Shown in pieces: positions 1-64,000 of a stretch of DNA of 64,000 nt; position 1 is the first letter of the stretch; the number at the start of each line of letters is the position of its first letter. Where the stretch lies: assembly GCF_016862815.1 (NCBI RefSeq), contig NZ_BONR01000001.1, positions 496,001-560,000 of the forward strand, written 5' to 3'. The notes beneath the pieces were generated by a model. The model saw only the letters and a program-made list of their open reading frames with translations. It was not told the DNA's origin and searched no databases. The translations under genes were made by a program, and so were the position numbers. The stretch is from Demequina activiva. GTDB lineage: Bacteria; Actinomycetota; Actinomycetes; Actinomycetales; Demequinaceae.

Positions 1-174
1 CACGAAGAAGCGATCGAGGCCACGGTCGATGACCGTGAAGGACAACCACACCAGTGGGATGAGCGCGAGGATGAACGCGCCGTAGACCACGGCAGTCATC
101 CAATTGTTGAGGAACTTGCGCCGGCCGGTGAGCGCACCCAGGGGCGACGTGGTCTCCGTCGTCATGTCGGTCAT
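1..174 (-). CDS. pstA: phosphate ABC transporter permease PstA (N-terminal part, cut by window edge)
   Basis: Inner-membrane permease subunit of the high-affinity Pst phosphate importer. Only the first 58 residues are in the window: a short polar N-terminus (MTDMTTETTSPLG), a basic RRK patch, then a hydrophobic first membrane segment (about residues 26-48). The ATG at 174 overlaps the TGA of pstC (ATGA), so the two are translationally coupled; an in-frame ATG at 165 is an alternative start. The gene continues beyond the left edge. Identity rests on position after pstC and the typical N-terminus. Confidence 0.85.
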   Translation of the reverse strand, partial: MTDMTTETTSPLGALTGRRKFLNNWMTAVVYGAFILALIPLVWLSFTVIDRGLDRFFV

Positions 175-1178
175 CAGTTCGCTCCATCGAAGTCGGCACG
201 GCGGGACACGATCCAGCGCGCGAGCATGTTCACGAGCAGGGTGATCACGAACAGCGCGAGGCCCATCGTGATGAGCGCGGAGACGCCGTCCTGGTTCGCC
301 TCGGGGAACTGCAGGGCGATGTAGGAGGCGATCGTGTTGTGCTGCGCGGCCTGCAGGATGTAGGGCGAGAACGTGAGCCCGGGCGAGAGGATCATGTAGA
401 CCGCCATGGTCTCGCCGAGCGCGCGGCCCAGGCCCAGCATGGTGGCGCCGATCATGCCGGAGCGCCCGAACGGGAACACTGCCATCTTGATCATCTCCCA
501 GCGCGTCGCGCCCATGGCGAGCGCCGCCTCCTCGTGGAGGGTGGGAGTCTGCAGGAAGACCTCGCGGGTGACCGCGGTGATGATGGGGATGATCATGATC
601 GCGAGCACGATGCCGGCGGACAGCGCCACGCGGCCCGTGCCGGACACGGAGCCGTCGTCGGCGGCCGCGAACAGCGGGATCCACCCCAGGTAGCGCTCGA
701 GGAACTCGTAGAAGGGCTGCAGCACCGGGATCACCACGATCGCGCCCCAGAGGCCGTAGACCACGGAGGGGATCGCTGCGAGCAGGTCGATGAGGTAGCC
801 CAGGCCCTGCGCGAGGCGGCGCGGGGCGTAGTGCGAGATGAACAGCGCGATGCCGATCGACAGCGGGGTCGCGATGAGCAGGGCGATCGCGGAGATCAGC
901 ACCGTGCCGTAGACCAGGAAGCCGATGGTCGCGAGCAGCGTCTCGTTGGACTCGGTGCCCAGCCAGTGGACCTTGTCCGAGAGCTCGGCGGACGAGGCCG
1001 TCATTGCCGGCCACGCCTCGATGAGGAGGAAGGTCGCGACCGCAGCGAGCGTCACGAGGATCAGCGTCGCGGCGCCGGCGGACAGTCCGCCGAAGAGGCG
1101 GTTGGCGGCTGCGCCTGGATGGGTGGAGTACTCCTGGGCGTCCGCCTGGGGGGCAGGCGGTTCCTGGGTGGTCGTCAC
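174..1178 (-). CDS. pstC: phosphate ABC transporter permease PstC
   Basis: Permease partner of PstA in the Pst phosphate importer. Several membrane segments are visible. The C-terminal half carries the EAA-type coupling loop (EEAALAMGATRWEMIKMAVF) that contacts PstB, followed by the conserved GLGRALGETMAVYM stretch. I prefer the GTG at 1178 because GGAGAG sits five bases upstream; the longer ATG at 1205 has no ribosome site and lies three bases from a strong hairpin. From 1178 the protein has 334 residues. It is downstream of pstS and overlaps pstA by four bases. Confidence 0.93.
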   Translation of the reverse strand: MTTTQEPPAPQADAQEYSTHPGAAANRLFGGLSAGAATLILVTLAAVATFLLIEAWPAMTASSAELSDKVHWLGTESNETLLATIGFLVYGTVLISAIALLIATPLSIGIALFISHYAPRRLAQGLGYLIDLLAAIPSVVYGLWGAIVVIPVLQPFYEFLERYLGWIPLFAAADDGSVSGTGRVALSAGIVLAIMIIPIITAVTREVFLQTPTLHEEAALAMGATRWEMIKMAVFPFGRSGMIGATMLGLGRALGETMAVYMILSPGLTFSPYILQAAQHNTIASYIALQFPEANQDGVSALITMGLALFVITLLVNMLARWIVSRRADFDGAN

Positions 1179-1208
1179 GCGCGCTCTCCGTTGGTTGGTG
1201 AACATGAC

Positions 1209-1244
1209 GGTGGTGGGTTCATCCTGTCGGACGAACCCACCACC
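1209..1244 (-). terminator. perfect 12-bp hairpin between pstS and pstC
   Basis: GGTGGTGGGTTC at 1209-1220 pairs perfectly with GAACCCACCACC at 1233-1244 around a 12-base loop. There is no U tract. It lies inside the pst operon after pstS, so it may be a partial terminator or mRNA stabiliser that raises binding-protein output over the permeases. Confidence 0.7.
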
Positions 1245-1259
1245 GGTCTAGTTGAGTGG

Positions 1260-2390
1260 TCAGCCCGCCGCGATCCCGTCGAGGATCCCGATCACACGCT
1301 CGGACAGCGACGCCGAGATGGGCGACGATCCGGCGGCGGAGGCGGCCTGGTTCTGACCGTCCTCCGACGCCACGTACTTGACGAACTCGGTCACGAGGTT
1401 GCGCTCGGCCTCGTCGTCGTACTGCTGGCACACGATCGTGTAGGACACGAGCACGAGCGGGTAGGCGCCCGAGGCGGTCGTGGTGCGGTCCAGCTCGAAT
1501 GCGAGGTCGTTCTCACCGTTGGCGCCGGTGGACAGCGGCGACGCATCGACGACGGCCGCAGCGGCCTCCGCGGAGAACGGCACGTACTCCTCGCCCACCT
1601 TCAGGGCGACGGTGCCGAGCTCGCCGGCACGCGAGGCGTCTGCGTAGCCGATGGCGCCGGTGTTGTCCTGAACGATCTGGACCACGGCGGAGGTGCCGGG
1701 GCCGGACTCGCCGGACGCACCCTGCCAGTCACCCGAGGTCTCCTCGGCGGGCCAGTTGCTCGCAGCCTTGACGAGGTAGTCCTGGAAGTTCTCGGTGGTG
1801 CCGGACTCGTCCGCGCGGTGCACGATCGTGATCGGCGTGCTGGGAAGCTCCGCGTCGGGGTTCTGCTCGGCGATCGCGGCGTCGTCCCACGAGGTGATCT
1901 CGCCGTTGAAGATGCCCGCGATGGTGTCCGCGTCCATGTTCAGCGAGTCGATGCCCTCGAGGTTGAAGATGACGGCAACCGGTGAGATGTACAGCGGGAG
2001 GTGGATGGCGCCCATGTCGCCGTCGCAGGCCTCGACGGCTGCGGCGTACTCCTCCTCGTCCATGAGGGCGTCGGAGCCGGCGAAGGAGGTGGCGCCGTCG
2101 GTGAACTGCGTGCGGCCACCGCCCGAGCCGACCGGGTCGTAGCTCACGGTGACCTCAGGGTGCATGCCCTGGAAGCCTGCACGCCAGGCCTCCATGGCGG
2201 ACTCCTGCGAGGAGGCGCCGGCGCCGACCAGCGAGCCGGACAGCTCCATGGCCTCGGGGGCGTCAGACTCGGTTCCGCCCGCGGTGGACGAGTCGGTGGG
2301 CTCCTCCTCGTTCGAGGGCGAGCAGGCCGCGAGGGCGAACGTCAGCGCGGCAGCCGAGAGAACGGCTCCGGTGCGAGTGGCAATCTTCAC
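1260..2390 (-). CDS. pstS: phosphate-binding lipoprotein PstS
   Basis: Extracytoplasmic phosphate receptor of the Pst importer, anchored as a lipoprotein. The 376-residue product starts with a lipoprotein signal (KIATRTGAVL, hydrophobic core, lipobox LAAC with Cys23) followed by an acidic Ser/Thr/Glu linker. Typical PstS stretches follow: LVGAGASSQESAMEAW near the start, DPVGSGGGRTQF, and the phosphate-contacting HRADESGTTENFQDYL segment. The start is a GTG with GAGG about ten bases upstream. PHO-box repeats at 2485-2512 lie ahead of the gene, so induction by phosphate starvation through RegX3 is expected. Confidence 0.95.
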   Translation of the reverse strand: MKIATRTGAVLSAAALTFALAACSPSNEEEPTDSSTAGGTESDAPEAMELSGSLVGAGASSQESAMEAWRAGFQGMHPEVTVSYDPVGSGGGRTQFTDGATSFAGSDALMDEEEYAAAVEACDGDMGAIHLPLYISPVAVIFNLEGIDSLNMDADTIAGIFNGEITSWDDAAIAEQNPDAELPSTPITIVHRADESGTTENFQDYLVKAASNWPAEETSGDWQGASGESGPGTSAVVQIVQDNTGAIGYADASRAGELGTVALKVGEEYVPFSAEAAAAVVDASPLSTGANGENDLAFELDRTTTASGAYPLVLVSYTIVCQQYDDEAERNLVTEFVKYVASEDGQNQAASAAGSSPISASLSERVIGILDGIAAG

Positions 2391-2484
2391 AGTCGTGATT
2401 CCTCACTTGGTTGATCAGGGACCCGGCAACCTGCCGGACGCTCTCAAAGTTAGGGAGGCCAGGTAACGTCCCCGAGGGCCCAGA

Positions 2485-2512
2485 CTGAACTCTGGGTGAA
2501 CGTTCCGTGAAC
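2485..2512 (-). promoter_or_regulatory. PHO box (three 11-bp repeats) upstream of pstS
   Basis: Read on the minus strand there are three direct repeats, GTTCAC, GTTCAC and GTTCAG, beginning at exact 11-base steps (plus-strand blocks 2507-2512, 2496-2501, 2485-2490). This is the known architecture of actinobacterial PhoP/RegX3 operators. A possible -10 (TTACCT, 2461-2466) lies about 18 bases downstream. Confidence 0.8.
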
Positions 2513-2546
2513 GCGTCGCCGCCGCACGCGTGCCGTGATCAGAACG

Positions 2547-3242
2547 TTACGCCTCGAACGTGTAGCCCACACCCCGAACGGTCTGGATCAGCGTGGGCTC
2601 CGAGGGATCCACCTCGATGCGTCCGCGCAGGCGCTTGATGTGGACGTCGAGGGTCTTGGTGTCGCCGAAGTAGTCGGCGCCCCACACGCGGTCGATGATC
2701 ACCTGGCGCGGCAGCACCCGGCCGGCGTTCTGCGCGAGCAGGTGCAGCAGCGCGAACTCCTTGGGCGGCAGGGACATGGTCTGCTCGCCACGAGCGACGG
2801 ACAGCCGCTCGGGGTCGAGCGTCAGCCCGCCCACGCTCAGGCGCTCCGGCTCGTCGGGGATGCCGTTCGCGGACATCGACTGGCGCCGCAGGACGCCGCG
2901 GATGCGGGCCACCAGCTCGCGGCCGGAGTACGGCTTGGTGACGTAGTCGTCCGCCCCGAGCTCGAGGCCAATGATCTTGTCGACCTGGTCGTCCTTGGCC
3001 GTGACCATGATGACCGGCACGTCGGAGCGCTCACGGATCGCCCGGAACACCTCCTGGCCGGACATGCCCGGCAGCATCAGGTCCAGCAGGATCACGTCCG
3101 CGCCGTCGCGCTGGAACGCCTCGACGCCCTGCGGACCCGTCTCCGCCAGCAGCACCTCGAAGCCCTCGCGCGACAGCAGGTACTTGAGGGAGTCGCGGTA
3201 CGACTCCTCGTCCTCGACCACCAGCACACGTGCCTCGGTCAT
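2547..3242 (-). CDS. regX3: phosphate-responsive OmpR-type response regulator RegX3
   Basis: DNA-binding response regulator of the phosphate two-component system. Residues 1-120 form the receiver: acidic pocket VVEDEE at 8-13, phosphoacceptor Asp54 in ILLDLMLPG, conserved Lys103 in DDYVTKPYS. Residues about 135-230 are a winged-helix output domain ending in the typical TVRGVGYTFEA. Length 231 is normal. The ATG at 3242 follows GGAGGAGAC and overlaps the senX3 stop (ATGA), so kinase and regulator are coupled. Its location between pstS and senX3 and the nearby PHO boxes support RegX3/PhoP rather than another OmpR member. Confidence 0.93.
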   Translation of the reverse strand: MTEARVLVVEDEESYRDSLKYLLSREGFEVLLAETGPQGVEAFQRDGADVILLDLMLPGMSGQEVFRAIRERSDVPVIMVTAKDDQVDKIIGLELGADDYVTKPYSGRELVARIRGVLRRQSMSANGIPDEPERLSVGGLTLDPERLSVARGEQTMSLPPKEFALLHLLAQNAGRVLPRQVIIDRVWGADYFGDTKTLDVHIKRLRGRIEVDPSEPTLIQTVRGVGYTFEA

Positions 3243-4396
3243 GTCTCCTCCTCAGGTGCAGGTGCCGCGTCGGCGACCCCCGCATCGGCCGTGTCGCCAT
3301 CGGAGGCGAGACGGATGGTGAACGTCGAGCCCACCGAGGGCTGCGACCACAGATCGACGGTGCCGGAATGCTGCAGCACCACGTGCTTGACGATGGACAG
3401 GCCCAGTCCCGTGCCGCCGGTGTCGCGGGAGCGGGCGGGGTCCGTGCGGTAGAAGCGCTCGAAGATGCGCTCCTGGTCCTCCAGCGCGATGCCCAGGCCC
3501 TGGTCGATGACGGCCAGCCTGGCCACGCCCTCCTCGCGTGCGAGCGAGACCGTGACGCGCTTGCCGGGCTCCGAGTAGTTGATCGCGTTGTCCACGAGGT
3601 TGCGCACCGCCATCACCAGCAGGTCGTGGTCGCCCATCACCTCCGGGGCCGCCGCGTACTCGGGCACCAGGGCGATCTCCTTCGCGTCCGCGGACATCCG
3701 CACGCTGTCGATCACCTCCGCGACCACGCCCGCGAGATCGACAGGCGCGTAGTCCATGACGGACTCGCCGCCCTGCAGCCTCGAGATCTCGATGATCTCC
3801 TGGATGAGCTTCGTGAGGCGGCGGGTCTCCTTGCGGATCTTCTTGGCGAAGCTGCGGACCATCTCCGTGTCTTCCGCGTTGTCCTCGATGGTCTCCGCGA
3901 GCAGCGACAGCGCGCCCACCGGCGTCTTGAGCTCGTGGGAGACGTTCACCGCGAACTCGCGGCGCGTCGCCTCGGCGGCGCGCTGCTCGGTGTTGTCGTT
4001 CGCGACCGCGAGCGCGAGCTCGCTGTTGAGCGGGGTGACGCGCACGTGCACGATGCTCGAGGAGCCCAGCACGCCACGCTTGATCTCGACGTCCTCCTCG
4101 ACCGGCGCATCGGCCCGCCACGCGCGCTCGGCGAGGTCGGCGACGCCAGGGTGGAGGGCACCGTCGGGACGGGCCACCGCGAGGGCCGATGCGGTGGTGT
4201 TCGAGAACGCGCTGCGGCGGTCGCGACGGACCACCACGGCACCGGACTGCAGCACGGACAGGACCTCCCGGGTGCGGTGCGGCACGAGGGTGCTCCCCAC
4301 GACCGTGCGGGCCACGTTGCGCCGGTGCAGGAGTGCGCCGATACCGATGCCGACGGCGAGCGCGGCGGCCACGATCAGCCAGGCGGCGGGGGTCAT
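3239..4396 (-). CDS. senX3: sensor histidine kinase SenX3
   Basis: Membrane histidine kinase partnering RegX3. From the ATG at 4396 (385 aa) it has an N-terminal membrane helix (AAWLIVAAALAVGIGIGALL), a PAS-like linker, a HisKA H-box (VNVSHELKTPVGALSLLAET), an N-box (NLVDNAINYSEPG), and nucleotide-binding motifs VIDQGLGIALEDQERIFERF and GGTGLGLSIVKHV. A longer GTG start at 4429 would fall inside the PHO-box cluster. The ATG at 4396 is exactly six bases after TACTGT, a leaderless arrangement. Only one clear membrane helix is visible. Confidence 0.92.
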   Translation of the reverse strand: MTPAAWLIVAAALAVGIGIGALLHRRNVARTVVGSTLVPHRTREVLSVLQSGAVVVRRDRRSAFSNTTASALAVARPDGALHPGVADLAERAWRADAPVEEDVEIKRGVLGSSSIVHVRVTPLNSELALAVANDNTEQRAAEATRREFAVNVSHELKTPVGALSLLAETIEDNAEDTEMVRSFAKKIRKETRRLTKLIQEIIEISRLQGGESVMDYAPVDLAGVVAEVIDSVRMSADAKEIALVPEYAAAPEVMGDHDLLVMAVRNLVDNAINYSEPGKRVTVSLAREEGVARLAVIDQGLGIALEDQERIFERFYRTDPARSRDTGGTGLGLSIVKHVVLQHSGTVDLWSQPSVGSTFTIRLASDGDTADAGVADAAPAPEEET

Positions 4397-4402
4397 GGGG
4401 TC

Positions 4403-4408
4403 ACAGTA
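4403..4408 (-). promoter_or_regulatory. -10 hexamer of senX3-regX3 (leaderless start)
   Basis: TACTGT on the minus strand ends six bases before the senX3 ATG, so transcription would begin at or near the start codon. Confidence 0.5.
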
Positions 4409-4423
4409 ACCATCCGCTCGCGA

Positions 4424-4461
4424 GTTCACCCAATGTTCAAGCAGGTCACCGAAAGTTCACC
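4424..4461. promoter_or_regulatory. PHO-box cluster between senX3 and phoU
   Basis: GTTCACC at 4424 and GTTCAA at 4435 are 11 bases apart; GGTCACC (4444) and GTTCACC (4455) follow with slightly irregular spacing. The cluster lies in the divergent senX3/phoU intergenic region and is probably a RegX3 autoregulatory operator. Confidence 0.7.
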
Positions 4462-4539
4462 ATCGAGCGGGTGCTCGCACGGCCTCGCACCCAGGACCGA
4501 TGCCACACTAGGGGGGACGCACCACCGCTTAGGAGAACC

Positions 4540-5199
4540 ATGCGCACCCTCTTCACTGCTGAGATGTCCGAGCTCGCGGGCGACCTCGTCGCCATGAGCC
4601 GCCACGTCGAGTCCGCGATCTCGCGCGCCTCGGAGGCGCTGCTGACCCAGAACGTGGACCTCGCACAGGCGGTCATCGCCGACGACTCCAAGCTCGATGA
4701 CCTGGAGGAGACGGTGGACGAGCGCTGCGTGCTGCTCATCGCGCAGCAGCAGCCCGTGGGCCTGGACCTTCGCACCATCATCGCGTCGCTGCGCATCTCC
4801 GCGTCGCTCGAGCGCATGGGCGACCTCGCGCAGCACATCGCGGAGGCCGCTCGCCGCGCCTACCCCGAGTCCGCGATCCCTGCCGATCACCGCGAGATCG
4901 TCGAGGGCATGACGGTGGCCGCGAAGAAGGCGGCCACCGAGATCATGGACCTGCTCGAGACCCGCGACCTCAACGTCGCCGCCGGCATCGTCGCGGATGA
5001 CGACGACCTCGACCAGCTGCACGCCCGTGCGTACAAGACGCTGCTGGGCTCCGAGTACACGGGCAGCACGCAGGAGACGCTCGACATCTCGCTGCTGGCC
5101 CGCTACTTCGAGCGGTTCGGCGACCACGCCGTGGCCGTCTCCCGCCGCATCGTCTACTTGGTGACGGGCGACCACACCGGAGACCGCGCGCGGATCTGA
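4540..5199 (+). CDS. phoU: phosphate signalling protein PhoU
   Basis: Cytoplasmic all-alpha regulator that links Pst transport to SenX3/RegX3 signalling. The 219-residue protein shows the two-fold PhoU repeat: ELAGDLVAMSRHVESAI and DDSKLDDLEETVDERC in the first half with LRISASLERMGDLAQHI, and DDDDLDQLHARAYKTLL with ARYFERFGDHAVAVSRRI in the second (conserved ERxGD in both). The ATG at 4540 follows AGGAGA. It is transcribed divergently from senX3 across the PHO-box cluster and ends at a strong terminator. Confidence 0.94.
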   Translation: MRTLFTAEMSELAGDLVAMSRHVESAISRASEALLTQNVDLAQAVIADDSKLDDLEETVDERCVLLIAQQQPVGLDLRTIIASLRISASLERMGDLAQHIAEAARRAYPESAIPADHREIVEGMTVAAKKAATEIMDLLETRDLNVAAGIVADDDDLDQLHARAYKTLLGSEYTGSTQETLDISLLARYFERFGDHAVAVSRRIVYLVTGDHTGDRARI

Positions 5200-5219
5200 C
5201 TCGCCGCACGTGCGCGCGT

Positions 5220-5255
5220 GCCGAGGGCCCCGACCGGACGGTCGGGGCCCTCGGC
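5220..5255 (+). terminator. 16-bp perfect hairpin after phoU
   Basis: GCCGAGGGCCCCGACC (5220-5235) and its exact complement (5240-5255) flank a four-base loop. GC-rich, no U tract, the usual actinobacterial form. Confidence 0.85.
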
Positions 5256-5375
5256 GTCTCCGCCGTCGCGCGCACGGCCGATGCGAAAGTTTCGTGACCT
5301 CTGCCGTCGCCTGCCGGACGGCCGGGCGAGCACGTCGCTATCGTTGTCGGCGGACACCGACGTCAGGAGACCCTC

Positions 5376-6269
5376 ATGCCCGATCAGCTCACGTTCGACA
5401 ACCCCGTGGAGCGCCACGCTCACATCAAGCCGCATGCCTCATGGCAGCCCCTGCCCGGCCTCGACGCCGAGCTCGACCCCCGCGCCGACCACGGCGAGGA
5501 GACCTACCGAGGACTGGGACGGCTGCCCGGGCGCAAGGCCCTGATCACGGGCGGCGACTCCGGCATCGGCGCGGCCGTGGCGATCGCGTTCGCGCGTGAG
5601 GGCGCGGACGTGGCGCTCAGCTACCTGCCCGAGGAGCAGGTGGACGCGGACGCGATCGCGGCCCTGGTGCGCGCCGAGGGCCGCACCGCCGTGCTGCTGC
5701 CAGGCGACATCCGCGAGCGCGAGGTGTGCCGGCGCATCGTCGCGGAGGCCGTCGAGGGCCTGGGCGGCCTCGACATCCTCGTCAACAACGCCGCGCACCA
5801 GGTGTACCACCAGAGCTTCGACGAGCTCGACGAGGAGGACCTGGACCGCACCTTCAAGACCAACCTGTACGCGATGAACTGGATCACCCGCGACGCGCTG
5901 CCGCACCTGGGGCCGGGCTCGACCATCATCAACTCGACGTCGGTGCAGGGCTACAACCCGTCGCCCATGATCATCAACTACGCATCGACCAAGTTCGCGA
6001 TCAACGGCTTCACGAAGGCGCTCGCGCACGATCTCGCGCCGCGCGGCATCCGGGTCAACGCCGTCGCGCCCGGACCGGTGTGGACGCCGCTGCAGGTGAC
6101 CGATGGACAGCCGTCGGAGAAGCTCGACGGGTTCGGCGAGAGCTCGTGGCTGGGTCGCACCAGCCAGCCCGTGGAGCAGGCGCCCGCGTACGTGTTCCTC
6201 GCCTCGCCCGAGTCGAGCTTCATCGTGGGCGAGGTCATCAACGTCAACGGCGGCGCGAACGTGCCGTGA
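5376..6269 (+). CDS. SDR family oxidoreductase (YghA/general-stress type)
   Basis: NAD(P)-dependent short-chain dehydrogenase of 297 residues, the long subfamily with an N-terminal extension of about 50 residues ahead of the Rossmann fold (YghA/YdaD-like stress dehydrogenases). Cofactor motif TGGDSGIG at 58-65, NNAA at 137-140, catalytic Ser about 189, Tyr202 and Lys206 in YASTK, and the PG motif in VAPGPVWTPLQ. The ATG follows AGGAGA at 5365. It is a single-gene unit between two terminators. Substrate cannot be told from the sequence. Confidence 0.88.
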   Translation: MPDQLTFDNPVERHAHIKPHASWQPLPGLDAELDPRADHGEETYRGLGRLPGRKALITGGDSGIGAAVAIAFAREGADVALSYLPEEQVDADAIAALVRAEGRTAVLLPGDIREREVCRRIVAEAVEGLGGLDILVNNAAHQVYHQSFDELDEEDLDRTFKTNLYAMNWITRDALPHLGPGSTIINSTSVQGYNPSPMIINYASTKFAINGFTKALAHDLAPRGIRVNAVAPGPVWTPLQVTDGQPSEKLDGFGESSWLGRTSQPVEQAPAYVFLASPESSFIVGEVINVNGGANVP

Positions 6270-6295
6270 CGGGTGCCCGCGCCCAGCGGACACAG

Positions 6296-6331
6296 GACGG
6301 GGCCCCTGCCAGGTGCGGCAGGGGCCCCGTC
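6296..6331. terminator. 15-bp hairpin between convergent SDR and gpmA genes
   Basis: GACGGGGCCCCTGCC (6296-6310) pairs with its complement at 6317-6331 around a six-base loop. It lies between convergent genes and could end both transcripts. Confidence 0.8.
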
Positions 6332-6367
6332 GTGTTCGGCCACGCGATGAGAGGGTGACCGACCGCC

Positions 6368-7111
6368 TTACTTCTTGCCCTGGTTGGCGACCGCCTGGAT
6401 CGCGGCCGCGGCGGCGTCCGCATCGAGGTAGGTGCCGCCGGCCTTCACGGGCGCGAGGGTCTCCTCGTCCAGCTCGTAGACCAGCGGGATGCCGGTGGGG
6501 ACGTTGACGCCCACGATGTCGTCGTCCGCGATGCCGTCGAGGTGCTTGATGATGGCGCGCAACGAGTTGCCGTGCGCGGCGACCAGCACCGTCTTGCCAG
6601 CCTTGAGGTCAGGGACCACGCCGGACTCCCAGTACGGGAGAGCGCGCTCGAGGACGTCCTTGAGGCACTCCGTCGCAGGGGTGGGCTCGCCGGCGTAGCG
6701 CGGGTCGCCCTCCTGGCTGTACTGGTTGTCGGCGCTGATCTCCGGCGGCGGCACGTCGTAGCTGCGGCGCCAGGTCATGAACTGCTCCTCGCCGAACTGC
6801 TCGAGGGTCTCCGCCTTGTTCTTGCCCTGCAGGTCGCCGTAGTGGCGCTCGTTGAGGCGCCAGTTGCGCTTGACCGGGATCCAGTGGCGGTCCGCGGCGT
6901 CGAGCGCGAGGTTCGCGGTCATGATCGCGCGGCGCAGCAGCGACGTGTGCACCACGTCGGGAAGATAGCCCTCCGCCTTGAGGAGCTCGCCGCCGCGCAC
7001 GGCCTCGCCCCAGCCCTTCTCGTTGAGCTCGACGTCCACCCAGCCGGTGAACAGGTTCTTGGCGTTCCATTCGCTCTCGCCGTGGCGGAGCAGGATCAGT
7101 GTGTAGGTCAT
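6368..7111 (-). CDS. gpmA: 2,3-bisphosphoglycerate-dependent phosphoglycerate mutase
   Basis: Glycolytic interconversion of 3- and 2-phosphoglycerate. The 247-residue protein has the phosphohistidine motif [10 protein letters not shown] (His10), the family segment [15 protein letters not shown], Glu88 in [17 protein letters not shown], and the second histidine in [17 protein letters not shown] (His180). Length and motifs are standard. The ATG at 7111 has no ribosome site; TAGGCT ends exactly six bases upstream, indicating a leaderless mRNA. Monocistronic, convergent with the SDR gene. Confidence 0.96.
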
Positions 7112-7117
7112 GGTTTC

Positions 7118-7123
7118 AGCCTA
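7118..7123 (-). promoter_or_regulatory. -10 hexamer TAGGCT of gpmA
   Basis: TAGGCT on the minus strand, six bases before the gpmA ATG, with no Shine-Dalgarno sequence; leaderless-type promoter. Confidence 0.55.
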
Positions 7124-7163
7124 GCGCCCGGTCGCTCCCGTCCTGCAGGACGTGGTCCCGGGC

Positions 7164-8273
7164 TCAACCGAGCCCCGAGCGCTCCATCACGGGGGCGTGG
7201 TCGGGCTGCGGGCACGCGCACGCAGGGCTGGGCAGCGCCGCCGATGCGTACGGCACCTGCGCGATCCCGCCCACCTCGGTCTCGGCAGGCAGGGCCAGCA
7301 CGTCCGCAAGTGCGTAGGTGCGCACCTCGTGCCCCTTCTCCGCGCCCACGTGCAGGCGGTCCTGCGCGATCGCGAAGTGGCGCGGCCACGAGCCCGCGTC
7401 GAACGACGTCCGGTAGCGCGGGTCGCCTTCGGGAGACAGATCGAAGATCGCGATCACGTCCGCGCCGCGCACGCCCACGAGCAGCAGCTGCTCCTGCACC
7501 CCGTCATCGACGAGCAGCACGTGCGACTCGAACGCGACGTCCGAGCTGCGCAGCGGCGCCGTGGTCGAGGCCTGCTCGTCGATCACCTCCGCGGTCGCGG
7601 AGGCGGCATCCCACCGCAGCGTCCGCAGCTGGTGGTCGAGCTCGCATGCCACATAGATGCGGTCGCCTCGCACGGCGAAGTGACGCGGCCCGGAACCGGC
7701 GGGCAGCGCGGCCGCGATGCCATCGGCCTCGAGCAGTCCGTGCTCGCCCACCGCGTAGCGACGCAGCTGGTCCGTTCCCAGGTCGCACACCAGCACGTGG
7801 CGCCCGCCCGGCGCGTAGCCAGCGAAGTGCGCATGCGGCCCCTCCTGGCGGTCCTCGCGCGGCCCGGAGCCCTCGTGGGCGAACACCTGATCCGGACCAT
7901 CGGACAGCGGCAGCCCGTCCTCGCCCAGGCGGATCACCGCGAGCTCGCCGCTCATGTAGTGGCTGGCGTAGAGGGTCCTGGCGTCCGCCGCCAGCAGCAG
8001 GTGGCACCCGGAGTCTCCGCCCGTTGCCACCGTCGCAGCCACCGTGGGGGCGTCCACCGCGCTGATGTCGATCACCTGGACCGCGGTGTCACCGGTCTCG
8101 CAGATCGCGTACAGCACCGGCAGCGACGGGTGCGCGACCACGAACGAGGGTGCCGGCAGCTCGAGAGCGAGGTGCGCATCGGCCGTGGTCTGCCTCCACA
8201 GGCCCTCGCCGGTGCCGGTGGGGGCACCCAGGCCGTCCTCGGGGTAGGTGCCCCACCAGAGGGTGTCAGTCAT
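7164..8273 (-). CDS. lactonase family (6-phosphogluconolactonase-type) beta-propeller protein
   Basis: Seven-bladed beta-propeller of the YbhE/Pgl lactonase family, about 369 residues from the ATG at 8273 (AAGGAG nine bases upstream). Family signatures: an opening LWWGTYPEDG, HPSLPVLYAICETG, the LYASHYMSGELAVIRLGEDG blade, GPHAHFAGYAPGGRHVLVCDLGTD, GSGPRHFAVRGDRIYVACEL, and GSWPRHFAIAQDRLHVGAEKG. The likely reaction is hydrolysis of 6-phosphogluconolactone in the pentose phosphate pathway, but many family members have unproven substrates. It is the gene after lsr2, separated from it by a terminator. Confidence 0.82.
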   Translation of the reverse strand: MTDTLWWGTYPEDGLGAPTGTGEGLWRQTTADAHLALELPAPSFVVAHPSLPVLYAICETGDTAVQVIDISAVDAPTVAATVATGGDSGCHLLLAADARTLYASHYMSGELAVIRLGEDGLPLSDGPDQVFAHEGSGPREDRQEGPHAHFAGYAPGGRHVLVCDLGTDQLRRYAVGEHGLLEADGIAAALPAGSGPRHFAVRGDRIYVACELDHQLRTLRWDAASATAEVIDEQASTTAPLRSSDVAFESHVLLVDDGVQEQLLLVGVRGADVIAIFDLSPEGDPRYRTSFDAGSWPRHFAIAQDRLHVGAEKGHEVRTYALADVLALPAETEVGGIAQVPYASAALPSPACACPQPDHAPVMERSGLG

Positions 8274-8292
8274 GGGAAGTCTCCTTGAACGC

Positions 8293-8326
8293 CATCGCGG
8301 CCCCGCCGTGAGGCGGGGCCGCGATG
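8293..8326 (-). terminator. 15-bp hairpin after lsr2
   Basis: CATCGCGGCCCCGCC (8293-8307) and its complement (8312-8326) with loop GTGA, ten bases past the lsr2 stop. Confidence 0.8.
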
Positions 8327-8335
8327 ACTGTCTGC

Positions 8336-8650
8336 TCAATGGGCGGCGGCGTAGGCCTCACGGATCTGCGTCGAGATGCGCCCGCGCTCGGAGATGTCGT
8401 ACCCGTTCTCCTTCGCCCAGGCGCGGACCTTGCCCGAGTCCGCGCGGCGGGGTCGCGAGGACCCGCGCTTCGAGGACGTGACGCGACGCGCCTTGCTGGT
8501 CCACTCGGCCAGCTCGGAGCGCAGCTTCGCGGCGTTGTCCGCGGAAAGATCGATCTCGTACGCGACATTGTCGACCGAGAAGCTGATCGTCTCCGTTGCT
8601 TCGCCACCATCGAGGTCGTCCACCAGGACCACCTGAACCTTCTGTGCCAT
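8336..8650 (-). CDS. lsr2: Lsr2-family nucleoid-associated protein
   Basis: Small histone-like DNA bridging protein of actinobacteria that silences AT-rich, often foreign, genes. The 104-residue product has the N-terminal dimerisation domain (MAQKVQVVLVDDLDGGEATETISFSVDNVAYEIDL split by the usual beta strands) and a C-terminal domain with the AT-hook-like RGR motif (SERGRISTQIREAY). The linker is basic (SSKRGSSRPRR). The ATG at 8650 follows AAAAGGAG; an upstream in-frame start at 8722 is not needed. Monocistronic. Confidence 0.93.
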   Translation of the reverse strand: MAQKVQVVLVDDLDGGEATETISFSVDNVAYEIDLSADNAAKLRSELAEWTSKARRVTSSKRGSSRPRRADSGKVRAWAKENGYDISERGRISTQIREAYAAAH

Positions 8651-8756
8651 CGGTTCTCCTTTTCTCAGAGCAGGCTCAGCGTCACACAATGCAACAAGCA
8701 CGTCAATATGAGGCCCTTGCATGGTGGAAATCGATGCGGAAATGCCGCTTAAAGAA

Positions 8757-8768
8757 ACGGACGTCCGT
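8757..8768. promoter_or_regulatory. 12-bp perfect palindrome upstream of lsr2
   Basis: ACGGACGTCCGT is a perfect palindrome about 107 bases before the lsr2 start, in a comparatively AT-rich promoter stretch (8651-8775). It may be an operator; no regulator is implied by the sequence. Confidence 0.3.
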
Positions 8769-8775
8769 CACCGCC

Positions 8776-9009
8776 TCAGGAGCTGCCGGGAGTTCCTGGC
8801 GCGGTGGCCCGCTCGTCCTGGTCAGGCGTGTCGCGCGGGGACGCCTGAGCCGCCGCGGCGCGAGCCTGAGCCTCCTCGCGATCGATCTGGGCGAGCGCCT
8901 CGCGCTCCCTGCGGTCCGCGCGCATCACGCTGCGCATCACGAACCAGAAGAGCAGCCCCACGCCGATGCTGGGGATGAGGCCGATGAGCACCGCCTGCCA
9001 GGTCTCCAC
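8776..9009 (-). CDS. small membrane protein downstream of lysS
   Basis: 77-residue protein of unknown function. One N-terminal membrane helix (about residues 6-27, AVLIGLIPSIGVGLLFWFVM) is followed by a charged, coiled-coil-prone segment (RADRREREALAQIDREEAQA) and a Pro/Thr/Ala-rich tail. The GTG start at 9009 has a strong GGAGG seven bases upstream inside the end of lysS, and the gene starts one base after the lysS stop, so it is co-transcribed with it. Similar short helix-plus-coil proteins follow lysS in related actinobacteria, from memory. Confidence 0.75.
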   Translation of the reverse strand: METWQAVLIGLIPSIGVGLLFWFVMRSVMRADRREREALAQIDREEAQARAAAAQASPRDTPDQDERATAPGTPGSS

Positions 9010-9010
9010 G

Positions 9011-10519
9011 TCAATCCTCCGTGGGCTTGACGAGCGGGAACGTGATGGTCTCGCGGATGCCCAGGCCCGTGAGCGCCATGAGCAGGCGGTCCATGCCCAT
9101 GCCCATGCCGCCGGCCGGGGGCATCGCGAACTCCATCGCGGTGAGGAAGTCCTCGTCGAGCTTCATCGCCTCGTCGTCTCCCAGCGCGGCCATGCGCGCC
9201 TGCTGCTCGAAGCGCTCGCGCTGGATGACCGGATCCACGAGCTCGGAGTACGCCGTCGCGAGCTCGAATCCCCGCACGTACAGGTCCCACTTCTCGACGA
9301 TGCCGTGCTGCGTGCGGTGATCGCGCGTCAGCGGGCTCGTCTCCACCGGGAAGTCGCGCACGAACGTGGGCGCGCTGAGCGTGTCGCCCACGTGGTGCTC
9401 CCACAGCTCCTCGACCAGCTTGCCGTGGTTGATGCGCTGGGGGTCCACGGACAGGTCAGCCGTGTCGCACAGCTCGAGCAGGCGCTCGACCGAGGTCGCG
9501 GGCGTGATCTCCTCGCCCAGCGCCTCGGACAGCGAGCCGTACATCGTGAGGTCCGCCCAGTCGCCGGACAGGTCGTACTCCTCGCCGCTGGCCAGGGTCA
9601 CGACCTCCGTGCCGAACACGTCCCGCGCGGCGCCCTGGATGAGCTCGCGGGTGAGGGTGGCCATGGTGTCGTAGTCGCCGTAGGCCTCATAGGCCTCGAG
9701 CATCGAGAACTCGGGCGAGTGCGAGGAATCCGCACCCTCATTCCTGAAATTGCGATTGATCTCGAAAACCTTGTCGATCCCGCCCACGACCGCGCGCTTG
9801 AGGAACAGCTCCGGGGCGATGCGCAGGTAGAGGTCAATGTCGAAGGCATTCATGTGCGTCTGGAAAGGCCGTGCGGCCGCGCCGCCATGCTGCGTCTGGA
9901 GCATGGGGGTCTCGATCTCGATGAACCCCCGGCCATGCAGGCTCTCGCGCAGGCTGCGCATGACGTGGGCGCGGTTACGGACGGTGTCGCGCGCGAGCGG
10001 GCGCGCGATGAGATCCACGTAGCGCTGGCGCACCCGGGTGTCCTCCGCGAGGTCCTTGTGCAGCACGGGCAGGGGCCGCAGCGCCTTGGCGGCGATCGCC
10101 CAGTCGTCCGCGAACACGGAGACCTCTCCGCGGCGGGACTTGATGACGCGACCGTGCGCGTACAGGTGGTCGCCCAGGTCCACGTCCGCCTTGAAGGCCG
10201 CGAGCGAGTCCTCGCCCACCTCGGCGAGGCTCAGCATGATCTGCAGGCGCTCCCCCGCGCCGTCCTGGATGGCGGCGAAGCACAGCTTGCCGGTGTTGCG
10301 CACGAACACCACGCGCCCGGCCACGCCCACCACGTCCTGCGTCTCCTCGCCGGTCTCGAGGTGGTCGTACTCGCGCTTGATGTCCGCGATCTCGTGGGTG
10401 CGTGGCACCGACACCGGGTACGCCTGGCCGCCCTCGGCGATGATGCGGTCGCGCTTGGCGCGGCGCACGCGCATCTGCTCAGGGACGTCGATCTCGGTGG
10501 TGTCAGGCGCTTCAGTCAC
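9011..10519 (-). CDS. lysS: lysyl-tRNA synthetase (class II)
   Basis: Charges tRNA-Lys with lysine. The 502-residue protein has an N-terminal OB-fold anticodon-binding domain ([20 protein letters not shown]) and a class II core: motif 2 ([20 protein letters not shown]) and motif 3 ([15 protein letters not shown]). Length is standard. The start is a GTG at 10519; TACCCT ends seven bases upstream, and there is only a weak ribosome site, so a leaderless or very short-leader mRNA is likely. Followed by a coupled small membrane protein gene. Confidence 0.96.
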
Positions 10520-10526
10520 GCCCTCT

Positions 10527-10532
10527 AGGGTA
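10527..10532 (-). promoter_or_regulatory. -10 hexamer TACCCT of lysS
   Basis: TACCCT on the minus strand, seven bases before the GTG start of lysS. Confidence 0.45.
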
Positions 10533-10575
10533 CCGGCGCGCCGTGCCGGGCCTCTCCTCCCCCGCGACGACGCAG

Positions 10576-10609
10576 CCCGTCACCACACGGCTGATGCTCA
10601 CGTGACGGG
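10576..10609 (-). terminator. possible hairpin after nadC
   Basis: CCCGTCAC (10576-10583) pairs with GTGACGGG (10602-10609) around an 18-base loop, 73 bases past the nadC stop. Moderate as a terminator. The loop side contains TCACCACACGG, which also occurs in the inverted-repeat element at 18452-18543. Confidence 0.45.
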
Positions 10610-10681
10610 TAGGGCCGCTGTGCCGTCCCGTACGCCTCCCCCGTCACAGCAGTCACGCGCGTGCGATGGGCGGCGACTCGC

Positions 10682-11587
10682 TCAGTGCAGGTCGAGCGCG
10701 AGATCGATGATGGGGCTCGAGTGCGTGAGGGCACCCACGGACATGAAGTCCACGCCCGTGGCGGCCACCTCGCGAGCGTTGTCGAGCGTGAGCCCGCCGG
10801 TGGCCTCGAGCTGGACGCGACCCACCTGCGGCTCGAGCGCGCGGATGGTCTGCACCACGGCGCGCATCTCCTCGAGCCCCATGTTGTCGAGCATCAGGAA
10901 GCGCGCGCCCGCGTCGATGGCCTCGAGGGCCTGCGCCTCGCGCTCGACCTCCACCTGCACGGGCACGCTGGGGAACCTCTGAGCGATCGCCTCGATGGCG
11001 GCCGTGACGGAGCCGGCGGCGAGGATGTGGTTGTCCTTGACCATCGCGCAGTCGTGCAGCCCGAACCTCTTGTTCACTCCCCCGCCGGCCCGCACCGCGT
11101 ACTTCTCGAGCTCGCGCAGGCCCGGCGTGGTCTTGCGGGTGTCGAGCACGCGCGCGCCCGTGCCCTCGAGCGCGTCCGCCCAGCGCCGGGTGTGCGTGGC
11201 GACGCCCGATGCGCGGGAGACGAAGTTGAGGATGGTGCGCTCGGCGATGAGCACCACGTGGCCGGGACCGGAGAGGTCCGCGACGTGCGCTCCCGCGGCG
11301 AGGCGATCGCCGTCGCTCGCTCGCAGCTCGATCACGGGCATGGGCAGGCTCAGGCGCTCGGCGACCTGGCCCAGCGCCTCGCCGATGACGGGGATGCCCG
11401 CGATCACGCCGTCCTCGCGCATGACGATCTCGCCGGTGACGGTGGCCGATGCGGGGATGGTCGCCTGCGTGGTGACGTCGCGGCCGGGCTCGCCGCCGAG
11501 GTCCTCGTCGAGCGCCTCGCCGATGGCTGACGCGAGCCACGAGGCTCGGAGCGGACGGTCCTGCGGAAGGTCTTCTGGCATGCTCAC
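10682..11587 (-). CDS. nadC: nicotinate-nucleotide pyrophosphorylase (quinolinate phosphoribosyltransferase)
   Basis: Converts quinolinate plus PRPP to nicotinate mononucleotide in de novo NAD synthesis. The 301-residue protein has the N-terminal EDLGGEPGRDVTTQATI segment, the TILNFVSRASGVATHTRRW helix, active-site DTRKTTPGLRELEKYAVRAGGG, KDNHI, and the C-terminal barrel strands (LMLDNMG, LEATGGLTLDN, VDFMSVGALTHS). The GTG at 11587 is eight bases from TACGCT; an ATG at 11581 is the alternative start. nadB lies upstream on the same strand but is separated by a divergent gene. Confidence 0.95.
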   Translation of the reverse strand: MSMPEDLPQDRPLRASWLASAIGEALDEDLGGEPGRDVTTQATIPASATVTGEIVMREDGVIAGIPVIGEALGQVAERLSLPMPVIELRASDGDRLAAGAHVADLSGPGHVVLIAERTILNFVSRASGVATHTRRWADALEGTGARVLDTRKTTPGLRELEKYAVRAGGGVNKRFGLHDCAMVKDNHILAAGSVTAAIEAIAQRFPSVPVQVEVEREAQALEAIDAGARFLMLDNMGLEEMRAVVQTIRALEPQVGRVQLEATGGLTLDNAREVAATGVDFMSVGALTHSSPIIDLALDLH

Positions 11588-11595
11588 GACGCACC

Positions 11596-11601
11596 AGCGT
11601 A
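11596..11601 (-). promoter_or_regulatory. -10 hexamer TACGCT of nadC
   Basis: TACGCT on the minus strand, eight bases before the GTG start, with no ribosome site. Confidence 0.4.
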
Positions 11602-11667
11602 GTGGGAAGCCCCCAAGGGCCCGCCACGCCGAACGGCCCAGCCATGGCCAATGTCACAGCCGTCGCG

Positions 11668-11673
11668 TAGGTT
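11668..11673 (+). promoter_or_regulatory. -10 hexamer TAGGTT of the HD-like gene
   Basis: TAGGTT followed by six bases and the ATG at 11680; leaderless layout, divergent from nadC. Confidence 0.5.
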
Positions 11674-11679
11674 CATCCC

Positions 11680-12120
11680 ATGGACCAGAGCAGGCAGCAG
11701 GAGGCGGACAGCGCCGCGCTGTGGGGTCCTGACGCCAAGCCGCAGCGCGCCGTCGACGACGAGCGCCGCGTCGCGGACTGCGTCCAGGAGCTGTATCCGA
11801 GCTGCCCCGACGGGGTGATCCGGGCCGCGATCCTGTGGCCCGCCGTGCGCCACGGCGCGGTCCGAGTCGGGGATCTCACCCGCGGCGGTCCTGGCGAGCG
11901 CATGGTCCAGACCCTGGAGGCGCTGGAGCGCGCACCGCAGGAGTCGGAGGAGTCCTACTACGGTCGCGTGCGCTCCAACCCCTGGGCACTCATGGTGGCG
12001 CACGCGGACATCGTCGTGGCGGGCGATCCCGCACGGCTGCGCACCCTTGAGCCCCACGAGCGCGAGGACGAGATCGCGCGCATCGACCGGGCGCGTCGCG
12101 AGCTCGGCCTCGACGACTGA
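11680..12120 (+). CDS. degenerate HD-domain (RelA/SpoT hydrolase-like) protein
   Basis: 146-residue cytoplasmic protein. Its helices follow the pattern of ppGpp-hydrolase-type HD proteins: PDGVIRAAILWPAVRHGAVRVGDL where active members have a His-Asp pair, then ESYYGRVRSNPWALMVAHADIV, then a closing RLRTLEPHEREDEIARIDRA helix. The metal-binding His-Asp is replaced by Trp-Pro, so catalysis is doubtful; only the later Asp (AHAD) remains. Leaderless start after TAGGTT. It sits divergently between nadC and nadB. The family assignment is by pattern only and is the main uncertainty. Confidence 0.55.
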   Translation: MDQSRQQEADSAALWGPDAKPQRAVDDERRVADCVQELYPSCPDGVIRAAILWPAVRHGAVRVGDLTRGGPGERMVQTLEALERAPQESEESYYGRVRSNPWALMVAHADIVVAGDPARLRTLEPHEREDEIARIDRARRELGLDD

Positions 12121-12164
12121 GTGCCCAGCGCTCCGCACCGACGGCCTCCCCGCGACACCGCCTG

Positions 12165-12187
12165 GCCCGGCCGCGCATCGGCCGGGC
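12165..12187. terminator. hairpin between convergent HD-like gene and nadB
   Basis: GCCCGGCCG (12165-12173) and CGGCCGGGC (12179-12187) with a five-base loop, nine bases past which nadB ends. The right arm and loop contain the frequent motif GCATCGGCC. Confidence 0.6.
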
Positions 12188-12195
12188 GGCGACCC

Positions 12196-13890
12196 CTAGC
12201 TGAGCTCGATCGGTGCGCGCAGCAGCCCGAGCTCGCCGTCGCCGTCGAGAGCGGCCGCCAGGCGCACGCGCCAGCGCTCATCGTCCCGCTCCGGGAAGTC
12301 CTCGCGCAGGTGCCCGCCGCGCGTCTCCTGGCGCTCGAGCGCGGCCGCGGTGAGGACCGATGCAGTGGTGAGCACGTTGCTGGTCTCCCATTCGGCCGTC
12401 TGCGGCATCGCAGGCGCGGGGACGTCCTGGTGGAAGCGCGCTCGCAGGCTTCCCAGCCGGTCCACCGCTCGCACCAGGCCGGACTCCGTGCGCACGGGAC
12501 CGGCGCCGCGGTGCGCCACGGATTGGATCTGCGGGCGGGCCGTGGCCGGCACCAGCGCGGTGGGGCCGGGACGCGAGACCGGCTCGAGCTGTCGCACCGT
12601 GCCGTCCGCGATGGTGGTGGCCGCGTCGGCGGCGGCGCGGCTCGCGAACACCAGGCCCTCGAGCAGCGAGTTGGACGCCAGCCGGTTCGCGCCATGAACG
12701 CCTGTGCAGGCCGCCTCGCCCACCGCGTAGAGGCCCTGGACGGTGGAGCGTCCGCGCAGATCGGTGAGGATGCCGCCCGAGTGGTAATGCTGTGCGGGCG
12801 CGACGGGGATCAGGTCGCGCGCCATGTCGAGCCCGCGCTCGGCGAGGCGCTCCCCGATCGTCGGGAAGCGCTCGCGCAGGAAGGCCGTGCCCAGGTGACG
12901 GCAGTCGAGGAACACGTTGTCCGAGTCCTCCTCCTCCATCATCGCGACGATTCCCTTGCTCACCACGTCGCGGGGCGCGAGCTCGGCCATCTCGTGCCGG
13001 GCCACCATGAAGCGCTCGCCGGCAGCGTTGAGGAGGTAGGCGCCTTCGCCGCGGACCGCCTCGGAGATGAGCGGCTGCTGGCCGCGAGCCGCCGAGCCCT
13101 GCCACAGCACGGTGGGATGGAACTGCACGAACTCGAGGTCCGCGATGGCCGCTCCCGCGCGAAGCGCCGCCGCGAGGCCGTCGCCGGTGGCGGAGGACGG
13201 GTTGGTCGAGGAGCGGAACACCTGGCCGATCCCGCCGGTGGCGATGATCACGGACTTCGCGAGAGCGGCGCCCACCCCGTCGCGCGAACCCTCGCCGATG
13301 ATGTGGAGCGTGACACCGCACACGGGCCCCGGGCCGCCGTCCGCGTTCGGAGCGGCCGTCAGCAGGTCCACCACCATGGCGTTCTCGATGACCTCGATCC
13401 CGGGATCGTCGCGGATCGCGGCGAGCTGGGCCACCAGAGCACGGGAGATCTCCGCGCCCGTCGCGTCGCCGCCGGCGTGGGCGATGCGGTCGCGGTGATG
13501 GCCGCCCTCGCGCGTGAGCGTGATGTCACCGTCGGGTCCGGTGTCGAAGTTGGCGCCGCGTGCCACGAGCTCGTGAACGCGGTCGGGGCCCTCGGTGACG
13601 AGCGCGCGCACCGCCTGCTCCGAGCACAGCCCGGCACCGGCCACGAGAGTGTCCTGGAGGTGCTCCTCGGGCGTGTCCTCGGGATGGAGGGCGGCCGCGA
13701 TGCCGCCCTGAGCCCACACGGTGCTGCCACTGCTGAGCTGGCCCTTGGTCACCACGAGCACGCGGTCCACCTTGGAGCGCAGTTCAAGGGCGGCGGTGAG
13801 GCCGGCGATGCCGGAGCCCACCACGATGACGTCGGCATGGATGGTCCAGCCGGGCGCGGGCGCTGCCAGAGAGCGCGCGAAACGGGTCAT
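12196..13890 (-). CDS. nadB: L-aspartate oxidase
   Basis: FAD-dependent oxidation of L-aspartate to iminoaspartate, first step of de novo NAD synthesis. The 564-residue protein has the FAD dinucleotide motif DVIVVGSGIAGLTAAL (Gly25-Gly30), SSGSTVWAQGGIAAAL, the active-site region EGGHHRDRIAHAGGDATGAE, FVQFHPTVLW, and the C-terminal GANRLASNSLLEGLVF. The C-terminal helical domain is present but has an extended Pro/Thr-rich linker. The ATG at 13890 is six bases after TAGGTT (leaderless). No nadA is in the window. Confidence 0.95.
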   Translation of the reverse strand: MTRFARSLAAPAPGWTIHADVIVVGSGIAGLTAALELRSKVDRVLVVTKGQLSSGSTVWAQGGIAAALHPEDTPEEHLQDTLVAGAGLCSEQAVRALVTEGPDRVHELVARGANFDTGPDGDITLTREGGHHRDRIAHAGGDATGAEISRALVAQLAAIRDDPGIEVIENAMVVDLLTAAPNADGGPGPVCGVTLHIIGEGSRDGVGAALAKSVIIATGGIGQVFRSSTNPSSATGDGLAAALRAGAAIADLEFVQFHPTVLWQGSAARGQQPLISEAVRGEGAYLLNAAGERFMVARHEMAELAPRDVVSKGIVAMMEEEDSDNVFLDCRHLGTAFLRERFPTIGERLAERGLDMARDLIPVAPAQHYHSGGILTDLRGRSTVQGLYAVGEAACTGVHGANRLASNSLLEGLVFASRAAADAATTIADGTVRQLEPVSRPGPTALVPATARPQIQSVAHRGAGPVRTESGLVRAVDRLGSLRARFHQDVPAPAMPQTAEWETSNVLTTASVLTAAALERQETRGGHLREDFPERDDERWRVRLAAALDGDGELGLLRAPIELS

Positions 13891-13896
13891 GGCCTC

Positions 13897-13902
13897 AACC
13901 TA
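13897..13902 (-). promoter_or_regulatory. -10 hexamer TAGGTT of nadB
   Basis: TAGGTT on the minus strand, exactly six bases before the nadB ATG. Confidence 0.5.
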
Positions 13903-13947
13903 CCTGCGCTGTCGAGCCTCGCTTCCACCTGAGCCCGCTCGAACCCC

Positions 13948-14047
13948 CCGACAGTTCGAACCACTCCCGACGCGACGCGCTGAGCCGTGCGGGCGCATCG
14001 GCCGCGCGCACCGGCGTGTCGAGCCCGCGGTGGTTCGAGCTGTCGCG
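13948..14047. repeat. dispersed intergenic repeat, copy A (inverted-repeat ends)
   Basis: CCGACAGTTCGAACCA (13948-13963) and the near-complement TGGTTCGAGCTGTCGC (14031-14046) bound an imperfect-hairpin element between panD and nadB. The same 16-17-base end occurs at 24422-24438 and 25454-25470, and a one-mismatch version at 24342-24356. The interior shares the block CGACACGC with those copies. Confidence 0.6.
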
Positions 14048-14065
14048 GCGCCCAGGGCAGCGGCC

Positions 14066-14527
14066 TCAACTCTTGAAGGCGTCCCAGCCGCGCTCGTGGA
14101 ACTCGTGCACGGGCACGCCGGAGCGCTCGAGGCCGTAGCCGTCCGGCACGGAGCCGGGGTCGTCGCACTCCTGGAGGATGCGGTTGTCGCCGTCCACGAA
14201 CACCACCTTGGGCTCGAACGTGCGCGCCTCGTCATCCGCGAGCATCCCGTACGCGATCACGATCACGAGGTCGCCGGGGTTGACCAGGTGCGCGGCGGCG
14301 CCGTTGATGCAGATCTGGCCGCTGCCGGGCTCGCCGGGGATCGCGTAGGTGGTGAGCCGCGCCCCGTTGGTGACGTCCACGATGTCCACCTGCTGGCCGG
14401 GCAGGATGTCCGCGTGCTCCATGAGGTGCGCGTCGATGGTGATCGAGCCCACGTAGTGCAGGTCCGCCTGGGTCACGGTGGCCCGGTGGATCTTCGCGAT
14501 CATCATGGGTCGCTGCAGGCTGCTCAT
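14066..14527 (-). CDS. panD: aspartate 1-decarboxylase
   Basis: Pyruvoyl enzyme that makes beta-alanine for pantothenate. The 153-residue proenzyme has the self-cleavage site YVGSITID (Gly27-Ser28, where Ser28 becomes the pyruvoyl group), the N-terminal [46 protein letters not shown] and [10 protein letters not shown]. It is slightly longer than the E. coli enzyme through a C-terminal tail. It begins three bases after panC ends and forms a pan operon with it. Confidence 0.96.
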
Positions 14528-14530
14528 GGT

Positions 14531-15388
14531 CTATTCACCGATCCTCACGGTCACGTTGTCGATCAGCCGGGTCGCGCCCACGCGGGCGGCGACGGCTATC
14601 ACCGCGTCTCCACGGTAGTCGTCCGGGACGGGCTGCGAGGACGAGGGGTCGAGCGCCGCCAGGTAGTCCACCGACAGCACGGCCGATGCGCGAGTCGCCG
14701 AGTCCAGGACGGCCCGCCCACTGTCGACAACAGCAGCGGCCGAGGCGCCATTCCGTGCCGCGTCGCGCGCGGCGAACAGGGCACGGGACAAGGCGAGAGA
14801 GGTCTCCCGCTCGCTCGCACTGAGGTGCACGTTGCGCGAGCTGAGCGCGAGCCCGTCCGCGTCGCGCACGGTGGGCACCGCCTCGATCTCCACCGGCACC
14901 GCGAGGTCGTGCACCATGCGACGGATGGCGATCACCTGCTGCGCGTCCTTGGCGCCGAACAGCGCGACGTCGGGCCGGGTGAGGTGCAGCAGCTTGAGCA
15001 CGACCGTGAGCACGCCGTCGAAGTGGCCGGGCCGGTGCTCGCCCTCGAAGACCTCGCCGATGTCGCCCGCGCTGACGGTGACGATGGGGTCCCCGCCCGG
15101 ATACATCTCCTCGACGGACGGCGCGAAGACCACGTCCGCGCCCTCGGCCTCGAGGAGCGCGCTGTCCGCGTCGAGCGTGCGCGGGTAGCGCTCGAGATCG
15201 GCGGCATCGGTGAACTGGAGGGGGTTGACGAAGATGGTCACGACCACCTGGTCCGCGAGCTCGCGCGCGCGGCGGACCAGCGACAGGTGGCCCTCGTGGA
15301 GGGCGCCCATGGTCATGACGACGGCGCGGCGCTGGCCCGCAGCCGGGGCGTGCGCCGCGAGCTCCGCGGCCGTCGAGGCGAGGATCAC
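14531..15388 (-). CDS. panC: pantothenate synthetase
   Basis: ATP-dependent condensation of pantoate and beta-alanine. The 285-residue protein has the HIGH-like motif TMGALHEGHLSLVRRA (His31, His34), TIFVNPLQF, FEGEHRPGHFDGVLTVVLKL, FGAKDAQQVIAIRRMV and LSSRNVHLS. The GTG at 15388 overlaps the stop of the upstream DUF2520 gene (GTGA), which fixes the start; the frame stays open upstream but only as a shadow of that gene. Followed directly by panD. panB and panE are not in the window. Confidence 0.95.
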   Translation of the reverse strand: MILASTAAELAAHAPAAGQRRAVVMTMGALHEGHLSLVRRARELADQVVVTIFVNPLQFTDAADLERYPRTLDADSALLEAEGADVVFAPSVEEMYPGGDPIVTVSAGDIGEVFEGEHRPGHFDGVLTVVLKLLHLTRPDVALFGAKDAQQVIAIRRMVHDLAVPVEIEAVPTVRDADGLALSSRNVHLSASERETSLALSRALFAARDAARNGASAAAVVDSGRAVLDSATRASAVLSVDYLAALDPSSSQPVPDDYRGDAVIAVAARVGATRLIDNVTVRIGE

Positions 15389-16269
15389 GGATCCACCCCC
15401 AGGGTCGCGATGATGTCCGCGTATGCTGCCGGGCCGATGCGCCCGCCGGACAGCGCCAGGTCCGCCGTGGCACGCGCCATCGCCCGGTACGCGTGCAGCG
15501 TCTCCGGCTGGTCCTGGAGCGAGGCCAGGTGCGCGGCGATGGTGCCGGCGTCGCCACGCACTACGGGACCCGTCAGGGTCGCCACCGCTCCCGGAGCATC
15601 CGCCAGCGCGCCGTCGACCGAGGCATGCACCAAGGGGCGCAGCAGCCGCCCGGGCTCCTCGACGCCGATGCGCGAGAGCGCCGCGGCCGCCTGCGTCACC
15701 GCGGTCACCACGTGGTTCGCGCCGTGCACCAGCGCGGCGTGATACGCCGGCCGGTCCGCATCCTCCAGCACGATGGGCTCGCCGCCCATCTCGACGGCGA
15801 GGGCCTGCGCGATGGGCAGCACGCCGGCCGGCGCGGAGACCGCGAACGTCGCATCCGTGAGCCGGTCCAGATCGATCGACGTGCCGGAGAACGTCATCGC
15901 CGGGTGGATCGCCAGCGGGAGCGCCCCGGCTGCCGCGGCGTCCGCGAGCGCCTCGGTCCCGTACCGCCCGGAGGCGTGCACGGCGATCTGCCCGGGACGC
16001 CACGCGCCCAGCGAGGCAAGCCCGGCGGCGACGGCGTGGATCGAGTCATCCGGCACCGTGAGCAGGATCAGGTCCGCGGAGCGCACCACCTCCTCGGGCT
16101 CGACGTGGCGAGCGTCCGGCAGCAGCGCCTCGATGCGGGTGCGCGAGGCCTCGGAGATCCCTGAGGCCGCGACCACGTCGTGTCCAGCGCGCGCGAGCGC
16201 GGCCCCGAGCACCGCACCCACGCGCCCGGCGCCGACGACGCCAACGCTCAGACGGCCGGGCCTAGTCAC
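15385..16269 (-). CDS. Rossmann-fold DUF2520 oxidoreductase-like protein
   Basis: 294-residue protein with an N-terminal NAD(P)-binding fold (VGVVGAGRVGAVLGAALARAG, motif GAGRVG) and a C-terminal helical domain typical of DUF2520 (AIHPAMTFSGTSIDLDRLTDATFAV, YHAALVHGANHVVTAV, ALTGPVVRGDAGT-like LTGPVVRGDAGTIAAHL). It resembles ketopantoate reductase and F420-dependent NADP reductase folds, and it is translationally coupled to panC, so a role in pantoate supply is possible but unproven. It overlaps the upstream PH-domain gene by eight bases. Confidence 0.8.
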   Translation of the reverse strand: MTRPGRLSVGVVGAGRVGAVLGAALARAGHDVVAASGISEASRTRIEALLPDARHVEPEEVVRSADLILLTVPDDSIHAVAAGLASLGAWRPGQIAVHASGRYGTEALADAAAAGALPLAIHPAMTFSGTSIDLDRLTDATFAVSAPAGVLPIAQALAVEMGGEPIVLEDADRPAYHAALVHGANHVVTAVTQAAAALSRIGVEEPGRLLRPLVHASVDGALADAPGAVATLTGPVVRGDAGTIAAHLASLQDQPETLHAYRAMARATADLALSGGRIGPAAYADIIATLGVDP

Positions 16270-17929
16270 GAATGCCCACCGCGCTCATCCACTGTTCGGG
16301 GGTCTGTCGCGCGCGGCCCTCCTTGGCGCGCTGAGCCTGCGATTCGAGGAGCGCCAGCGCGTCCTCGAGGTCCAGGTGAGCCGCCACAGGCTTGACGGGC
16401 CCGTTGGTCGAGTGCACCGTGAAGTTCGCCACGCCACGGCGTCGCTGCAGCGGGCCCTGCGTGAGGCCCAGCGACTGCGTGCGCTCGTGCGGCACCACGA
16501 AGACCTCACGGTCCAGCCGGCCGCGCCGGATCATCAGCGCCCGGTCCGTCGCGCGCACGCCGCGGTGCCGCCACTGGAAGGGGTCGAACAGTCGAGCGCG
16601 CTTGCTGGCGGGCGTGAAGCCGCCCTCCGCGCCGGTGCCCGACATCGCGAGCGAGACCGTCCCGGCAGGGTCGGGATCGCCCAGGTCGGGGAGCACCAGC
16701 CACAGGGCGGTCAAGGCCTCCTGGCGAGTGCCCACGGGCAGCAGCGTCGACACCGCGGCCTGATCGTCCTGATAGCCCGCGACGTTGATGGTGACCCGCC
16801 ACCAGTCCTGGTGGCGCCACAGCAGGCTCTGCTCGAGCCGCGCCGCCTGGACACGGCCGGGAGGGACCGTCTGGCGGCGCGTCTCGGTGAGGCCGTGGCG
16901 CAGCCGGATGCCGTCCTCGGCGAGGCCGGCCGCGAAGCCGAAGCCCCCGCTGAGCCGCGCCCAGAAGAAGCCGAGCAGACCCAGGAGGGCGGGCAGCATC
17001 GTGAACAGGCTCGCCCCGAACACCGTCGCGAAGACACGGCCCAGGTCGATGCTCGACACCAGCACGGCGACACCGAAGGCGACCGCGACCGAGACGATCC
17101 ACACGAACGGGCCGGACAGCACGATGGACAGGAGCAGCCTTCCCAGCGGCACCTTGTACACCAGGCGCTCCTCGGCGGCCGGGGTCTCCGGAACGCCGGC
17201 GGGCATCGCCGTCACATCGCGCAGCGATCCGCTCCCGGAGTGCGGGGCGGAACCGGCCGCCGGTTCCGCGGCCACCGCGCCGTCGGCGCCTGTGCCGGCA
17301 CCCGCATCGGCCGGTGCCTCGCCGCCGGTGGCGAGAGCCTGAGCGACCGCGTCCACCGACGCATCGGCCCCCGTCTCCTTCGCCCTCTTCACTCCGGCGG
17401 CGATCGTCAGGAGCTCGTTGCGCATCGCCTCCGCGTCGCCCAGGCGCATGTACTCGAGCGCGATGCCGGAGTTCTCGCCGCCGGCGACCTCGATCCTCAG
17501 CGAGGCGAACCCGAAGATCCGAGCCAGCAGCGGCTGCACCACGTCCACGGCCTGGAGGCGGTCCAGCCGCGCCTGCCGCTGCTGCTTGAACAGCACGCCC
17601 TTGCGGTGGTGGATGGCCTCGTCGCCCAGCCGGTACTCGTTGAAGCGCCACTGCAGGTAGCCCAGCCCGATGGTGAGCGCGAGGATCACGACCACGCCGA
17701 TGGCGAACCACAGGATGGACTGCGTCACGAGGTGCGCGAGCTCCTGGATGTCCTCGTCGGGTCCCGTCCATGACGGCGCGACGTTGTACAGCGCGATCGA
17801 GATCGCGACACCGATGACGGCCCACCCTCCCAGCAGCGGGGAGATCGGGTGCAGGCGCGTCCACTCGCGCGGCGCCCGGTAGACGACCATCGGACCGCGG
17901 GCGGGCAGGCTCGGGATGGGGTCGTTCAC
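16262..17929 (-). CDS. PH domain-containing membrane protein (YdbT-like)
   Basis: 555-residue integral membrane protein of the bacterial PH-domain family (COG3428). Two N-terminal membrane helices (about 31-50 and 70-97) precede a bPH2 domain (RFNEYRLGDEAIHHRKGVLFKQQRQARLDRLQAVDVVQPLLARIFG); an Ala/Gly-rich acidic linker (about 195-245), a second helix pair and two more bPH2-like copies follow (GIRLRHGLTETRRQTVPPGRVQ; RALMIRRGRLDREVFVVPHERTQSLGLTQGPLQRR). The GTG start overlaps the preceding PH-domain gene (GTGA), making a two-gene unit. Function unknown; family members are proposed envelope stress or membrane-homeostasis factors. Confidence 0.85.
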   Translation of the reverse strand: MNDPIPSLPARGPMVVYRAPREWTRLHPISPLLGGWAVIGVAISIALYNVAPSWTGPDEDIQELAHLVTQSILWFAIGVVVILALTIGLGYLQWRFNEYRLGDEAIHHRKGVLFKQQRQARLDRLQAVDVVQPLLARIFGFASLRIEVAGGENSGIALEYMRLGDAEAMRNELLTIAAGVKRAKETGADASVDAVAQALATGGEAPADAGAGTGADGAVAAEPAAGSAPHSGSGSLRDVTAMPAGVPETPAAEERLVYKVPLGRLLLSIVLSGPFVWIVSVAVAFGVAVLVSSIDLGRVFATVFGASLFTMLPALLGLLGFFWARLSGGFGFAAGLAEDGIRLRHGLTETRRQTVPPGRVQAARLEQSLLWRHQDWWRVTINVAGYQDDQAAVSTLLPVGTRQEALTALWLVLPDLGDPDPAGTVSLAMSGTGAEGGFTPASKRARLFDPFQWRHRGVRATDRALMIRRGRLDREVFVVPHERTQSLGLTQGPLQRRRGVANFTVHSTNGPVKPVAAHLDLEDALALLESQAQRAKEGRARQTPEQWMSAVGIRD

Positions 17930-18405
17930 AGCCCCGCCAGCTGCGCCTCGCCACGGGAGGACAGGCGGTCACGCAGCCGTGCCGCCTCCGCCTCCGGAAC
18001 GCCGGCGATGTTCGCGTCCGTGCCCGGGGAGGCCGTGTGGAGCTGGACGCGGGCGATGCCCAGGGCGCGCGCGAGCGGACCAGCCTCGACCTCGACGTAC
18101 TGCATGCGGCCGTACGGGACCACCGTGACCGAGCGCCACATGCGGCCCTTCTTCACCACCAGGTCGTCCTCACGCTCGCTCCACGCGTGCGCAGTGACCT
18201 GACGGACGATGATCCAGGTGAGCCACAGGCCCACGAGCATCAGCACGGCCGGGGCGATCCACACCCACGCGCTGGTGAGCGCGCCCAGCACCACGAGGCC
18301 CGCCATGATCAGCACCAGGGTGATCCACAGCGGGATCAGCCGGGCGGGGATGAGCTTGCGCGAGACGTACTGCCACGAGGCTTCGTCAGGTTCGAACCAG
18401 GTCAT
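17926..18405 (-). CDS. PH domain-containing membrane protein (YdbS-like)
   Basis: 159-residue partner of the downstream YdbT-like protein. It has a conserved start (MTWFEPDEASWQYVSRKLIP), two membrane helices (about 23-45 and 46-66) and one bPH2 domain (HAWSEREDDLVVKKGRMWRSVTVVPYGRMQYVEVEAGPLARALG). The ATG at 18405 is six bases after CACACT and has no well-spaced ribosome site. YdbS/YdbT pairs are commonly adjacent, as here. Confidence 0.85.
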   Translation of the reverse strand: MTWFEPDEASWQYVSRKLIPARLIPLWITLVLIMAGLVVLGALTSAWVWIAPAVLMLVGLWLTWIIVRQVTAHAWSEREDDLVVKKGRMWRSVTVVPYGRMQYVEVEAGPLARALGIARVQLHTASPGTDANIAGVPEAEAARLRDRLSSRGEAQLAGL

Positions 18406-18451
18406 GGCTCCAGTGTGCCAGGCAGCGCGACGCGTGGCTGGCCGCTCGCCT

Positions 18452-18543
18452 CTCACCACACGGGTGTGACCGATGGGGCTGGTGAGACTGCTGCGCCTGC
18501 TCCCGCGCCCCACGAGTCACCGTGGCCACAGCCGTGTGGTGAG
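18452..18543. repeat. nested inverted-repeat element between DUF3180 and PH-domain genes
   Basis: CTCACCACACGG (18452-18463) and its exact complement (18532-18543) enclose further paired blocks (GTGAC with GTCAC, GGGGC with GCCCC), so the 92 bases can fold into one long imperfect hairpin. It lies between the DUF3180 stop and the next gene and may act as a terminator; the sequence TCACCACACGGCT also occurs at 10580. Confidence 0.5.
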
Positions 18544-18571
18544 CGGCCGGGTCCAGGCTGCCGGCGCGAGC

Positions 18572-19048
18572 TCAAGCCGGCTCGGCGGCGGAGCCCTCCG
18601 GCGCATCGTCCGCACCACCGCCGTGGCGGCACCAGCGCTCCGCGACGATGCCGGCGATGGTCATGATGAGAGCCGCACCGGCCGCGACGAGGGCGCTGAT
18701 GATCACGTCGCGTCGCGGACCGTGACCCCAGTCATCGACAAGCCCCAGGCCGTAGCCCAGGCTGGCGCCCATGATGATGACGCCCACGTACGCGGTCGCC
18801 TGCGCCAGCACGGCGATGCGGGCCGCGCGCAGGCCGTCCAGGCTGGGCCGGTTGCCGTGCAGGTACTGGCGCACCTGCCATCCGAATCCCAGGGTCGCCG
18901 CGCCCGCCGCCACGCACATCACATCGAAGCTCCACGGCACCATCAGGGGCGTCGCGCCGCCACGCACCATCAGCCCGGTGAGCAGCCAGGCGAGCACGGC
19001 GGACGCCAGACCTACCGTCGTCAGCGGGCGCCAGGTCAGATGCTGCAC
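18572..19048 (-). CDS. DUF3180 family membrane protein
   Basis: 158-residue actinobacterial membrane protein with four predicted helices (about 11-29, 37-56, 78-100 and 112-137). It opens with LTWRPLTTVGLASAVLAWLL, typical of DUF3180, and ends in a Glu/Ala-rich tail. It begins nine bases after the stop of folB-folK; DUF3180 genes usually follow folK in actinobacteria, which supports the assignment. Function unknown. Confidence 0.85.
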   Translation of the reverse strand: MQHLTWRPLTTVGLASAVLAWLLTGLMVRGGATPLMVPWSFDVMCVAAGAATLGFGWQVRQYLHGNRPSLDGLRAARIAVLAQATAYVGVIIMGASLGYGLGLVDDWGHGPRRDVIISALVAAGAALIMTIAGIVAERWCRHGGGADDAPEGSAAEPA

Positions 19049-19057
19049 CGTGGCGTC

Positions 19058-20707
19058 CTACGAGTTGCCGTCGGCGCTGCCCTCCGCGGGCGGCGGGCTC
19101 TGACGCGCCACGCCGAACGACTGGCGCGTGGGCACCGTCCCCGTGGTGGGCGGCTGCGGAGCGCTGGGGGCCTGCGGCGCCGACGGCTCGGCAGGTGCGG
19201 ACTCCTCGCTCACCGGCGCCCACTGGCCCGCCGGCACCGACGGTGCGTCGTAGGGCGACACGGGCTGATCGTCGCCCACGATCGCGGAGTCGAACGACGG
19301 CACGCTCGGCTCGGGGGCCGATGCGGGAGCCGGCGTGAACGTCGCCGGCGGCTGGTAGCTGGGAGCGCTGGGCGCCGGCGCGGGCGCCGAGGGCGCCGAT
19401 GCGGACGGCTGGAAGGTGGGAACGCTCGGCTGGGCCGGGGGCGCACTGGGCTGCTGGGGCGCCTCGGGCGCGGAGGGCTGGGCGCTGGGCGCGGAGTACG
19501 GCGTCACGGGCGCGTCCTGCACGGACTGCGGCTGCGGAGCGGACTGCGCCGAGGCGTCCTCGACGGGCGCGCTGAACGCGGCGGGGGCATCGGCCGGCGG
19601 CTCGGCCTGCGCGTCGGCCGGCGCATCGGCCGGTGCCTCGTCTGCCGGGGCGACCCGAGGCGTCTCCGCGGTCTGGGGCGACGCCTCCGGTGCCGGCACG
19701 CGGGGCCACTCGGCGCTCACGAGGGTCACGCCGTCGAACTGCGCCTGGCGCGCCAGGTCAGCGACGGATCCGTGCGGCTCGAGCACGGCATCGCGCTCCA
19801 TGGCCACCCACGGCAGCACCACGAACCCGCGCTGGTGGGCGCGCGGGTGCGGCAGCGTGAGGTCCTCGGTCTCGCCGACGACGCCGTCCACCGTGACGAT
19901 GTCGAGGTCGAGGGTGCGCGCGGCTCCTGCGACGGTGCGGTCGCGACCGTGCACCATCTCGATGCCGTGGAGCGCTGCCAGCAGCTCCCGCGGCGCCAGC
20001 GACGTCTCGATGCGGGCCACGGCGTTGAGGTAGTCGGGCTGCTGCGCGCCGCCCTCGGGCGTGGAGCGCACGAGCGGCGAGACGTTCACGACGGTCACGC
20101 CGTTGACACGGTGCAGCTCGGACAGCGCCTCGCGGAACGTGGGCTCGACCTCGCCCAGGTTGCCGCCCATCGCGATGATCGCGCCCACCGGCTGCGCGGG
20201 GCGCTCGTCCATGATGTCGCGCGGGGCGTGGCTGCCCTCAGGCGAGTTGGGGTCGTCGGAGAAGCCCGCAGACGAGCCGATGCGCTTCGCGGCCCAGAGC
20301 CCGCCGTCGCGCAGGTCGCGACGAATCGTGACGGTGACGTCCTTGAACTCGACGTGCAGCGGCGCCTGGGGCTTGTGCACCGTGACGTCCACGCACTGGA
20401 TGCCCTCGAAGTCGAGCAGCTCGCGGGCGATGTGGTCCGCGACCGCCTCGATGAGCTTGAAGGGGCTGCCGGCGAGCACCTCTGCGGCCTTGTCCGCCAG
20501 GTCCGAGTAGTTCACCGTCTTGGACAGGTCGTCGCCGCCGCCTGCCGCACGCGTGTTGACGTGGGCCACCACGTCCGCGAGGAACAGCTGGCCGTCCTCC
20601 CGCTCGTTCGCATTGACACCGTGGTACCCGCTGACGCGGATCCCCTCGACCGCGATCTGGTCGAGCTCGATGCCGTCTTTGACATAGGGACGCGCAGTGA
20701 TGGTCAT
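19058..20707 (-). CDS. folK: FolB-FolK fusion: dihydroneopterin aldolase / HPPK, with long Pro/Ala/Ser tail
   Basis: 549-residue bifunctional folate enzyme. Residues about 15-132 are dihydroneopterin aldolase (IAVEGIRVSGYHGVNANEREDGQ, then NYSDLADKAAEVLAGSPFKLIEAVADHIA). Residues about 173-335 are 6-hydroxymethyl-dihydropterin pyrophosphokinase (AIIAMGGNLGEVEPTFREAL, VRSTPEGGAQQPDYLNAV, RTLDLDIVTVDG, LPHPRAHQRGFVVLPW). The remaining 210 residues are low-complexity Ala/Pro/Ser/Gln with no fold visible. The ATG at 20707 comes four bases after the folP stop. Confidence 0.9.
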   Translation of the reverse strand: MTITARPYVKDGIELDQIAVEGIRVSGYHGVNANEREDGQLFLADVVAHVNTRAAGGGDDLSKTVNYSDLADKAAEVLAGSPFKLIEAVADHIARELLDFEGIQCVDVTVHKPQAPLHVEFKDVTVTIRRDLRDGGLWAAKRIGSSAGFSDDPNSPEGSHAPRDIMDERPAQPVGAIIAMGGNLGEVEPTFREALSELHRVNGVTVVNVSPLVRSTPEGGAQQPDYLNAVARIETSLAPRELLAALHGIEMVHGRDRTVAGAARTLDLDIVTVDGVVGETEDLTLPHPRAHQRGFVVLPWVAMERDAVLEPHGSVADLARQAQFDGVTLVSAEWPRVPAPEASPQTAETPRVAPADEAPADAPADAQAEPPADAPAAFSAPVEDASAQSAPQPQSVQDAPVTPYSAPSAQPSAPEAPQQPSAPPAQPSVPTFQPSASAPSAPAPAPSAPSYQPPATFTPAPASAPEPSVPSFDSAIVGDDQPVSPYDAPSVPAGQWAPVSEESAPAEPSAPQAPSAPQPPTTGTVPTRQSFGVARQSPPPAEGSADGNS

Positions 20708-20711
20708 AGCC

Positions 20712-21530
20712 TCATAGTTCCGGGTCGAGGGCGTTCTGCCAAGCGGACACGACCTGGACGGCGTCCCTGGCCGCGCGAGCATCGTGGACGCGCACCGCCC
20801 AGACGTCGCGGTCCGCACACAGGGCGGTGATCGCCGTCGTGGCATGCTCGCGAGCCGCGGGGTCCGCCGCATCCACGCCGTCACGCGCGATCGCTGCCCC
20901 GAGGAACCGCTTGCGCGAGGCTCCCACCAGGACGCGGTGGTCGCCGGCCCAGTCGCGCATGCGCGCCAGCAGCGGCCAGTTGGAGTCCGTCACCTTGGAG
21001 AAGCCCAGCCCCGGATCCAGGACGATGCGCTCGGGCCTGACGCCGGCGCTCACCAGGGCGTCCACGCGGGCGGCGAGCTCGTCGCGGACCTCGGCGACCA
21101 CATCGCGGTAGGCATCCGTCGCATCCATCTGGGGGCTGTGGGCGCGCCAGTGCATCGCGACGTACTCGCACTCCAGCTCCCCGACGATGCGGGCCATGTC
21201 AGGGTCAGCCAGCCCACCCGAGACGTCGTTGACGAGCCGCGCGCCCGCGTCCACGGCCGCCCGGGCCGTGCGGGCCCGCATCGTGTCGATGCTGACCGTC
21301 AACCCCTCGGCCGCGAGGGCCTCGACCACCGGCAGCACGCGCTCGACCTCCTCGCCGGGCTCGACGCGCTCAGCGCCGGGGCGCGTGGACTCGCCGCCCA
21401 CGTCGATGATGTCCGCGCCCTGCCGGGCGAGCTCGAGGCCCTGGGCGATCGCGGCATCGGCCGTCAGGAACCTCCCGCCGTCGCTGAAGCTGTCCGGGGT
21501 GACGTTGAGGATGCCCATGACGAGCGTCAT
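20712..21530 (-). CDS. folP: dihydropteroate synthase
   Basis: Joins p-aminobenzoate to the pterin diphosphate; the sulfonamide target. The 272-residue TIM-barrel protein has the N-terminal LVMGILNVTPDSFSDGGRF, DIIDVGGESTRPGAE, VSIDTMRARTARAAV, LVNDVSGG, LDPGLGFSK, LVGASRKRFLG and the C-terminal VRVHDARAARDAVQV. The ATG at 21530 follows GGGGAAG and lies two bases after the folE stop. Part of the folE-folP-folBK-DUF3180 cluster. Confidence 0.96.
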   Translation of the reverse strand: MTLVMGILNVTPDSFSDGGRFLTADAAIAQGLELARQGADIIDVGGESTRPGAERVEPGEEVERVLPVVEALAAEGLTVSIDTMRARTARAAVDAGARLVNDVSGGLADPDMARIVGELECEYVAMHWRAHSPQMDATDAYRDVVAEVRDELAARVDALVSAGVRPERIVLDPGLGFSKVTDSNWPLLARMRDWAGDHRVLVGASRKRFLGAAIARDGVDAADPAAREHATTAITALCADRDVWAVRVHDARAARDAVQVVSAWQNALDPEL

Positions 21531-21532
21531 GG

Positions 21533-22177
21533 CTACTTCCCCAGGATGAGGCTCATGGCCTCCGCGCGGGTGGCGCCGTCGCGCATCACTCCCCGCACCG
21601 CGCTGGTGACCGTGCGCGAGCCGGGCTTGCGCACTCCGCGCATCGACATGCACAGGTGCTCGGCCTCGACCACCACGATCACGCCGCGGGCGCCCAGGTG
21701 CTCGACGAGCGCGTCCGCGACCTGCGTAGTGAGGCGCTCCTGCACCTGCGGGCGGCGAGCGTAGACCTCGACCAAGCGAGCCAACTTGCTCAGTCCGGTG
21801 ATGCGGCCGTCCTCGCCCGGGATGTAGGCCACGTGCGCGACGCCATGGAACGGGACCAGGTGGTGCTCGCACATCGAGTACAGCTCGATGTCCTTGACCA
21901 GGATCATCTCCTCGTGCCCCAGCTCGAAGACCGCGCTCAGCACATCCTCGGGGCTCTGGGCCAGGCCGGAGAAGAACTCCTCGTAGGCACGGGCGACACG
22001 GGCCGGGGTGTCCTTCAGCCCGTCACGGTCGGGGTCCTCTCCCATGGCGAGCAGCAGCTCGCGCACCGCAGCCTGGGCTCGGCGCTGATCGATGCCGGCC
22101 GATGCGCCGGCCGCCGGCCGCGCGGGCTCGGCATCCACGGGGCCCGGGACGTGCCCCTGCGTGGTGTCCTCGCTCAT
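21533..22177 (-). CDS. folE: GTP cyclohydrolase I
   Basis: First step of folate synthesis, GTP to dihydroneopterin triphosphate. The 214-residue protein has zinc ligands in [13 protein letters not shown] and HLCMSMRGV, plus [23 protein letters not shown] and the C-terminal [13 protein letters not shown]. An Ala/Pro-rich N-terminal extension of about 30 residues precedes the core. I chose the ATG at 22177: TAGCGT, overlapping the ftsH stop, ends seven bases upstream and would allow independent leaderless expression. Confidence 0.95.
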
Positions 22178-22184
22178 GCGACCC

Positions 22185-22190
22185 ACGCTA
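22185..22190 (-). promoter_or_regulatory. -10 hexamer TAGCGT of folE
   Basis: TAGCGT on the minus strand, overlapping the ftsH TAG stop and seven bases before the folE ATG. Confidence 0.35.
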
Positions 22191-24263
22191 CTCGGCGTCG
22201 GACCTGGTGCCAGGATCGCTGGAGCCGTCCGCCTGCTCAGCGCGCGCATCGGCCGTGCCCGTCCCGCCCGTGCCCACGTCCGTGGGCTCCGTGGGGAGGG
22301 TGTCCGAGGGCTCCTCCTTGGGAGGCGGCGGCGCAGTCACGGGCTTCTTGCGAGGGGCGGACTTGGGCGCCCAGTCGCCGCTCACCCAGTGCTTGCGGCG
22401 CGGCGCCTTCTTCACCTTGGCGAAGATCTCCGCGAGCTCGGTCTCGTTGAGGGTCTCCTTCTCGAGCAGCTGCTCGGCGAGGGAGTCCAGCAGCGCGCGG
22501 TTGGACTGCAGCGCCTTGGCCGCCTCCTCCATCGCGCTGTCCATGAGGGCGCGGACCTCACGGTCCACCGTCGCCGCGAGGTCCTCGGAGTAGTCGCGGC
22601 CGTGGCCCATGTCGCGGCCCAGGAACACCTCGCCCGAGCTGCCGGCGAGGCGCACCGAGCCCACGTCCGCGGACATGCCGAACTCCGTGACCATCTGCTT
22701 GGCGATCTCGGTGGCCTGCGAGATGTCGTTGCTCGCGCCCGTGGACGGGTCGCCGAACACGATCTCCTCCGCCATGCGCCCACCCATGGCGTACGCCAGG
22801 TTGTCGAGCAGCTGGTTGCGGGTCTTGGAGTAGCGGTCCTCCTGCGGCATCACCATCGTGTAGCCCAGGGCGCGACCGCGCGGCAGGATCGTCACCTTCG
22901 TGACGGGGTCCGTGTGGTTCATCGCCGCGGCCACCAGTGCGTGTCCGCCCTCGTGATACGCGGTCACCGAGCGGTCATGCTCGTTCATGATGCGGGTGCG
23001 CTTCTGCGGGCCGGCGATCACGCGGTCGATGGCCTCGTCGAGCTCGTGGGGTCCGATCAGCTGCTGGTCGCGACGAGCCGTGAGCAGTGCGGCCTCGTTG
23101 AGGACGTTCGCCAGGTCCGCGCCCGTGAAGCCGGGCGTGCGGCGTGCCATCGCGTCCAGGTCCACCTCGGGCGAGATGGGCTTGCCCTTCGCGTGCACCT
23201 CGAGCACCTTCTGCCGGCCCTTGAGGTCGGGGGCCTCGACGCCCACCTGGCGGTCGAAGCGGCCCGGGCGCAGCAGCGCGGGGTCGAGGATGTCGGGACG
23301 GTTGGTCGCCGCGATCATGATCACGTTGGTGTTGATGTCGAAGCCGTCCATCTCGACCAGCATCTGGTTGAGGGTCTGCTCGCGCTCGTCATGCCCGCCA
23401 CCCATGCCGGCGCCGCGGTGACGTCCCACCGCATCGATCTCGTCCACGAAGATGATCGCCGGGGCGTTCTTCTTGGCCTGATCGAACAGGTCGCGCACGC
23501 GGCTCGCGCCCACGCCCACGAACATCTCGACGAAGTCGGAGCCGGAGATGTGGAAGAACGGCACGCCAGCCTCACCAGCGACGGCGCGTGCCAGCAGGGT
23601 CTTTCCCGTCCCAGGAGGGCCGTAGAGCAGCACACCCTTGGGGATCTTGGCGCCCACCGCCTGGAACTTGGCGGGGTTCTCGAGGAACTCCTCGATCTCC
23701 TTGAGCTCCTCGACCGCCTCCTCCACACCGGCCACGTCGTCGAACTTCACGGTGGGGGTGTCAGGAGTGACCAGCGAGGCCTTGGACTTGCCGAAGCTCA
23801 TGAGGCGCCCGCCGCCGCCCTGCATGCTCGACATCAGGAACCAGAACAGGCCCACGAGCAGCAGGATGGGCAGGAAGGTGAACAGCAGCGTGCTCCACAC
23901 GGAGCCTCGGTTCACATCCGAGTCGTAGCCCTGGGGCAGGTCCGCGGCGACGATCGCGTCCACGATCTGCTCGCCCTGCGGCGCGACGTAGAGGAACTCG
24001 ACCTTGCCCGGGTACTCGGCCCAGTCCTCGGGCGCGTCCTCGGGCAGGTCGGCGGCCCAGTCCTCGGTCAGGCCGAGCTCGACTCGCTGGTCGATGTCGA
24101 CGATCTTCGCGCTGTCGACCAGCCCCGTGTCGAGGATCTCCAAGCCCGTGGACGTGTCGATCCGCTCGACGCGCGGCGAGAACAGGCTGGGCACGAGCCA
24201 CCCGATCAGCACCGCTGCCAGGACGAGGAGGATCAGGAAGCGGAAGTTGAGGACCTTCTTCAT
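22188..24263 (-). CDS. ftsH: ATP-dependent membrane zinc metalloprotease FtsH
   Basis: Membrane-anchored AAA+ protease. The 691-residue protein has membrane helices at about 8-28 and 122-146 with an acidic extracytoplasmic loop between, the AAA module (Walker A GPPGTGKT at 215-222, Walker B FVDEID ending at 277, [17 protein letters not shown]) and the peptidase zinc site HEGGH at 437-441 (usually HEAGH). The C-terminus is an extended Pro/Thr/Gly-rich tail of about 70 residues. TAGGCT lies ten bases upstream of the ATG. Followed by the fol cluster, a common actinobacterial order. Confidence 0.97.
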
Positions 24264-24273
24264 GGTGGTCTAG

Positions 24274-24279
24274 AGCCTA
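24274..24279 (-). promoter_or_regulatory. -10 hexamer TAGGCT of ftsH
   Basis: TAGGCT on the minus strand, ten bases before the ftsH ATG; very short leader expected. Confidence 0.4.
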
Positions 24280-24341
24280 CGCGAGTGCGGGTGCGCGCCG
24301 GAATGGTTTCGCTGACGGCGTGGGTCCGTCCCGCCCGGCGA

Positions 24342-24438
24342 GACAGTTTGAACCAATTCTTCCCCGACACCCCGACTACCGGAGGCTTCGCCAACCCGAC
24401 ACGCGCGCTGCCTGATCCAGTTTGGTTCGAACTGTCGG
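24342..24438. repeat. dispersed intergenic repeat, copy B
   Basis: GACAGTTTGAACCAA (24342-24356) and TTGGTTCGAACTGTCGG (24422-24438) form inverted ends. The interior (from 24363) shares blocks CCGACAC, CCGGAGG and CCGACACGC, in the same order, with the copy at 25396-25470. The DUF559 gene ends inside this copy. Confidence 0.65.
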
Positions 24439-25266
24439 GGTCAGGCGCCCCATCCGCATCAACGTCGCGACGACGTCGGCGACGATCTCGCCCGGTCGTT
24501 CAAGCGCGTCGTGGAACATGTAGCGCAGTGGCGAGAAGCCCTGGGTGATGGCCGCGCGGTCGCGCCTCCCATCGCGAGCACGCGCCTTCTCGCCCGCGTG
24601 GTGCGCCTCGGAGTCGATCTCGACCACCACGGCGCCTTCGACGAGGAAGTCGACGCGACCAACGGCGGGAAGCTCGCACTGCGGCTCCACGCTGAGCCCA
24701 GCCTCGATGAGCTCGATTCGCGCACACGTCTCCGAGAGCGACTCGCTGCGCGCATCGGCCATCTGGTCCAGCCAACGCCGACGAGCAGACGAACCCTGCG
24801 AGAACGCTTCCAGCTGCTCGCGAGACAGCAGGCCCCGCCGCATTGCCGCATCCACGACGGCGAGCTGCTCGCGGGGAGGGATACACAGACAGGCCAGGTC
24901 CACATGGTCGGCAGCCGACCGTGGCGAGTCTCGTACACGGTGGACGAGCACCTCATCCACCGGCCGAGCGCGCGGGAGCCCCATGCCGCGGCTCTGCGGC
25001 ACCGAGAGGTGCGTGGCTCCAGGCGTCGGGTAGACCGGAAGGTCGGCCCGCGCGCACCAGCTGACACAGGTCAGTTGCGCCCGGAAGACGTGAGCCAGCA
25101 CCTCATCGCGTGGCACTCGCGGCAGAGCAAAGACGCCCCGGTGCGGCCGCGTGATCTGACCGTTGCCGCAGGCCTCGAGAAGAGTGGAGCGAGCGACCCC
25201 GGCACGTTGCAGCTCCGTCCACCGCGCGACGCCACGATGGAGTCGAAGCGCCGTAATGGGGTCCAC
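24376..25266 (-). CDS. AbiEi-like / DUF559 endonuclease-fold protein
   Basis: About 296 residues from a GTG at 25266 (the frame is open to 25443). The N-terminus looks like the AbiEi-type winged helix (ARWTELQRAGVARSTLLEAC, ITRPHRGVFALP) and the C-terminus is a Vsr/DUF559-like PD-(D/E)XK fold (CELPAVGRVDFLVEGAVVVE, then IDSEAHHAGEKARARDGRRD with the usual Asp...Glu-x-Asp pattern). Such genes are common, strain-variable and of unknown role in actinobacteria. It is monocistronic and lies between two direct copies of a dispersed repeat. Confidence 0.75.
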   Translation of the reverse strand: MDPITALRLHRGVARWTELQRAGVARSTLLEACGNGQITRPHRGVFALPRVPRDEVLAHVFRAQLTCVSWCARADLPVYPTPGATHLSVPQSRGMGLPRARPVDEVLVHRVRDSPRSAADHVDLACLCIPPREQLAVVDAAMRRGLLSREQLEAFSQGSSARRRWLDQMADARSESLSETCARIELIEAGLSVEPQCELPAVGRVDFLVEGAVVVEIDSEAHHAGEKARARDGRRDRAAITQGFSPLRYMFHDALERPGEIVADVVATLMRMGRLTPTVRTKLDQAARVSGWRSLR

Positions 25267-25395
25267 ATGGCGACCCTGGATCGCCGCAGCGATGGCGGCA
25301 CCTGGATCGCGTCCGAACTGTGGAGAGGTGCGCTCTGTCCAGCGCGTGTGGAGAGTGAGTGGCCCGGCTCGCCGACAGAGTGAACCTCGAAGGCA

Positions 25396-25470
25396 CCGAC
25401 ACACCGCTGAGGTCGCCCCCGGAGGTTCCGACACGCAGTGCACGCCGCCCGGATTGGTTCGAACTGTCGG
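25396..25470. repeat. dispersed intergenic repeat, copy D
   Basis: Ends with TTGGTTCGAACTGTCGG (25454-25470), identical over 17 bases to 24422-24438 and in the same orientation. Internal blocks CCGACAC, CCGGAGG and CCGACACGC also match copy B in order. It lies upstream of the DUF559 gene, so that gene has direct repeats on both sides. Confidence 0.6.
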
Positions 25471-25524
25471 CAGCTGGGGCCTCAGCAGGTCCCGGGTGCC
25501 GGGGGCCGCTCGACCCGGAGGCCC

Positions 25525-26079
25525 CTACTCGCCGTAGACGCTGGGCTTGAGGATCGCCACGAAGGGCAGCGTCCGGTAGGACTCTGCGTAGTCGAGGCCG
25601 TAGCCCACCACGAACTCGTTGGGGATGTCGAACCCGAGGTAGCGCACCGGCACCTCGACCTGCACGGCGTCCGGCTTGCGCAGCAGCGCGGCCACCTCGA
25701 CGGAGGCGGCGCCGCGCGAGCGCAGGTTGCCCAGCAGCCAGTGGAGCGTGATGCCGGTGTCGATGATGTCCTCGACGATCAGCACGTGCCGGCCGGAGAG
25801 GTCCGCGTCGAGGTCCTTGAGGATGCGCACCACGCCGCTGGACTTGGTGCCGGAGCCGTAGGACGACACCGCCATCCAGTCCATCTGCACGGTGGGCGGC
25901 ATGCGGCGCGCGAGGTCCGCCATCACCATCACGGCGCCCTTGAGCACTCCCACGAGCAGCAGGTCCTTGCCCTCGTAGTCCGCACGGATCTGCTCGGACA
26001 GCGCGTCCAGCTTCCGGGCGATGTCGTTCTCGCTGACGATCACCTTGGTGAAGTCGTCCATGTCGAACTGGGGATCCAC
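25525..26079 (-). CDS. hpt: hypoxanthine phosphoribosyltransferase
   Basis: Purine salvage: hypoxanthine or guanine plus PRPP to IMP or GMP. The 184-residue protein has the PRPP-binding motif HVLIVEDIIDTGITLHW, the loop LLVGVLKGAVMVMADLAR, SSYGSGTKSSGVVRILKDLD, and the C-terminal DIPNEFVVGYGLDYAESYR. Length and motifs are typical. The start is a GTG at 26079, ten bases after the tilS stop; tilS-hpt is a classical pair upstream of ftsH in actinobacteria, here separated from ftsH by the DUF559 gene and repeats. Confidence 0.96.
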   Translation of the reverse strand: MDPQFDMDDFTKVIVSENDIARKLDALSEQIRADYEGKDLLLVGVLKGAVMVMADLARRMPPTVQMDWMAVSSYGSGTKSSGVVRILKDLDADLSGRHVLIVEDIIDTGITLHWLLGNLRSRGAASVEVAALLRKPDAVQVEVPVRYLGFDIPNEFVVGYGLDYAESYRTLPFVAILKPSVYGE

Positions 26080-26088
26080 GCGCTGCTC

Positions 26089-27090
26089 CTAGGGGGACGG
26101 TTTCTTGTGGGGATCGATGATGACCAGCCTTCCATACTCCCTGCGGGCCTCGAAGCCCCCTGGCAGGGACACTGCGCCCTGGCCGCGGAAGTCGGTGATG
26201 AGCTGGTCGATCGCCGTCACGTGGGCCGCTGTCAGAGGCCCGGCGCCCTTGTTCTCCGCGAGCATCTTGATCATGCGCGAGCGGATGGCATCCGGAAGCG
26301 CGGCCAGCATGTCGCAGCGCCACTCCTCGCCGCGCACCGCGGAGGCGGAGGTGCTCATCGCGGAGCGCGCCTGGCGCTCCAGCTCGTCCGCATCGGCCTG
26401 CAGGAGTGCGGCGGAGCGCGCGAGCCCGGACACGACGCCGGGGCCCAGGACGTCCACGAGCGCGGGCATCACCTTGGTGCGCAGCTGTGAGCGCTTGGGG
26501 CCGTCGGGGTGAAGGTTGGTGGGGTCGTGCCACGGGTTCAGTCCGAGAGCCTGGCAAGCCGCCACGGTGTCCTTGCGCCGCAGAGACAGCAGGGGACGGA
26601 CGATGCGCCCGCGCCTGGCGGGGATGCCGGACAGGGCGCGAGCACCGGAGCCGCGCGCGAGCGCCAGAAGCACCGTCTCCGCCTGATCGTCCATGGTGTG
26701 GCCGGTGAGGAGGTGCGGGTTGAGCCCGCCCTCCGCGTCGATGCGGTTGTTGAGGGCCATGTATCGGGCGTTGCGCGCGGCCGCCTCGAGGCCGCCCTCG
26801 CGTCCCACGACCACCTTCTCGATGAAGACGGTGTGGATGCCTGCGCGGCGCACCTCGGCGGCGGCGCGCTCGGCCACCACCCCGGAGTCCGCCTGCAGGC
26901 CGTGGTCGACGATGATCGCACCGGTGAGGTAGCCCTCCTTGCGACCGACGTACCCGGTGGCGGCCGCCAGCGCCAACGAGTCCGGCCCGCCGGAGCATGC
27001 GACCCAGACGCGGGTGCCGATGTCGCAGCCGTCGAGCGCCTCCCGGACGGCGTTGCGAACCGCGGCGACGGAGGGGTGCGGGCCCGTCAC
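26089..27090 (-). CDS. tilS: tRNA(Ile)-lysidine synthetase
   Basis: Modifies C34 of the CAU anticodon of tRNA-Ile. The 333-residue protein has the PP-loop motif [16 protein letters not shown] (Ser33-Ser38), [56 protein letters not shown] and [16 protein letters not shown] short actinobacterial form without the full C-terminal domains. GTG start at 27090; it lies 52 bases downstream of the carboxypeptidase gene and directly precedes hpt. Confidence 0.94.
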
Positions 27091-27141
27091 GTGGTCACCG
27101 CGATCCCCGCGATGCAGCTGCGGCCGCGCCCGAGCACTCGG

Positions 27142-28557
27142 CTAACCCTCACAGCCACATCCTGCCAAAGCCAGCACGAGCTCGTCCATCGCGGCGCGAG
27201 GTCGCTCCTGTCCGTAGGGCATGCCATCCGCGAGAACGGCGAACGCGAGCAGCCGTCCATCGGCCGTCTGCACCGTTCCGGCGAGCGCGGTGACTCCGGT
27301 GAGCGAGCCGGTCTTCGCCCTCAGCGCGCCCGCCGCGTCGGTGTCCGCGTAGCGGCTCGCCACGGTGCCCTCGAGCCCGCCCACGGGAAGCCAGTCCAGC
27401 AGATCCTCGGTGGGCTCTGCGGCCAGGCCCGCGACGATCGCTCCGGTGAGGTGCGCGGGCGCGATGCGGTTGTCCTCGGAGAACCCGGCACCGTCGTTGA
27501 GCACCAGTCCGTCCACCGGCGCCCCGATGGACGCCAGTCCCGCGATGGTCGCCGCGGCGGCGCCTGTGGGAGTGGTGGCGCGGCCCGTCTCGAGGGCGTG
27601 CACGCGTCCCACGATCTCCGCGATGGTGTTGTCCGAGTCACGCAGCAGCAGGTACGCGACCTCGGACAGCGGCGCGCCCTGGACAGCGGCCACCTCGACG
27701 GCCGATGCCGGGGAGACGCCGCGCTCGGGTTCGCCCACGCTGAGGCCCGCCTCCGAGAGCCGGGACGCGAGCACGTCGCCCGCCGCCAGGGAGGGGTCGT
27801 CGAAGCGCTGGGCGTAGTGCTCGTCCGTCATGCGTGCGATGTTCACCGCCAGGCCGGAGGCGGGCGCCACGTATCCCAGGTCGAGCGCGTACTGCGGCCA
27901 GTCCGGGTTGACGGCCGGCCCCGCGAAGGCCGAGTCGTCCACGCGCAGCTCGACCTCGCCGGAGACGCCATCGCCCAGCGTCTCCACGACGTCGCGCGCG
28001 AGGTCGCCCATCCCGGCCCAGCCGTTGGCGTCCTCGCCCGCCCCGCCGTGTCCGGCATCGGCCGCCAGCAGCATGTCGCCACCGGCGACGAGGGTGAGGA
28101 CTCGCCCGCTGGGATCCCAGGTGACGGCGGTGGTCATGCGGTGATCGGGGCCCAGGTCCGCGACGGCACCCACGGCGGTCAGCACCTTCGTGGTCGACGC
28201 GGGCACCTGGACCTCAGCGGCGTCGACGTCCGCGTAGACCTCACCCGTCAGGGCGTCCACCACGGACACGTTGGTGGACTCGCCGGTGCGCTCGTCCGCG
28301 CGAACCTCCGCCGCGAGCGACTGCACCACGGACGCGGACGGCACGGGCGCATCGGCCGTCACCAGGGATACAGCCGATGCGGGGGCGGGGGACGGCTCGA
28401 CGGGCACCGCGGTGAGGAACGGAGCAGGGGCGACGGGTACGGGTGCGGCGGTGATCCAGCCGGGCACGATGTCCTGGGCGTCCGCCCACGCGTAGCCTCC
28501 TGCGCCCACGATCACCACTGCGGGGACAAGAATTCCCGCCAGCACCTTGCCGCGCAC
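27142..28557 (-). CDS. dacB: D-alanyl-D-alanine carboxypeptidase/endopeptidase (PBP4/DacB)
   Basis: Low-molecular-mass penicillin-binding protein that trims peptidoglycan. The 471-residue protein starts with a signal anchor ([25 protein letters not shown]), a Pro/Ala/Ser linker, then the serine-hydrolase motifs: SxxK in [15 protein letters not shown], a SDN variant of SxN in [14 protein letters not shown] and KTG in [16 protein letters not shown]. The [12 protein letters not shown] segment is typical of DacB. The GTG start follows GGAGGTGGCGC. First gene of a dacB-tilS-hpt unit. Confidence 0.93.
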
Positions 28558-28620
28558 GCGCCACCTCCGGACTTAGGCCACACTAGTACCCAGCAACCGT
28601 TCACCGACACAAGGACTGTC

Positions 28621-29145
28621 ATGGAATTCGACGTGACCATCGAGATCCCCAAGGGCTCGCGCAACAAGTACGAGGTGGATCACGAGACCGGCCGCATCAA
28701 GCTGGACCGCATGCTGTTCACGTCGACCCGCTACCCGGACGACTACGGCTTCATCGACGGCACGCTGGGCGAGGACGGCGACCCGCTGGACGCGCTGGTG
28801 CTGCTGGAGGAGCCCACGTTCCCCGGCTGCCAGATCCGCTGCCGCGCGCTGGGCATGTTCCGCATGCGCGACGAGGCCGGCGGCGACGACAAGGTGCTGT
28901 GCGTGCCCATGGGCGACCAGCGTCAGGCGTGGCGCCAGGAGCTGACGGACATCTCCGACTTCCACCGTCTCGAGGTGCAGCACTTCTTCGAGGTCTACAA
29001 GGACCTCGAGCCCGGCAAGTCCGTCGAGGGTGCCCACTGGGAGGGGCGCGAGCGGGCCGAGGAGGAGATCCGCCGTTCGTTCGAGCGGGCCAAGGGCACG
29101 CCGTTCGAGCACATGAACCCGCTGATCCCGCCGCCGGGTCACTAG
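28621..29145 (+). CDS. ppa: inorganic pyrophosphatase (family I)
   Basis: Soluble Mg-dependent hydrolysis of pyrophosphate. The 174-residue protein has the family I signatures [44 protein letters not shown] (metal-binding acidic residues), [17 protein letters not shown] and [13 protein letters not shown]. The ATG follows AAGGA. Divergent from dacB, monocistronic, ended by a strong terminator. Confidence 0.97.
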
Positions 29146-29163
29146 GTCGCACACGTACGCGAG

Positions 29164-29193
29164 AGGCCCGGACGCTGGAGAGCGTCCGGGCCT
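29164..29193 (+). terminator. 13-bp hairpin after ppa
   Basis: AGGCCCGGACGCT (29164-29176) with its exact complement (29181-29193), loop GGAG, followed by a short T-rich stretch. Confidence 0.85.
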
Positions 29194-29211
29194 TTCGTCT
29201 GCCCACGGCCA

Positions 29212-29235
29212 GCCCGGCCGATGCGCGGGCCGGGT
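29212..29235 (-). terminator. hairpin after the SLH surface-protein gene
   Basis: GCCCGGCC (29212-29219) pairs with GGCCGGGT (29228-29235); one of the recurrent GGCCGATGC motifs spans the left arm and loop. Located five bases past the surface-protein stop. Confidence 0.5.
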
Positions 29236-29239
29236 CTCG

Positions 29240-32200
29240 TCAGAAGTCGAGGCGGTCGTACTTGTAGAGGAACACGGCCATCTGGCCGCGGGTCACGTCG
29301 TCACCAGGCCCGAACTTGCCCGACCCATACCCGGATGTGATCCCCGTGTCCGCCAGCCACTCCACATGCTTGAAGAACGTGTGGGACGTGGGCACATCAG
29401 GGAAGGACGCCTTCGACGGAGCCTTGAAGCTGGGCGAGTCAGCCAGCTTGTACAAGAACGCCGCCATCTGACCACGCGTCACCTCGGACGACGGCGCGAA
29501 CTTCGAACCATCACCCACACCAGACGTGATGCCCTCATCCGCCAACCACGTGATGTGCTTGTAGAACACGTTCGACGTCGACACATCCGCAAACGGCGAC
29601 ACCTTGGGCGGCGTATACGCCGGCGACCCCGCCAGCTTGTACAGGAACGCCGCCATCTGACCACGCGTCACCGGATCCGTCGGCCCAAACGACCCGTTCG
29701 AATAGCCCGACGTGATCCCCGACTCCGACAACCACGACACGTGCTTGTAGAACGAGTTCGACTTCGGCACATCCGGGAACGACGAACCATACGTCGGCTC
29801 CGGCTCAGGCTTGGGGTCCACCGCCTTGACCGCCAGCAGCGCGTCGATGCCCGTCACATTCTCATCGGTCACCGACACCACGCTGGCTCCCGCCAGCGTG
29901 GACGCGTCGTCATAGAACTCGTCGATCAACGCACCATCGCTGCCGGTGTAGTCGAACTTCACCTTGTAGTCGCCAGCGGCCACTCCACCGATGCTCCACG
30001 AGCCAGCACCCGACACGCTCGTGGACGCCACCACCGACGCACCCGAGTACAGCTTGACCTGCACCGAACCCAGCAACGCCGAGCTCGCACCCGACGGCAA
30101 CGACACCGACCCCGACACCGCAAACGTCGGATCAGGATCCGAGCCGTCCGCGAGCGGCAGCACCGCGTCGATGCCGGTGCGGGCGCCACCCGCGGTCAGC
30201 GTCACCACCGTGGCAGATGCGAGGTCCTCGCCGCCGTAGAACACCGTAGGTGCACCGATCTCGCCGTCGATGTAGGCGCTCTCGGCGGCGTCAGGACGGA
30301 AGCCCACCTTGTAGTCCCCCGCCACGAGACCGACCGCCGTGAACGCGCCCGCCTCGTCCGTCACCGTGGAAGCGAGCGGGTCGACGTCGCCTCCACACTC
30401 GGAGCACGCCACCTGCACCCACTCGCCGAGCGCGCGCTCGGTGTAGATGAGGACGTCCGCGTAGCCGTCGCCAACCACCTCGGCCAGGTCCTCGTACACG
30501 ACCGTTCCGGAGATCGTGCCAACGGGCTGCACCGCCAGCGTCACCGACACAGTGTCGTCGGCGACGAGCGCGATCTCGGTGCCCGTACCGGGGAGGTTGC
30601 TGCCGCCCAGGTACTGCGAAGCCAGCCACGAGCCCTCATCGTCCATCGCGCTGACCACAACCGCTTTGTCCGTGGGCAGGCCCTCAAAGGTGAGCGGCAG
30701 ATCGATCGTGGTGTCGATGCACTGCGAGTCGAGCCATTCGCCCGTGCTCGCTGTCTCCACCTGCAGGCACATCGTGCCTCCATAAGGAGCGTCGCCAGGG
30801 TACGAGAGGTCGACCTCGAGCGAACCGGTCTGGAAGCTCGACAGCTCGGCGTCGATGCCGCTGATGTCGGAGGCTCCGACCACCACGGCATCGGCATCCT
30901 CACGGCTGAACGCGTCGTCGTAGTACTCCGAACGCAGGTTGGAGTTGATGTACTCGTCGGTCTCGCTGTCCCAGTACCCGTCTGCCTGGAAGGCGACGAT
31001 GTATGAACCCGACCCCAGGCCCGCGATGCTGTAGGCCCCTGTCTCGGGGTTGACGGAGGCTCCCTCAGAGGCTCCCGTCTCCATGTCCTCCACGTACACC
31101 CACACGCCCGCCAGCGCCGCCGGATCACCCTCAGAGTCGACGGAGACGGTGCCGGAGATCGTGCGCCCCTCGGCGAGCGAGATGTCGATGCCCGACGCGG
31201 CGCCGTCGACGGTCACCGGTGTGGCGTCCTCCCAGGTGTACGCGTTGTCGTAGAACTCGCTGACCACGTTGGTGCGGGTCTCGGTCTCCGTCTCCCAGTT
31301 CCAGCCGCCGGAGAAGTACACGGTGTAGTCCGAGTGCGGCAGCCCGCTCACCGTGTACGTTCCCGTGTCCGGGTCGACCCGGGAGTCGGCGTAGAAGGTG
31401 CCCTGCAGGGTCTCGACGGCCACGTCGATGCCCTGCGCGATGAGCGTGGGGTCAGCGCCCGCGTCGAGAGTGACGGTTCCGGAGATGGAGCCGCCCTCCT
31501 CGAGCTCGGCGTCGATCCCCGTCGCGGCCTCGTCCCGCACATCCACCCACGTGGCGTCGTCACGGCCGGTGACGTCGTCGAAGTACTCAGGCGAGATGTT
31601 GGTGGTGGAGTAGGTGTCGCTCTCCTCGTCCCACGTCTCCATCCCGACGAACTGAACAACGTACTGGTCCGGGAGAAGCCCGGCGATGGTGAAGTCGCCG
31701 GTCTCCGGGTCCACCTCGGCATAGCCCGAGTCCCAGATGGCGCTGTCCCAGTCGGCGCTCTCAGCCTGGGCGATCACACCCTGCTCGAGCAGCGACGGGT
31801 CCGCACCCTCCGCGAGAGTCACCGTGCCGGAGATGCTGGTGCCAAGGTCGAGGTGGGCATCGATGCCCGTGACGTCCGTGCCGTCGACGGTCAGCACCGC
31901 TGCCTCGTCCCACGAGTACGTGTTGTCGTAGTACTCGCCCAGCAGGCCGGGGTTGATGTAGTCCTCGGTGTCCTCGTCCCAGTAGTCGTTGGGCTCGAAG
32001 TACACGTTGTAGTCGCCGTCGGGCAGGCCGGCGACCTCGTACGTGCCATCTGCACGCACGTAGGTGCTGCCCCAGAAGTAGTCCTCGCCCAGGCCCTCGA
32101 CGGAGACGGCGATCTCACGCAGTGCGGCGTCAGGAACCGACTCGGGGATGGTCACGGCGCCGGTGATGCTGTTGCCCAGCTCGAGAGAGGCGTCGAGGCC

Positions 32201-33919
32201 CGTGATGTGCGAGCCGCTGACCGTGATGATCTGGGCGTCGTCGTAGGAGAGCGCGTTGTCGTAGTACTCGCTCAAAATGCCGCTCGACTCCCAGTTCACA
32301 TCCCCGACCATGAAGAGAAGGCGGTAGTCGCCGTCAGGCACGCCGCGCACTGACCAGGTTCCGTCAGCCGCGGGATAGGCGTCGAGGTACACATCGTTGC
32401 CGTCGCCCTCCAGAAACACGTTGACGTACTCCATCCACCATGCGGCCACGCCGTCGGGAAGAGTGAGCTGCCCAGACAGCGTGCTGCCCATCGAAAGCTC
32501 GGCGTCGATGCCAGTCGCGGACTCGGCGGAGACGTCGACATCCGTTGCCTGGTCGAAGATCGACGCATCGTCATAGTGCTCGCGCATCGCAGCGACCGCC
32601 ACCTCCGGCGCCGGGCTGGACCCGAAGGTGAGGCGGTAGTTGCCCGGCTCAAGACCGGTGATCTCGTAGTGGCCGGTCTCAGCATCCACATACACAGGCT
32701 CGCCGGCTTGATCCCAGCCAAGGTCGTCGCCGTAGTAGAAGCTTGCGGACACAGATACCTGCTGCTCCGCCAGCGAAGTCTCGGCTCCTGTCTCGAGCGA
32801 GACGGTGCCACTGATGGAGCGGCCGTAGTCGAGAGTGACGTTGATCTGGTCCGCAGCGCCCGCGGTCAGGTCCACCAGCGTGGCGTCGTCGAGGTCGTAG
32901 GCGTCCAGGTAGTACTCCGAGAGAAGGTTGGGGACCACCTGCTCGTCTTCATCGTTCCAGTACCACCCGGCGCTCACCTGAACCGCAAGTTCTTGCGCTG
33001 GAAGGCCTACCGCAGCGTAGGCCCCGGTCTCAGAGTCGACATCCGCGTACGTGACGTAGTTTCCAGACGCATCGAGGACCTCTACTCGCACACCTCGCAG
33101 CCACTCCAGTGGCGCGCCTTCCGGAAGCGAGACAATGCCGGAGAGCGAACGCCCTTCCTCAAGGACAGCGTCGACGCCGGAGACGTCACCGCCAGCCAGG
33201 TTGACGCGATCTGCACTGTCCCAGTCCGTCGCGTCGTCGTAGTACTCGGCGACCACATTGGTGTGAGTCTCTCCAAACCCTGAACCGGAGAAGTACACCG
33301 TGTAATTCAACGGGTACATCCCGACCAATTCGTAGGCACCGTCCTCGAGCGAGACGTAGGTCGAACTGATGTGCCATCCCGTCCAGTGATCGAGCTCCGC
33401 CGCGATGCGCACTTCGCCAGCGAGCACCTCTGCTGACGCCCCTTCCGCGACACTCACGGTGCCTGAGAGCACCTGTCCCATGTCGAGCTCGAAGTCGACA
33501 TTGTCGACGGCCGCGCCCGCAACGGTGACGGTGGATGCCTCCGACTCGAACCATGTGCCGTCGTGGTACTCGCTCAGGAGATTGGGCTGCACCAACTCTT
33601 CCCAGGCACCATCCCAATACGAATCGACCTGCGCCCGTACAAAGTAGTCGTGATCGGCCGAGCTATCGAACGCATACGATCCGTCGGGCTCGACGGAGAC
33701 CATGTCGTAGTACGCGCCGTCCACCGACGTGATCTCGACGGCGACTCCAGCGAGCCACTCGGCGGGCGCGCCCGCCGGCAACGTGACGGTGCCGGAGATG
33801 CTCCCGGTCTCGACGGCAGCGGCGGCTCCCGCCGTTGCAGTGATCGCGCCCGCGGTCCACGCCGCCATGGTCGCTGTGGCAATGCTGGACTTCCAGGCGC
33901 GCGAGAGCACGATCGTCAC
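29240..33919 (-). CDS. giant SLH-anchored surface protein with about 12 regulatory-like beta repeats
   Basis: Secreted cell-wall protein of 1559 residues from the GTG at 33919 (AGGGGG just upstream). A signal peptide (residues 1-35, ending ATAGAAAA) is followed by about 12 repeats of about 110 residues, each with SISGTVTL-like opening strands, a GDYxVxF strand and an acidic EYYDDA turn, resembling carboxypeptidase-regulatory/SdrD-B folds. Three SLH-type modules close the protein (FPDVPKSNSFYKHVSWLSES, GITSGYSNGSFGP, VTRGQMAAFLYKLA). The repeats are acidic. Likely a fibrous adhesin or S-layer component; ligand unknown. Confidence 0.85.
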   Translation of the reverse strand: MTIVLSRAWKSSIATATMAAWTAGAITATAGAAAAVETGSISGTVTLPAGAPAEWLAGVAVEITSVDGAYYDMVSVEPDGSYAFDSSADHDYFVRAQVDSYWDGAWEELVQPNLLSEYHDGTWFESEASTVTVAGAAVDNVDFELDMGQVLSGTVSVAEGASAEVLAGEVRIAAELDHWTGWHISSTYVSLEDGAYELVGMYPLNYTVYFSGSGFGETHTNVVAEYYDDATDWDSADRVNLAGGDVSGVDAVLEEGRSLSGIVSLPEGAPLEWLRGVRVEVLDASGNYVTYADVDSETGAYAAVGLPAQELAVQVSAGWYWNDEDEQVVPNLLSEYYLDAYDLDDATLVDLTAGAADQINVTLDYGRSISGTVSLETGAETSLAEQQVSVSASFYYGDDLGWDQAGEPVYVDAETGHYEITGLEPGNYRLTFGSSPAPEVAVAAMREHYDDASIFDQATDVDVSAESATGIDAELSMGSTLSGQLTLPDGVAAWWMEYVNVFLEGDGNDVYLDAYPAADGTWSVRGVPDGDYRLLFMVGDVNWESSGILSEYYDNALSYDDAQIITVSGSHITGLDASLELGNSITGAVTIPESVPDAALREIAVSVEGLGEDYFWGSTYVRADGTYEVAGLPDGDYNVYFEPNDYWDEDTEDYINPGLLGEYYDNTYSWDEAAVLTVDGTDVTGIDAHLDLGTSISGTVTLAEGADPSLLEQGVIAQAESADWDSAIWDSGYAEVDPETGDFTIAGLLPDQYVVQFVGMETWDEESDTYSTTNISPEYFDDVTGRDDATWVDVRDEAATGIDAELEEGGSISGTVTLDAGADPTLIAQGIDVAVETLQGTFYADSRVDPDTGTYTVSGLPHSDYTVYFSGGWNWETETETRTNVVSEFYDNAYTWEDATPVTVDGAASGIDISLAEGRTISGTVSVDSEGDPAALAGVWVYVEDMETGASEGASVNPETGAYSIAGLGSGSYIVAFQADGYWDSETDEYINSNLRSEYYDDAFSREDADAVVVGASDISGIDAELSSFQTGSLEVDLSYPGDAPYGGTMCLQVETASTGEWLDSQCIDTTIDLPLTFEGLPTDKAVVVSAMDDEGSWLASQYLGGSNLPGTGTEIALVADDTVSVTLAVQPVGTISGTVVYEDLAEVVGDGYADVLIYTERALGEWVQVACSECGGDVDPLASTVTDEAGAFTAVGLVAGDYKVGFRPDAAESAYIDGEIGAPTVFYGGEDLASATVVTLTAGGARTGIDAVLPLADGSDPDPTFAVSGSVSLPSGASSALLGSVQVKLYSGASVVASTSVSGAGSWSIGGVAAGDYKVKFDYTGSDGALIDEFYDDASTLAGASVVSVTDENVTGIDALLAVKAVDPKPEPEPTYGSSFPDVPKSNSFYKHVSWLSESGITSGYSNGSFGPTDPVTRGQMAAFLYKLAGSPAYTPPKVSPFADVSTSNVFYKHITWLADEGITSGVGDGSKFAPSSEVTRGQMAAFLYKLADSPSFKAPSKASFPDVPTSHTFFKHVEWLADTGITSGYGSGKFGPGDDVTRGQMAVFLYKYDRLDF
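29445..29673. repeat. near-identical DNA repeats encoding SLH modules
   Basis: About 39 bases starting AGCTTGTACAAGAACGCCGC at 29445 recur at about 29634 with one change, and a weaker third copy lies near 29258. They encode the conserved VTRGQMAAFLYKL motif, so recent module duplication or gene conversion is likely. Confidence 0.7.
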
Positions 33920-34138
33920 TATTCCCCCTACGGAATACACCACAATGACGCAGACGTACGGCATTGCTGTTGACGAGAACATACGGGAACCGGACGGTGC
34001 TGTCCAGAGTGCAAAACGGACAGTTTTCCAGGGGTGAAAGAAAGCACGAGGTGCCGCCGCGCGCTCCACGCACAGCAACGCACAGCGCGAGTCGCGAAAC
34101 GAACGTGGGGCGCAGTCCTGCCGTCACCAAATGTTCAG

Positions 34139-34163
34139 TAAAGAGCCTCCGAAGCGGCCTTTA
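34139..34163 (-). terminator. intrinsic terminator of the 34161-34712 gene
   Basis: Read on the minus strand, TAAAGGCC and GGCTCTTTA pair with one bulge around an eight-base loop, leaving a U-rich 3' side; the stem includes the stop codon. Confidence 0.55.
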
Positions 34164-34712
34164 GAATTCGAGCCGATCCACGGCAACGGCGAGCGCGGAC
34201 GGCATCACGGGTCGCTCGGGGATCTGCGCGAAGCCCGTGGCGGTCACCTCGATCCGGGTGCGCGACAGATCCGCGTCGGGTCGCAGCAGAATCCGGAACG
34301 CGCCCCCCACGGTCGCACCGTCGAGCACGGTCCCGCGATGGGACAGACCCACCTGCGCCTCGTCACCGATGCGCCCGGCAGTGGCGGACCACCCTTCCTC
34401 GCCTTCCTGCCACCCCGCCTGCACCGAGCCGTCCTCCGCGAACAGCACGCCGGGCACCGAGAAGGACACGGACAGCTCCGCGAGGGGAGCGACGCCGCGG
34501 CCACGGTTCTCGACGGCGAACGCGACCACCAGGGCGTCCGGCTCGCCCAGGAGTCCATGCTGCGCAAAGGTGCGGCCCGGCAGCAGGGCCGCGTGGCCCG
34601 TGGGGAGGGTGGACAGCGCGGCCTCAGGTGCGCGATGCACCACACGGAGTGCTTGCTGGCGCCATGCGGCTCCGACGGGCTCGTAGGGCTGGGCGCCTGT
34701 GGTCGAGTGCAT
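34161..34712 (-). CDS. hypothetical protein, beta-rich, upstream of the SLH protein
   Basis: 183-residue protein that I do not recognise. No signal peptide or membrane helix is visible. The middle (VVAFAVENRGRGVAPLAELSVSF to FRILLRPDADLSRTRIEVTATGF) alternates hydrophobic and polar residues like an Ig-like or DUF11-type beta sandwich. The ATG at 34712 has GAGGAG about 11 bases upstream. The same strand then carries the giant surface protein after a terminator; a functional link is only suggested by position. Confidence 0.7.
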   Translation of the reverse strand: MHSTTGAQPYEPVGAAWRQQALRVVHRAPEAALSTLPTGHAALLPGRTFAQHGLLGEPDALVVAFAVENRGRGVAPLAELSVSFSVPGVLFAEDGSVQAGWQEGEEGWSATAGRIGDEAQVGLSHRGTVLDGATVGGAFRILLRPDADLSRTRIEVTATGFAQIPERPVMPSALAVAVDRLEF

Positions 34713-35016
34713 GGTGCGGTGCTCCTCAGGGACAGCGGAACGGTCGCACTATGGGACCGGTATCAGCCCTGCCAATGACGGCAATCCGCAGATCTGTGAT
34801 CATCGCCATATCTAAACGAACCGGCGTGTCGCGTGGGGGCAGCGTGGGATTCGCCGGCCCGCCAACACACATCTGTGACGGGAGCGAGACCTGAGACGCA
34901 CGAGTATTCACACGCGCCGCATCCACCTCACGCGCCACGTCCGTGTGATGGACGGCGGGAGCGGCAGGAACGGCGGGGCCTGCGGGGCGACGGACGCGAG
35001 GGCTACGGGCGCGGGG
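34713..35016. other. 304-bp intergenic region without a convincing gene
   Basis: Between the NlpC/P60 stop and the hypothetical gene. The part near 34780-34830 is AT-richer and on the minus strand has TTTAGATATGG, a possible -10. The octamer ATCTGTGA occurs twice (34794, 34870). A 70-codon minus-strand frame (34726-34938) has no family-like sequence. Confidence 0.4.
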
Positions 35017-36516
35017 CTACGGGCGGCCGATGTACGGCATCATGTCGCCCACGGCCCAGTTGTACATGTTGCGCACCTTGGCGGTGTTGCCGGGCGTGGT
35101 GGCCTCCATGACCTGGCCGCCGCCCACGTAGATGGCGACGTGGTAGATGGCCGATGCGTTCTTGCCGGAGCCCCAGAACACCAGGTCTCCCTTGCGCAGC
35201 TGGCTGTAGGGCAGCAGCGACACTCCTGCGTACTGCGTGCGCGAGGATCGCGGGATCGAGATGCCGGCCTGGCGCCACGAGGCGGAGGTGAGCCCGGAGC
35301 AGTCGTACGCCGGGCCGTTGCCGCCGTAGGCGTACGGCGCTCCCTGGAGCGTCAGCGAATGCGCGGCAGCGGTCGCGCCTTGGCTCGCGCTCGAGCGCCA
35401 GCTGTTGCTCGGCTCGGGCTCTGGCTCCGGTGCGGGCGGCGGGGTGGTCTCGACGGGTTCGGGCTGATTGGTCTCGGTCGGCTGAGGAGCGGGGGTCGAA
35501 CCGCCGCCGCTCGATCCACCCGAGCTGGAACCACCAGAGTTGGACCCACCGGAGCTGGAACCACCCGAGCCGGACCCACCCGAGTTCGATCCACCCGAGT
35601 TCGATCCACCCGTGTTGTTACCGGTCTGCGAGCCGCCGGAGCCGGAGCTCGATCCACCGGAGGAAGCGTTCTCTCGCTCCTGCTCGGCCGCAGCGGCCTC
35701 CTCGAGGCGCTTCTGCTCCTCCTGGAACTGGGCCTGCTGACGGGCCTGACGCTCGGCGGCGAGGCCGTCCTGGCGCTCGCGCTCGAGCTCGGCGCTCACA
35801 CCGCGCAGCGCGGCAGCGCGGGCGATGGCGGCGTCGCGGGCGGATGCGGCATCGGACACGGCCTGCTGCGCGCCCTCGCGTGCGGACTGGGCGGTGGCGA
35901 GAGCGTCCTCGGCGGCGGCGGCAGCGGCATCGGCGGTCACCGCGGCCTCCTCTGCGTACTCGCGAGTGGTCTCCGCGACGATCTCCGCGGCGCGCACCTC
36001 CTGGACCGTCGCATCGGCATCCGCGGAGGCGCGGTCGAGCGACTCCGATCGCTGGATCACCTCGTCGAAGCCATCGGACTTCACCAGGGCCTCGAACTCG
36101 TCGAAGCTGCCGGCGTTGCGGTAGGCGGCCATGGCCACGCTCGCGAGCCCGGTCTTGGCCTGCGCGAGGGCCTGCTCGGCCTCCTCGGCTTGGGCGTTGG
36201 CGGCGTAGAGGCTGCGCTGGGCGGCCACGTTGGCCTCCTGGGCCTCGTGGTAGTCCACGTCCGCGAGGCGGGCGGCCACGTCTGCCTCGTGCAGGGCGTC
36301 CTCGAGCTGCGCGATCGCGGCGTCCAGCTGGGACACTCCGGCGGCGGCGTCCGCCGCGGCAGCTCGCGCGGCGGCGATCTCATCCTGGCCGGGGTAGTCG
36401 GCGGCAGCGGCGGGCGCGACGGGGAACGCCACCAGGCCGGTGAAGGTGAGCGCGCCCACCAGACCCAGCACCAGGACGCGCACGGACATGCGGCCATCCA
36501 GCAGTCGCTGCGCCAT
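35017..36516 (-). CDS. secreted NlpC/P60 peptidoglycan endopeptidase with coiled coil
   Basis: 499-residue RipA/RipC-like cell-wall hydrolase. A signal peptide (ending VAPAAAA), a long Ala/Glu-rich coiled coil (about 45-280), a Gly/Ser repeat linker, a Pro/Glu segment, then an NlpC/P60 domain: catalytic Cys in YDCSGLTSASW, GDLVFWGSGKNAS, and His in YHVAIYVGGGQVMEA. Expected to cut D-Glu-mDAP-type stem peptides during division. I chose the ATG at 36516 (GAGGGG four bases upstream) over the longer 36570 start; the skipped stretch contains several GTGAC direct repeats. Confidence 0.9.
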   Translation of the reverse strand: MAQRLLDGRMSVRVLVLGLVGALTFTGLVAFPVAPAAAADYPGQDEIAAARAAAADAAAGVSQLDAAIAQLEDALHEADVAARLADVDYHEAQEANVAAQRSLYAANAQAEEAEQALAQAKTGLASVAMAAYRNAGSFDEFEALVKSDGFDEVIQRSESLDRASADADATVQEVRAAEIVAETTREYAEEAAVTADAAAAAAEDALATAQSAREGAQQAVSDAASARDAAIARAAALRGVSAELERERQDGLAAERQARQQAQFQEEQKRLEEAAAAEQERENASSGGSSSGSGGSQTGNNTGGSNSGGSNSGGSGSGGSSSGGSNSGGSSSGGSSGGGSTPAPQPTETNQPEPVETTPPPAPEPEPEPSNSWRSSASQGATAAAHSLTLQGAPYAYGGNGPAYDCSGLTSASWRQAGISIPRSSRTQYAGVSLLPYSQLRKGDLVFWGSGKNASAIYHVAIYVGGGQVMEATTPGNTAKVRNMYNWAVGDMMPYIGRP

Positions 36517-36664
36517 CGTGCCCCTCGCCGATTCTCTCGTCACTGTCGTCACTGTTGTCACATCTGTCACATGCGACTCACCTGTCAGATAGTAAACGCA
36601 AACGCGCGGATCGGCTACCCCTCGGTGGCAAACAGGACACGACCGCCCCCCTGCGCGCGTGCCC

Positions 36665-36670
36665 TAGGGT
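36665..36670 (+). promoter_or_regulatory. -10 hexamer TAGGGT of metX
   Basis: TAGGGT, then six bases, then the metX ATG; no ribosome site. Leaderless layout. Confidence 0.5.
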
Positions 36671-36676
36671 GGCGGC

Positions 36677-37873
36677 ATGGACGACGACGGCATCGAGACG
36701 GACGCCTGGGCCGCCGACGAGGGTCCGGGCGCAGGAGCGCCCATCCCCGCATCGGCCGCATGGCGAGAGGGCGACCACCCAGGGCGCCGTGTCTTCATGC
36801 CCATCGGCGACCTCCCGCTCGAGGCGGACCCGCTCGGCACCCTGCCCGACGTCACGCTGGCATACGAGACCTGGGGCGAGCTCAACGCCGCCAAGGACAA
36901 CGCCGTGTACATCGCGCACGCGCTCACGGGCGACATGCACGTGTGGGGCCCCGCCGAGCCCGGCCACCACACCGGCGGGTGGTGGAACGCGATGGTGGGA
37001 CCGGGCAAGCCCATCGATCCCGCTCGCCACTTCATCGTCTCGGCGAACGTCGTGGGCGGCTGCCAAGGCACCACCGGCCCAGCCAGCGCTCATCCCGAGG
37101 ACGGCAAGCCGTGGGGCTCGCGCTTCCCCTACGTGACCATGCGCGACATGGTGAGCGCAGAGATCCGCCTGGCCGATGCTCTGGGCATCGAGCGTTGGCG
37201 GCTCATCGCCGGGCCGTCCATGGGCGGCATGCGAGCGATCGAGTGGACGGTCATGGCGCCGGGGCGCGTAGGCGCGATCGCTCCCGTGGGCTCGACGGCC
37301 GCCGTCACCGCGGACCAGATCGCGTGGTCGACCACGCAGCTCGCGGCGATCCAGGCCGACCCGAACTTCCGCGGCGGCGACTACTACGACGCTGCCGACG
37401 GCGAGGGACCCCACACGGGCCTAGGCATCGCGCGCATGATCGCGCACACCACGTACCGCTCCGAGGGCGAGCTCGCGGAGCGCTTTGGGCGCACGTATCA
37501 GGGCGGCGGTGACCCGCTGGGCAAGGGCGGCATGTTCGCCATCCAGTCCTACCTGCAGCATCACGCCCGCAAGCTCGCGCGGCGCTTCGACGCGAACACG
37601 TACCTCCGCCTCGCGCAAGCGATCCAGAGTCACGACGTGGGCAGGGGTCGCGGAGGCGTCGAGACGGCACTCGCCCGCTACACCGACCCCGCGCTGGTGG
37701 TGGCGGTGGACTCGGACCGGCTCTACCCGCTCAAGAACTCGCAGCGCCTCGACGCCGCGCTCTCAGGATCCGCCGGTGTGAAGGTGGTCCACTCCCCTGT
37801 GGGTCACGACGGGTTCCTGGTGGAGTCCGGCCAGCTCAACGCCTTCATGGCGGAGTTCGAGGCCGGACTGTAG
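36677..37873 (+). CDS. metX: homoserine O-acetyltransferase
   Basis: Acetylates homoserine for methionine synthesis. The 398-residue alpha/beta hydrolase has the nucleophile elbow AGPSMGGMRAIEW (Ser), catalytic Asp in VVAVDSDRLYPL and His in SPVGHDGFLVES, with typical YETWGELNAAKDNAVYIAHALTGD and GGCQGTTGP. An N-terminal extension of about 30 residues is Ala/Gly/Asp-rich. The ATG is leaderless after TAGGGT. No other met gene is in the window. Divergent from the NlpC/P60 gene. Confidence 0.95.
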   Translation: MDDDGIETDAWAADEGPGAGAPIPASAAWREGDHPGRRVFMPIGDLPLEADPLGTLPDVTLAYETWGELNAAKDNAVYIAHALTGDMHVWGPAEPGHHTGGWWNAMVGPGKPIDPARHFIVSANVVGGCQGTTGPASAHPEDGKPWGSRFPYVTMRDMVSAEIRLADALGIERWRLIAGPSMGGMRAIEWTVMAPGRVGAIAPVGSTAAVTADQIAWSTTQLAAIQADPNFRGGDYYDAADGEGPHTGLGIARMIAHTTYRSEGELAERFGRTYQGGGDPLGKGGMFAIQSYLQHHARKLARRFDANTYLRLAQAIQSHDVGRGRGGVETALARYTDPALVVAVDSDRLYPLKNSQRLDAALSGSAGVKVVHSPVGHDGFLVESGQLNAFMAEFEAGL

Positions 37874-37910
37874 CGGAGGTGGATCGTCCGTCGACGGCGA
37901 GGTACTCGCC

Positions 37911-38477
37911 TCAGGGGAGTGTCGCGGGCGGACTGAACCGCTCGGCATCGGCGACGCCGAACGAGTCACCTGTGGCGTCTACTGTGGCGACCTGCGAGGA
38001 AGACAGTACGACGTCGAGCACAAAGCTGCCGGGGCCTCCCGCGTCGACGATCACAGGTCCGAACCCGACCTGGACGCTTCCCCCGGAGGCCGGGTCCACT
38101 GCAATGACTCCGGTGCCCGATGCCGCATCGACGGCATTGCCTCCAGCATCACGGAGCGTTGCCACCCAGGCCACGGGCCAACTCAAGAAGTCCACGTCCT
38201 GCAGTGCCTGCTCGGGGGACGTGCTGGTGCCCACGAACGCGCCCGTGTCGTTGTAGATGTTGAATGCGGCGTCGAACCGCGCCTCGACAAGGAAGCCACT
38301 CGACTGCGGCGTCAGCGTGGCGCTCGTCACCACCAGCCAGCTTCCCGTCGCCGTCACCGCAGTGGACGAGGCCCGCGCGGGCACGGAGGTTGCGATCACC
38401 ACGGCCGGAGCGGACCAGGCGGCGCCTGTCAGAATGCGGCGGCGGGAGAGTTCAGGGCGACGTCGGCGATCGGTCAC
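37911..38477 (-). CDS. Tat-exported small surface protein, paralog 1
   Basis: 188-residue secreted protein of unknown function. The Tat signal reads ELSRRRILTGAAWSAPAVVI, ending ARASS; three neighbours share it. The mature part is beta-rich (VTATGSWLVVTSATLTP, GSVQVGFGPVIVDAGGPGSF) with no known domain. The GTG at 38477 follows a perfect GGAGGAG. A short 6-bp hairpin (37896-37910) precedes the convergent metX end. Confidence 0.8.
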   Translation of the reverse strand: MTDRRRRPELSRRRILTGAAWSAPAVVIATSVPARASSTAVTATGSWLVVTSATLTPQSSGFLVEARFDAAFNIYNDTGAFVGTSTSPEQALQDVDFLSWPVAWVATLRDAGGNAVDAASGTGVIAVDPASGGSVQVGFGPVIVDAGGPGSFVLDVVLSSSQVATVDATGDSFGVADAERFSPPATLP

Positions 38478-38538
38478 AGCTCCTCCTCCGGGTCTACGGC
38501 CAGGGTAAAGGTCCGTCACAGAATCAGACAACTGCGCG

Positions 38539-39030
38539 CTACGTGTAGTCCCCGGATGCCTCGGAGAACACTCGAGTTCCGGTCTGGACGTGCGTCGCGT
38601 CGATCCTGATGGTGAAGTCATTGTCGTCGCCGGCAACCGACTGACCCTTCACGATCGAGATGACCAGAACGCCGCTGCTGTCGACGACGGCGTTGCTCGA
38701 GAAGGTCGCGACCGGCACCTCGTCGGATGTCGCCGACGGCTGCCATCCCAAGTCAGGGCCAACGCTGACCCCGGAACCCGCAGGCTGGCTGCTCCACGTG
38801 ACGGTCACGAGGATGTCCGTGATCGACTCACCGTCCGGTATGACCACCGTCGCATCGATCTCGTCCTCGTTGCCGCTCGGGGTTACCACGATGTCGATGA
38901 TGCCCGCAGTGGTGGACGCGGCGGCCCGCGGCACTGCGACGCCCAGGATGATGGCCGGCGTGGCCCACGCTGTGCCGACCATGATCCGCCGCCGCGAGAG
39001 GGGGACGTGGGGACCGTCACCACGGACCAT
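38539..39030 (-). CDS. Tat-exported small surface protein, paralog 2
   Basis: 163 residues. Tat signal PLSRRRIMVGTAWATPAIIL, ending PRAAAS. The mature domain (about 120 residues) is acidic and beta-rich (IDIVVTPSGNEDEIDATVVI, ITDILVTVTWSSQPAGSGVS) and lacks cysteines. The ATG at 39030 follows GGGAGG. The four paralogs share the signal but have divergent mature parts; function unknown. Confidence 0.8.
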   Translation of the reverse strand: MVRGDGPHVPLSRRRIMVGTAWATPAIILGVAVPRAAASTTAGIIDIVVTPSGNEDEIDATVVIPDGESITDILVTVTWSSQPAGSGVSVGPDLGWQPSATSDEVPVATFSSNAVVDSSGVLVISIVKGQSVAGDDNDFTIRIDATHVQTGTRVFSEASGDYT

Positions 39031-39126
39031 CGAAGAGCCTCCCTCGCCACCGGTCTGCTGATGCTCGAACCAGCGTACCGCCAAGGGCTCCTGCCGCCAG
39101 CCCCGCCGGCGCTTGAGACGGTCGCG

Positions 39127-39684
39127 CTAGAACGTGAAGACGGATGATCCGGTGACGGTGCCGCCAGCGTTGGTCGCACCCGAGACCACGACCATGGTGG
39201 ACAGGCTCACGGCGGGTGACTTGGCTCGGATCCAGCCCTGCAGGCCGGGGATCGAGTATTGGAAGCTCACCTGCGGATCCTTCGTGAAGACAAGATCGAC
39301 GTTGGATCCAGTGGTCTGCGCGGAGATCAGCCAGCCGTAGGGCCCGGGGAGGTTTCCGATCACGATCGGGGACGCGACGGCGGATGCGGGGAAGCTCGCC
39401 CGCACTTCGAGAGCCACGGGGTAGACGCCCGCGCTGCCCGCGAAGCTGAGGGGTCGGTACTGGATGTCATAGATCGGCTGACCACTGTTGCTACCGATCT
39501 GTGTGACTCCGGCGCCGATGGTGACGGTCCCATCGTTGGGACTGGGTTCGCTCACTGACGCAGCCGCCGGTGGCGCGGACAGGCCCACGATGATCGCGGG
39601 GGTTGCCCACGCCGCGCCGGCGATGATGCGGCGCCTCGAAACGTCGTGTTTGACGCGCGCGGGCGCTGCTTCCTTCTGTGCCAT
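39127..39684 (-). CDS. Tat-exported small surface protein, paralog 3
   Basis: 185 residues. Tat signal DVSRRRIIAGAAWATPAIIV, ending PPAAAS. The mature part is beta-rich (DGTVTIGAGVTQIGSNSG, YPVALEVRASFPASAVASP) with no recognised domain. ATG at 39684 after AGGTAGGA. Its upstream region shares a spaced promoter motif with paralog 4. Confidence 0.8.
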   Translation of the reverse strand: MAQKEAAPARVKHDVSRRRIIAGAAWATPAIIVGLSAPPAAASVSEPSPNDGTVTIGAGVTQIGSNSGQPIYDIQYRPLSFAGSAGVYPVALEVRASFPASAVASPIVIGNLPGPYGWLISAQTTGSNVDLVFTKDPQVSFQYSIPGLQGWIRAKSPAVSLSTMVVVSGATNAGGTVTGSSVFTF

Positions 39685-39784
39685 CGTCCTACCTACTCAA
39701 CTTGTCTTGGCAACTCGCCCAGATGTCCTTGCGGACACCGTGTTCCGAGTTCGCGCCTCGGGCGGGAGCGGATTGCCGTACTCG

Positions 39785-39827
39785 CATGCTAATGAATGAG
39801 AGGGCCGACGACACGCAGTGTGACGTG
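39785..39827 (-). promoter_or_regulatory. conserved promoter/operator motif upstream of Tat paralog 3
   Basis: On the plus strand CATGCTAA, 17 bases, GACACGC, 4 bases, TGACGTG. The same three blocks with identical spacing lie upstream of paralog 4. On the minus strand the order is CACGTCA, GCGTGTC, TTAGCATG; the last could be a -10 and GCGTGTC a -35 about 17 bases away. Confidence 0.65.
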
Positions 39828-39835
39828 CTTCATCC

Positions 39836-39851
39836 TTCTCAGTACTGAGAA
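39836..39851. promoter_or_regulatory. 16-bp perfect palindrome
   Basis: TTCTCAGTACTGAGAA lies just upstream of the conserved promoter block of paralog 3 and 30 bases beyond the end of paralog 4. It may be an operator, or a short terminator for paralog 4. Confidence 0.4.
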
Positions 39852-39882
39852 CGAAGAGGGGCCGAGCAGTGTTCCCGCTCGC

Positions 39883-40380
39883 CTAGGGAAGAATCCCCGG
39901 GAACGCGCGCGAGACCTGCTGGCCACCCGACGTGGTGCCCGTGATGGTCACCGTGTAGCCGGAGTTTGGCGCGGCCTTGAAGAACTCAATGTCGAACAAG
40001 TCTCCTGTGGCGAGCGAGGCGCGCGTGAAGGAGTCGGAGCCAGTCGAGCGCTGGGGGGTGCTCCAGGCCGGGATCCACACGTACGGGTTAGGCCCATTCG
40101 CCGTGGACTTGGTCCACGTCACCAGTACCGTGACGCCCGAGAGCGTCACACCGGCTGGAAGCACGATACTCGCCCGCAGGACGTCGGCCTGTCCATTGCT
40201 GGACAGGAGCGTCACGGTGGTGTCCGACAGGGGATCCGCTGGCGGAGTCCCCCCTGAAGCTGCTGCCGGCGGTGCGGCGAGCCCTACCACCACGGCGGGC
40301 GTCGCCCACGCTGTCCCGATCAGCACACGCCGGCGCGACATCTCGCCCGGCGCAGTTTGGTCTACAACATTCGATGCCAT
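39883..40380 (-). CDS. Tat-exported small surface protein, paralog 4
   Basis: 165 residues. Tat signal EMSRRRVLIGTAWATPAVVV, ending PPAAAS. The mature part is beta-rich (LSDTTVTLLSSNGQADVLRA, LSGVTVLVTWTKSTANGPNP), and its VTVTW/VTWTK strand resembles paralog 2. ATG at 40380 after GAGGG. It is the first Tat gene after the PqqD-like gene, in the same direction. Confidence 0.8.
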   Translation of the reverse strand: MASNVVDQTAPGEMSRRRVLIGTAWATPAVVVGLAAPPAAASGGTPPADPLSDTTVTLLSSNGQADVLRASIVLPAGVTLSGVTVLVTWTKSTANGPNPYVWIPAWSTPQRSTGSDSFTRASLATGDLFDIEFFKAAPNSGYTVTITGTTSGGQQVSRAFPGILP

Positions 40381-40439
40381 CGATGTGTCCCTCTCACTGC
40401 ATTGCGCCATGGGGTTCCGCCCCCACATGCGCGCACGGT

Positions 40440-40491
40440 CATGCTAAGGGATGGGACAGGCCAAGACACGCTCTATGACGTGTGTCACACG
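40440..40491 (-). promoter_or_regulatory. conserved promoter/operator motif upstream of Tat paralog 4
   Basis: CATGCTAA (40440), GACACGC (40465) and TGACGTG (40476), with the same 17- and 4-base gaps as at 39785-39827. A 13-base palindrome CGTGTGTCACACG (40479-40491) overlaps its outer block. Confidence 0.65.
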
Positions 40492-40532
40492 AAACTTTTC
40501 GACACGGTGCCAGGCAAAGGGGACGAGAGTGG

Positions 40533-40856
40533 TCATTTGGGGCGCTCGCGCGGCGGTCGCACCTCGATGAGGCCGCGTTCCTGGAGCGCTCCGAGGACCT
40601 GGCGGACCGCAACCCCGGGGTCCATGCCCTCGGGACGCCCGAACTGCGCAGAGAGGCGCGCGGCAAGCTGACCGACGGAGTACTCGCGTGCTCGCACTGT
40701 CGCCACCAGCGCCGAGGCCAGCGGCGACAGGAGGGTGAGGTCGCTCCCCCGCAGCACCAGCATCTCTCCGTCGCGTTCGAGCACACTGTCCACGTGAGCG
40801 ATCACGCGGTCAGTGTCCTTCGCATCGACGGGGTCCGGGAACCCAGGCAGGCTCAC
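40533..40856 (-). CDS. PqqD-like (RiPP recognition element family) protein, copy 1
   Basis: 107-residue PqqD-family protein. Typical layout: N-terminal strands (DTDRVIAHVDSVLERDGEML, VLRGSDLTLLSPLASALVAT) and a winged-helix C-terminus (YSVGQLAARLSAQFG, AVRQVLGALQERGLIEV). PqqD-like folds bind leader peptides in RiPP pathways, and free-standing copies occur next to HPr-kinase-like and nucleotidyltransferase genes. The GTG at 40856 overlaps the stop of the kinase fusion gene (GTGA), so the two are coupled. No precursor peptide, cyclase or radical SAM gene is nearby. Confidence 0.78.
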   Translation of the reverse strand: MSLPGFPDPVDAKDTDRVIAHVDSVLERDGEMLVLRGSDLTLLSPLASALVATVRAREYSVGQLAARLSAQFGRPEGMDPGVAVRQVLGALQERGLIEVRPPRERPK

Positions 40857-42307
40857 GCGGCTCCGCCTTCGACTACCTCTGGATGAGCGCCAAGGTCCTG
40901 ACCGCTCGCGAGTGCAGGAAGCAGCGGCACCAGCTGCTCGCACTCTCGATAGGACAGCCGCCAGATTCCGCCGGCGTCCTCGATCACGTGGGCGAGGGTA
41001 TGCAGCTGTGCGGGCAGGCGCGGCAGGTAGCTGGTCTGCTCGGCGATCTCCGCCATGCCAAGCAAGAGCGAGACGGGTTCGAGGGTGGGCTGTTCCGGCG
41101 CATCGTCCCGTCTGTCCAGCAGCACCACCCGTGCGAGCCGGAGGTTCTCCGGTGCCGGCAGCAGGCCCAGATCATGGGCGGGCATCTGCTCCTTGAGCCG
41201 GGCCACTCGATCCGTGATCACGGACAACGGCTTGGGATACGGCAGCACCGTGCCGTCGAATGTCACGGCGAGACTCTCGTCCGTCACATACCCGTAGTGC
41301 CGGCCCAACGTGCGCGCCAGCGTGGTCTTGCCGGTGCCGGACGGGGCGATGAAGCCCACCACCTCGCCAGTGTCTGTCGCGATGCCTGCGGCATGCAGCA
41401 TCACCAGTTCGCCGGCACGTGCGTCGATCGCCCGCACCGTGACGGTTGAGGACAGGAAGTGCATGGCCTGGTCCAGGGAGTGATACGTGAGCCAGCCCTG
41501 GGACCGGGCCTCGAGCCGGCGCGACTCCTCCTCGAACACGGCGACGGAGATGGTCACGTCGGGCTCCTCGTGCGCGGTCGGGGCGAGCAGCCATAGCCAG
41601 GTGCGCTCCACGAGCGTCGAGAACGTGAAGGGCGCGTCGCCATGGCACACCACGCGGACCTTCACGCCCAGCGCATCGATGTCCACGAACATGTCGCCGG
41701 CCGAGGGCGATGGCCTGGAGGCGATGTTCTCCGGAAGCATGGACTCCCAGATGGTTGCCATCCAGAAGGCGGCACGTTGGATGTGGTCCGCGAGCATCTC
41801 CACGCGCGCCTCGGAGGCGTCCGGATCGTCCGTCAACGGTGGAAGGTCGAAGTCGTTGGACAGGTTCGCGTCCGCCACCCGCGAGCTCAGCAGGGCAGGG
41901 TGCTCCCGAAGCGGCGCGATCGCCACCACCAGCTCGTACAGGTAGAAGATCTCGGAGAGCGAGAACGCCTTGCGCCTGGCTCGCGGGATGCGCCGCACCA
42001 CCTCGTCACGGTCCTCGCCGCGGCCGCAGATGATCATGTCCGCGTCCGCGACCATGGCAGGAGTGAGGGTGCGCTGCACGTATCCGGACGCGTCCACACC
42101 GCGGTCCTCGATCGCCTTCGCGGTGCGAGGGTGCATGGGCTCGCCGTCAGCGGCGTCCAACCCTGCGGAGCCGACCTGGATCAGGTGCTCTCCGATCCCT
42201 CGCGAGGCGAGTTCGTGCCGGAGGAGCCTCTCGCCTGCGGGGGCACGGCCCACCCCCTCGACGTCCACGATCAGCACGCGGAAAGGCTCCGGGGGCATCG
42301 TGGACAT
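40853..42307 (-). CDS. fusion: inactive LMW-phosphatase-like domain plus HPr-kinase-like P-loop domain
   Basis: 484 residues. Residues about 8-195 match the low-molecular-weight protein tyrosine phosphatase fold (RVLIVDVEGVGRAPAGERLL; SAGLDAADGEPMHPRTAKAI; ADADMIICGRGEDRDEVV), but the catalytic Cys of the CX5R loop is Asp15 while Arg21 is kept, so it should not be an active phosphatase. Residues about 200-484 form an HprK/PEPCK-like kinase domain with P-loop IAPSGTGKTTLAR (about 320-332) and YVTDESLAVTF. It starts two bases after the BY-kinase gene, in one operon with it and the PqqD gene. Substrate unknown. Confidence 0.8.
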   Translation of the reverse strand: MSTMPPEPFRVLIVDVEGVGRAPAGERLLRHELASRGIGEHLIQVGSAGLDAADGEPMHPRTAKAIEDRGVDASGYVQRTLTPAMVADADMIICGRGEDRDEVVRRIPRARRKAFSLSEIFYLYELVVAIAPLREHPALLSSRVADANLSNDFDLPPLTDDPDASEARVEMLADHIQRAAFWMATIWESMLPENIASRPSPSAGDMFVDIDALGVKVRVVCHGDAPFTFSTLVERTWLWLLAPTAHEEPDVTISVAVFEEESRRLEARSQGWLTYHSLDQAMHFLSSTVTVRAIDARAGELVMLHAAGIATDTGEVVGFIAPSGTGKTTLARTLGRHYGYVTDESLAVTFDGTVLPYPKPLSVITDRVARLKEQMPAHDLGLLPAPENLRLARVVLLDRRDDAPEQPTLEPVSLLLGMAEIAEQTSYLPRLPAQLHTLAHVIEDAGGIWRLSYRECEQLVPLLPALASGQDLGAHPEVVEGGAA

Positions 42308-42309
42308 TG

Positions 42310-43749
42310 CTAGTTCCCGCCTCCACCCATCGGGGCACTGCGATGGCGCCGGTGCGTCGTCGGCGATTCCTTACCGCGCTCGCTGTACTCGTAGGCGTAG
42401 CCGTAGTAGTGGCTGTCGGGACCCTTGCGCGCCATGCCGTCGACGATGACCCCCAGCGCCCGTCCCTTGACCTTGTCCAGGCTCACCAGCGCGCGGTCCA
42501 GGAGGTCGATGGTGGTCTTGCCGGAGCGCACCACGATGAGGGCGCCATCCGTGCGAGCGGTGAGGATCGCGGCGTCCGTGACCGGGATGAGGGGCGGGGT
42601 GTCGATCAGCACGAGCGCGCTGCTGTCGAGAGCGTCCAGCGTCTCGCGCATGGTCGAGCTGCCCAGCAGCTCGGAAGGGTTGGGAGGGACGGTGCCCGCC
42701 CCGAGCACGTGGAACCGCCCGGTGGGGCCGTATTCCTGGAGCACCTCATCCAACGTTGCACGACCCACCAGCACGTCCGTGAGCCCTGCCCCGGGCACCA
42801 GGCCCAGGTACTCGGCGATCCGGGGGCGCCGGAGGTCCGCGTCGACCAGCACCACGGGCTGGCCGGACTCCGCGATGGCCTCCGCAAGTTTGATCGTCAC
42901 CGTGGACTTGCCGTCGCCGGGCAGCGAGGAGGTCACCACGATGATGCGCGGAGGATTGTCCACGTCCATGAACTGGAGGTTGGTGCGCAGCTCACGCACC
43001 GACTCCGTGGTCGCGAAGTCGGTCGAGCGCGCGGCGGCACCCGTGTCTGAGATCTGCTTGTCGAACGGGAGTGCGCCCAGCACCGGCAGGTCGAACTCCT
43101 TCTCGATGTCCGCCGGGGTGCGCAGGCGGCGGTCCACAGCTCCGCGAACGAGGGCGTAGGCGACACCCAACGCGAGCCCCACCATCAAGCCCAGCGCGAC
43201 CGCGAGGCGCACATTCGGCGAGGAGGGGGCGCCGGGCAGAACCGCGGAGTCGAGGGTCTGCAGCTCGACCACTGACGTCGCCTCGTCAGGGAGCTGCTCG
43301 ACGGAGTCGGCATTGTTCTCGAGCAATTGGACCGCGACCACCATGCCCTCGATCCACGACTCGGCCAGATCCTTGGCCTCCTCAGGCGTGGACGCATCGG
43401 CGCTGATGCGCAGCACTGCGGTGTCGAGCGGGTTGGTCACCGAGACTCGGGAGACGAGCGACTGCGGTGAGGCTTCCAGGCCCAGGTCCTCGGCCGCGAA
43501 CTCCGCGACGCGACGGGACGTGGCGATGTCCTCGTAGGACTTCACTCGCGACTTGGCGTAGTTGTCGCCCACGAGGGCCTGGCCCAGGTCCTGGCTCACG
43601 CCGGTGGTGATGATGGCCGAGGAGTTCGCCGTGTAGACCCTGGGCTGCGTCAGCGTCCAGGCGAAGGCGAGCACAGCGCCGGCGAGCGTGAAGGCCACGA
43701 TCGCGATCCAGTGCGCGCGCAGCACCTTCGCGTAGTCCTGCAGCTCCAT
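42310..43749 (-). CDS. polysaccharide co-polymerase / tyrosine autokinase (Wzz-BY-kinase)
   Basis: 479-residue membrane protein controlling polysaccharide chain length and export. Wzz part: first membrane helix about 13-32, second about 180-200. Cytoplasmic BY-kinase part: Walker A VTSSLPGDGKSTVTIKLAEA, Walker A' VVLVDADLRRPRI, Walker B SALVLIDTPPLIP, and a C-terminal tyrosine cluster HYYGYAYEYSERG. The phosphatase-like domain encoded next lacks its Cys, so the usual counter-phosphatase is not provided here. ATG after AGGAG; TAGCCT at 43780-43785 is a likely -10 for the operon. Confidence 0.93.
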   Translation of the reverse strand: MELQDYAKVLRAHWIAIVAFTLAGAVLAFAWTLTQPRVYTANSSAIITTGVSQDLGQALVGDNYAKSRVKSYEDIATSRRVAEFAAEDLGLEASPQSLVSRVSVTNPLDTAVLRISADASTPEEAKDLAESWIEGMVVAVQLLENNADSVEQLPDEATSVVELQTLDSAVLPGAPSSPNVRLAVALGLMVGLALGVAYALVRGAVDRRLRTPADIEKEFDLPVLGALPFDKQISDTGAAARSTDFATTESVRELRTNLQFMDVDNPPRIIVVTSSLPGDGKSTVTIKLAEAIAESGQPVVLVDADLRRPRIAEYLGLVPGAGLTDVLVGRATLDEVLQEYGPTGRFHVLGAGTVPPNPSELLGSSTMRETLDALDSSALVLIDTPPLIPVTDAAILTARTDGALIVVRSGKTTIDLLDRALVSLDKVKGRALGVIVDGMARKGPDSHYYGYAYEYSERGKESPTTHRRHRSAPMGGGGN

Positions 43750-43779
43750 CGTGGGTCTCCTACTGCTCAGCCTGGACTC

Positions 43780-43785
43780 AGGCTA
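43780..43785 (-). promoter_or_regulatory. -10 hexamer TAGCCT of the BY-kinase operon
   Basis: TAGCCT on the minus strand, about 30 bases before the BY-kinase ATG. Confidence 0.4.
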
Positions 43786-43853
43786 CTTCACGGCAGAGAC
43801 GGGTCCGACACCGGCGGGTCACTGCGGTCGCGTCGCGCTCGACGTCCTTCGCG

Positions 43854-43859
43854 TAGGCT
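43854..43859 (+). promoter_or_regulatory. -10 hexamer TAGGCT of the sulfotransferase gene
   Basis: TAGGCT about 32 bases before the ATG at 43892, leaving a short leader with an AAGGAG ribosome site. Confidence 0.45.
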
Positions 43860-43891
43860 CGTGGCGATTCCGCGATGAAGGAGCCGAGTCG

Positions 43892-44548
43892 ATGGTCCCC
43901 CAAGCCCTGCGCACCGTCGCCGTGAAGGCCACCTCGCGCATCGGCCGTCCCGTGATCGTGAACAGCTACGGCCGCAGCGGCTCCACGGTGCTGTTCATGG
44001 CGATCCGCAACAGCGCCTCGAAGCCGGTGCTGAGAGTCGCGCCGCCCAGCAGGGACTACGGCGCCCAGGCATGGCGCCTCGAGGGCCTGCGGGTGGGCTC
44101 GGGCCGGGTCTACAAGTCGCATGACCGCCCGCCCACGCGGATGCCTCGCGGTGCGCGCATGCTCTACGTGTTCGGGGACCCGGTGGCGTCCACGCTGTCA
44201 GTCATCAAGCGCGGCAGCGACTCTGCGGAGTGGATGGCGCTGCACTGCGAGCACCTGGGCGTGCCGCGATGCGCGCCCGAGGACCTGATCGGTCGGGACG
44301 CCCTCCGCATCGAGGAGCACCTGCGCTCGTGGCTCGACGGCGAGCTCGGTCCCATCGCCTTCGTGCGGTACGAGGCATTGTGGGAACACGCCGATCGCAT
44401 CAGCGACTTCGCGGGACTGCCGGTCACGCTGCCGCAGAGGCGTGAGCGCTCGACGAGCGTGGACCAGGCTCCGCCGGCGCTGCTCGAGACGTATGCGCCG
44501 ATGCGCGAGCTGGTGGCGTCGCTGCCAGACTGGCAGGTGCGCCCCTAG
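43892..44548 (+). CDS. sulfotransferase-like protein
   Basis: 218-residue P-loop protein matching PAPS-dependent sulfotransferases: the 5'-phosphosulfate loop VNSYGRSGSTVLFMAIRN (25-33), a KSHD segment (75-78) in the place of the conserved Lys-Thr-His, the 3'-phosphate segment YVFGDPVASTLSVI (the usual Arg of RDP is Gly), and VRYEALWEHADRISDFAGLP. It is likely to transfer sulfate to a surface glycan. ATG at 43892 after AAGGAG. It lies 4 kb from the PAPS-generating operon, between the BY-kinase and GDP-fucose genes. Could also be an unusual P-loop kinase. Confidence 0.68.
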   Translation: MVPQALRTVAVKATSRIGRPVIVNSYGRSGSTVLFMAIRNSASKPVLRVAPPSRDYGAQAWRLEGLRVGSGRVYKSHDRPPTRMPRGARMLYVFGDPVASTLSVIKRGSDSAEWMALHCEHLGVPRCAPEDLIGRDALRIEEHLRSWLDGELGPIAFVRYEALWEHADRISDFAGLPVTLPQRRERSTSVDQAPPALLETYAPMRELVASLPDWQVRP

Positions 44549-44558
44549 GGTGGTCCGC

Positions 44559-45557
44559 CTACTGCCGCACGGAGTCCGCGTGGTCGAGGAACCAGGCGTA
44601 GGTGCTGCGCAGCCCCTCCTCCAGTCCGATGCGCGCGGTCCAGCCAGCGTGCGCGAGCTTGGAGACGTCGAGGAGCTTCTGAGGAGTGCCGTCGGGCTTC
44701 GAGGTGTCCCACTCGGTGGCGCCCTCGTAGCCGGTGACGGTGGCGATGGCGTGGGCGATGTCGCGGATGGTCACGTCTGAGCCGGTGCCCACGTTGACCT
44801 GCTGCGGCCCGTCGTAGTGCTCGAGCAGGTGCAGGCACGCGTCGGCCATGTCGTCGACGTGCAGGAACTCGCGGCGCGGCGTGCCGGTGCCCCAGTTCGT
44901 GACCGTGGTCGCGCCGTCCTGCACTGCCTCGTGATAGCGGCGGATGAGCGCGGGCAGCACATGGCTGCCGGTGGGCGAGAAGTTGTCTCCAGGGCCGTAG
45001 AGGTTGGTGGGCATCGCGGAGATCCATGCCTTGCCGTACTCGCGGCGCGCAGCCTGGATGTGCATGATGCCGGCGATCTTGGCGATCGCGTACGCGTCGT
45101 TGGTGTGCTCCAGGTAGCCGGTGTGGAGGGCGTCCTCGGTGATGGGCTGCGGCGCCATCTTGGGGTAGATGCAGCTCGAGCCCAGGAACAGGAGGCGCTC
45201 CACGTCCGTCTCGAGCGCCGCGTCGATCACGTTGGTCTGGATCCGCACGTTCTCCGAGAGGAACTCCACCGGGTAGGTGTTGTTCGCCATGATGCCGCCC
45301 ACCTTGGCGGCGGCGAGCACCACGTGCTGCGGCCTGGTCTCGCGGAAGAACGCGAACACGGCCTCGCGGTCCGTCAGGTCCAGCTCGCTCGAGGTGCGGC
45401 CAAGAAGATCCCTGAAGCCCTCGCCTTCGAGCTTGCGCCAGATCGCGGATCCCACCAGACCGCGGTGGCCGGCCACATACACCCGAGCATCGCGGTTCAG
45501 CGGCCCAGGCGTGTAGTCGACCTCGTCTGTGACGCGGGGACCGTCCGTCTCCGTCAC
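44559..45557 (-). CDS. fcl: GDP-L-fucose synthase
   Basis: NADPH-dependent epimerase/reductase that converts GDP-4-keto-6-deoxymannose to GDP-L-fucose. The 332-residue SDR-extended protein has the nucleotide motif [48 protein letters not shown], the catalytic Tyr/Lys pair in [23 protein letters not shown] and [16 protein letters not shown]. The GTG at 45557 overlaps the gmd stop (GTGA). Confidence 0.95.
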
Positions 45558-46579
45558 GACCAGGACTCCAAGGACACAGCGTCGATCCACGGCCGTCCCG
45601 CGTGAGTGAGCGCCTGGACGTCGGCATCGACCATCAGGCGCGCCAGGGCCGTACCGTCCACCGTCGCCTCCCAGTCCAGATGGCGCTTGGCCTTGGAGGC
45701 GTCGCCGATCAGCGCATCCACCTCGGTGGGTCGCAGGTAGCGCTCGTCGAACTTGACGTGGTCCTGCCAGTTCAGGCCCACGTGCTCGAAGGACGCCTCC
45801 AGGAAGTCCCGCACGGAGATGCCGGTGCCGGTGGCGAGCACGTAGTCGTCCGGCTCATCCGCCTGCAGCATGCGCCACATGCCCTCGACGTACTCCGCTG
45901 CGTAGCCCCAGTCGCGGACGGCATCGAGGTTGCCCAGCCACAGGTCGTCCTGCACGCCGGCCTTGATCGCTGCGACTGCACGAGTGATCTTGCGCGTCAC
46001 GAACGTCTCGCCACGGCGAGGGGACTCGTGGTTGAAGAGGATGCCGTTGACGGCGAACATCCCGTACGCCTCGCGGTAGTTCTTGGTCACCCAGTACGAG
46101 TAGACCTTCGCGGCCCCGTAAGGGCTGCGAGGGTAGAACGGCGTCTCCTCGTCCTGGGGAGGAGGGGTGGCGCCGAACATCTCGGAGCTCGACGCCTGGT
46201 AGAAGCGGCAGTCCACGCCCGCCATGCGCACGGCTTCGAGCATGCGGATCGATCCCACGCCCGTGGTGTCGCCGGTGTGCTCGGGCTCGTCGAAGCTCAC
46301 ACGCACGTGGGACTGCGCCGCGAGGTTGTAGACCTCGTCAGGCCTGATCCCGGCCAGCAGCGACACCAGTCGCGCGCCGTCGCTCAGGTCGCCGTAGTGC
46401 AGGAACAGCCGCGCGTCAGGGTTGTGGGAGTCCACATACAGGTGGTCGATGCGTGAGGTGTTGAACGTCGACGCGCGTCGAATGAGGCCGTGGACCTCGT
46501 AGCCCTTCCGCAGCAGCAGCTCCGCGAGGTACGAGCCGTCCTGGCCCGTGATCCCGGTGATGAAGGCCTTCTTGGTCAT
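45554..46579 (-). CDS. gmd: GDP-mannose 4,6-dehydratase
   Basis: First step of GDP-fucose synthesis from GDP-mannose. The 341-residue protein has [92 protein letters not shown] (Tyr/Lys) and [21 protein letters not shown] at 46579 after GAGGAGAAGC. Coupled to fcl, the pair supplies GDP-L-fucose for the locus. Confidence 0.96.
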
Positions 46580-46663
46580 GCTTCTCCTCGCCGGAAGGGA
46601 GCGCGCGCGGCGCCCAGGACCCCACGAAAGTACCACTGGAGCACGGACTTCCGAGGGCGCCGA

Positions 46664-46954
46664 TCAGGCGTCGGGTTGGCCGTAGTCGATCAGTCCCAAT
46701 TCGGCGATCGTTGCAACGAAGCCGCGCACATCCTGCTCCATCACGTCCTCGTCCACCTCGAAGGCGGCCGCCAGCTCGGACACGATGAGCCTCTGCGACC
46801 GGGAGCCGTCGATGCGACGCCAGATCTCGAACGCCGGGCCTTCGAACACGTAGGGGGACTGCTGCTCCTCGAGCTGGGGCAGGTTCAGCACCACTGCACG
46901 GTCCTCGCGCACCACCTCCGCGAGTCCGGGCGTGCGTGTCAGGCGCCGGTTCAT
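46664..46954 (-). CDS. PqqD-like protein, copy 2
   Basis: 96-residue PqqD-family protein: N-terminal strands (LAEVVREDRAVVLNLPQLEE), then PYVFEGPAFEIWRRIDGSRS, and a winged-helix C-terminus (QRLIVSELAAAFEVDEDVME, VRGFVATIAELGLIDYG). The ATG overlaps the stop of the nucleotidyltransferase gene upstream (ATGA), giving a two-gene unit. It differs strongly from copy 1, so this is not a recent duplication. Confidence 0.8.
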   Translation of the reverse strand: MNRRLTRTPGLAEVVREDRAVVLNLPQLEEQQSPYVFEGPAFEIWRRIDGSRSQRLIVSELAAAFEVDEDVMEQDVRGFVATIAELGLIDYGQPDA

Positions 46955-47643
46955 GAGTCGTCACCTCGCAGCATTGAATCGTCCGTGATGCCACGCGGCC
47001 AGCCGGTCGCAGTCCCTGATCCCCGACCTCTGTGCTCCATCAGCGGCCTGACCGTGTCGATCGCGCCGGTCGCCGTCGCGAGATCGCGCAGCTCTCGCGC
47101 CTGCGCGCCGTCCAGTGCAGGCAGCACCTCCGTCGCCAGGCGGGTGATCTCCTCGGTGTGCTGGCCGACTCGGACCGAACTGCGCAGCGCGCGCACCACT
47201 GCGATGAGGATCGCTGCCACGCGGTCGACGATGGGCACCTTCACTCCCGCGATCACCAGGCTCTCTCGACGCTCCCACAGCACATCGAACACCTCCCGCT
47301 CGGAAGCCAGGAAACCTGGGAGACTGCGATGCACCTCGACCTCGCACGGCCAATGCTGGTGGATGACGGTGGTCGAGGGCTGGCCCCGTTCGCGGAAGCT
47401 CTCAGACGCGGCGCGCTCATCCCAGCCCGCGGTACGCAGCGCGGCGAGGTAGGCGTCAATCGAGCCAGTCTCCACCCAGAGGTCCACGTCCGTGCTCACG
47501 CACTGCGGCAGGAGACCATGGTGGGCGTGGACAGGACCCGCGGTCGCCAGGGCACGCACGCGTTGCTCGGCCGCGACAGTGGCCGCCAGCGCGTAGGAGA
47601 GTTCGACCGCGTCGAGAAGTGCGAGCGGACGCGAGGGAGTCAC
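46951..47643 (-). CDS. nucleotidyltransferase family protein (NTP_transf_5-like), copy 1
   Basis: 230-residue protein of the uncharacterised nucleotidyltransferase family. The nucleotidyltransferase signature CVSTDVDLWVETGSIDAYL (Ser-x-Asp-Val-Asp) follows a HAHHGLLP loop; the next conserved block is HQHWPCEVEVHRSLPGFLAS, shared with copy 2. The C-terminal half is helical. GTG at 47643 is six bases after TACCGT. Family members occur with PqqD and HPr-kinase-like genes; substrate unknown. Confidence 0.72.
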   Translation of the reverse strand: MTPSRPLALLDAVELSYALAATVAAEQRVRALATAGPVHAHHGLLPQCVSTDVDLWVETGSIDAYLAALRTAGWDERAASESFRERGQPSTTVIHQHWPCEVEVHRSLPGFLASEREVFDVLWERRESLVIAGVKVPIVDRVAAILIAVVRALRSSVRVGQHTEEITRLATEVLPALDGAQARELRDLATATGAIDTVRPLMEHRGRGSGTATGWPRGITDDSMLRGDDS

Positions 47644-47649
47644 GGGGCC

Positions 47650-47655
47650 ACGGTA
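47650..47655 (-). promoter_or_regulatory. -10 hexamer TACCGT of nucleotidyltransferase copy 1
   Basis: TACCGT on the minus strand, exactly six bases before the GTG start; leaderless layout. Confidence 0.4.
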
Positions 47656-47739
47656 GCCCCTGGAGCGCACAAAGCGGACATGGGCGTGACATATGCAACT
47701 GCTACGCTCGCGGCGCTGGGAGACACCAAGGGGAGATCC

Positions 47740-48501
47740 ATGAGCCAGGACGCGCACGCGGCCGCGAGCATCGCGCGCGAGGCCGGTGAGGTGCTGCTCG
47801 CCGTGCGTGCAGCCTTCGCCGTGGACGTCGAACCGCAGGAGCGCGGCAAGCGTGGCGACGCCGCGGCCCAGGCCCGCATCGCGCAGCTGCTGGCCGAGCG
47901 CTTCCCCGGCGACGACGTGCTGAGCGAGGAGGCGACGGACACCGATGCCCGCCTCAGCGCGGATCGCGTATGGATCATCGATCCCCTCGATGGGACGCGC
48001 GAGTACTCGGAGGGACGCGCCGATTGGGCGGTGCACGTGGCACTGTGGGAGCGCGGCGACCTGACTGCTGCTGCGGTCGCCATCCCGGGTGAGGGACTCG
48101 TGCTGGACACCTCGTCCGTCACCCCGGCCCCCGCATCGGCCGTGTCCCCGGTCAGACTCGCCGTGAGCCGCTCGCGCCCTCCGGCGATCACCGAGCCCGT
48201 CCGGGCCGGCCTGGGCGCGGAGCTGGTGCCCATGGGCTCCGCCGGCGTCAAGATCGCGGCCGTGGTGCGTGGCCAGGTGGACGCCTACGTGCACGCCGGG
48301 GGTCAGTACCAGTGGGACTCCGCTGCACCGGTCGCCGTAGCGCGCGCCGCCGGCCTGCATGCCTCGAGGATCGACGGCTCGCCCCTCCTCTACAATGGCG
48401 CGGACCCGTACCTGCCCGATCTGGTGGTGTGCCGCCCAGAGCTCGCGTCGAGGCTCCTCGACCTGATCGCCCACGCCACGGACCACGGAGAGACTTCATG
48501 A
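47740..48501 (+). CDS. cysQ: 3'(2'),5'-bisphosphate nucleotidase (CysQ)
   Basis: Removes PAP, the inhibitory by-product of sulfotransfer. The 253-residue inositol-monophosphatase-fold protein has metal ligands in VLSEEATDTDARL and WIIDPLDGTREYSEGRADWA, the C-terminal GGQYQWDSAAPVAVARAAGLH and MGSAGVKIAAV. The ATG at 47740 follows AAGGGGAG; upstream in-frame sequence is a shadow of the opposite-strand gene. First gene of a tightly overlapped five-gene sulfate-activation operon. Confidence 0.92.
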   Translation: MSQDAHAAASIAREAGEVLLAVRAAFAVDVEPQERGKRGDAAAQARIAQLLAERFPGDDVLSEEATDTDARLSADRVWIIDPLDGTREYSEGRADWAVHVALWERGDLTAAAVAIPGEGLVLDTSSVTPAPASAVSPVRLAVSRSRPPAITEPVRAGLGAELVPMGSAGVKIAAVVRGQVDAYVHAGGQYQWDSAAPVAVARAAGLHASRIDGSPLLYNGADPYLPDLVVCRPELASRLLDLIAHATDHGETS

Positions 48502-49406
48502 CTCAACCAGGAACTGCGCTGAGCCAGCTCGACGCGCTCGAGGCCGAGGCCATCCACATCGTGCGCGAGGTGGTGGCCCAGATGGAGCGTCCCGCACTGC
48601 TGTTCTCCGGCGGCAAGGACTCGATCTGCCTGCTGCACGTCGCGATCAAGGCCTTCGCGCCCGCGGCCGTCCCCATGCCCGTGGTCCACATCGACACCGG
48701 GCAGAACTTCCCCGAGGTGATCGCGTTCAGGGACATGATCGTCGAGCGCTACGGCCTCAACCTGGTGGTGGGCTCCGTGCAGGACGCCATCGACGCCGGC
48801 ACGGTGCGCGAGGAGCCCAACGGCTCGCGCAACCGCATCCAGACGCCCGTGCTGCTGGACACCATCGAGAAGAACAGGTTCGACGCGTGCATGGGCGGCG
48901 CCCGGCGCGATGAGGAGAAGGCCCGCGCGAAGGAGCGCGTGTTCTCCTTCCGCGACGACTTTGGTCAGTGGGATCCGCGCAACCAGCGTCCCGAGCTGTG
49001 GAGCCTGTACAACGGCAAGGTGCACCCCGGCGAGTCCATCCGCGTGTTCCCGCTGTCCAACTGGACCGAGCTCGACATCTGGGACTACATCCGCTCCCGC
49101 GAGGTCGAGGTGCCCTCGATCTACTACGCGCACGAGCGCGAGGTGTTCCTGCGCGACGGCATGTGGATGGCCGCCAACGAGTTCGCGGTGCCCGGCGACG
49201 GGGACGAGGTGGTGACCAAGAAGGTGCGCTACCGCACCGTGGGCGACGCGACGCTCACCGCGGCCGTCGAGTCCGACGCCGACACCATCGACAAGATCAT
49301 CGAGGAGACCGCCGCGACGCGCCTCACCGAGCGCGGCGCCACTCGTGGCGACGACCGCGTGAGCGAGGCCGCCATGGAGGACCGGAAGAAGGAGGGGTAC
49401 TTCTAA
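48498..49406 (+). CDS. cysD: sulfate adenylyltransferase subunit CysD
   Basis: Small subunit of ATP sulfurylase, making APS from sulfate and ATP. The 302-residue protein has the PP-loop LLFSGGKDSICLLHVAIKAF, HIDTGQNFPEVIAFRD, CMGGARRDEEKARAKERVFS, WDPRNQRPELW and the C-terminal YRTVGDATLTAAVES with a RKKEGYF tail. The ATG overlaps the cysQ stop (ATGA). Confidence 0.96.
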   Translation: MTQPGTALSQLDALEAEAIHIVREVVAQMERPALLFSGGKDSICLLHVAIKAFAPAAVPMPVVHIDTGQNFPEVIAFRDMIVERYGLNLVVGSVQDAIDAGTVREEPNGSRNRIQTPVLLDTIEKNRFDACMGGARRDEEKARAKERVFSFRDDFGQWDPRNQRPELWSLYNGKVHPGESIRVFPLSNWTELDIWDYIRSREVEVPSIYYAHEREVFLRDGMWMAANEFAVPGDGDEVVTKKVRYRTVGDATLTAAVESDADTIDKIIEETAATRLTERGATRGDDRVSEAAMEDRKKEGYF

Positions 49407-50653
49407 TGGACCTTCTGCGATTCGCCACCGCGGGATCAGTGGACGACGGCAAGTCCACGCTCATCGGACGCCTGCTGTTCGACTCGAAGTCCATCTTCGA
49501 GGACCAGCTCGAGTCCGTGGAGACCGCGTCCAGGAACCGCGGCAACGAGTACACGGACCTGTCGCTGCTCACGGACGGCCTGCGTGCCGAACGCGAGCAG
49601 GGCATCACCATCGACGTCGCGTACCGGTACTTCGCCACGCCGCGCCGCAAGTTCATCATCGCGGACACCCCGGGCCATCAGCAGTACACCCGGAACATGG
49701 TGACCGGCGCCTCCACGGCGGACCTGGCGATCATCCTGGTCGACGCTCGCAAGGGCCTCACCGAGCAGTCGCGCCGCCACGCCACCATCTCCTCACTGCT
49801 GCGCGTCCCGCACGTGGTGCTGGCCGTGAACAAGATGGACCTGGTGGACTGGTCAGAGGAGCGCTTCGAGGAGATCTACCAGGAGTTCTCCGCCTTCTCC
49901 GCCAAGCTCGACATCCCGGACCTGACCGCCATCCCCGTCAGCGCGCTGCTGGGCGACAACGTGGTCGAGCGCTCCGCCAACATGCCCTGGTACGGCGGCA
50001 CGAGCCTGCTGCACCACCTGGAGCACGTGCACATCGCGAGTGACCGCAACCTGCAGGACGTGCGCTTCCCGGTGCAGTACGTGATTCGCCCCCAGCAGTC
50101 CAACGCTCGCGACTACCGCGGCTTCGCCGGCACCATCGCCTCAGGCATCCTCAAGGTGGGCGACGAGGTCATGGCCCTGCACAGCGGCCTGACCACCACG
50201 GTGGCCGCGATCGACGGGCCCGGCGGCCCGCTCACCGAGGCGTACCCTCCCATGTCCGTGACCGTCCGGCTCGAGGACGAGATCGACATCGCGCGCGGTG
50301 ACATGCTGTGCCGCACGGGCAACCACCCCGCGCCCACCCAGGACGTCGAGGCCATGGTGTGCTGGATGGATCAGGACGCCCTGACCATTGGCCGCAAGCT
50401 GGGCATCCTCCACACCACAAGGATGGCTCGCGCGGTGGTCAAGGACATTCCGTACGAGCTCAACGTCAACACGCTCCATCGGGACACGGACAACAACCAG
50501 CTGAACCTGAACTCCATCGGTCGCGTCAAGCTGCGCGTCACGACTCCCCTGCTGGTGGACGACTACGACGACAACCGCACCACCGGATCCTTCATCCTCA
50601 TCGACGAGGCCACCAACCGCACCGTCGGCGCGGGCGTGGTCCGCGGCTCGTGA
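49406..50653 (+). CDS. cysN: sulfate adenylyltransferase subunit CysN
   Basis: GTPase subunit of ATP sulfurylase, driving APS synthesis. The 415-residue protein has G-motifs GSVDDGKSTLIGRLL, the switch REQGITIDVAYRYF, IADTPGHQQYTRNMVTGAS and LAVNKMDLVDWS, with two beta-barrel domains after them. It is a stand-alone CysN without a fused APS kinase, which is instead encoded at 51602. Start ATG at 49406 shares the last base of the cysD TAA. Confidence 0.96.
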   Translation: MDLLRFATAGSVDDGKSTLIGRLLFDSKSIFEDQLESVETASRNRGNEYTDLSLLTDGLRAEREQGITIDVAYRYFATPRRKFIIADTPGHQQYTRNMVTGASTADLAIILVDARKGLTEQSRRHATISSLLRVPHVVLAVNKMDLVDWSEERFEEIYQEFSAFSAKLDIPDLTAIPVSALLGDNVVERSANMPWYGGTSLLHHLEHVHIASDRNLQDVRFPVQYVIRPQQSNARDYRGFAGTIASGILKVGDEVMALHSGLTTTVAAIDGPGGPLTEAYPPMSVTVRLEDEIDIARGDMLCRTGNHPAPTQDVEAMVCWMDQDALTIGRKLGILHTTRMARAVVKDIPYELNVNTLHRDTDNNQLNLNSIGRVKLRVTTPLLVDDYDDNRTTGSFILIDEATNRTVGAGVVRGS

Positions 50654-50669
50654 CGATCGCGCGGTTCTG

Positions 50670-51605
50670 ATGGACCTGGGGCTCCTGGCCGTCGCCGTGG
50701 GAATCGGCGTGGTCGTGGGCCTCACCGGCATGGGTGGCGGTGCGTTGATGACGCCCACGCTCGTGCTGTTCTTCGGCGTCCCCCCGCTCACGGCCGTGTC
50801 CAGCGACGTTGTCGCGTCCGCCGCCATGAAGCCGGCCGGCTCCTGGGTCCACATGCGCAACGGCACCGTGAACTGGAAGCTGGTGCGGCTGCTGGTCTAC
50901 GGCTCGGTGCCGGCGGCGTTCGGCGGCGTTCTGGTGGCGCATTGGATGGGGCCTGGCCCGGAGGTGCAGTCCTTTGTCAAGCACGCGCTGGGCGTGGTGC
51001 TGATCATCGCGTCCCTCGGCCTGGGCGTGCGCGCGTACCTGCGCCTGCGTGAGCGCGCCATGGCCCGTGACGGCCGCGCCGCGCCCTTGCCTCGCGATCG
51101 CCCCGAGGTGGTGGCACGCCCGGTGCCCACCATCATCGTGGGCGTCCTGGGCGGGCTCATGGTGGGGCTCACGTCCGTGGGCTCCGGCTCGCTCATCATC
51201 ATCGCGCTCATGGCGTTGTACCCAGCGCTCAAGGCCTCGCAGCTGGTGGGCACGGACCTGGTGCAGGCCGTTCCTCTGGTGATCGCCGCTGCCATCGCGC
51301 ACCTGATGTTCGGGGACGTGGACTGGTCCGTGGCCATCCCCATCATCCTGGGCTCGGTGCCCGGGGCATACCTGGGTGCGCAGCTGTCCTCGCGCATCGG
51401 CGGCGGGCTGGTGCGGCGCGCGCTCGGCATCATCCTGTTCGTCGCCGGCCTCGCGCTGCTGGGAGTGTCCGGCCAGTGGGTGTTCATCTCGCTGGGGGTG
51501 CTCATCGTCGTCAGCACCGTCGCGTGGGGCTGGATCCGACACTCCATGGGATTCCACTTCTTCACGTTCCAGGAGCGGCGCGCTGAGAGGATGGAGGCAT
51601 CATGA
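50670..51605 (+). CDS. TauE/SafE (TSUP) family anion transporter
   Basis: 311-residue membrane protein with about eight helices and the two TSUP halves: VGLTGMGGGALMTPTLVLFFGV and MVGLTSVGSGSLIIIALMAL repeat the Gly-rich motif. TSUP proteins move sulfite, sulfate or organosulfonates across the membrane. Placed between cysN and cysC, sulfate uptake or sulfite release is the likely role. It starts 16 bases after cysN and overlaps cysC by four bases. Confidence 0.85.
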   Translation: MDLGLLAVAVGIGVVVGLTGMGGGALMTPTLVLFFGVPPLTAVSSDVVASAAMKPAGSWVHMRNGTVNWKLVRLLVYGSVPAAFGGVLVAHWMGPGPEVQSFVKHALGVVLIIASLGLGVRAYLRLRERAMARDGRAAPLPRDRPEVVARPVPTIIVGVLGGLMVGLTSVGSGSLIIIALMALYPALKASQLVGTDLVQAVPLVIAAAIAHLMFGDVDWSVAIPIILGSVPGAYLGAQLSSRIGGGLVRRALGIILFVAGLALLGVSGQWVFISLGVLIVVSTVAWGWIRHSMGFHFFTFQERRAERMEAS

Positions 51606-52717
51606 CGGAGTTCCGCCTCTCAGCCCTGCAGCTCAACGAGCTGGAGCTCATGCGCGCAGGCGCCTACGGGCACGCGCTGCGCTACGAGCTGCCGTCCAAG
51701 GGCGGCCACCACGCGTCGCTGCTGCTGACCACCGCGGTTCCCGGCCGCTCCGTGACGCTGCTGGACACCGAGGCGACGCCCGTGGCGCGAGTACGCGTCC
51801 TGGAGACGACGGCCGATGCGCGGGGCACCTGGGTAGGCGGACTGGTGGAGGTGCTGCGGGAGCCTTCTGCACCGGCGTTCGCGGAGCTGCGGCCCGCGGC
51901 GCTGCCGGAACCGGTGAGCGACGCGACGCTGCTGCTGGGGCGTCGCAGCGGGAGCCTCGACGGCACGGTCATCGTGGTGGACGGCGGGGACGCGCACGCG
52001 CTCGCCCAGACCGTGCGCGGCCTGCGCACGGATGGGCTCTCCGTCCGCGTGCTCCCGGAGCCCGCAGCGGCCCACGTGCCAGCCGCCGGGCGCAGCGAGC
52101 TCCTGGAGCGCCTGGCCTCCGTGGTGGTCGCGTCCACCGTCACGGTGATCAGAGGGGAGCAGAAGGCGCCCGGCGACGGCGTGGTGGTGCTGTTCACCGG
52201 ACTGTCCGGGTCCGGCAAGTCCACCATCGCCCGCCAGGTCACGCGACGGCTGCGCGCGGAGTCGAGCCAGCGCGTCACGCTGCTGGACGGCGACGAAGTA
52301 CGGGCGATGCTGTCCAGCGGCCTGGGCTTCTCGCGCGCCGACCGCGAGCTGAACGTGAGGCGCATCGGCTGGGTCGCGGCGCAGATCAGCGCCAACGGCG
52401 GCATCGCCATCTGCGCGCCCATCGCGCCGTACGCCTCCATACGGGCGGAGGTTCGCGAGATGGCCGAACGCGTGGGCCGCTTCGTGCTGGTCCACGTGGC
52501 GACTCCGCTCGAGGAGTGCGAGGCCCGCGATCGCAAGGGCCTGTACGCCAAGGCGCGCGCCGGGGAGATCACGGAGTTCACCGGGATCTCCGACCCCTAC
52601 GACGAGCCGCTCGATGCGGACGTGGTGGTGGGCGCGGACGGCCAGGACGCCGCATCGGCCGCTGACGCCGTGGTCGCGCATGTGACGGGCGCCGCGGACG
52701 CGGCCTACATGATCTGA
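51602..52717 (+). CDS. cysC: APS kinase with extra N-terminal domain
   Basis: Makes PAPS from APS. In the 371-residue protein, residues about 190-371 are APS kinase: P-loop FTGLSGSGKSTIARQVTRRL (200-208), LLDGDEVRAML, LGFSRADRELNVRRIGWVA, FVLVHVATPLEECEARDRKG and DPYDEPLDADVVV. The first 190 residues are unlike APS kinase; the opening LSALQLNELELMRAGAY resembles the PUA-like start of fused ATP sulfurylases, but the HxxH catalytic region is absent. ATG overlaps the transporter stop (ATGA). Last gene of the operon. Confidence 0.9.
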   Translation: MTEFRLSALQLNELELMRAGAYGHALRYELPSKGGHHASLLLTTAVPGRSVTLLDTEATPVARVRVLETTADARGTWVGGLVEVLREPSAPAFAELRPAALPEPVSDATLLLGRRSGSLDGTVIVVDGGDAHALAQTVRGLRTDGLSVRVLPEPAAAHVPAAGRSELLERLASVVVASTVTVIRGEQKAPGDGVVVLFTGLSGSGKSTIARQVTRRLRAESSQRVTLLDGDEVRAMLSSGLGFSRADRELNVRRIGWVAAQISANGGIAICAPIAPYASIRAEVREMAERVGRFVLVHVATPLEECEARDRKGLYAKARAGEITEFTGISDPYDEPLDADVVVGADGQDAASAADAVVAHVTGAADAAYMI

Positions 52718-52789
52718 AGCACGCCACAGCCTCTGTGCTGGCACCGTCGCCGGCCCAGCGCGGGTGCTGCGGGCCCTCGCGGGTATCGC

Positions 52790-53725
52790 TCAGCGGCGCG
52801 ATCTCGAGCGGGCGGTAGCGAGCGACCGCAGGGCCCTCGGGGCGTCTCTGAGACCTCGACCTACACGCGAGAGCCGTGCTCGCAGCAGGTCACGACGGTG
52901 AGGTCCGATCTCGGGGTGCGTCGCTCGCATCTCGGCGGCATCAGGCCATATCCCCTCCACCAGCAGACGCGGGCGTTCCCGCCACGGCGCCCGAGCGAAG
53001 GTCGCCACGAACTGTCCGGCGAACGTATCGCCGCTGTGGCGGCGCGTCTCCCAGTCCACGAGAGACGGGGTAGAGGCCACGGCGACATCGATGCCCTCTG
53101 CCCTCAGCCACTCTCGGAGGGGCCCCGCCGCTCCGGTCGCGACAGCGAGCGCGCCGAGTGCGTCCCTGTCGCGTGGCGCAAGCTCGCGTACGGCGATGGA
53201 CGTCGACACCAACTCTGCCGCGTAGCGGGCCACCGTCGTGTCATGACGTAGCGAGTGCAGCGCGGAGATCAGGATGGAACCGAGCGGGCCGGCCACGTCC
53301 ACATCGATGCCAGCCGCGCTCATGCCCGACCGCTCGTCCCACAAGGCGTCGAAGGCGTCGTGCGGCCCCGCCAGCATGCCCGGAAACTCGTGATGCACAT
53401 CGATGTCACACGGCCAATGGGGGTGCACCATCGTGACCGAATGAGCAGACGCCTCTGTCGCGATGCTGGTCTCGGGCCTGCCTGACCAGCCAGCCCCTTC
53501 CAGAGAGTGGACGAACTCGCCCGCCTCGAGCGGCTCGACGAGGACGTCCACGTCAGCGCTCACCCGCTCCGGACGCAGGCGATGGTGATCCGCGACGGCC
53601 CCTTTGATGACGAGCGCGCGCACCCCCAAGCGGCGCGCGCGCGTTGCGACCACCGTCATCGCCAGCTCCGTGGCATGAACCTGGAGCAGGCCTCGGGAAG
53701 CCGGCTGCGGGTCATCGGTCGTCAC
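52790..53725 (-). CDS. nucleotidyltransferase family protein (NTP_transf_5-like), copy 2
   Basis: 311-residue paralog of the 46951-47643 protein, with a longer basic C-terminus. Shared blocks: ALVIKGAVADHHRLRPERVS followed by ADVDVLVEPLEAGEFVHSLE (Ser-Ala-Asp-Val-Asp) and VHPHWPCDIDVHHEFPGMLA. Such proteins have a canonical KG...D-x-D nucleotidyltransferase core, and this copy keeps the KG that copy 1 lacks. GTG start at 53725. It lies alone between the sulfate operon and the flippase. Substrate unknown. Confidence 0.75.
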   Translation of the reverse strand: MTTDDPQPASRGLLQVHATELAMTVVATRARRLGVRALVIKGAVADHHRLRPERVSADVDVLVEPLEAGEFVHSLEGAGWSGRPETSIATEASAHSVTMVHPHWPCDIDVHHEFPGMLAGPHDAFDALWDERSGMSAAGIDVDVAGPLGSILISALHSLRHDTTVARYAAELVSTSIAVRELAPRDRDALGALAVATGAAGPLREWLRAEGIDVAVASTPSLVDWETRRHSGDTFAGQFVATFARAPWRERPRLLVEGIWPDAAEMRATHPEIGPHRRDLLRARLSRVGRGLRDAPRALRSLATARSRSRR

Positions 53726-53798
53726 AGCGTCAAGTCTCCCGCGTGATCGTCGATGACGCTACGACCACTCGCGCGGCTGGAGCGAAGTGACAGCGCGC

Positions 53799-53804
53799 TA
53801 GAGT
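53799..53804 (+). promoter_or_regulatory. -10 hexamer TAGAGT of the flippase gene
   Basis: TAGAGT lies eight bases before the GTG at 53813; leaderless layout. Confidence 0.4.
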
Positions 53805-53812
53805 CAGACCGC

Positions 53813-55051
53813 GTGAGAGCTATTGCACGGTTGCGCGAGGCGGGGGTGCTCGATGGCATCTGGACCGCGGCAGCATCCGCCGGAGGCAAGATCCAGGCGC
53901 TTGTGCTCCTGGGCGCGGCCGGTGCGGTCGGTGGGATCGAAGGTACCGGCCTCGTCGTCCTGGTGACCTCCACTGCACTTCTCATCTCTTCGATCATCGA
54001 TGCCGGCCTCACCCCGCAGATCGGGCGCCTCGCAGCGCGTGGGGAGATCGCCGGACGATCGGCGGTGGTCCGGCCCCTGGCGTGGCGCGTCGCTATCCAC
54101 GTACCGGCGCAGAGCGCGGCCTTCTGCCTGTTCGTGTGGTGGGGAGCGGCACCCGAGGATCCGGTTCCATGGCTGCTGGCCCAGGTCATCTACGGCGTGG
54201 CGTACCACCTGGCTTCCTCCATGACTGGGCTCGCCTATGGGCAGTTCAGATTCCGTGCGACGGCCGTCGTCAACGCTGTCATTCGGTTGTCCACCGTGCC
54301 GATGCTCGTCGCCGCCGCCCTCGCCGGATGGTCCGGGTACGCGCTCATCGTAGTGCTCGCCGTCGGGGAACTGGTGATTGCCGGCGTGCAGTACGCCGTT
54401 GCCCGCGACTCCCGTGAGCTCGCACAGAGCCCCCGTGTCCTGTGGCCCCGCAACACCTGGCGCTACGGGATAGGCGCAGTGGCGAACACGATCATGAACC
54501 GCTCCGACACCGTGGTGCTCGCCTGGGGCCTGACCGCGACAGGACTCGGGGTCTACGCCGTCGCGAGCCAGACGCAGAACGCCCTGACCACCGTCGCGAT
54601 GATCCCGGCTGGCGCGCTGCTCGTCCATGTCGCGCGCGCCGGCAGGTCTCGCCAAGCGGACTCTGTCTTCTCGACCACTGCCACTGTCACCCTGGCCCTC
54701 TACGGCGCCATCGCGCTCCCCTTCATGCTGTTCCCCTCGCCACTTGTCGAGGTGCTGTTCAGAGTCACCCTTGATGATGTGACACCCCTCCGCATCTGCT
54801 TGGCGGCTGGAGTGTTCTCCGTCATCGGCGGGGTGCAGATGCAGCACCTGACGGGGCTCGGCGAAGCGCGCGAGATCACGCGCATCTGGCTGACGACAGC
54901 CGTGGCCAGCGTGACGCTCATGGTGATTCTCGCGTTCGCCTTCGGAGCCGTGGGGGCGGCGCTGGGCGCTCTGGGCCGCGACCTGCTCTTCTTCTTCCTC
55001 ACCCGCCGAGGGATCACGCGCACTGCCAGACGCGCGGAGCCACGCCAATGA
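53813..55051 (+). CDS. polysaccharide flippase (Wzx/MATE-like membrane protein)
   Basis: About 412-residue membrane protein with roughly 12 helices, as in the MVF/Wzx family that flips lipid-linked repeat units outward. It has an N-terminal AAASAGGKIQALVLLGAAGAV helix, a central NTWRYGIGAVANTIMNRSDTVVLAW segment typical of Wzx, and a C-terminal ending in RRGITRTARRAEPRQ. I prefer the GTG at 53813, eight bases after TAGAGT; the frame is open to 53753. It overlaps the next gene by four bases. Confidence 0.85.
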   Translation: MRAIARLREAGVLDGIWTAAASAGGKIQALVLLGAAGAVGGIEGTGLVVLVTSTALLISSIIDAGLTPQIGRLAARGEIAGRSAVVRPLAWRVAIHVPAQSAAFCLFVWWGAAPEDPVPWLLAQVIYGVAYHLASSMTGLAYGQFRFRATAVVNAVIRLSTVPMLVAAALAGWSGYALIVVLAVGELVIAGVQYAVARDSRELAQSPRVLWPRNTWRYGIGAVANTIMNRSDTVVLAWGLTATGLGVYAVASQTQNALTTVAMIPAGALLVHVARAGRSRQADSVFSTTATVTLALYGAIALPFMLFPSPLVEVLFRVTLDDVTPLRICLAAGVFSVIGGVQMQHLTGLGEAREITRIWLTTAVASVTLMVILAFAFGAVGAALGALGRDLLFFFLTRRGITRTARRAEPRQ

Positions 55052-55881
55052 GTGCAGGAGTCGTCGTAGCCGATCTGAACAGGGCGGGCCTGGGCAACTA
55101 CCTCTTTCCATGGCTCCGTTCTGCGGAGATCGCACACCTGTCCGGCCGTGAGCTCCTGCCACCGCAGTGGCAGCGTGTTCGGGTAGGCCCCTACCTCCGT
55201 CGAGAGCCTGACAAGCGCAACTACGGGCGCCTGTTCGCCCGAGCCAGTGCCGGGACGATGTGGCAGAGACGGCGCGCGCTTCGCGCGGCGCGTGGCATTG
55301 AGGAGCCGGAGTCGTGGCGGGACTTTGCTGGTGAGGTGCTGCCGGTCAGGGGGATGCGCGACTACTTCGCGAGCTTCGAGCTCGATCCTGAGTGGCACGC
55401 CGGCTTCGTGCGCTCCTCCGTGCGTCCAGGCGTGATCTCTGCTCGCCGCGAGCGCCCGTACCTCGCGGCGCACGTCCGTCTGGGCGACTTTCAACCGGCG
55501 ACGCCGTCGGAGAGGCTGGAGAGCAACAATACGAGCACTCCGCTCGAGTGGTTCGTGAGGTGGACGAGCGCGGTCCGCGCCGTCGCACCCGAGTTGGATG
55601 TCGTCATCTGCTCGGACGGAACGGACGCCGAGCTCGCTCCGCTCCTCAGGCTCGATCGAACCTTCCGGGCCCCGGCGCGCAACGCGCTCGACGACATGAT
55701 GGTCTTGGCGTGGTCCGCGGGAATCCTCGGGAGCCGCTCGACCTTCAGCGCGTGGGGCGCCTTCTTCGACGGTGCCCCGATGCTTGTTCAGCCGGGGGGA
55801 GATCCGTACCGTCCGCACGCAGCGGTGTTCGAGTCGTCGCCCGAGCGGTTCGAGGAGTTCGCTCAGCGCCTGCGCCGCTAG
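55048..55881 (+). CDS. GT11-like fucosyltransferase
   Basis: 277-residue protein resembling alpha-1,2-fucosyltransferases (GT11). The family motif HxRRGDY appears as AAHVRLGDF, and the C-terminal DDMMVLAWSAGILGSRSTFSAWGAFF corresponds to the D-x3-M...NSTFSWW block. The N-terminus starts with an unusual GVVVADLNRAGLGNYLFPWL. GDP-fucose from gmd/fcl would be its donor. ATG overlaps the flippase stop. Its 3' end overlaps the convergent polymerase gene by 137 bases. Confidence 0.65.
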   Translation: MSAGVVVADLNRAGLGNYLFPWLRSAEIAHLSGRELLPPQWQRVRVGPYLRREPDKRNYGRLFARASAGTMWQRRRALRAARGIEEPESWRDFAGEVLPVRGMRDYFASFELDPEWHAGFVRSSVRPGVISARRERPYLAAHVRLGDFQPATPSERLESNNTSTPLEWFVRWTSAVRAVAPELDVVICSDGTDAELAPLLRLDRTFRAPARNALDDMMVLAWSAGILGSRSTFSAWGAFFDGAPMLVQPGGDPYRPHAAVFESSPERFEEFAQRLRR

Positions 55882-57220
55882 CGGCGAACGGTGCCAGGAA
55901 CGCCGGCGATGCGAACGCCGGAGGCTCGCGGCGTCGTCGCGACGAGAATCGCGACCGCCTGGTGCGCCTGTCACGTGCGGCCCCCAGGTTCAGTGCACAT
56001 GCAGCGACGGCGGCAACAGCGATGTAGTCGAATCGCTCGTTGACGCTGTTGTTGGGCAGACCCATGAGCACGAGCGCCAGAATGGCGATGCTGCCGTAGC
56101 TCCGTGGGAGGGGCGACTCGCGGGTCCATTGGAGCGCGAATGCGCGCGCCACGAAGATCGTGAAGCCTGCGAGCAGCACGATGCCGCCCGACGAAGCCAG
56201 AAACGCGGCGACCATCACGCCTGAGCCCGCATCGAGGCCCACGCCGACGAACGGGCTAGAGGAGAAGGCGTCCCACGCCTGCGCCAGCAGCTGCTCGCGG
56301 CCCACATCCTCGTCCGCGATGCCCAAGGGGCCACCAGCAGCCAAGCGAGTCCCCGAGATGAGCGCAGGAACGGCGTACATGGACACGAGTCCCACGGCGA
56401 TGCCCGCCGGAACCACCCACCTACCCTGCCGCCATCTCGACAGCGCGGCCAGGACCACCATGATCCCGACGAGACCGCTCACGATGAGCGCGCCCCGCGA
56501 GTCAGCGAGCAGAAGGCCCCAGGTCAGGAGTACATACGCCCCCGCCACGGCCAGGGTCCGGACAGGACGGGCGCGGTGCTGACTTGCCGCGAGCGCGAGC
56601 GCAGGGATGGCCAGGGCGACCGACTGGCCCAGAGAGTTAGGGTGGAACGCCAGCCCCGCGGATCGATCTCCCACCGTCGTGACGGACTGCTCGAGGATCG
56701 TGAGACCTGTCAGGTCGCGGGCCCCCGCGACGGCGACGCTGACGAGCGTGCCGACCACGAAGGCGGTGAGGGCTCGTACGGGCGCCACACGACCCCAGCG
56801 GCGCGTCTCGGCGTCCACCAGCATGAACACCAGGGTGGTCGCGATGGCGGTGCGCAGCAGGAACAGCACCGCGCCGCCCTGGCCCAGGAACACCGCATCG
56901 CCTTCGATGTTCCCCGTCGCACCGAACGATGTCGAGAGCGCTGCTCGGTTGCTGAAGACGTCGATGGCGACGATCACGAACGACGCGATGACTGGGGCGA
57001 AGCTCCAGAGCCGGAGCGAGACGGCTCGATCGCCCGTCATCACCTTCACGAACAGCACCACTGCGGCGAGGACGAATGCGACATCAGAGGCCGGCAGGCC
57101 GATCACCTTCACCCCTGTCCACGGTGAGGCGACGATCCCCAGGGTGACCAGGACGGTCAGGGCGTCGAACCCGCGCGGTGCCGCCGCGTCCTCACGAATG
57201 ACCTCCCGCGAACTGCTCAT
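55745..57220 (-). CDS. O-antigen polymerase/ligase-like membrane protein (Wzy)
   Basis: 491-residue membrane protein with about 12 helices. The polymerase-type signature is AFHPNSLGQSVALAIPALAL, then LLLADSRGALIVSGLVGIM and WDAFSSSPFVGVGLDAGSG. The last 70 residues are Arg/Ala/Pro-rich, and the final 46 are read through the opposite-strand fucosyltransferase gene. The ATG overlaps the stop of the upstream GT4 gene (ATGA). Expected to polymerise repeat units outside the membrane. Confidence 0.82.
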   Translation of the reverse strand: MSSSREVIREDAAAPRGFDALTVLVTLGIVASPWTGVKVIGLPASDVAFVLAAVVLFVKVMTGDRAVSLRLWSFAPVIASFVIVAIDVFSNRAALSTSFGATGNIEGDAVFLGQGGAVLFLLRTAIATTLVFMLVDAETRRWGRVAPVRALTAFVVGTLVSVAVAGARDLTGLTILEQSVTTVGDRSAGLAFHPNSLGQSVALAIPALALAASQHRARPVRTLAVAGAYVLLTWGLLLADSRGALIVSGLVGIMVVLAALSRWRQGRWVVPAGIAVGLVSMYAVPALISGTRLAAGGPLGIADEDVGREQLLAQAWDAFSSSPFVGVGLDAGSGVMVAAFLASSGGIVLLAGFTIFVARAFALQWTRESPLPRSYGSIAILALVLMGLPNNSVNERFDYIAVAAVAACALNLGAARDRRTRRSRFSSRRRREPPAFASPAFLAPFAASGAGAERTPRTARATTRTPLRADGTDLPPAEQASGHRRRRRPTR

Positions 57221-58296
57221 GCCGAGAGCACCACGTCGACGAATCGCGCCGCGACCTGGTCGAGGGAGGGCGCGTTGCCCAGGAGATCACGCGCGGGAGG
57301 GTCGCTCATGATGGCGAACGCCGCCTCCGCAAAGGCGGCTGGTCGCGGCGGAAGTTCGCGGAGGCCCTCGGCAGAGAGATACTCCGCTTCAGGCGCGTTC
57401 CTGTGACGAGCGGTGGTGAGCACCGGCAAGCCCACGGCGAGAGCGTCGACTGCAACGAGGCCCACTCGACCCGGCATCCATATCGCTGCCGACGCCGCCG
57501 AGAGCTCCCCGAGTCGCGCGCGGTCCACCCGCCCGAGGGAGCGGACGGCACCCGATGAGACCTGGGCGTGCTCGACAGCTCTGCGCTCGGACCCGTCGCC
57601 GCAGACCAGCAGCACAGAGTTGGGGTGCGCGCCGTGCAGGGCACGTGCGGCATCGAGAAGAAACGGGATCCCCTTGGACGAGTCGAGGCCGCCCACGTAC
57701 AACGCGTGCGGACCGCCACCGTGCTCGGCGATGAGTTCACGGGCCCGCCCGGTGGCCGCGGCGGCGTCCCGCGCCGCCACCAGCGGGGCAGTGTCAGTGG
57801 AGTTGCCGATCGCCGTGACCGCATCCGGCCGGCAGCGTAGATCGTGAACGAGGTAGGCACGGCCTCCGTCGGTGTAGGTCATCACGTGATCGGCACGCGC
57901 GATGAGGCGGCGTTTCGCGCTCTCGACCACCGCGCGACGGCGTGTGACGTAGGGCATCCCATGGCCCCACAGGACTACTCTGCGCGCCCCATGAATGCCT
58001 CGCGTCCATGCGAGTGCGTTCTTCACGTCGAGCTCCGTCACGAGCACGTCCGCGCCCCGTGCCGCCTCGGGGAGCGCTCGGCGCGTCCACTCGACACCAC
58101 CGGGCGCGACGGTGGTCGAGTGGACACGCGTGAGCCACGGCGCGTCGACGCCGTCACCGCGAGCGGCCTGCTCGGCCGACGGGCGTCCGGCCAGCACGGT
58201 GAAGTCATGGCCGCTCGTGCGCATGAGCTCCGCGATGCGTGCGAACAGCGGCTGACGATACTCGGGCACATATGGCTGCGTCACGACGACCTTCAT
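57217..58296 (-). CDS. GT4 family glycosyltransferase
   Basis: 359-residue GT-B glycosyltransferase. N-terminal KVVVTQPYVPEYRQPLFARI; donor-domain signature LYVGGLDSSKGIPFLLDAA, LLVCGDGSERRAVE and IWMPGRVGLVAVDALAVGLP (a variant of the E-x7-E block, with Gly in place of the first Glu). The ATG at 58296 overlaps the stop of the upstream GT4 gene. Sugar specificity cannot be told. Confidence 0.85.
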   Translation of the reverse strand: MKVVVTQPYVPEYRQPLFARIAELMRTSGHDFTVLAGRPSAEQAARGDGVDAPWLTRVHSTTVAPGGVEWTRRALPEAARGADVLVTELDVKNALAWTRGIHGARRVVLWGHGMPYVTRRRAVVESAKRRLIARADHVMTYTDGGRAYLVHDLRCRPDAVTAIGNSTDTAPLVAARDAAAATGRARELIAEHGGGPHALYVGGLDSSKGIPFLLDAARALHGAHPNSVLLVCGDGSERRAVEHAQVSSGAVRSLGRVDRARLGELSAASAAIWMPGRVGLVAVDALAVGLPVLTTARHRNAPEAEYLSAEGLRELPPRPAAFAEAAFAIMSDPPARDLLGNAPSLDQVAARFVDVVLSA

Positions 58297-59414
58297 GACA
58301 CGGCCCCCAGGTACGCATCGAGCACGCGGGAGCTCGAGGCATCCCACGTCCAGTGCGCGCGAGCGTACTCGCGCAGTGCCGCGACGGAGCCTGGCGCCGC
58401 ATCCACGGTCGCTGCGCCCAACGCGACGGCGAGTTGGTCTGCATCCCCCTCCACCACGTGTCCGACGCCGTCCGCCTGTGCGTCGGCGATCGCCCCGACT
58501 CCAGGACTCGCGACGACCGCGAGCCCGGCTGCGGCTGCTTCCGCAGCCGCCATGCCAAAGCTCTCGTCATCGCTCATCAGGACGAAGCACCGGTGCGAGG
58601 CCAGGAGCCGCCGCCGGTCTTCTCGGCCCACGTGGCCCACGAAGCGCACGGCACCTGTGAGACCGTGCATCCCCACCAGAGCGCCAGGGTCATAGCCGAG
58701 GTCCGTGTCCACGGGGCCGGCCACCGTCAAGGTCGATCGAAGACCGCGGCTCTCACGCGCCACCTGGAGCGCGAGAAGCACCGTGTCTAGCCGCTTCTTC
58801 TGAGCGACACGCCCGAGGAACAGCAAGCCGTCCCGCTCGTCCCACGGCGTGTCGATGGCGAAGAGCTCCTCGTCCACGCCGAGCGGAGCGGTGACGAGCA
58901 CGTGCCCCGGGCCCACGACGGCTCGCGCATCTCGCTGCTCGATGGACGAGCTCACGATGACGGCAGCGGCACGTGTCACGGCGCGGTCCTGCCAGATCCG
59001 GCCCCACAGCCACTTCTTCGCGCGTCCTTGCGCGCGGTGATAGGCGTTCCACGCGCCGTGCGGCTGGAGCACGAACGGCACGCCGGCTCGCGCAGCCTCG
59101 CGCATCCCCACGACGCTCGCGTAGTTGTCGACGCCGTGGACGTGAACCACGTCCGCTCCCTCGACAGCGGTTCTGACCGCTCGTCGCAAGCCGCGCGCAT
59201 ACGACAGGGAGTACGGCCCTCGATGCGGGCGAACCACGGTCGCACGCACAGGCGGGTCGGCGCGCTCGGTCTCGCTGAGGCCCTTGTCCGTGGTGACGAG
59301 CGCGACATCGAGGCCCTTCGCCTCAAGCTGGGGCAGCAGACCACGCAGCACCTCGGAGGGCCCGCCATCGCGACGACAGTAACTGGGCGCGACATGCACC
59401 ACACGCATGGTCAC
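58293..59414 (-). CDS. GT4 family glycosyltransferase
   Basis: 373-residue GT-B enzyme: N-terminal RVVHVAPSYCRRDGGPSEVL, acceptor-domain VVHVHGVDNYASVVG and LQPHGAWNAYHR, donor-domain LLFLGRVAQKKRLDTVLLAL and the E-x7-E block SDDESFGMAAAEAAAAGLAV. GTG start at 59414 after AGGAGCG, overlapping the upstream GT2 stop. Resembles WcaI/WbaZ-type transferases of exopolysaccharide loci. Confidence 0.87.
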   Translation of the reverse strand: MTMRVVHVAPSYCRRDGGPSEVLRGLLPQLEAKGLDVALVTTDKGLSETERADPPVRATVVRPHRGPYSLSYARGLRRAVRTAVEGADVVHVHGVDNYASVVGMREAARAGVPFVLQPHGAWNAYHRAQGRAKKWLWGRIWQDRAVTRAAAVIVSSSIEQRDARAVVGPGHVLVTAPLGVDEELFAIDTPWDERDGLLFLGRVAQKKRLDTVLLALQVARESRGLRSTLTVAGPVDTDLGYDPGALVGMHGLTGAVRFVGHVGREDRRRLLASHRCFVLMSDDESFGMAAAEAAAAGLAVVASPGVGAIADAQADGVGHVVEGDADQLAVALGAATVDAAPGSVAALREYARAHWTWDASSSRVLDAYLGAVS

Positions 59415-60247
59415 CGCTCCTGACGGCGCAGCTCGCGGTACTTGACGCCGATCTGCCAGTAGTAGGTGGACAGCGCGACGGCGTAGTCGAAACCGGCACG
59501 ACCGTCGAGGAAGCCGGCCTTCAGGAGGTAGCTGTAGGCGAAGAAGCTCAGCGGCTTGAAGGGCACGCGATCAAAGAGGCGCCCCTTCGCTGACCGCCGA
59601 CTGGCCACCTCACGCCGAGCGTCCCCCCGGGCGCGCAGATGCGCCTCCCAGCCCGAGTACCGGTTGTGGCGCTCGAACCACGACGCGATGGGGTCGACAT
59701 CATCGTGCTCGATTCGCCCCTTCACGCGGCCGATGCCTCGCTCCGTCTGGGGCTGATAGTGCCCCTCGACCTCCCGGATTCCAGGCGCATCGAGATCATC
59801 GATCTCGGGGAACCGGGCCGCGGTCCGGTCCACGAGGGAACGCTTGACCACCGTGTGTCCGTGATCCAGGAAGCGCCCGGCGAACTTGTAGCGGAGCCTG
59901 ATGTCATACGCGCCTCGTGACCGTGCGCGGAGCTCCGGCAGCAACGTGCGAAGCTCCGTCACGAGAGCCGCCGTCGGTGCCTCGTCCGCATCCAACAGCA
60001 GCACCCAGTCGTGACGGGCCCCGGCATGGTCAAGAGACCATTGCTTCTTCTTGGGGTAGGCGCCGTTCCAGACGAAGTCGACGACCCGCGCTCCTGCGGC
60101 CTCGGCCAACTGCGGCGTGCCGTCCGTGCTCAACGAGTCGACCACGATGACATCGTCGAAGTCAGCGAGGCGCTCCACGCATCGCACGATGCCGGGAGCC
60201 TCGTCCTTGGTGAGCACGATCGCGGAGATCGGGAGCTGCCCGCTCAC
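59411..60247 (-). CDS. GT2 family glycosyltransferase (WaaE/KdtX-like)
   Basis: 278-residue GT-A enzyme: ISAIVLTKDEAPGIVRCVER, DDVIVVDSLSTDGTPQLAEA, VDFVWNGAYPKKKQWSLDHA, and the metal-binding WVLLLDADEAPTAALVTELR. C-terminal YAVALSTYYWQIGVKYRELR matches the LPS-core beta-glucosyltransferase-like subgroup. GTG at 60247 overlaps the acyltransferase stop. The upstream open frame is only a shadow. Confidence 0.88.
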   Translation of the reverse strand: MSGQLPISAIVLTKDEAPGIVRCVERLADFDDVIVVDSLSTDGTPQLAEAAGARVVDFVWNGAYPKKKQWSLDHAGARHDWVLLLDADEAPTAALVTELRTLLPELRARSRGAYDIRLRYKFAGRFLDHGHTVVKRSLVDRTAARFPEIDDLDAPGIREVEGHYQPQTERGIGRVKGRIEHDDVDPIASWFERHNRYSGWEAHLRARGDARREVASRRSAKGRLFDRVPFKPLSFFAYSYLLKAGFLDGRAGFDYAVALSTYYWQIGVKYRELRRQER

Positions 60248-60834
60248 GACTCGTTCCCCGGTGCGAATCGTTCGCCGACCACCACCGCCGGGTTTCCGCG
60301 GGCGACGGCCCCCGGAGGAATGTCGCCGTGGACCACGCTCAAGGGCGCCACCAGAGCTGAGCGACCCACCACGGATCCTCCGAGGACCATGCAGCGTGCA
60401 GTCACCCAGGCGCCGCTCTCGATGTGCACGGCGCGTGTCACCAGCGCCATGTCGCGGCGATGAGCGTGGCTTCCGGTCGTGACCATCGTGCCTTGAGAGA
60501 CGACGACGTCGTGACCCAGGGTCACCGGGGCCTGGTTGTGGATCCAGACGCCCTCGCCAATCCAGCAGTTGTCGCCGATGGACAGCTTCCACGGGAATCG
60601 CACGCGCGTGCGCGGACGGAAGATGACACCCTCGCCGATGGTCGCGCCGAAGCACCTCAGCGCTTTCACTCGGAGTCGTGACGAGATCTGCAGTGGATTG
60701 GTGACCACGAGCCACTCGACGACGCCCCACAGATACACCACCGCTGCGGGGCGTCCCCATGACTCGCGCTCGCCCGGAGCCGCTGCGAGCGGCACCACCG
60801 GGACGTCGCCGCGTTCTCCGCTCTCGCCACGCAT
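60244..60834 (-). CDS. hexapeptide-repeat acyltransferase (WcaF-like)
   Basis: 196-residue left-handed beta-helix acyltransferase related to colanic-acid acetyltransferase WcaF. A membrane-proximal N-terminus (SWGRPAAVVYLWGVVEWLVV) precedes hexapeptide repeats (ATIGEGVIFRPRTRVRFPWK, LSIGDNCWIGEGVWIHNQAP, VTLGHDVVVSQGTMVTTGSH). It probably O-acetylates a sugar of the repeat unit using acetyl-CoA. ATG at 60834 with AGGTGAT upstream; GTG at 60840 is also possible. First gene of a minus-strand run of overlapping genes to the polymerase. Confidence 0.87.
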   Translation of the reverse strand: MRGESGERGDVPVVPLAAAPGERESWGRPAAVVYLWGVVEWLVVTNPLQISSRLRVKALRCFGATIGEGVIFRPRTRVRFPWKLSIGDNCWIGEGVWIHNQAPVTLGHDVVVSQGTMVTTGSHAHRRDMALVTRAVHIESGAWVTARCMVLGGSVVGRSALVAPLSVVHGDIPPGAVARGNPAVVVGERFAPGNES

Positions 60835-60863
60835 GATCACCTTTCCCGATTGCCTCGCATCGG

Positions 60864-60869
60864 TAGGCT
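60864..60869 (+). promoter_or_regulatory. -10 hexamer TAGGCT of the GT4/acyltransferase/GT14 unit
   Basis: TAGGCT followed by six bases and the GTG at 60876. The whole divergent intergenic region with the acyltransferase is only about 40 bases. Confidence 0.5.
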
Positions 60870-60875
60870 CATACC

Positions 60876-62114
60876 GTGCTAGCCGGTCTACGAGTCACCA
60901 TCCTAGGGCTGAACTACTCGCCCGAGCCGACAGGCATAGCGCTCTACACCGCTGGTCTGGCCGAGTACCTTGCACAGCAAGGCGACAGCGTGACGGTGGT
61001 GACGGCGCACCCGCACTACCCGGCTTGGCGACGGTTCGAGGGCTACGGAGGATGGTCAAGCTGGGAACGGGACGCCGACGTCGACGTTCATCGCGTCTCC
61101 CACCTCATACCGCGGCCACCACGAGGCTGGCGGAGGTTGGTCTCGGAGATCACCTTCGGGCTGCGTGGCGTCACCGCTGGATGGCGCAGTCCCGATGCGA
61201 TCGTCCTGGTCTCCCCCGCCCTGTTCGCGACCGCAATGGCGATGGCGCGTGCGGTGCTCCTGCGAACCCCGCGAGTCGTGTGGGTACAGGACCTGTACTC
61301 CCAGGGCATGGCAGAGACCGGCGAGGGTGGTCGATTGGCCCGGCGCGCGAGTGCCGCGATCGAGGGGTGGACCTTGCGCCGGGCCTCGAGGGTGGTCGCG
61401 ATCCACGCCGCCATGGCTGCTCGCATCGTGACGGACCTCCGTGTCCCTGCAGGTCGCGTCAGCGTGATCGCGAACTGGTCGCATCTCACAGCGTCGCCTC
61501 TCACCCGTGACGAGGCTCGGACGGCACTGGGGTGGAGCCGTGACGAGTTCGTGGTCCTCCACGCGGGGAACATGGGCCGCAAGCAAGGCCTGGAGAACGT
61601 CGTGGAGGCAGCGGGTGCGCTCGAGGGTCGCGATACGCCCACCCGCTTCGTCTTGATGGGCGACGGCTCCGAGCGAGCGCGCCTCGAAGAGTCGTCGCTG
61701 GGAATGGAGTGCATCCGCTTTCTCGACCCGGTCGGCCGCGCGGACTTCAGCACAGCTCTTGCCGCCGCGGACGTCCTTCTGGTCAACGAGCTTGCCGGCG
61801 TGAGCGAGATGGCCGTGCCAAGCAAGATGACCAGCTACTTCGCCGCAGGACGCCCGGTGATCGCGGCCGTCGACCCTGATGGCATCGTCGCGTCCATCGT
61901 CGACCAAGCGTCCGCCGGCATCATCGTGCCCTCGGCGCGCCCTCTCGATCTGGCTCAGGCGGTGGAGCGACTTCGCATGGACGAAGCGGCGCGAGAACGA
62001 CTCGCAGGGGCCGCGATCTCCCATTGGGCAGCGGCCATGTCGCCCGGGGCGTCGCTCGAGGAATGGGCCCGGCTGTTGCGCGAGGCTGCCAGACCAGGTG
62101 GTGACCGCCTGTGA
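60876..62114 (+). CDS. GT4 family glycosyltransferase (WcaI/WbuB-like)
   Basis: 412-residue GT-B enzyme of the WcaI/WbuB type: N-terminal VTILGLNYSPEPTGIALYTA and VTVVTAHPHYPAWRRFEGYG (typical of this group), VVWVQDLYSQGMAETGEGGR, LHAGNMGRKQGLENVVEAAG, and SEMAVPSKMTSYFAAGRPVI. These enzymes act on fucose-containing exopolysaccharides such as colanic acid. Leaderless GTG after TAGGCT; stop overlaps the next start (GTGA). Confidence 0.9.
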   Translation: MLAGLRVTILGLNYSPEPTGIALYTAGLAEYLAQQGDSVTVVTAHPHYPAWRRFEGYGGWSSWERDADVDVHRVSHLIPRPPRGWRRLVSEITFGLRGVTAGWRSPDAIVLVSPALFATAMAMARAVLLRTPRVVWVQDLYSQGMAETGEGGRLARRASAAIEGWTLRRASRVVAIHAAMAARIVTDLRVPAGRVSVIANWSHLTASPLTRDEARTALGWSRDEFVVLHAGNMGRKQGLENVVEAAGALEGRDTPTRFVLMGDGSERARLEESSLGMECIRFLDPVGRADFSTALAAADVLLVNELAGVSEMAVPSKMTSYFAAGRPVIAAVDPDGIVASIVDQASAGIIVPSARPLDLAQAVERLRMDEAARERLAGAAISHWAAAMSPGASLEEWARLLREAARPGGDRL

Positions 62115-62614
62115 TGCGCCGATACGGCTCCGACATGCTGTTGGCTCTCGCCGCAGCGACCGTGACGCCGCATCGGATCCGTCCACGCGTGCTGCGCATG
62201 GCTGGCGCCCAGGTCGGAGCCGGAGCGCACCTTCGCGCGGGGATCCGCATCTCAGATGCGCGACAGGTGCGGATCGGCGTCGGCGCCTTCATCAACGAGG
62301 GCGTCTACGTTGACTCCCAGGCATCGGTCACCATCGGGGAACGCGTGCGCATCGCGGATCACGTGAGGCTGTTGACATCGACGCACCGCCCTGGCGACCG
62401 GGAACAACGAGCTGGGCCGCTCACGGCGGCGCCGCTGACCATCGGTCACGGGGCCTGGATCGGATCTGGCGCCACGGTGCTCCCGGGTGCAGACATCGCC
62501 ACTGGCTGTGTGGTGGCGGCTGGCGCAGTGGTGACCGAACCCACTGCCGACGACGGTCTCTACGCGGGGGTTCCGGCGCGTCGGATTCGAGACCTGCCTA
62601 CGGAGTCTCCGTGA
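62111..62614 (+). CDS. hexapeptide-repeat acyltransferase
   Basis: 167-residue acetyltransferase of the maltose/galactoside O-acetyltransferase type, with a left-handed beta-helix: GAGAHLRAGIRISDARQVRI, GAFINEGVYVDSQASVTIGE, GHGAWIGSGATVLPGADIAT and AGVPARRIRDL. It is the second acyltransferase of the locus. GTG at 62111 overlaps the previous stop (GTGA). Confidence 0.87.
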   Translation: MMRRYGSDMLLALAAATVTPHRIRPRVLRMAGAQVGAGAHLRAGIRISDARQVRIGVGAFINEGVYVDSQASVTIGERVRIADHVRLLTSTHRPGDREQRAGPLTAAPLTIGHGAWIGSGATVLPGADIATGCVVAAGAVVTEPTADDGLYAGVPARRIRDLPTESP

Positions 62615-63495
62615 GCGTCACGTTCCTGATCTACGCGCACACCGACCCTGAGATGTTCGGTCGTCTTGTCCGAAGGCTCGCGCCACACCGCGTGATTGCT
62701 CATATCGACGCGAAGTCGCGCCTCGAGCCCTTCCTTGACAGCGCCCCCGCGCACGTCGAGTTCACATCGACACGGGTGCCGGTGTACTGGGCGGACTACT
62801 CGCAAGTGGAGGCCATGGGGGTGCTCCTCGACCACGCGCGAGATGGCGACCCTCACGAGCACCTCGCGGTGCTGTCCGGTCAGGACTATCCCGTGCGCCC
62901 GGTGCCAGAGTTCGTCGACTTTCTCCACCAGCACCCCCGTACACAGTTCATCCGCAGCTTCAAGGTGGCCGATGGCGGCGACAAGTACCGACGCCAGGTA
63001 TCGCGACGGCATTTCCTGGACTTGCCGCCACAGCTCCCCCGCACGGCGCGGGCACTGCTCTACCGCATGCTGCTGCTCGTCGCTGCGCACCCGGCGCCAC
63101 CACCGCCGCCAGGGCTCGACGTCTGCCACGGGCAGACGCATTGGGTGATGACTCGAGAGTGCGCGCTCGAGGCCTACGAGCGCCTGGACGAGGCGACCGC
63201 ACGGTACTTCCGCCGCTCCTTCGCGCCGGACGAGAAGGTCTTTCATTCCCTGGTGCCCGCTGGGCCGTTCGCCGAGGAGATCTTCGACGGCAGCCCGGTC
63301 ACATTCGAGGGACCGGGGAACTTTCGCTACACCAACTTTCACTACGTCGATCCGGGCCTGCGGCCGCTGGTCCTCAGTGATCTCCCTCTCATCCTGGGCT
63401 CGCGGAAGTTCTTCGCTCGCAAGATCACCACGGCTGACAGCGGCGAACTGCTCACCGCGCTCGATCGGGAAGCGGGTTCACCCCGCGCTCCGTGA
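62611..63495 (+). CDS. GT14-like (core-2/I-branching) glycosyltransferase
   Basis: 294-residue protein like beta-1,6-N-acetylglucosaminyltransferase family enzymes: VTFLIYAHTDPEMFGRLVRR, HIDAKSRLEPF, VPVYWADYSQVEAMGVLLDH, LAVLSGQDYPVRPVPEFVDF, CHGQTHWVMTRECALEAYER and APDEKVFHSLVPAGPFAEEI. It likely branches the glycan. GTG at 62611 overlaps the acyltransferase stop. Last gene of the plus-strand unit, 56 bases from the convergent sugar transferase. Confidence 0.85.
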   Translation: MSVTFLIYAHTDPEMFGRLVRRLAPHRVIAHIDAKSRLEPFLDSAPAHVEFTSTRVPVYWADYSQVEAMGVLLDHARDGDPHEHLAVLSGQDYPVRPVPEFVDFLHQHPRTQFIRSFKVADGGDKYRRQVSRRHFLDLPPQLPRTARALLYRMLLLVAAHPAPPPPPGLDVCHGQTHWVMTRECALEAYERLDEATARYFRRSFAPDEKVFHSLVPAGPFAEEIFDGSPVTFEGPGNFRYTNFHYVDPGLRPLVLSDLPLILGSRKFFARKITTADSGELLTALDREAGSPRAP

Positions 63496-63551
63496 CGACC
63501 CGCCGTGCGCACACCCGCACCCCTCCCGGACGCAGGAGCGTGGGCTTCGTG

Positions 63552-64000
63552 TCAATAGGCTCCACGCCGGGTGATGATGGCCATCAGCGTCCTGAGGATG
63601 ATCACGGCATCGCCGCCCAGACTCCAGTTCTCCGTGTAGTACAGATCGAGCCGCACGCTCTCATCCCATGACAGGTCGGATCGACCGCTCACCTGCCACA
63701 ACCCCGTGATGCCGGGCTTCACCATCTGGCGCCGTGCCATGCCCTCGTCCGGATTCCACATCTCGACCTCGCTGGGCAGTGGCGGCCGCGGCCCCACGAG
63801 CGCCATGTCACCCACCAGCACGTTCCAGAGCTGCGGCAGCTCGTCGAGCGACCAGCGCCGGATCGTGCGACCGACCCTCGTCACCCGCGGATCCCTCTTC
63901 ATCTTGAAGAGCACGCCGTTGCCTTCGGCGCTCTCCTGCAAGGCCTCCAGGCGCTCGTCCGCGTCCTCATACATCGACCGGAACTTGAGCATCGAGAACA
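63552..64000 (-). CDS. initiating sugar phosphate transferase, WbaP/CpsE type (C-terminal part)
   Basis: Undecaprenyl-phosphate sugar phosphotransferase that starts repeat-unit synthesis. Only about 149 C-terminal residues are present: MLKFRSMYEDADERLEALQ, the catalytic-domain block VGRTIRRWSLDELPQLWNVL, GDMALVGPRPPLPSE, KPGITGLWQVSGRSDLSWDE and LDLYYTENWSLGGDAVIILR. The frame runs off the right edge without a start; the ATG at 63992 is internal. The sugar is undetermined. Confidence 0.93.
   Translation of the reverse strand, partial: FSMLKFRSMYEDADERLEALQESAEGNGVLFKMKRDPRVTRVGRTIRRWSLDELPQLWNVLVGDMALVGPRPPLPSEVEMWNPDEGMARRQMVKPGITGLWQVSGRSDLSWDESVRLDLYYTENWSLGGDAVIILRTLMAIITRRGAY

Follow-up and report, generated by a model that had tools for sequence, protein, structure and literature searches.

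A Cys-less LMW-phosphatase domain fused to a PEPCK/HprK-fold kinase in Demequina and its possible link to the tagging of Tat-exported proteins

Background

In the classical BY-kinase/Wzb pair, the gene of an active LMW phosphatase (LMW-PTP) adjoins the BY-kinase gene. This arrangement is not matched at the locus described here, where the neighbour of the BY-kinase gene encodes a Cys-less phosphatase domain and a free LMW-PTP lies about 25 kb away. A dead enzyme is known from the exopolysaccharide system of Myxococcus xanthus, whose BY pseudokinase EcpK is proposed to be a scaffold according to the accessible part of the report (PMC12004946). HprK-like kinases occur in lasso-peptide clusters. 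There, as described in the accessible parts of two reviews (PMC9266682, PMC8498205), the C-terminal Ser of the precursors is phosphorylated by such a kinase, the presence of one or two hexoses on this phosphate requires PsmN, an annotated nucleotidyltransferase, and the B1 proteins are PqqD-like leader binders. A conserved His-Lys-Asp-Asp motif is described for the lasso-peptide kinases in the part available of one of them (PMC9266682).

A search of the open-access literature found no paper on 'HprK-related kinase' and none combining any two of HprK, PqqD and exosortase. Among the papers listed, there was no LMW-type bacterial pseudophosphatase and none linking twin-arginine with HPr kinase.

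The window analysed here is a stretch of 64,000 nucleotides from Demequina activiva. It encodes a protein of 484 AA with an ATG start (40853..42307, minus strand), in which an LMW-PTP-like domain is fused to a kinase of the PEPCK/HprK fold. The fusion ORF starts at 42307 and the ORF of the Wzz/BY-kinase ends at 42310, which confirms the two-base gap between the genes given in an earlier, sequence-only reading of the window.

Results

The sequence-only reading had described an LMW-phosphatase domain whose C-x5-R catalytic loop reads D-x5-R, and this is borne out by the Pfam search and the loop alignment. AA 11-113 of the fusion match LMWPc (E-value 4.1e-12, 46.9 bits, cut-off 23.2), and in the alignment with intact LMW-PTPs the column of the nucleophile Cys holds D15 and that of the P-loop Arg holds R21. 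The degenerate P-loop D15-VEGVG-R21 (42245..42265, minus strand) is part of the sequence V-L-I-V-D15-V-E-G-V-G-R21-A-P, and a Cys displaced inside the loop was rejected because the loop is free of Cys. The rest of the fold had been called recognisable, and the AlphaFold model of the fusion (pLDDT 85.5) agrees with this. AA 9-192, the predicted pseudophosphatase domain (41732..42283, minus strand), superpose on YwlE (4kk4; Z 21.3, rmsd 1.8, 150 residues aligned) and on Wzb of E. coli (2wmy; Z 19.0, rmsd 2.3, 144 residues aligned). Structure prediction and alignment to LMW-PTPs, which had been suggested as a check, find the fold present and an Asp at the Cys column.

A sequencing error or an accident of a single genome was ruled out because the Cys is missing in all 21 Demequina fusions, in which its position is taken by D (18), G (2) or S (1). 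The P-loop Arg is kept in 18/21 fusions. Since D15 and R21 are kept together in 18 and lost together in three, no part of the former catalytic site is indispensable. At the column of the general-acid Asp, the 21 fusions have 20 gaps, one T and no Asp, where the alignment of this loop is uncertain since most fusions are shorter there. Both the Cys and the general-acid Asp are present in all 46 other LMWPc rows of the same alignment, from which a duplicate row (L007) and a split sequence (L154) were left out. The DDP at AA 160-162 was rejected as a surviving general acid, as it lies inside an insertion that is present in 2/21 fusions and missing in 19/21. Judged by these alignments, the loss of the Cys is a family trait, and the domain is a predicted pseudophosphatase family-wide. 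That the domain is still a phosphatase, with Asp15 or another residue as nucleophile, is barely credible: the intact fold of the model and the joint presence of D15 and R21 in 18/21 fusions would fit an active enzyme, but none of the 21 has the general acid at the aligned column, G or S stands at position 15 in 3/21, and 20/21 fusion genomes encode an intact CTGNICRS phosphatase at another site.

The N-terminal domain is under purifying selection. In nine pairs, some of which have a common member, its dN/dS is 0.14-0.39 compared to 0.06-0.28 for the kinase part. It is attached to the kinase in 21 of the 22 kinase genomes of the genus, and the residues that never vary away from the former catalytic site include P132, H136 and W187. 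All this argues against a partnerless fusion remnant that merely aids the folding or solubility of the kinase, a reading that we consider quite improbable, although the catalytic site is lost, the conservation of the domain is slightly lower than that of the kinase part (mean frequency of the commonest residue 0.63 versus 0.69) and G040 is a kinase genome of the genus in which the domain is missing. The fusion alignment left out L032 and L034, which are kinases without LMWPc, and L033, an ordinary phosphatase.

The idea that the fused domain stands in for an absent phosphatase did not hold, as each of the 21 fusion genomes also has a gene for a free LMW-PTP, which is intact in 20 of them and divided between frames in the remaining one. 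The intact ones carry the CTGNICRS loop, and in 17/21 fusion genomes a free gene is located within 50 kb of the fusion on the same contig. A genome-wide loss of LMW phosphatases was likewise rejected for D. activiva itself, whose genome has six LMWPc matches including the fusion and an intact CTGNICRS loop in two of the remaining five; one free PTP is encoded at G000:C1:563473-564009, about 25 kb from the fusion. Since a free intact LMW-PTP is present in 20/21 fusion genomes, the BY-kinase is probably dephosphorylated by an enzyme other than the fusion.

The relationship of the fused domain to other LMW phosphatases was assessed with two trees, both unrooted. In the second tree, all fused domains group together in a single clade (100/98). 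On its side of a further branch (96/81) are 7 of the 11 kinase-locus PTPs, including all five from Nocardioides, and one other PTP (L175), and the free PTPs of Demequina are placed on the opposite side. The kinase-locus PTPs L083, L105, L093 and L094 group with the free PTPs in this tree and on the fused side in the first. In the genome of L093, L175 scores higher against the fused profile than the kinase-locus PTP does (69.2 versus 59.2 bits). The second tree drew on 30 of the 34 LMWPc matches of eight other genomes, so that some loci have no row; four rows and then 18 (ArsC-like or duplicates) were left out, as were 15 of the 30 free phosphatases of Demequina. In Nocardioides, an intact LMW phosphatase gene lies directly before the same kinase gene. 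The fused domain was most likely derived from an LMW phosphatase gene like this one, as far as the sequences indicate.

The sequence-only reading had also held the fused P-loop kinase-like domain to be intact, and its sequence and own model support this. The domain spans AA 206-470 (40898..41692, minus strand), and its Walker A motif APSGTGKTT (AA 321-329; 41321..41347, minus strand) and the acidic pair D343-E344 are invariant in the 47-row kinase alignment, as are H305, K327, K359, K372 and R399. The best match of the model (pLDDT 94.8) is PEPCK of E. coli (6v2m; Z 15.5, rmsd 4.4, 260 residues aligned), which places it in the PEPCK/HprK superfamily. The best 50 structural matches found with Foldseek and those found with VIA include PEPCK and no HprK chains, a result with which an HprK fold is still compatible. 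The C-terminal domain thus looks like an intact kinase of the PEPCK/HprK fold, and from its invariant residues and the model we infer kinase activity.

The best-matching named model is HprK-related kinase A (HprK_rel_A, TIGR04352), which is matched by 45 of the 47 kinase members at an E-value of at most 0.001 (best 2.8e-11) and by the window kinase with 26.2 bits, below the cut-off of 200. No Pfam family matched the kinase domain of the window protein, and the three families listed for the 47 members were each matched by a single member. A search of the PDB sequences with the kinase profile returned 26 hits, almost all of them ABC-type ATPases picked up via the P-loop region. A classical HPr kinase/phosphorylase acting on HPr in carbon control would have the same superfamily fold and Walker A motif, but the window protein scores low with the HprK-related models (26-28 bits, cut-off 200), the window proteins scanned include no PTS family, and the surrounding cassette and the co-occurrence with Tat-signal proteins described below point elsewhere. 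This identity is therefore very improbable.

The BY-kinase (42310..43749, minus strand) has Walker motifs and a C-terminal Tyr cluster, YYGYAYEY, and with 135.9 bits it is the only match to TIGR01007 above the cut-off (108.05) in its genome. The other genes of the cassette are less clearly assigned. PqqD2 (40533..40856, minus strand), which with the chosen GTG start overlaps the fusion gene by 4 bases, is PqqD-like on weak matches to TIGR04353 (E-value 0.015, 16.2 bits, cut-off 35) and Pfam PqqD (E-value 0.18). PqqD1 (46664..46954, minus strand) matches Pfam PqqD with an E-value of 5.7e-11 and TIGR04353, the HPr-rel-A PqqD model, with 20.0 bits, again below 35. Next to it is a nucleotidyltransferase-like gene (46951..47643, minus strand, GTG start chosen) with altered motifs and a match to NTP_transf_5 below the cut-off (E-value 6.2e-4). 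A second nucleotidyltransferase (52790..53725, minus strand; NTP_transf_5, 31.5 bits, cut-off 31.2) is free of such alteration, and its motifs KG, SADVDV and CDIDVH resemble those of its relatives. Nucleotidyltransferase, PqqD1, BY-kinase, fusion and PqqD2 genes are all on one strand in the 21 Demequina loci, with varying spacing and order. PqqD-like and nucleotidyltransferase genes are often found near the kinase genes, and of 47 other kinase ORFs, 16 carry a fused domain homologous to PqqD2.

The BY-kinase gene is located upstream of the fusion on the same strand in 21/21 loci, with an intervening gene in one of them (L037). This constant company makes it plausible, from gene order and sequence, that the dead phosphatase domain docks to the BY-kinase. 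Of the sensing or docking role put forward in the sequence-only reading, docking thus stays a plausible proposal. The joint loss of D15 and R21 in 3/21 fusions casts doubt on sensing by a conserved phosphotyrosine pocket.

Docking could also be the whole purpose of the protein: the dead domain would bind the tyrosine tail of the BY-kinase, phosphorylated or free, and bring the kinase domain there, making the fusion an exopolysaccharide regulator and the Tat proteins bystanders. Besides gene order, the grouping of the domain with phosphatases of BY-kinase loci, the presence of a single BY-kinase above the cut-off in the genome and the precedent of the pseudokinase scaffold EcpK, as far as its report is accessible (PMC12004946), favour this explanation. 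It leaves the PqqD and nucleotidyltransferase genes unexplained, as well as the presence of the Tat signal in 80 of the 86 genomes with the kinase, and the pocket residues D15 and R21 are not invariant. In addition, the LMWPc domain is missing in all 47 kinase ORFs examined outside the 21 fusions, so the core function of the kinase does not need it; two of these 47 ORFs, L091 and L187, seem to be parts of a single gene. For a complete account of the fusion, we rate this explanation as fairly unlikely.

The predicted Tat-exported proteins near the cassette have a common signal, SRRRxxxGAAWATPA. Four matches to this motif with an E-value of at most 0.001 were found in the genome, all adjoining the fusion gene on the minus strand: protein 1 (SRRRVLIGTAWATPAV; 39883..40428, putative start), protein 2 (SRRRIIAGAAWATPAI; 39127..39684), protein 3 (SRRRIMVGTAWATPAI; 38539..39084, putative start) and protein 4 (SRRRILTGAAWSAPAV; 37911..38636, putative start). 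Among 396 genomes of the order, 86 have the kinase, 86 the signal motif, 80 both and 304 neither (Fisher 1e-68, kinship ignored, with both models seeded from loci that are counted here). Within the family, the motif is present in 22/22 kinase genomes and in 1/25 kinase-free genomes. The motif occurs without the kinase in six genomes, in which a looser kinase search gave short P-loop matches only; the kinase occurs without the motif in another six, one of them with a variant motif. As a pattern, a recognisable AWxxP signal occurs in 13 of 35 non-Demequina loci within the locus stretch examined, with the spurious-looking matches in L077, L098 and L109 set aside. The linked proteins have a length of about 140-330 AA from the signal onward. 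In 65 of 72 signals, a Ser follows the Trp at a distance of 17 residues, which makes it a candidate acceptor of the phosphate. Because AWxxPA Tat-signal proteins are found together with the kinase half over many genera, and PqqD-like and nucleotidyltransferase genes are often close to it, these proteins rather than the BY-kinase are more likely its main substrates.

Discussion

We give an even chance to the explanation that the kinase, with the dead phosphatase attached as a docking module, phosphorylates the signal-bearing Tat proteins before export, together with the PqqD and nucleotidyltransferase proteins. The order of fusion events, the docking partner, the substrate and the product in this scheme are those that we infer from the locus. 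The N-terminal domain would stem from an LMW phosphatase gene and would have lost its nucleophile and general acid after the fusion. Selection would have preserved it as a folded module for docking or regulation, most likely with the adjacent BY-kinase/Wzz protein as its partner. Within the cassette, the kinase domain would cooperate with the nucleotidyltransferase and with the PqqD-type proteins as peptide binders. Proteins with the SRRRxxxGAAWATPA signal would most likely be phosphorylated while still in the cytoplasm, after which the nucleotidyltransferase may extend the phosphate, perhaps with a sugar. Tat would then export the finished protein to the exopolysaccharide layer, whose assembly would be under the control of the BY-kinase.

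A wider and more tentative proposal, possible rather than probable, is that of a new actinobacterial sorting or tagging system. AWxxPA would be recognised by PqqD, and the protein phosphorylated, extended by the nucleotidyltransferase, exported folded via Tat and built into, or made to anchor, the BY-kinase-controlled exopolysaccharide, with the dead phosphatase linking the tagging kinase to the polysaccharide machine. The little-noticed gene set and its unusual export signal suggest an unrecognised form of surface-protein tagging. Modification of the proteins ahead of export, if it takes place, would account for their use of Tat. It would also assign a function to genes that are so far uncharacterised in many genomes of actinobacteria, and would connect capsule assembly with the modification of proteins.

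Compared to known systems, the HprK-rel-A system (TIGR04352 and TIGR04353) provides the best named model for the kinase and weak ones for PqqD1 and PqqD2. The window proteins are far under the curated cut-offs (26-28 against 200 bits; 16 and 20 against 35 bits). The lasso tailoring kinases PadeK, ThcoK, SyanK and PsmK, as far as described in the accessible parts of the reports, likewise combine an HprK-superfamily kinase, a PqqD protein and a nucleotidyltransferase-like protein in one cluster. PsmN and the cassette nucleotidyltransferases are likened here by annotation rather than by family comparison. The window kinase has H305, K327 and D343 but E344 in fourth place of the His-Lys-Asp-Asp motif, taken from its partly accessible description and not from an alignment. 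Membership in a lasso-peptide cluster was rejected: the genome has no match to the C enzyme Asn_synthase (PF00733) at an E-value of at most 0.001 and none above the cut-off to the B2 protease (PF13471), for which one match below it was found on another contig. The products of lasso clusters are short precursor peptides, in contrast to the much longer proteins here. The combination of an HprK-fold kinase, PqqD and a nucleotidyltransferase, known jointly from lasso-peptide clusters in those accounts, is now tied to Tat proteins with one signal in many genera.

The phosphatase half resembles Wzb, Etp and AmsI, the LMW-PTPs of polysaccharide loci, in its fold, SAG motif, P-loop Arg and link to a BY-kinase. 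Unlike them, it has neither the nucleophile Cys nor an aligned general acid, is fused to a kinase, and has a free phosphatase elsewhere. With EcpK, as far as it is described in the accessible text, it shares the retention of a dead signalling enzyme in an exopolysaccharide system. The dead partner is the kinase in the case of EcpK, whereas in the Demequina fusion the kinase appears intact and the phosphatase fold is dead. To a field in which a dead kinase has already been described, this adds a genus-conserved LMW-type pseudophosphatase fused to an apparently intact kinase.

The fusion protein and its free relative

The fusion ORF (40853-42307, minus strand; 484 aa) begins 2 bases past the end of the upstream BY-kinase gene (42310..43749, minus strand), the position given in the sequence-only reading. 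Its N-terminal half matches the Pfam LMWPc model (E 4.1e-12), and aa 9-192 of the full-length AlphaFold model (alignment of 21 sequences, pLDDT 85.5) superpose on YwlE (4kk4; Z 21.3, rmsd 1.8, 150 aligned) and on Wzb (2wmy; Z 19.0, rmsd 2.3, 144 aligned). Both the recognisable LMW-phosphatase fold claimed in that reading and its Cys-less D-x5-R loop (Asp15, Arg21) are borne out, as the phosphate-binding loop reads D15-VEGVG-R21 and D15 occupies the nucleophile column. This N-terminal domain is almost certainly a dead phosphatase. The predicted fusion to an intact P-loop kinase-like domain likewise agrees with the C-terminal half, where Walker A is intact. Modelled separately (47-row alignment, pLDDT 94.8), this part adopts a PEPCK/HprK-superfamily fold (Z 15.5, rmsd 4.4, 260 aligned), and H305, K327, D343 and E344 are invariant across the 47 rows. 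The kinase domain is very probably intact.

The family survey gave matches in 23 of 47 genomes. The full-length fusion is found in 21 of these, the window's included, all in the genus Demequina; one other (G017) matches through an ordinary phosphatase only, and the last (G040) has two kinase matches without LMWPc. The two G040 copies (L032/L055 and L034/L056) carry a C-terminal PqqD-like domain, and each has a divergent BY-kinase nearby that is encoded on the other strand.

Position 15 holds D in 18 of the 21 fusions, G in two and S in one; R21 is retained wherever D15 is and missing from the other three. None of the 21 has the general-acid Asp at the aligned column, whereas the 46 other LMWPc rows of this alignment have Cys and Asp at the nucleophile and general-acid columns. 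Judged from the alignment, loss of the catalytic residues is a family trait. The dN/dS values (NG86) are 0.14-0.39 for the fused LMWPc domain over nine pairs, some with a common member, compared with 0.06-0.28 for the kinase part; by these ratios, the dead domain is nevertheless under purifying selection.

A free LMW-PTP homologue is present in all 21 fusion genomes (E <= 5e-30), with loop and acid intact in 20 and the gene split in G037. Computed from positions, 17 of the 21 genomes have it on the contig of the fusion and no more than 50 kb away; in the window's genome the distance is about 25 kb. By its motifs, an active LMW phosphatase is retained in the fusion genomes. One BY-kinase exceeds the model cut-off in the window's genome and the free LMW-PTP is kept; therefore, the free enzyme is likely the BY-kinase phosphatase.

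The G037 gene (G037:C1:762377-762909, L154) is split over two frames, and the G037 fusion, with S at position 15, is the first branch within the fused clade. At the G022 fusion locus, the BY-kinase match (L037:7238-8559) is broken into two pieces that overlap and differ in frame, and BY-kinase and fusion are separated by a nucleotidyltransferase-like gene. In the window's genome, two adjoining arsenate-reductase-like LMWPc genes (L003/L004, G000:C1:572453-573465) follow about 9 kb past the free phosphatase, one with an apparent ArsR-type HTH ahead in the same ORF, as judged by eye.

Origin of the fused domain

Three Nocardioides loci (L077, L078, L096) have an intact, stand-alone phosphatase gene with the motifs CxGNxCRS and DVPDPMG directly 5' of the same kinase gene and in the same orientation. 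In a first tree, all 11 kinase-locus phosphatases grouped with the fused clade (98/91). A second tree of 59 rows, which adds other phosphatases from eight genomes with kinase-locus phosphatases, recovers the fused domains as a single clade (100/98). Here, a 96/81 branch places seven of the 11 kinase-locus phosphatases, including all five from Nocardioides, plus one other (L175), on the fused side, and the remaining four with the free Demequina phosphatases on the opposite side. The simplest account is that adjacent phosphatase and kinase genes would have fused, with catalysis being lost afterwards. Outside the 21 fusions, the LMWPc domain occurs in none of the 47 kinase ORFs examined and a PqqD-like domain in 16, with L091 and L187 looking like one gene. 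Two actinobacteria-like kinase loci stand under other-phylum names (L087, a Sporosarcina beigongshangi record; L083, an Armatimonadota MAG), by either contamination or transfer.

The surrounding locus

Since the window also encodes glycosyltransferases, a flippase-like protein and a Wzy-like protein, the locus is probably a Wzx/Wzy-type exopolysaccharide locus. Nucleotidyltransferase-like, PqqD, BY-kinase, fusion and divergent PqqD-like genes share one strand in all 21 Demequina loci; their order and spacing differ, and some members lie several kb off. Among 35 non-Demequina kinase loci (L076-L110; flanks of up to 8 kb, some ending at contig ends), 19 have a BY-kinase and 16 a nucleotidyltransferase.

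Beside PqqD1 (46664..46954, minus strand), an NTP_transf_5-type nucleotidyltransferase (46951-47643, minus strand) has altered motifs, AGP for KGP and CEVE for CDID. A second one (52790-53725, minus strand) keeps both motifs and may for this reason be the working copy. Just 5' of the BY-kinase and facing the other way, 43892-44548 (plus strand) encodes a protein that is sulfotransferase-like by its GRSGST motif. Pfam gave it no match at E <= 0.01, and tblastn found no counterpart at E <= 1e-4 within the analysed stretches of the other 20 fusion loci. PMC8498205 also reports a putative sulfotransferase in some lasso clusters.

Tat-signal proteins and the kinase

Directly 3' of the PqqD-like gene (40533..40856, minus strand) lie genes for four predicted secreted proteins with near-identical Tat-type signals (SRRRxxxGAAWATPA) and no convincing Pfam or NCBIfam family match. 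At least one such protein is also encoded at every other fusion locus (20 of 20). The pattern used to collect 72 signals from the window and L035-L056 requires RR, W and P three after W. At positions outside this requirement, counted from W, 64 of the 72 carry G at -3, 68 carry A at -1, 67 carry A at +8, 71 carry P at +12 and 69 carry A at +15. S at +17, after the AxA region (65/72), may be an acceptor residue, located where the mature protein begins.

The four motif matches at E <= 0.001 in the window's genome are all at the fusion locus. Within Demequinaceae, the motif occurs in 22/22 kinase genomes versus 1/25 without the kinase. Across 396 genomes of the order, in counts that ignore relatedness and with both models seeded from the same loci, 86 have the kinase, 86 the motif, 80 both and 304 neither; outside Demequinaceae the numbers are 66, 65 and 60 for kinase, motif and both. 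The exceptions are six kinase-only genomes, including G076, where a diverged motif (E 0.0015) sits roughly 0.8 kb away from the weak kinase match, and six motif-only genomes, in which a looser search for the kinase returned just short P-loop matches. A signal recognisable by pattern is present in 13 of the 35 non-Demequina kinase loci within the flank examined. In some other genomes (e.g. G181, G305) motif proteins are distant from the kinase, the arrangement to be expected if the motif is a sorting signal and the kinase processes proteins that carry it. A functional link between the kinase and the Tat proteins is probable. In G022, three further AWxxPA matches, of which one contains an internal stop, form a second group (G022:C1:1716733-1719389) that lies far from the fusion locus and less than 20 kb from the free phosphatases.

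Proposed mechanism

Two reviews, PMC9266682 and PMC8498205, describe PqqD-like B1 proteins as leader-peptide binders, HprK-like kinases as transferring phosphate to lasso precursors at their C-terminal Ser, and PsmN, an annotated nucleotidyltransferase, as required for attaching one or two hexoses to this phosphate. Here, proteins of these three kinds go with Tat proteins in which the signal is the evident shared feature. This suggests that recognition depends on the signal. Tat proteins would be recognised through it, modified in the cytoplasm and then exported, folded, by Tat; that they are the substrates has about an even chance.

The dead phosphatase domain is most likely a docking module. 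Of the earlier proposal that it senses or docks to the BY-kinase, docking is thus the part retained, and the BY-kinase as partner, by descent, is a tentative assignment. Sensing through a phosphotyrosine-reading pocket is less likely, since the D15/R21 pair can be dispensed with.

Comparison with known systems

In the model libraries searched, the window kinase reached no curated cut-off, and searches of open-access papers turned up none whose title or abstract describes the fusion or a link between the kinase and the Tat signal. Every part is a member of a known fold family. The locus differs from lasso-peptide clusters in that the lasso core enzymes were not found over the cut-off in the window's genome, and it resembles them in its kinase, nucleotidyltransferase and PqqD proteins, all of types known from these clusters.
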